Shown here: piece after piece, positions 1 to 6,490 of the stretch
Numbering within the stretch: position 1 is the stretch's first letter
Layout of the letters: each line of letters opens with the position of its first letter
NCBI GenBank assembly: GCA_013414745.1
Contig: CP058707.1
Coordinates: forward strand, 3,845,035-3,851,524
Direction: 5' to 3'
Source: Bacteroidota bacterium
Lineage (GTDB): Bacteria > Bacteroidota > Bacteroidia > Chitinophagales > Chitinophagaceae
Length of the DNA: 6,490 nucleotides
Made by a program: the position numbers and the translations under genes
The notes under the pieces: generated by a model
What the model was told of the DNA's origin: nothing
Seen by the model: only the letters and a program-made list of their open reading frames with translations
Database searches by the model: none

Positions 1-63
1 CAAAATTAGTCTTTCTGTTTCCGCAAATACTTTACCTTCAATCATGGAATGTTCTTTCTGCAT
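1..63 (-). CDS. GNAT-family N-acetyltransferase, N-terminal fragment
   Basis: The minus strand encodes 21 residues from an ATG at 63 and runs off the window edge. The fragment ends in AETERLIL, which resembles the first beta strand of RimJ/RimL-type GNAT acetyltransferases (usually TERLILR). An internal ATG at 45 (MIEGKVFAETERLIL) is an alternative start and may be the true one. The gene starts about 20 bp after the core site at 79-84, the usual position for a cassette gene. GNAT enzymes transfer an acetyl group from acetyl-CoA to an amine; the substrate cannot be told from this fragment. Acetyltransferases are common integron cargo, which fits the context. The call rests on one short motif. 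Confidence 0.5.
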   Translation of the reverse strand, partial: MQKEHSMIEGKVFAETERLIL

Positions 64-78
64 GGTTTTAAGCTGACC

Positions 79-207
79 GCTAACGTTCTGGGTATTGCCG
101 AAGGCGGGGTGGGATAGTAGTGATATTTTTAGGATAACTAAACACTAGGCATCAACAATATTTCAAAGATAAAACCAAAACCCCGCTTTTGGCAATACCA
201 TGTTGGC
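79..207 (-). other. attC-like recombination site 1 (type 1)
   Basis: Imperfect palindrome. The outer boxes are GCTAAC (79-84) and GTTGGC (202-207). The inner arms are GGTATTGCC (91-99) paired with GGCAATACC (191-199), and GCGGGG (104-109) paired with CCCCGC (181-186). The spacers between outer and inner boxes are unequal (6 versus 2 nt), as in the unpaired central spacer of attC hairpins. The interior is AT-rich. In gene orientation it closes non-coding cassette A, and the inferred crossover is next to C84. It shares its arms with sites 4 and 5. Confidence 0.72.
164..171 (-). promoter_or_regulatory. Possible Bacteroidetes -7 box inside attC site 1
   Basis: On the minus strand the sequence is TATCTTTG, matching the TAnnTTTG -7 consensus of Bacteroidetes. 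A TTG lies 21 nt upstream within the palindrome arm, close to the expected -33 spacing. It points toward the acetyltransferase start at 63. The same octamer recurs at the equivalent place in sites 4 and 5. No expression evidence is available. Confidence 0.35.
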
Positions 208-211
208 CATC

Positions 212-736
212 AGTGTGCTCATTTGGCGGTTTTCCTATCAGCTGTTTATAATTCTGTATTTAAAATCTAACCACAAAGCAAGGCGGGCGTAAGAAATTCG
301 TTAAGTGGCGCCTTCAATCCACATCTAAAGGCTTATAAATTCTCAGTTTGATATTCTTACGGTTAATGCCATGAAAGCGCCACGAGTTTCTTTTCAATAT
401 GGTTATTGATTTCAGGTTTATCAGTCAAAAAGCGCCGGTCCTCGATTTCTTCATATGTGGAATTCCCATTATGGTTTCAATTTTCGGTTTCTATTGGAAG
501 TCCAACCGGCGCGGAGTTGAGGAACGCCCACAATACATGGTAGAAAATTCAGGTTAGTGTCAAAACAGCGCCAAGCCAATCAGCATGTAATTCTTAAAGG
601 AACTGGTGATAAGTCCCAGGTAACCAATTTTGGCGCGGCGAAAGAGGTAAAAAACTGTCGGTTGGTCATTCTCTTGCCCGCCGATTTAAGGGTAGAAATC
701 ACCGCCAAATCTAAGCGTAATGGTGGTTCGCACATT
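212..736. ncRNA. Large structured non-coding element, copy A
   Basis: No convincing protein is encoded here. The region is a nested set of GC-rich stems. P1: TTTGGCGG (222-229) with CCGCCAAA (702-709). P2: GGCGGGC (282-288) with GCCCGCC (676-682). P3: GTGGCGC (305-311) with GCGCCAC (377-383). P4: GCGCCGGT (432-439) with ACCGGCGC (505-512). P5: GCGCCAA (568-574) with TTGGCGC (630-636), enclosing CTGG/CCAG around GATAAGTC. P3, P4 and P5 lie side by side inside P2, which lies inside P1: a multibranched layout. The outermost pairing is AGTGTGC (212-218) with GCACATT (730-736). P1 differs from copies B and C by a paired change (T-A here, C-G there). The transcribed strand is unresolved because wobble pairs point both ways; neighbouring genes are on the minus strand. 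A folded DNA function is possible. Confidence 0.68.
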
Positions 737-739
737 GTG

Positions 740-871
740 GCCAACGGTTATTGGCTTTGCGTTCGGTGTGGAATAGAAAGCACAAAAGTTCAAATTTAGT
801 ACAAAAGTTTATAGAAAGCTCAAATGTTCAGCCTCGCACAAAAGCCACACTGACGCAAAACCAATGTTAGC
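740..871 (-). other. attC-like recombination site 2
   Basis: Imperfect palindrome with outer boxes GCCAAC (740-745) and GTTAGC (866-871). Inner arms: ATTGG (750-754) with CCAAT (861-865), TTTGCG (756-761) with CGCAAA (854-859), and GTGTGG (766-771) with CCACAC (845-850). The outer boxes mismatch each other at one position, yet each matches the far end of its own cassette. In gene orientation it closes the cassette of the secreted 165-residue protein. The interior holds a possible promoter box at 791-798. Confidence 0.7.
791..798 (-). promoter_or_regulatory. Possible Bacteroidetes -7 box inside attC site 2
   Basis: The minus strand reads TAAATTTG, matching TAnnTTTG, with a TTTG 22 nt upstream as a possible -33 element (one base longer than usual). 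The same octamer sits at matching places in sites 7 and 9. It points into non-coding cassette A and could drive transcription of that element on the minus strand. Confidence 0.33.
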
Positions 872-877
872 TGCCGT

Positions 878-1374
878 TTATTTTCTAAATGATATCGTGA
901 AACAATAAGTTTCGATTTCATTACCGGTATCTTCCATTTTATTCTTAAACTTATTAAAGACTATTTTATATTTTCCATAAAGATAATGGGTTGCAAAATT
1001 ATCTGTATCTTCAGCAAATTCTCCCTCTTTGTAACGAGCTAATAACTGCTTTTTAAATCCGATATAATCTTTCGGGTTCTTGAAGAAATAAGTTACTACA
1101 TCTTCTAAGGCTAATAGCTTCTCTATCAAATCTATGATTTTCAAAAGTATAATTTCCTTTAATAAAATTCGACATAGAAACTGAATTTGAAGTTGTGTCC
1201 TTTTCTTTAGTAAAATCATTTTCAAACAAAAAATCAGATTGCTTTTCAATTGATTTAAGTGACAAAAGTTTTTCAAATTTTACTAATGTCAAAGATTGAG
1301 AGTAAGTCCTTTCGGAATACATAAAAACATGCAAACCAAAAGTATGAATTTAAAGTGTAATTTATTTTGTTCAT
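878..1374 (-). CDS. Secreted protein of unknown function, frameshifted
   Basis: I do not recognise the family. The gene reads from an ATG at 1374 to TAA at 878-880 but is broken by single-base indels. They lie near 1349-1351 and 1310-1312 (a base missing at each) and in the T4 run at 1138-1141 (one base extra). Restoring them gives 498 nt, an exact multiple of three, and a 165-residue protein. The N-terminus becomes a signal peptide with hydrophobic core FILLVCMFLCI and ends TYSQ, a typical export cleavage context. The mature part is lysine-rich and mostly alpha-helical in character (EIIDLIEKLLALEDVV), then KDYIGFKKQLLARYKEGEF, and ends CFTISFRK. The C-terminal 132-codon frame is open from 1276 to 878 without correction. 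The stop lies 6 bp from the attC outer box, as is usual for a cassette gene. Either sequencing error or true decay is possible. Confidence 0.6.
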
Positions 1375-1397
1375 TGTATTTCTTTTTTGTTTAAACT

Positions 1398-1405
1398 CAA
1401 ATTTA
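1398..1405 (-). promoter_or_regulatory. Possible promoter for the secreted-protein gene
   Basis: The minus strand reads TAAATTTG, a match to the Bacteroidetes -7 consensus TAnnTTTG. It lies 23 bp upstream of the ATG at 1374, which would give a leader of about 17 nt. No clear TTTG -33 element is visible. This cassette has the longest leader (about 105 bp) in the window, so an internal promoter is plausible. Confidence 0.35.
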
Positions 1406-1475
1406 CTTATTTATTTAATATTTTGTTGTTAGGCTGTCTTCTTTTAATCTTAATAATTGTCGATACGAAATGGCA

Positions 1476-1604
1476 GCTAACGGGGTTGCGCTTGGCGATG
1501 GTGGGGTTAGAAAGTACTGAAGTTGAAATTATTAATAAAGATAAAAGAAAGTACAAAAGTTCATCCAAGCGCAAAAGCCCCACTTGCGCCAAACGCATGT
1601 TGGC
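1476..1604 (-). other. attC-like recombination site 3 (type 2)
   Basis: Outer boxes are GCTAAC (1476-1481) and GTTGGC (1599-1604). Inner arms: TGCG (1487-1490) with CGCA (1594-1597), TTGGCG (1492-1497) with CGCCAA (1587-1592), and GTGGGG (1501-1506) with CCCCAC (1578-1583). The arms are nearly identical to those of sites 7 and 9, although those close unrelated cassettes. In gene orientation it closes the MORN/YwqK-like cassette. Confidence 0.72.
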
Positions 1605-1620
1605 GGTAGTTAACGTAAGA

Positions 1621-2602
1621 TTACCAATAATCTGTTACCCTAACAACTTTACCCTTTTCATAGTGATAAATTACTTGAATACTACCATTTTCATTGAATA
1701 CTTCCCAATCTCCGTTTCGCTGACCGTTGACGTAATTTCCAAATAGTCTTTTCACTTCTTTTTGATCATATTCAATATAATTTCCATTTCGTACACCATT
1801 CTTAAAGTGCGTTTTTGATTTTAGTACTCCAGATTCGTAATACTCTATTGCTTCACCATTACCATCTTTAATACTACCAGGGTCAAGATGATTTCGGATA
1901 TTGAATACAATAAAAGAGTGTTCCAGTACTTTCCATCATTATATTGTTCAATTTTCATCAATTTTCCATTAGAATAGAATTTCCGAATGGTTCCTGTTCC
2001 ATTTAGGAGATTTCCAATATCAATTGCGTTACCAAGAGAATCATATGCTCCGTATATTGTCCATGGCACATTTAATTTATTTATTCCATGTTCCTTAAGT
2101 TGACCATTGAAATGAAATTCAGAATAGTAACCTTCAAGAGTTGAATTAGAATAGGTCGTGATAGACATGATGTTACCATTCTCGAAATATTCAATTAGCT
2201 GACCACTGATTCCGGTGTAGTTTCCTCCTGTCTTAGGGAATTGATTTTCATAATAATCATGAACATATGGGTTCCTGATTGAATCAAAATAGTAACGTGA
2301 TCGCCATATTCGATTTCCTCTGAATTCTAGAGTCCAACCTACTTTTTGTCATTTTGAAAAAATCCAATCTCCTCTAATTCGCCATTGGTTTCATAAAACA
2401 AATATTCGCCATCCCTTTTGCCATTTACATAATTGAATTGGTTTTGTAATTTCCCATTAAACCAATATTCCTTCCAAACACCATTTTTAATTCCAAATTC
2501 ATTTATTTTATTGATTGTGTCAATACGGACTTCATATTTATTCTGTCCCTGAACCATTATTGTACTTATTAAAAGTATCAGGTTTATCGTGAATTTCTTC
2601 AT
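1621..2602 (-). CDS. Secreted MORN/YwqK-like repeat protein, frameshifted
   Basis: The ATG at 2602 begins a signal peptide (MKKFTINLILLISTIMVQGQ), and the gene ends at TAA 1621-1623. Two frame changes occur, at the T5 run 2343-2347 and at 1930-1932. Each is repaired by one extra A in the coding strand, both at the same context (AAAGTA, reading Lys-Val). The repaired gene is 984 nt, encoding 327 residues. The mature protein is a string of about 20-residue repeats of the form NGxxxGxWxxYxxNGxLxxxxxYxNG. Examples are GVWKEYWFNGKLQNQFNYVN, GEYLFYETNGELEEIGFFQN and GDWEVFNENGSIQVIYHYEK. These match the YwqK/MORN-2-type repeats common in Bacteroidetes exported proteins and in some antitoxin-like or immunity proteins. 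The exact role is unknown. The stop lies 16 bp from its attC and the start 33 bp after the core site, as in a cassette. Confidence 0.75.
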
Positions 2603-2630
2603 GATTTTTAATTGTGGATAGTTAATTACC

Positions 2631-2759
2631 GCCAACGTTCAGGGTATTGCCGAAGGCGGGGTGGGATAGTAGTTATATTTTTAGGAGAACTAAACACCAG
2701 GCATCAACAATATTTCAAAGATAAAACCAAAACCCCGCTTTTGGCAATACCATGTTGGC
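2631..2759 (-). other. attC-like recombination site 4 (type 1)
   Basis: Outer boxes are GCCAAC (2631-2636) and GTTGGC (2754-2759), which pair perfectly. Inner arms are GGTATTGCC (2643-2651) with GGCAATACC (2743-2751), followed by GCGGGG/CCCCGC. The spacers are unequal (6 versus 2 nt). It is nearly identical to sites 1 and 5 and, like them, closes a non-coding cassette (B). Confidence 0.72.
2716..2723 (-). promoter_or_regulatory. Possible Bacteroidetes -7 box inside attC site 4
   Basis: The minus strand reads TATCTTTG with a TTG 21 nt upstream in the palindrome arm. It faces the repeat-protein start at 2602, about 114 bp away. The position equals that in sites 1 and 5. Confidence 0.35.
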
Positions 2760-2763
2760 TGTT

Positions 2764-3288
2764 AGTGTGCATCTTGGCGGTTTTCCCATCAGCTGTTTAA
2801 AATCCTTCATTTAAAATCTTACCACAAAGCAAGGCGGGCGTAGGAATTTCGTTAAGTGGCGCTTCAAATTCACTGCGAAATTGTAAGATAATTCTTCAGT
2901 TGTTATTCTCACCGTTAATGCCATGAAAGCGCCACGAGTTTCATTTCTATTATGGAATTGAATACGGTTATCATTCAAACAGCGCCGGTCTCCGATTTCT
3001 TTAAATGTGGAATTCACATTTTGGTTTCAGTTATCGGTTTCTATGAGAAGTCAAACCGGCGCGGAGTTAAACAACGCCCACAAGACGTGGTAGTATATTC
3101 CGGTGAGTGTCAAAACTGCGCCAAGCCGATAAGCCTGTTTTTCTAAATGGGAACTGGTGATAAGTCCCTGGTAACCAATTTTGGCGCGGTGAAAGAGGTA
3201 AAAAACTGTCGGTTGGTCATTCTCTTGCCCGCCGATTTAAGGGTAGAAAATCACCGCCAAGTCTAAGCGTAATGGTTTTTCGCACATT
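2764..3288. ncRNA. Large structured non-coding element, copy B
   Basis: Same architecture as copy A. P1: CTTGGCGG (2773-2780) with CCGCCAAG (3254-3261). P2: GGCGGGC (2833-2839) with GCCCGCC (3227-3233). P3: GTGGCGC (2856-2862) with GCGCCAC (2929-2935). P4: GCGCCGGT (2982-2989) with ACCGGCGC (3055-3062). P5: GCGCCAA (3118-3124) with TTGGCGC (3181-3187), again enclosing GATAAGTC. The outer pairing is AGTGTGC (2764-2770) with GCACATT (3282-3288). Loop sequences differ from copies A and C while the stems are kept. The short frames visible on either strand are not shared by the other copies, which argues against a protein. Confidence 0.68.
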
Positions 3289-3291
3289 ACA

Positions 3292-3419
3292 GCCAACGTT
3301 CCGGGTATTGCCGAAGGCGGGGTGGGATAGTAGTTATATTTTAGGAGAACTAAACACCAAGCTTTAACAATATTTCAAAGATAAAACCAAAACCCCGCTT
3401 TTGGCAATACCATGTTGGC
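3292..3419 (-). other. attC-like recombination site 5 (type 1)
   Basis: Outer boxes are GCCAAC (3292-3297) and GTTGGC (3414-3419). Inner arms are GGTATTGCC (3304-3312) with GGCAATACC (3403-3411), followed by GCGGGG/CCCCGC. It is the same type as sites 1 and 4, and in gene orientation closes non-coding cassette C. It also forms the junction between tandem cassettes B and C. Confidence 0.72.
3376..3383 (-). promoter_or_regulatory. Possible Bacteroidetes -7 box inside attC site 5
   Basis: TATCTTTG on the minus strand, in the same position and context as in sites 1 and 4. It would transcribe into non-coding cassette B. Confidence 0.33.
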
Positions 3420-3423
3420 TGTT

Positions 3424-3948
3424 AGTGTGCTTCTTGGCGGTTTTCCCAATAGCTGTTTATAATCCTTCGTTTAAAATCTAACCACAAAGCAAGGCGGGCG
3501 TAGAATATTTGTTAAGTGGCGCCTTCGATCCACAACAAAATGGCATGGAAATTTTCCGTTTGAAATTCTCACGGTTAATGCCATGAAGGCGCCACTAGTT
3601 TTATTTCAATGAGGGTAATGATTTCAGGTATATCATTCAAACAGCGCCGGTCTTCAATTTCTTTAGATTTGGAATTCCCATTTTGGTTTCGGTTTTCGGT
3701 TTCTAGTGGTAGTCCAACCGGCGCGGAGTTGAGAAACGCCCACAAGACAAGGTAGAAAATTCCGGTTAGTGTCAAAACAGCGCCAAGGAATTAGCATTTA
3801 TTTCTAAATTAGAACTGGTGATAAGTCTTCGGTAACCAATTTTGGCGCGGTGAAAGTGGTAAAAACTGTCAGTTGGTCATTCTCTTGCCCGCCGATTTAA
3901 GAGTAGAAAATCACCGCCAAGTCTAAGCGTAATGGTGGTTCGCACATT
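3424..3948. ncRNA. Large structured non-coding element, copy C
   Basis: Same architecture as A and B. P1: CTTGGCGG (3433-3440) with CCGCCAAG (3914-3921). P2: GGCGGGC (3493-3499) with GCCCGCC (3887-3893). P3 is longest here: GTGGCGCCTTC (3516-3526) with GAAGGCGCCAC (3585-3595), 11 perfect pairs. P4: GCGCCGGT (3644-3651) with ACCGGCGC (3717-3724). P5: GCGCCAA (3780-3786) with TTGGCGC (3842-3848), around GATAAGTC. A GGGCG/CGCCC pairing between 3496-3500 and the segment near 3734 competes with P2, so an alternative fold is possible. No protein is supported. Confidence 0.68.
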
Positions 3949-3951
3949 ACA

Positions 3952-4083
3952 GCCAACGGTTTACGTATTGGCGATGGTGGGGCATTTGAAATACTTCAGC
4001 CCAACATTTGCACAAATGCCCAATAGAGTTGCAATTGTTGAGTTTACAACTGCCAGCCCCACTATTGCCAATACGATGTTGTG
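3952..4083 (-). other. attC-like recombination site 6
   Basis: Outer boxes are GCCAAC (3952-3957) and GTTGTG (4078-4083). They pair poorly with each other but match the far ends of their own cassettes. Inner arms: CGTATTGGC (3964-3972) with GCCAATACG (4067-4075), and GTGGGG (3977-3982) with CCCCAC (4057-4062). It lacks the TAnnTTTG octamers seen in most other sites. It closes the metallopeptidase cassette, whose repaired reading frame stops inside the site. Confidence 0.7.
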
Positions 4084-4842
4084 CGTTCGCTTTTGTTCTT
4101 TTCATACCATTCCATCATTTCTTGTCTAACAGTTTGTTGGTTTGTCGTGTCTGCAAGAAATTGTTTGTAAGTCATTTTTTGATATCAATACAATACTGAA
4201 CTAATGTCCAATAGTCGTAATACTCTTTTGGTGCGATTGTACTGTCACTAAATATTACTTCCCAATTATTTTTCTGTCGCAATGAGTCGTTCTATATTTT
4301 TGAAAGGTCTTTCTGATCTGTGTTTTGTCGGGAAACATATTCTGCATAACCTTCCCATTTCCAATTAGGGATATTAGCAATAGGTTTTGATTTCCAAAAT
4401 CCTAATTTGTCAAACTGCAAACAATGTGTCATTTCGTGTGCTAAAAGTTGAGTCAAGTTCCATTTGTAGCCATTTAGTTCAACATAATTTTCATTATAGT
4501 TGGCATTTCCTTGCAGAACAACTTTATTATAGAAGCCCCACGCAAAGGCTTGTCCTCGTATAGCTCGTATAAGTTTTGGATATTTTGAGCCGTCATTCAG
4601 ACAAATGTCAAGGTGTAGGTCTGGATTGTAAAGTTCACTTGCTTTTAAAAGTTCGGTCGCTTGGTCAAGCTTAGTTAACAATGTCGGGTCAAGTGTTTTA
4701 TTATGAAAAACGGTAAGGTTGTTATGTGTCGTTTTGTTGGCGTAAGTCAAAATTGGATTAATAACAATAATTAGCAAAAGTCCTGTAATAAGCATAGCAG
4801 TAGCTGTAAACCGAAGTGTCCATTTTTTATTTGTCGTTTCAT
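4062..4842 (-). CDS. Membrane-anchored gluzincin-type zinc metallopeptidase, frameshifted
   Basis: The uncorrected open frame runs from ATG 4795 to TAG 4292-4294 (167 residues). It has an N-terminal hydrophobic segment (LITGLLLIIVINPILTY), HExxH (HEMTH, residues 120-124) and PNWKWEGYAEY with E148. HExxH plus a downstream EGxAEY glutamate is the zinc-ligand pattern of gluzincin peptidases (MA clan). The catalytic domain therefore probably faces the periplasm or outside; the substrate is unknown. The gene appears longer. Adding one A near the start allows an ATG at 4842 and a basic leader (NKKWTLRF) before the membrane segment. At the other end, compensating changes in A runs at 4297-4301 and 4269-4273 remove the TAG. 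One more at 4175-4180 joins MTYKQFLADTTNQQ, ending at TAG 4062-4064 inside attC site 6. Repaired length is 783 nt, 260 residues. The peptidase call is firm; the extensions are inference. Confidence 0.75.
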
Positions 4843-4866
4843 ACGCAATGTCTGTTTAAAGTGACG

Positions 4867-4997
4867 CACAACGTGGTTGCGCTTGGCGAAGGTGGGGGTT
4901 AAAAAGCACTTAAGTTCAAATTTATAATCAAAGATAATAGAAAGTACAAATGTTTAGTCTAGCACATAAGCCCCACTTGCGCCAAACGCATGTTGGT
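4867..4997 (-). other. attC-like recombination site 7 (type 2)
   Basis: Outer boxes are CACAAC (4867-4872) and GTTGGT (4992-4997). Inner arms: TGCGC (4878-4882) then TTGGCG (4883-4888), with CGCCAA (4980-4985) then CGCA (4987-4990), and GTGGGG with CCCCAC. It is the same type as sites 3 and 9 and closes the cassette of the unknown 209-residue protein. Confidence 0.7.
4917..4936 (-). promoter_or_regulatory. Two possible -7 boxes inside attC site 7
   Basis: The minus strand carries TATCTTTG (4929-4936) and TAAATTTG (4917-4924), both matching TAnnTTTG. A TTTG lies 22 nt upstream of the second. They face the metallopeptidase start at 4842 or 4795, about 75-120 bp away. Confidence 0.35.
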
Positions 4998-5004
4998 GGC
5001 AGTT

Positions 5005-5633
5005 TTATTTCTTTAAATAGTCCATCTTTTCAAATAGACTCTCAATTATTCTGGTTTGATTCGGTCTTATGCTTTTATCAAACGAGAAGAAAATCATTGA
5101 AGAATCAAATGTCAGAATTATATCGTTTAGTTTTTCAAGTTTTTAACTAGATGTTCGTTTAAAAAATGTTCTAATTCTTGCTTTCTGTTTGTATTAATTT
5201 TGAATTTGTCATTAAATGTTTTGAAGTTCTTTACCTCAATGTCTTTAATCCAAAACTTTTTTAAAATTTTATCCGATTTCGTTTCTAAGCAAATTATTGT
5301 GTTTCCCAAATCCAATGTTGTTTCTGTAAATCCTATAATATAAAAATCATATTCTCTATGTCCTACCTGCCCATTCTTATTTGACATTGGATAAAATTTA
5401 TCTAATAGAATCTGAGCAACATATAATTTACCATTACTTTTTCTAGTTTGAAAAGGTTTTGTATATGCAAAGAATAATTATGGCTAATATTAATTCTGTT
5501 TTTATTAGGTCCAGAAAAAATCACATTCATTTTTTTCAACCAGTTCAATTATAGCTTTCTCTTTAAAGGAATCAAATGAACTTTGAAGAATCTTTTCATC
5601 GTCCTCATCAAATGCAAATAAATTGAGTTTCAT
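5005..5633 (-). CDS. Conserved-looking protein of unknown function, frameshifted
   Basis: I do not recognise the family. The gene starts at ATG 5633 (MKLNLFAFDEDDEKILQSSF) and ends at TAA 5005-5007. Three single-base indels break it: one extra base in the T7 run 5530-5536, one missing near 5476-5477, and one missing in the T5 run 5131-5135. Repair gives 630 nt, a 209-residue protein with no signal peptide or membrane segment, so it is likely cytoplasmic. An internal open stretch, uncorrected, runs from 5387 to 5127 and includes HREYDFYIIGF, TTLDLGNTIICLETKSDK and KQELEHFLNEHL. The C-terminus reads LTFDSSMIFFSFDKS and ends FEKMDYLKK. Charged, strand-rich segments suggest an alpha/beta fold. 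The stop lies 7 bp from the attC outer box and the start 52 bp after the core site, which fits a cassette gene. Confidence 0.65.
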
Positions 5634-5680
5634 ATTTTATTTGAAGTACATTACGTTAATATAAGTCAATAAAAATTGCC

Positions 5681-5773
5681 ACCAACGGTTCGCAGCTTTG
5701 CGCTGGGCGGGCATTTGGAACCTGAAATTGACAATGAAAAAGTGATCCCGCCTTGCGCAAAACTGTTGTTACA
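5681..5773 (-). other. attC-like recombination site 8 (short form)
   Basis: The shortest site, about 93 bp. Outer boxes are ACCAAC (5681-5686) and GTTACA (5768-5773), which barely pair with each other. Inner arms are TTTGCGC (5697-5703) with GCGCAAA (5755-5761), and GGCGGG (5706-5711) with CCCGCC (5747-5752). The interior loop is short and has no promoter-like octamer. It closes non-coding cassette D, whose far end (GCCTGTAAC, 6207-6215) is the perfect complement of GTTACAGGC (5768-5776). Confidence 0.65.
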
Positions 5774-5776
5774 GGC

Positions 5777-6206
5777 TCGTGCTTGGTTTAAAAATGGCGG
5801 GATTCCTTGGTCCTGTTTCATGGTTTTCAATCCAAATATAGTAAAAAAGCGAGGCAGGCCAATCTGGATTCTGTTTGCAGCGCTTTCCAACTAATTATTT
5901 TGAGTCACGTTTATCATCCGTGTAAAGTTTTGTTCTTAAAATCTTCGAAGCGCTGCGTTTATTTTTTCGAGATGAGTAGCAAATTGTCCGTAAAACTAAA
6001 CTGAGCGCCCTGGTCTTAAGTCTACGGAAATCGTATGTGGTTTTCATATTCTAATACGCCAGCTCATCATCTATGAAATACGATAGGGCGCGAGTAGAGG
6101 AACGCCAAAGTCACGGTTAAAATCTCCAATGCCTGCCGGATTTAAGTCTACGGATAACCGCCATTTTTTTGTCTGTATTCTCTCGGTAATTCTTAGCCCA
6201 CGCATG
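5777..6206. ncRNA. Large structured non-coding element, divergent copy D
   Basis: A diverged relative of copies A-C with the same order of stems but different stem sequences. P1: AAAAATGGCGG (5790-5800) with CCGCCATTTTT (6158-6168). P2: GGCAGGC (5853-5859) with GCCTGCC (6131-6137). P3: GCAGCGCTT (5877-5885) with AAGCGCTGC (5948-5956). P4: GCGCCCT (6005-6011) with AGGGCGC (6085-6091). The arm P5 of A-C is absent. Conserved unpaired motifs remain, including GAGGAACGCC just after P4 and GATTTAAG between P2 and P1. Because both halves of P1-P4 changed together relative to A-C, this copy is the best evidence for a selected fold. No protein is supported here. The strand is unresolved. Confidence 0.62.
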
Positions 6207-6209
6207 GCC

Positions 6210-6339
6210 TGTAACGTGGTTGCGCTTGGCGAAGGTGGGGTTAAAAAGTACTCCAGTTCAAATTTAGAATCAAAGATAATTGAAAGTACAATTGCTCAAG
6301 CTAGCACAGAAGCCCCACTTGCGCCAAACGCATGTTGTG
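6210..6339 (-). other. attC-like recombination site 9 (type 2)
   Basis: Outer boxes are TGTAAC (6210-6215) and GTTGTG (6334-6339). Inner arms: TGCGC (6221-6225) then TTGGCG (6226-6231), with CGCCAA (6322-6327) then CGCA (6329-6332), and GTGGGG with CCCCAC. It is the same type as sites 3 and 7. In gene orientation it closes the VapC cassette. Confidence 0.7.
6259..6278 (-). promoter_or_regulatory. Two possible -7 boxes inside attC site 9
   Basis: TATCTTTG (6271-6278) and TAAATTTG (6259-6266) on the minus strand, arranged as in site 7. They point into non-coding cassette D, so they are candidates for driving that element on the minus strand. Confidence 0.33.
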
Positions 6340-6347
6340 CGTTCGTG

Positions 6348-6490
6348 CTATTTCAAATTAGTCCAATCCTCCAATTTAATTCCATTGATTTTTCTGAAAT
6401 GGTTTGTGTTGTTGGTAACCATTGTCAATTTATGCGTAACAGAGGTCACGCCAATTAAAAGGTCAAAATCGTCAATAGGTGTACCTGCCT
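6348..6490 (-). CDS. vapC: VapC-type PIN-domain ribonuclease toxin, C-terminal fragment
   Basis: The minus strand encodes 46 residues entering from the window edge and ending at TAG 6348-6350. The sequence matches the C-terminal third of VapC-like PIN-domain toxins. PIDDFDLLIG carries the late acidic residues of the metal-binding site, LTMVTNNTNHF is the characteristic (L/M)VTxNxxxF strand, and IKLEDW is the usual ending. VapC cleaves RNA and is held in check by a VapB antitoxin, normally encoded just upstream; that part would lie beyond 6490. Toxin-antitoxin pairs are frequent in integron arrays, where they are thought to stabilise the array. The stop is 8 bp from the attC outer box. Unlike the other genes, no frameshift is seen in this fragment. 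Confidence 0.82.
   Translation of the reverse strand, partial: AGTPIDDFDLLIGVTSVTHKLTMVTNNTNHFRKINGIKLEDWTNLK

Follow-up and report, generated by a model that had tools for sequence, protein, structure and literature searches.

The recombination sites of integron cassettes, the attC sites, function as single-strand hairpins, the bottom strand being the one that the integrase uses, according to the consulted part of PMC11023631. Gene-less cassettes, bounded by attC sites and devoid of an ORF, are described in Vibrio, where they also lie in a large array, and in Treponema, and the consulted portions of these accounts present them as promoter carriers: promoter activity was seen in the majority of 29 Vibrio cassettes lacking a gene (PMC11014356), and likewise in the ORF-less cassettes of Treponema (PMC6557892). 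More generally, integron cassettes without a gene often go unexplained or are assumed to carry promoters. A further point of comparison is furnished by GOLLD, ROOL and OLE, which the consulted part of PMC12286853 describes as large, multi-branched and non-coding, the first two being encoded in phages and prophages.

The gene-less cassettes considered here differ from all of these. At least 89 copies, falling into four sequence types and lying in one array on one chromosome, have a single fold in common, in contrast to the promoter carriers of Vibrio and Treponema as described in those partial accounts. They resemble attC sites in their putative single-strand fold, but this lies in the body between the attC sites, is 3-4 times longer and has several arms. 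They differ from GOLLD, ROOL and OLE in lacking a match in Rfam, in being borne by an integron-like array, where tens of copies occur in cassette form, and in that an RNA nature is putative. MITE-like non-autonomous elements are also short, gene-less and present in many copies, and are presumably moved in trans; the structured cassettes are set apart from them by ends at AACG junctions of the attC type and by constrained internal stems.

Cassette units of an integron-like array

The window, namely the whole stretch of 6,490 nucleotides that was analysed, lies, in a genome that is probably of the Bacteroidota, inside an array spanning about 507 kb with 330 attC-like sites in a single orientation; 6 weaker minus-strand attC-like matches were found beside these 330 one-strand sites. 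Its units are attC-bounded, have junctions at or near AACG and keep one array orientation, which places them among integron cassettes, a context that goes beyond the first-pass annotation of this DNA; the outer coordinates of the latter, 84-6214, coincide with AACG unit boundaries. The array and the cassette genes are read on the minus strand. Since 203 of the 211 bodies outside types 1-4 that bear an ORF of at least 80 aa have it on the minus strand, the plus strand corresponds to the attC bottom strand. The apparently mobile units and the attC-like sites of the window are as follows:

76-208, minus strand: attC-like site 1
84-744, minus strand: unit A, type 1, an attC-like site plus the gene-less structured body 205-744; AACG boundaries from extending near-identical pairs
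739-872, minus strand: attC-like site 2
1475-1605, minus strand: attC-like site 3
2630-2760, minus strand: attC-like site 4
2636-3296, minus strand: unit B, type 1, by type assignment and AACG boundaries; 99.6% copy at G000:C1:3576296
3291-3420, minus strand: attC-like site 5
3297-3956, minus strand: unit C, type 1, by type assignment and AACG boundaries; 99.6% copy at G000:C1:3573946
3951-4084, minus strand: attC-like site 6
4866-4998, minus strand: attC-like site 7
5680-5774, minus strand: attC-like site 8, short, belonging to the type-2 unit D
5686-6214, minus strand: unit D, by type assignment; one of 25 type-2 copies
6209-6340, minus strand: attC-like site 9

The model TIGR02249 for IntI with the IntI-specific insert had 9 matches in this genome, none over the cut-off, and the best match pair omits model positions 178-240. 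We term the array integron-like because no canonical IntI with its specific insert was found in the genome, which also makes the latter an example of such an array without canonical IntI. A Xer-like recombinase sits at the array end.

Structured units make up about a quarter of all array cassettes, with 56 copies of type 1, 25 of type 2, 3 of type 3 and 5 of type 4; cassettes A-D fall among the 84 gene-less copies of types 1-3 (56+25+3). The cassette families that follow in size count 7, 6 and 4 bodies. The assembly contains scattered N.

The earlier description of these cassettes as gene-less was borne out: no ORF of at least 35 aa is common to all copies of types 1, 2 and 4, the types examined. 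The largest set of such ORFs sharing a stop codon covers 27 of 56 type-1 copies, 7 of 25 type-2 copies and 1 of 5 type-4 copies, the sets of types 1 and 2 both being on the minus strand. A protein-coding reading was rejected on these counts.

A fold shared by four sequence types

The stems P1-P4 are present in all four types, in the same layout and with different sequences. Their arms in cassette B, together with a stem and a motif of narrower distribution, are:

2773-2780: P1 5' arm, CTTGGCGG, pairing with 3254-3261; beyond chance only in structured cassettes; homologues in A (222-229/702-709), C (3433-3440/3914-3921) and D (5793-5800/6158-6165)
2833-2839: P2 5' arm, GGCGGGC, pairing with 3227-3233; in D, GGCAGGC at 5853-5859 pairing with 6131-6137
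2856-2862: P3 5' arm, pairing with 2929-2935; in D, 5877-5885 with 5948-5956
2929-2935: P3 3' arm
2982-2989: P4 5' arm, pairing with 3055-3062; in D, 6005-6011 with 6085-6091
3055-3062: P4 3' arm
3064-3078: motif M3 adjoining P4, GAGTTGAGGAACGCC-like, at 6092-6106 in D; common to types 1-3
3118-3124: P5 5' arm, type 1 only, pairing with 3181-3187; 392/392 cells Watson-Crick
3181-3187: P5 3' arm
3227-3233: P2 3' arm
3254-3261: P1 3' arm

Cassettes A-D and the stem arms that the first-pass annotation names were found in the sequence where it had placed them. It had drawn its paired changes from two sequence types (1 and 2); the case for structure is now built on four types, on a control of 171 other cassettes and on stem/loop rates, and these uphold its central claim of a large structured element carried as a cassette. 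Of the 86 structured bodies 80 have P1, compared with 2 of the 171 others; shuffles of the same bodies give 15/86 and 13/171. Gap-free cells of P1-P5 are 98-100% Watson-Crick in types 1 and 2, with the exception of P4 (433/448 in type 1, 170/175 in type 2). Stem columns are less variable than the rest by a factor of 6.3 in type 1 (0.016 vs 0.100) and 2.7 in type 2 (0.018 vs 0.047), and type-1 copies diverge by up to 22% overall with their stems still paired.

A descriptor of P2 and P4 had 95 matches on the plus strand and none on the minus strand across 660 kb; 77 of these lie in structured bodies, and the remaining 18 join GGCGGGC just upstream of a body to the type-2 GCCTGCC via G.T. A P4+M3 model of types 2/3 matches 48 of the 56 type-1 copies at the corresponding place; at E up to 1, the copies account for all of its matches in the 660 kb. 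We infer that type 4 has a common origin with types 1-3.

The compensating changes, previously read as selection on a fold, hold between types: 7 of 29 pairs (P1 8, P2 7, P3 7, P4 7, hand-aligned by place in the layout) differ between the type-1 and type-2 consensus, and by hand count 7/7 are compensated to another Watson-Crick pair. P2 has a third state in type 4, GGCAAGC/GCTTGCC. Within types they do not reach significance: in an R-scape-like test, the check that had been proposed for them, none of the stem pairs of types 1 and 2 fell below E 0.05, and the sole pair under this limit, 379-384 of type 2, does not correspond to a base pair. Covariation within types, being not significant, was set aside as proof. 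So were single-sequence folding energies, in which type 4 alone stands out, 5 to 8 sd under shuffles on the plus strand in 5/5 copies, with types 1-3 close to other cassettes (cassette B has a z-score of -2.3 on plus and -2.6 on minus). The lower z-score is on minus for types 1 and 3 and on plus for types 2 and 4. Wobble columns numbered 19 with G.T on plus versus 7 with A.C (sign test p 0.014, uncorrected for descent), or 11 versus 5 without P0, and suggest a slight lean of the folded strand to the attC bottom strand.

P0, the outermost terminal pairing (GTTGGC..GTGTGC / GCACA..GCCAAC), was rejected as an element-specific stem and is a general feature of cassettes in the array. In other cassettes, own ends pair beyond the 6-nt core in 216/232 and swapped partners in 75/232; the corresponding figures for structured cassettes are 82/86 and 62/86.

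Apparent mobility and the search for relatives

Among 19 pairs of structured bodies with at least 99% identity, 16 share neither neighbour. In 12 of the 14 pairs listed among these 16, identity stops, on each side, at AACG or no more than 10 nt away from it, and near-identical copies have about one AACG-to-AACG unit in common. With mostly different neighbours and one common unit the cassettes behave as mobile, and the structured cassettes are apparently mobile units. Other cassettes at this identity (at least 99%) share neither neighbour in 32 of 38 pairs; since these move as freely, the fold is dispensable for mobility.

The first-pass annotation had been unable to tie the element to a named large RNA, and this stands: none of the 4227 Rfam families, which include OLE, GOLLD, ROOL and HEARO, matched the structured bodies of types 1, 2, 3 or 4. 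The seven sub-threshold Rfam matches in the window comprise six on attC hairpins and one at 4755-4800. A group IIC-attC intron was rejected, as the bodies have no such Rfam match and each unit brings its own attC with it and stops at AACG. In blastn searches, plasmids had no match for type 1 or type 4 and phages none for type 1 or type 2. The other genomes searched gave nothing above chance-level matches; a 38-nt match of type 1 in one genome and 25-36-nt matches of type 4 in four (E 1e-4 to 1e-3) are taken as chance.

Viral contigs had 0 matches to three exact patterns, of which the first represents types 2/3, the second type 4 and the third type 1. A loose M3 pattern found 19 stretches there, for which model R1 lists six matches within E 10, the strongest having E 0.009 across 34 nt; these are likewise taken as chance. 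On genome contigs, a pattern that was too loose found at least 109 stretches; among the 80 listed, median GC is 0.67 and R1 gives three matches at E 0.11 to 0.33. The four consensus sequences compared by blastn with these 80 and the 19 viral loci yielded one 21-nt match, in viral locus L089. The 80 listed stretches look like chance matches, and a scan judged on these 80 is informative to no more than a small degree.

Possible roles of the fold

Our tentative preference, held with somewhat less than even confidence, is for a non-coding mobile cassette whose fold, formed as single-stranded DNA on the attC bottom strand, would help its own excision and re-insertion. Site-specific recombination at attC-like sites would move the units, carried out by the array-end Xer-like recombinase or by a recombinase supplied in trans. 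The folded body might draw the two flanking attC hairpins together or keep the excised strand recombination-ready, and intact folds would leave more copies. We count in its favour the copy numbers of 56, 25, 3 and 5 against 7, 6 and 4 for the next families, the mobility suggested by the 16 of 19 near-identical pairs with no neighbour in common, the specificity of P1 together with the low variability of stem columns and, for the bottom strand, the G.T excess on plus. The stem/rest substitution ratio is lower on internal than on terminal branches (type 1, 0.10 vs 0.23, p 0.06; type 2, 0.07 vs 0.38, p 0.13) and was counted as selection tied to propagation, although any purifying selection would yield this contrast and it is significant in neither type. 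Against a single-stranded bottom-strand fold we count the smaller wobble excess without P0 and the energy z-scores, which favour no single strand; the equal mobility of other cassettes counts against movement driven by the fold. We know of no integron fold of such size acting as single-stranded DNA. If the fold does drive copying, integron cassettes would have selfish non-coding parasites. It is rather doubtful that these constitute a new class of selfish element, in which a non-coding cassette, its entire body a folded single strand, would drive its own recombination and would have expanded until it accounted for a quarter of the 507-kb array, with a Xer-like recombinase taking the place of IntI in running that array.

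A close rival, which we consider nearly as plausible, is that the cassettes encode a non-coding RNA that is large and structured. Transcription of a cassette would yield an RNA whose fold bears conserved loop motifs beside P2 and P4 and which would act in trans or protect the array, somewhat like the ornate RNAs of mobile elements. The size of about 410-525 nt, the multi-branch layout, the conserved motifs outside the stems in types 1-3, the recognition of type-1 copies by the type 2/3 P4+M3 model with nothing outside the copies, and the low plus-strand energies of all five type-4 copies speak for it. Yet neither strand of the four consensus sequences has a full promoter of the Bacteroidota consensus, Rfam holds no relative, and the wobble columns lean away from the strand on which the cassette genes are read. 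Were the RNA reading correct, a new family of large RNAs would be carried by integrons, a single genome having tens of copies. That the cassettes mainly drive or insulate transcription of their neighbours is improbable, even given the precedent of promoter-active gene-less cassettes in the consulted parts of the Vibrio (PMC11014356) and Treponema (PMC6557892) accounts. A bare -7-like TAnnTTTG is present on the minus strand of 4/4 consensus sequences and on the plus strand of 0/4, but its position varies among the four types, it has no -33 partner, and a promoter does not need a multi-stem fold conserved over four types. Least probable is an old hitch-hiking repeat with no function, its palindromes maintained by gene conversion between copies or generated by assembly errors. 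Many copies in one genome permit gene conversion, copies were found in only one of the genomes searched, the assembly has its scattered N, and other cassettes are equally mobile; on the other hand, type-1 copies as much as 22% apart retain paired stems, a single layout persists across four unlike sequence types, and errors of assembly do not give rise to paired changes.

Gene-less cassettes in a very large attC-like array

The source genome, a single contig of 4.27 Mb, carries the window (6490 nt, G000:C1:3845035-3851524) within an array of 330 attC-like sites spanning ~507 kb (G000:C1:3475211-3982500), a very large size among integron-like arrays. The nine attC-like repeats of the window display an outer R box (..CAAC / GTTG..), an inner stem and a variable loop. 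In the 660 kb examined around the window, a covariance model built from these nine (R2) placed plus-strand sites exclusively in 3,475,211-3,982,500, its minus-strand matches being mostly the same palindromes with lower scores; an nhmmer profile recovered 330 sites on the plus strand and 6 on the minus strand. Outside four types of gene-less structured cassettes, 211 of 241 bodies (the parts between attC-like sites) contain an ATG ORF of at least 80 aa. The longest lies on the minus strand in 203 of these 211, indicating that the array reads on the minus strand and that the plus strand corresponds to the attC bottom strand, the one used by the integrase (PMC11023631). The cassette genes of the window are:

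878-1276, minus strand, cassette gene
1845-2635, minus strand, cassette gene
4292-4795, minus strand, cassette gene
5127-5387, minus strand, cassette gene

Pfam searches identified two MORN_2 repeat pieces among them and, below threshold, one metallopeptidase-like and one DUF3137 match, with one gene lacking a Pfam match; some may be frame-shifted. N bases are scattered through the region 3.38-4.04 Mb (1594 in 660 kb), genes included.

Searches by blastn with the window's gene-less cassettes A, B and C (type 1) and D (type 2) recovered 84 copies, all 84 on the plus strand and within the array: 56 of type 1 (pairwise identity 78-100%), 25 of type 2 (90-100%) and 3 of type 3, about 67-68% identical to D. 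A fourth family, with copies of about 510 nt, was found among the cassettes without a long ORF:

G000:C1:3560879-3621363, type-4 gene-less cassettes, 5 copies, 15-bp closing stem, z-scores to -8

Upon clustering of bodies, type 1 (52) and types 2 and 3 together (27) were by far the largest cassette families of the array, followed by families of 7, 6 and 4.

Stem layout and the evidence for a fold

All four types share an order of base-paired stems, with P1 near both ends, followed by P2, which encloses the arms P3 and P4; type 1 has an extra arm, P5.

Stems of the four types (P2 and P3 pair with their complements)
Type 1: P1 TTTGGCGG/CCGCCAAA; P2 GGCGGGC; P3 GTGGCGC; P4 GCGCCGGT/ACCGGCGC
Type 2: P1 AATGGCGG/CCGCCATT; P2 GGCAGGC; P3 GCAGCGCTT; P4 GCGCCCT/AGGGCGC
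Type 3: P1 AATGGCGTT/AACGCCATT; P2 GGCAGGC; P3 GCAGCGC; P4 GCGCC/GGCGC
Type 4: P1 CGGTTTGGTTGGCTT/AAGCCAACCAAAYCG; P2 GGCAAGC; P3 CGCTCCCG; P4 GCGCCC/GGGCGC

A motif beside P4, M3, is common to types 1-3. A model of P4 and M3 built from types 2 and 3 (R1) matched all 28 copies of those types and, at the corresponding position, 48 of the 56 of type 1 (E 0.001 to 0.7), with no further match in the 660 kb up to E 1. From the layout and parts of P2 and P4, rather than overall similarity, we infer that type 4 has a common origin with the others.

The first-pass annotation had read paired changes between copies as covariation under selection. The pairing is indeed conserved across types, but under an R-scape-like null no stem pair within types 1 and 2 reached E <0.05. 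In the outermost terminal pairing, P0, positions 11-544, 12-543 and 14-542 co-vary, yet again none at E <0.05. Among bodies of 300-1300 nt, P1 was found in 80 of 86 structured bodies versus 2 of 171 others (15/86 and 13/171 in shuffles of the same bodies). Column variation was lower in stems than in the rest, both in type 1 (0.0157 versus 0.0995, p 8e-14) and in type 2 (0.0175 versus 0.0471, p 0.014). The five type-4 sequences gave a consensus energy of -114 on the plus strand and -98 on the minus strand, with compensating double changes in 15/126 and 11/124 pairs and with 32/126 and 37/124 pairs broken in one or more copies, respectively. Mean single-sequence z-scores (plus/minus; 40 shuffles each; 6, 5, 3 and 5 copies of types 1-4) were -0.5/-2.3, -2.2/-1.3, -1.3/-1.9 and -6.2/-4.9, and -1.4/-0.4 for eight other cassettes. 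The fold is thus supported by cross-type conserved pairing, rates and the P1 control; energy is not a support.

Mobility, strand and molecular form

Structured-body pairs of at least 98% identity lacked a common neighbour in 35 of 39 cases, and those of at least 99% in 16 of 19. Among 14 of these 16, 12 had both unit ends on AACG or no more than 10 nt from it, the units measuring 665-674 nt (type 1) or 535 nt (type 2), junction bases included; in the other two the alignment extended beyond the unit end. Other cassettes are equally free (32 of 38 pairs of at least 99% identity), so what is special to the fold is copy number, not movement. Adjacent structured bodies numbered 27, against a random expectation of 23.2 (sd 3.6). 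In 216 of 232 non-structured cassettes, pairing between the cassette's own two ends extends well past the 6-nt R-box core, making P0 a general cassette feature, as if the circular single-stranded form were selected.

Two readings of the folded molecule were weighed. G.T-pair columns on the plus strand outnumber A.C columns 19 to 7 (11 to 5 without P0), a count uncorrected for descent that leans towards the plus strand, on which attC folds, opposite the cassette genes. The stem/rest substitution ratio is 0.10 on internal versus 0.23 on terminal branches in type 1 (p 0.06), and 0.07 versus 0.38 in type 2 (p 0.13). Such a difference would arise if copies that retain the fold propagate better, though mildly deleterious recent substitutions under any constraint would give the same pattern. 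Gene-less cassettes with promoters are a subject of PMC11014356 and PMC6557892; here no full promoter of the Bacteroidota type was seen on either strand. Given the strand lean, branch ratios and lack of a full promoter, we tentatively prefer, at somewhat short of an even chance, a folded body that would work in cis as single-stranded DNA; that the molecule is an RNA seems nearly as probable. The bodies had earlier been left unassigned to any named large RNA (for GOLLD, ROOL and OLE, see PMC12286853), and this holds: none has an Rfam match.

Distribution and the array-end recombinase

In 98 other relatives type 1 yielded nothing beyond one 38-nt match in one genome, and type 4 gave 25-36-nt matches in 4 of 243 other family genomes. 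In overlapping samples of 294 family and 396 order genomes, R1, run with stricter filters and 10-13 candidates scored per genome, matched its own genome only; being weak for type 1, it could miss distant relatives. Across 35 loci of relatives no gene-less body of 250-1200 nt lay between neighbouring attC-like sites, the two encountered being the source genome's own type-4 copies. Plasmids and phages gave no match, viral contigs none beyond chance, and genome contigs nothing beyond chance among the matches listed. No such element is described in titles or abstract openings of the full-text literature searched, which covers few subscription journals. IntegronFinder 2.0 (PMC9024848) reports previously only In0 elements in Bacteroidetes and adds one complete integron, from Salinibacter ruber; a word search of the main text of the attC-source paper (PMC8352920) returned no "Bacteroid-".

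Among 99 genomes searched, relatives together with the source itself, 57 carry such attC-like sites, 10 of 13 congeners among them, while canonical IntI exceeded the cut-off in 1 of 119 genomes, one without such sites. A recombinase lies 3.3 kb outside the array, counted from its final attC-like site:

G000:C1:3985783-3986898 (L062:5783-6898), Xer-like tyrosine recombinase that lacks the insert specific to IntI

Among its 120 listed relatives, those named by organism are all Bacteroidota (Bacteroidetes/Bacteroidia MAGs, Chryseobacterium, Flavobacterium, Lacibacter and Runella), which makes this the probable phylum of the source genome. No such recombinase was present in 15 regions chosen for attC alone. 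In five regions of other genera chosen for a nearby recombinase match (L247, L248, L249, L257 and L258), homologues of 37-47% identity are separated from an attC-like site by 0.8 to 3.1 kb; that of L249 (a 246-aa frame) faces away from the array, and in the other four the homologue faces it from the same end as in the source genome.
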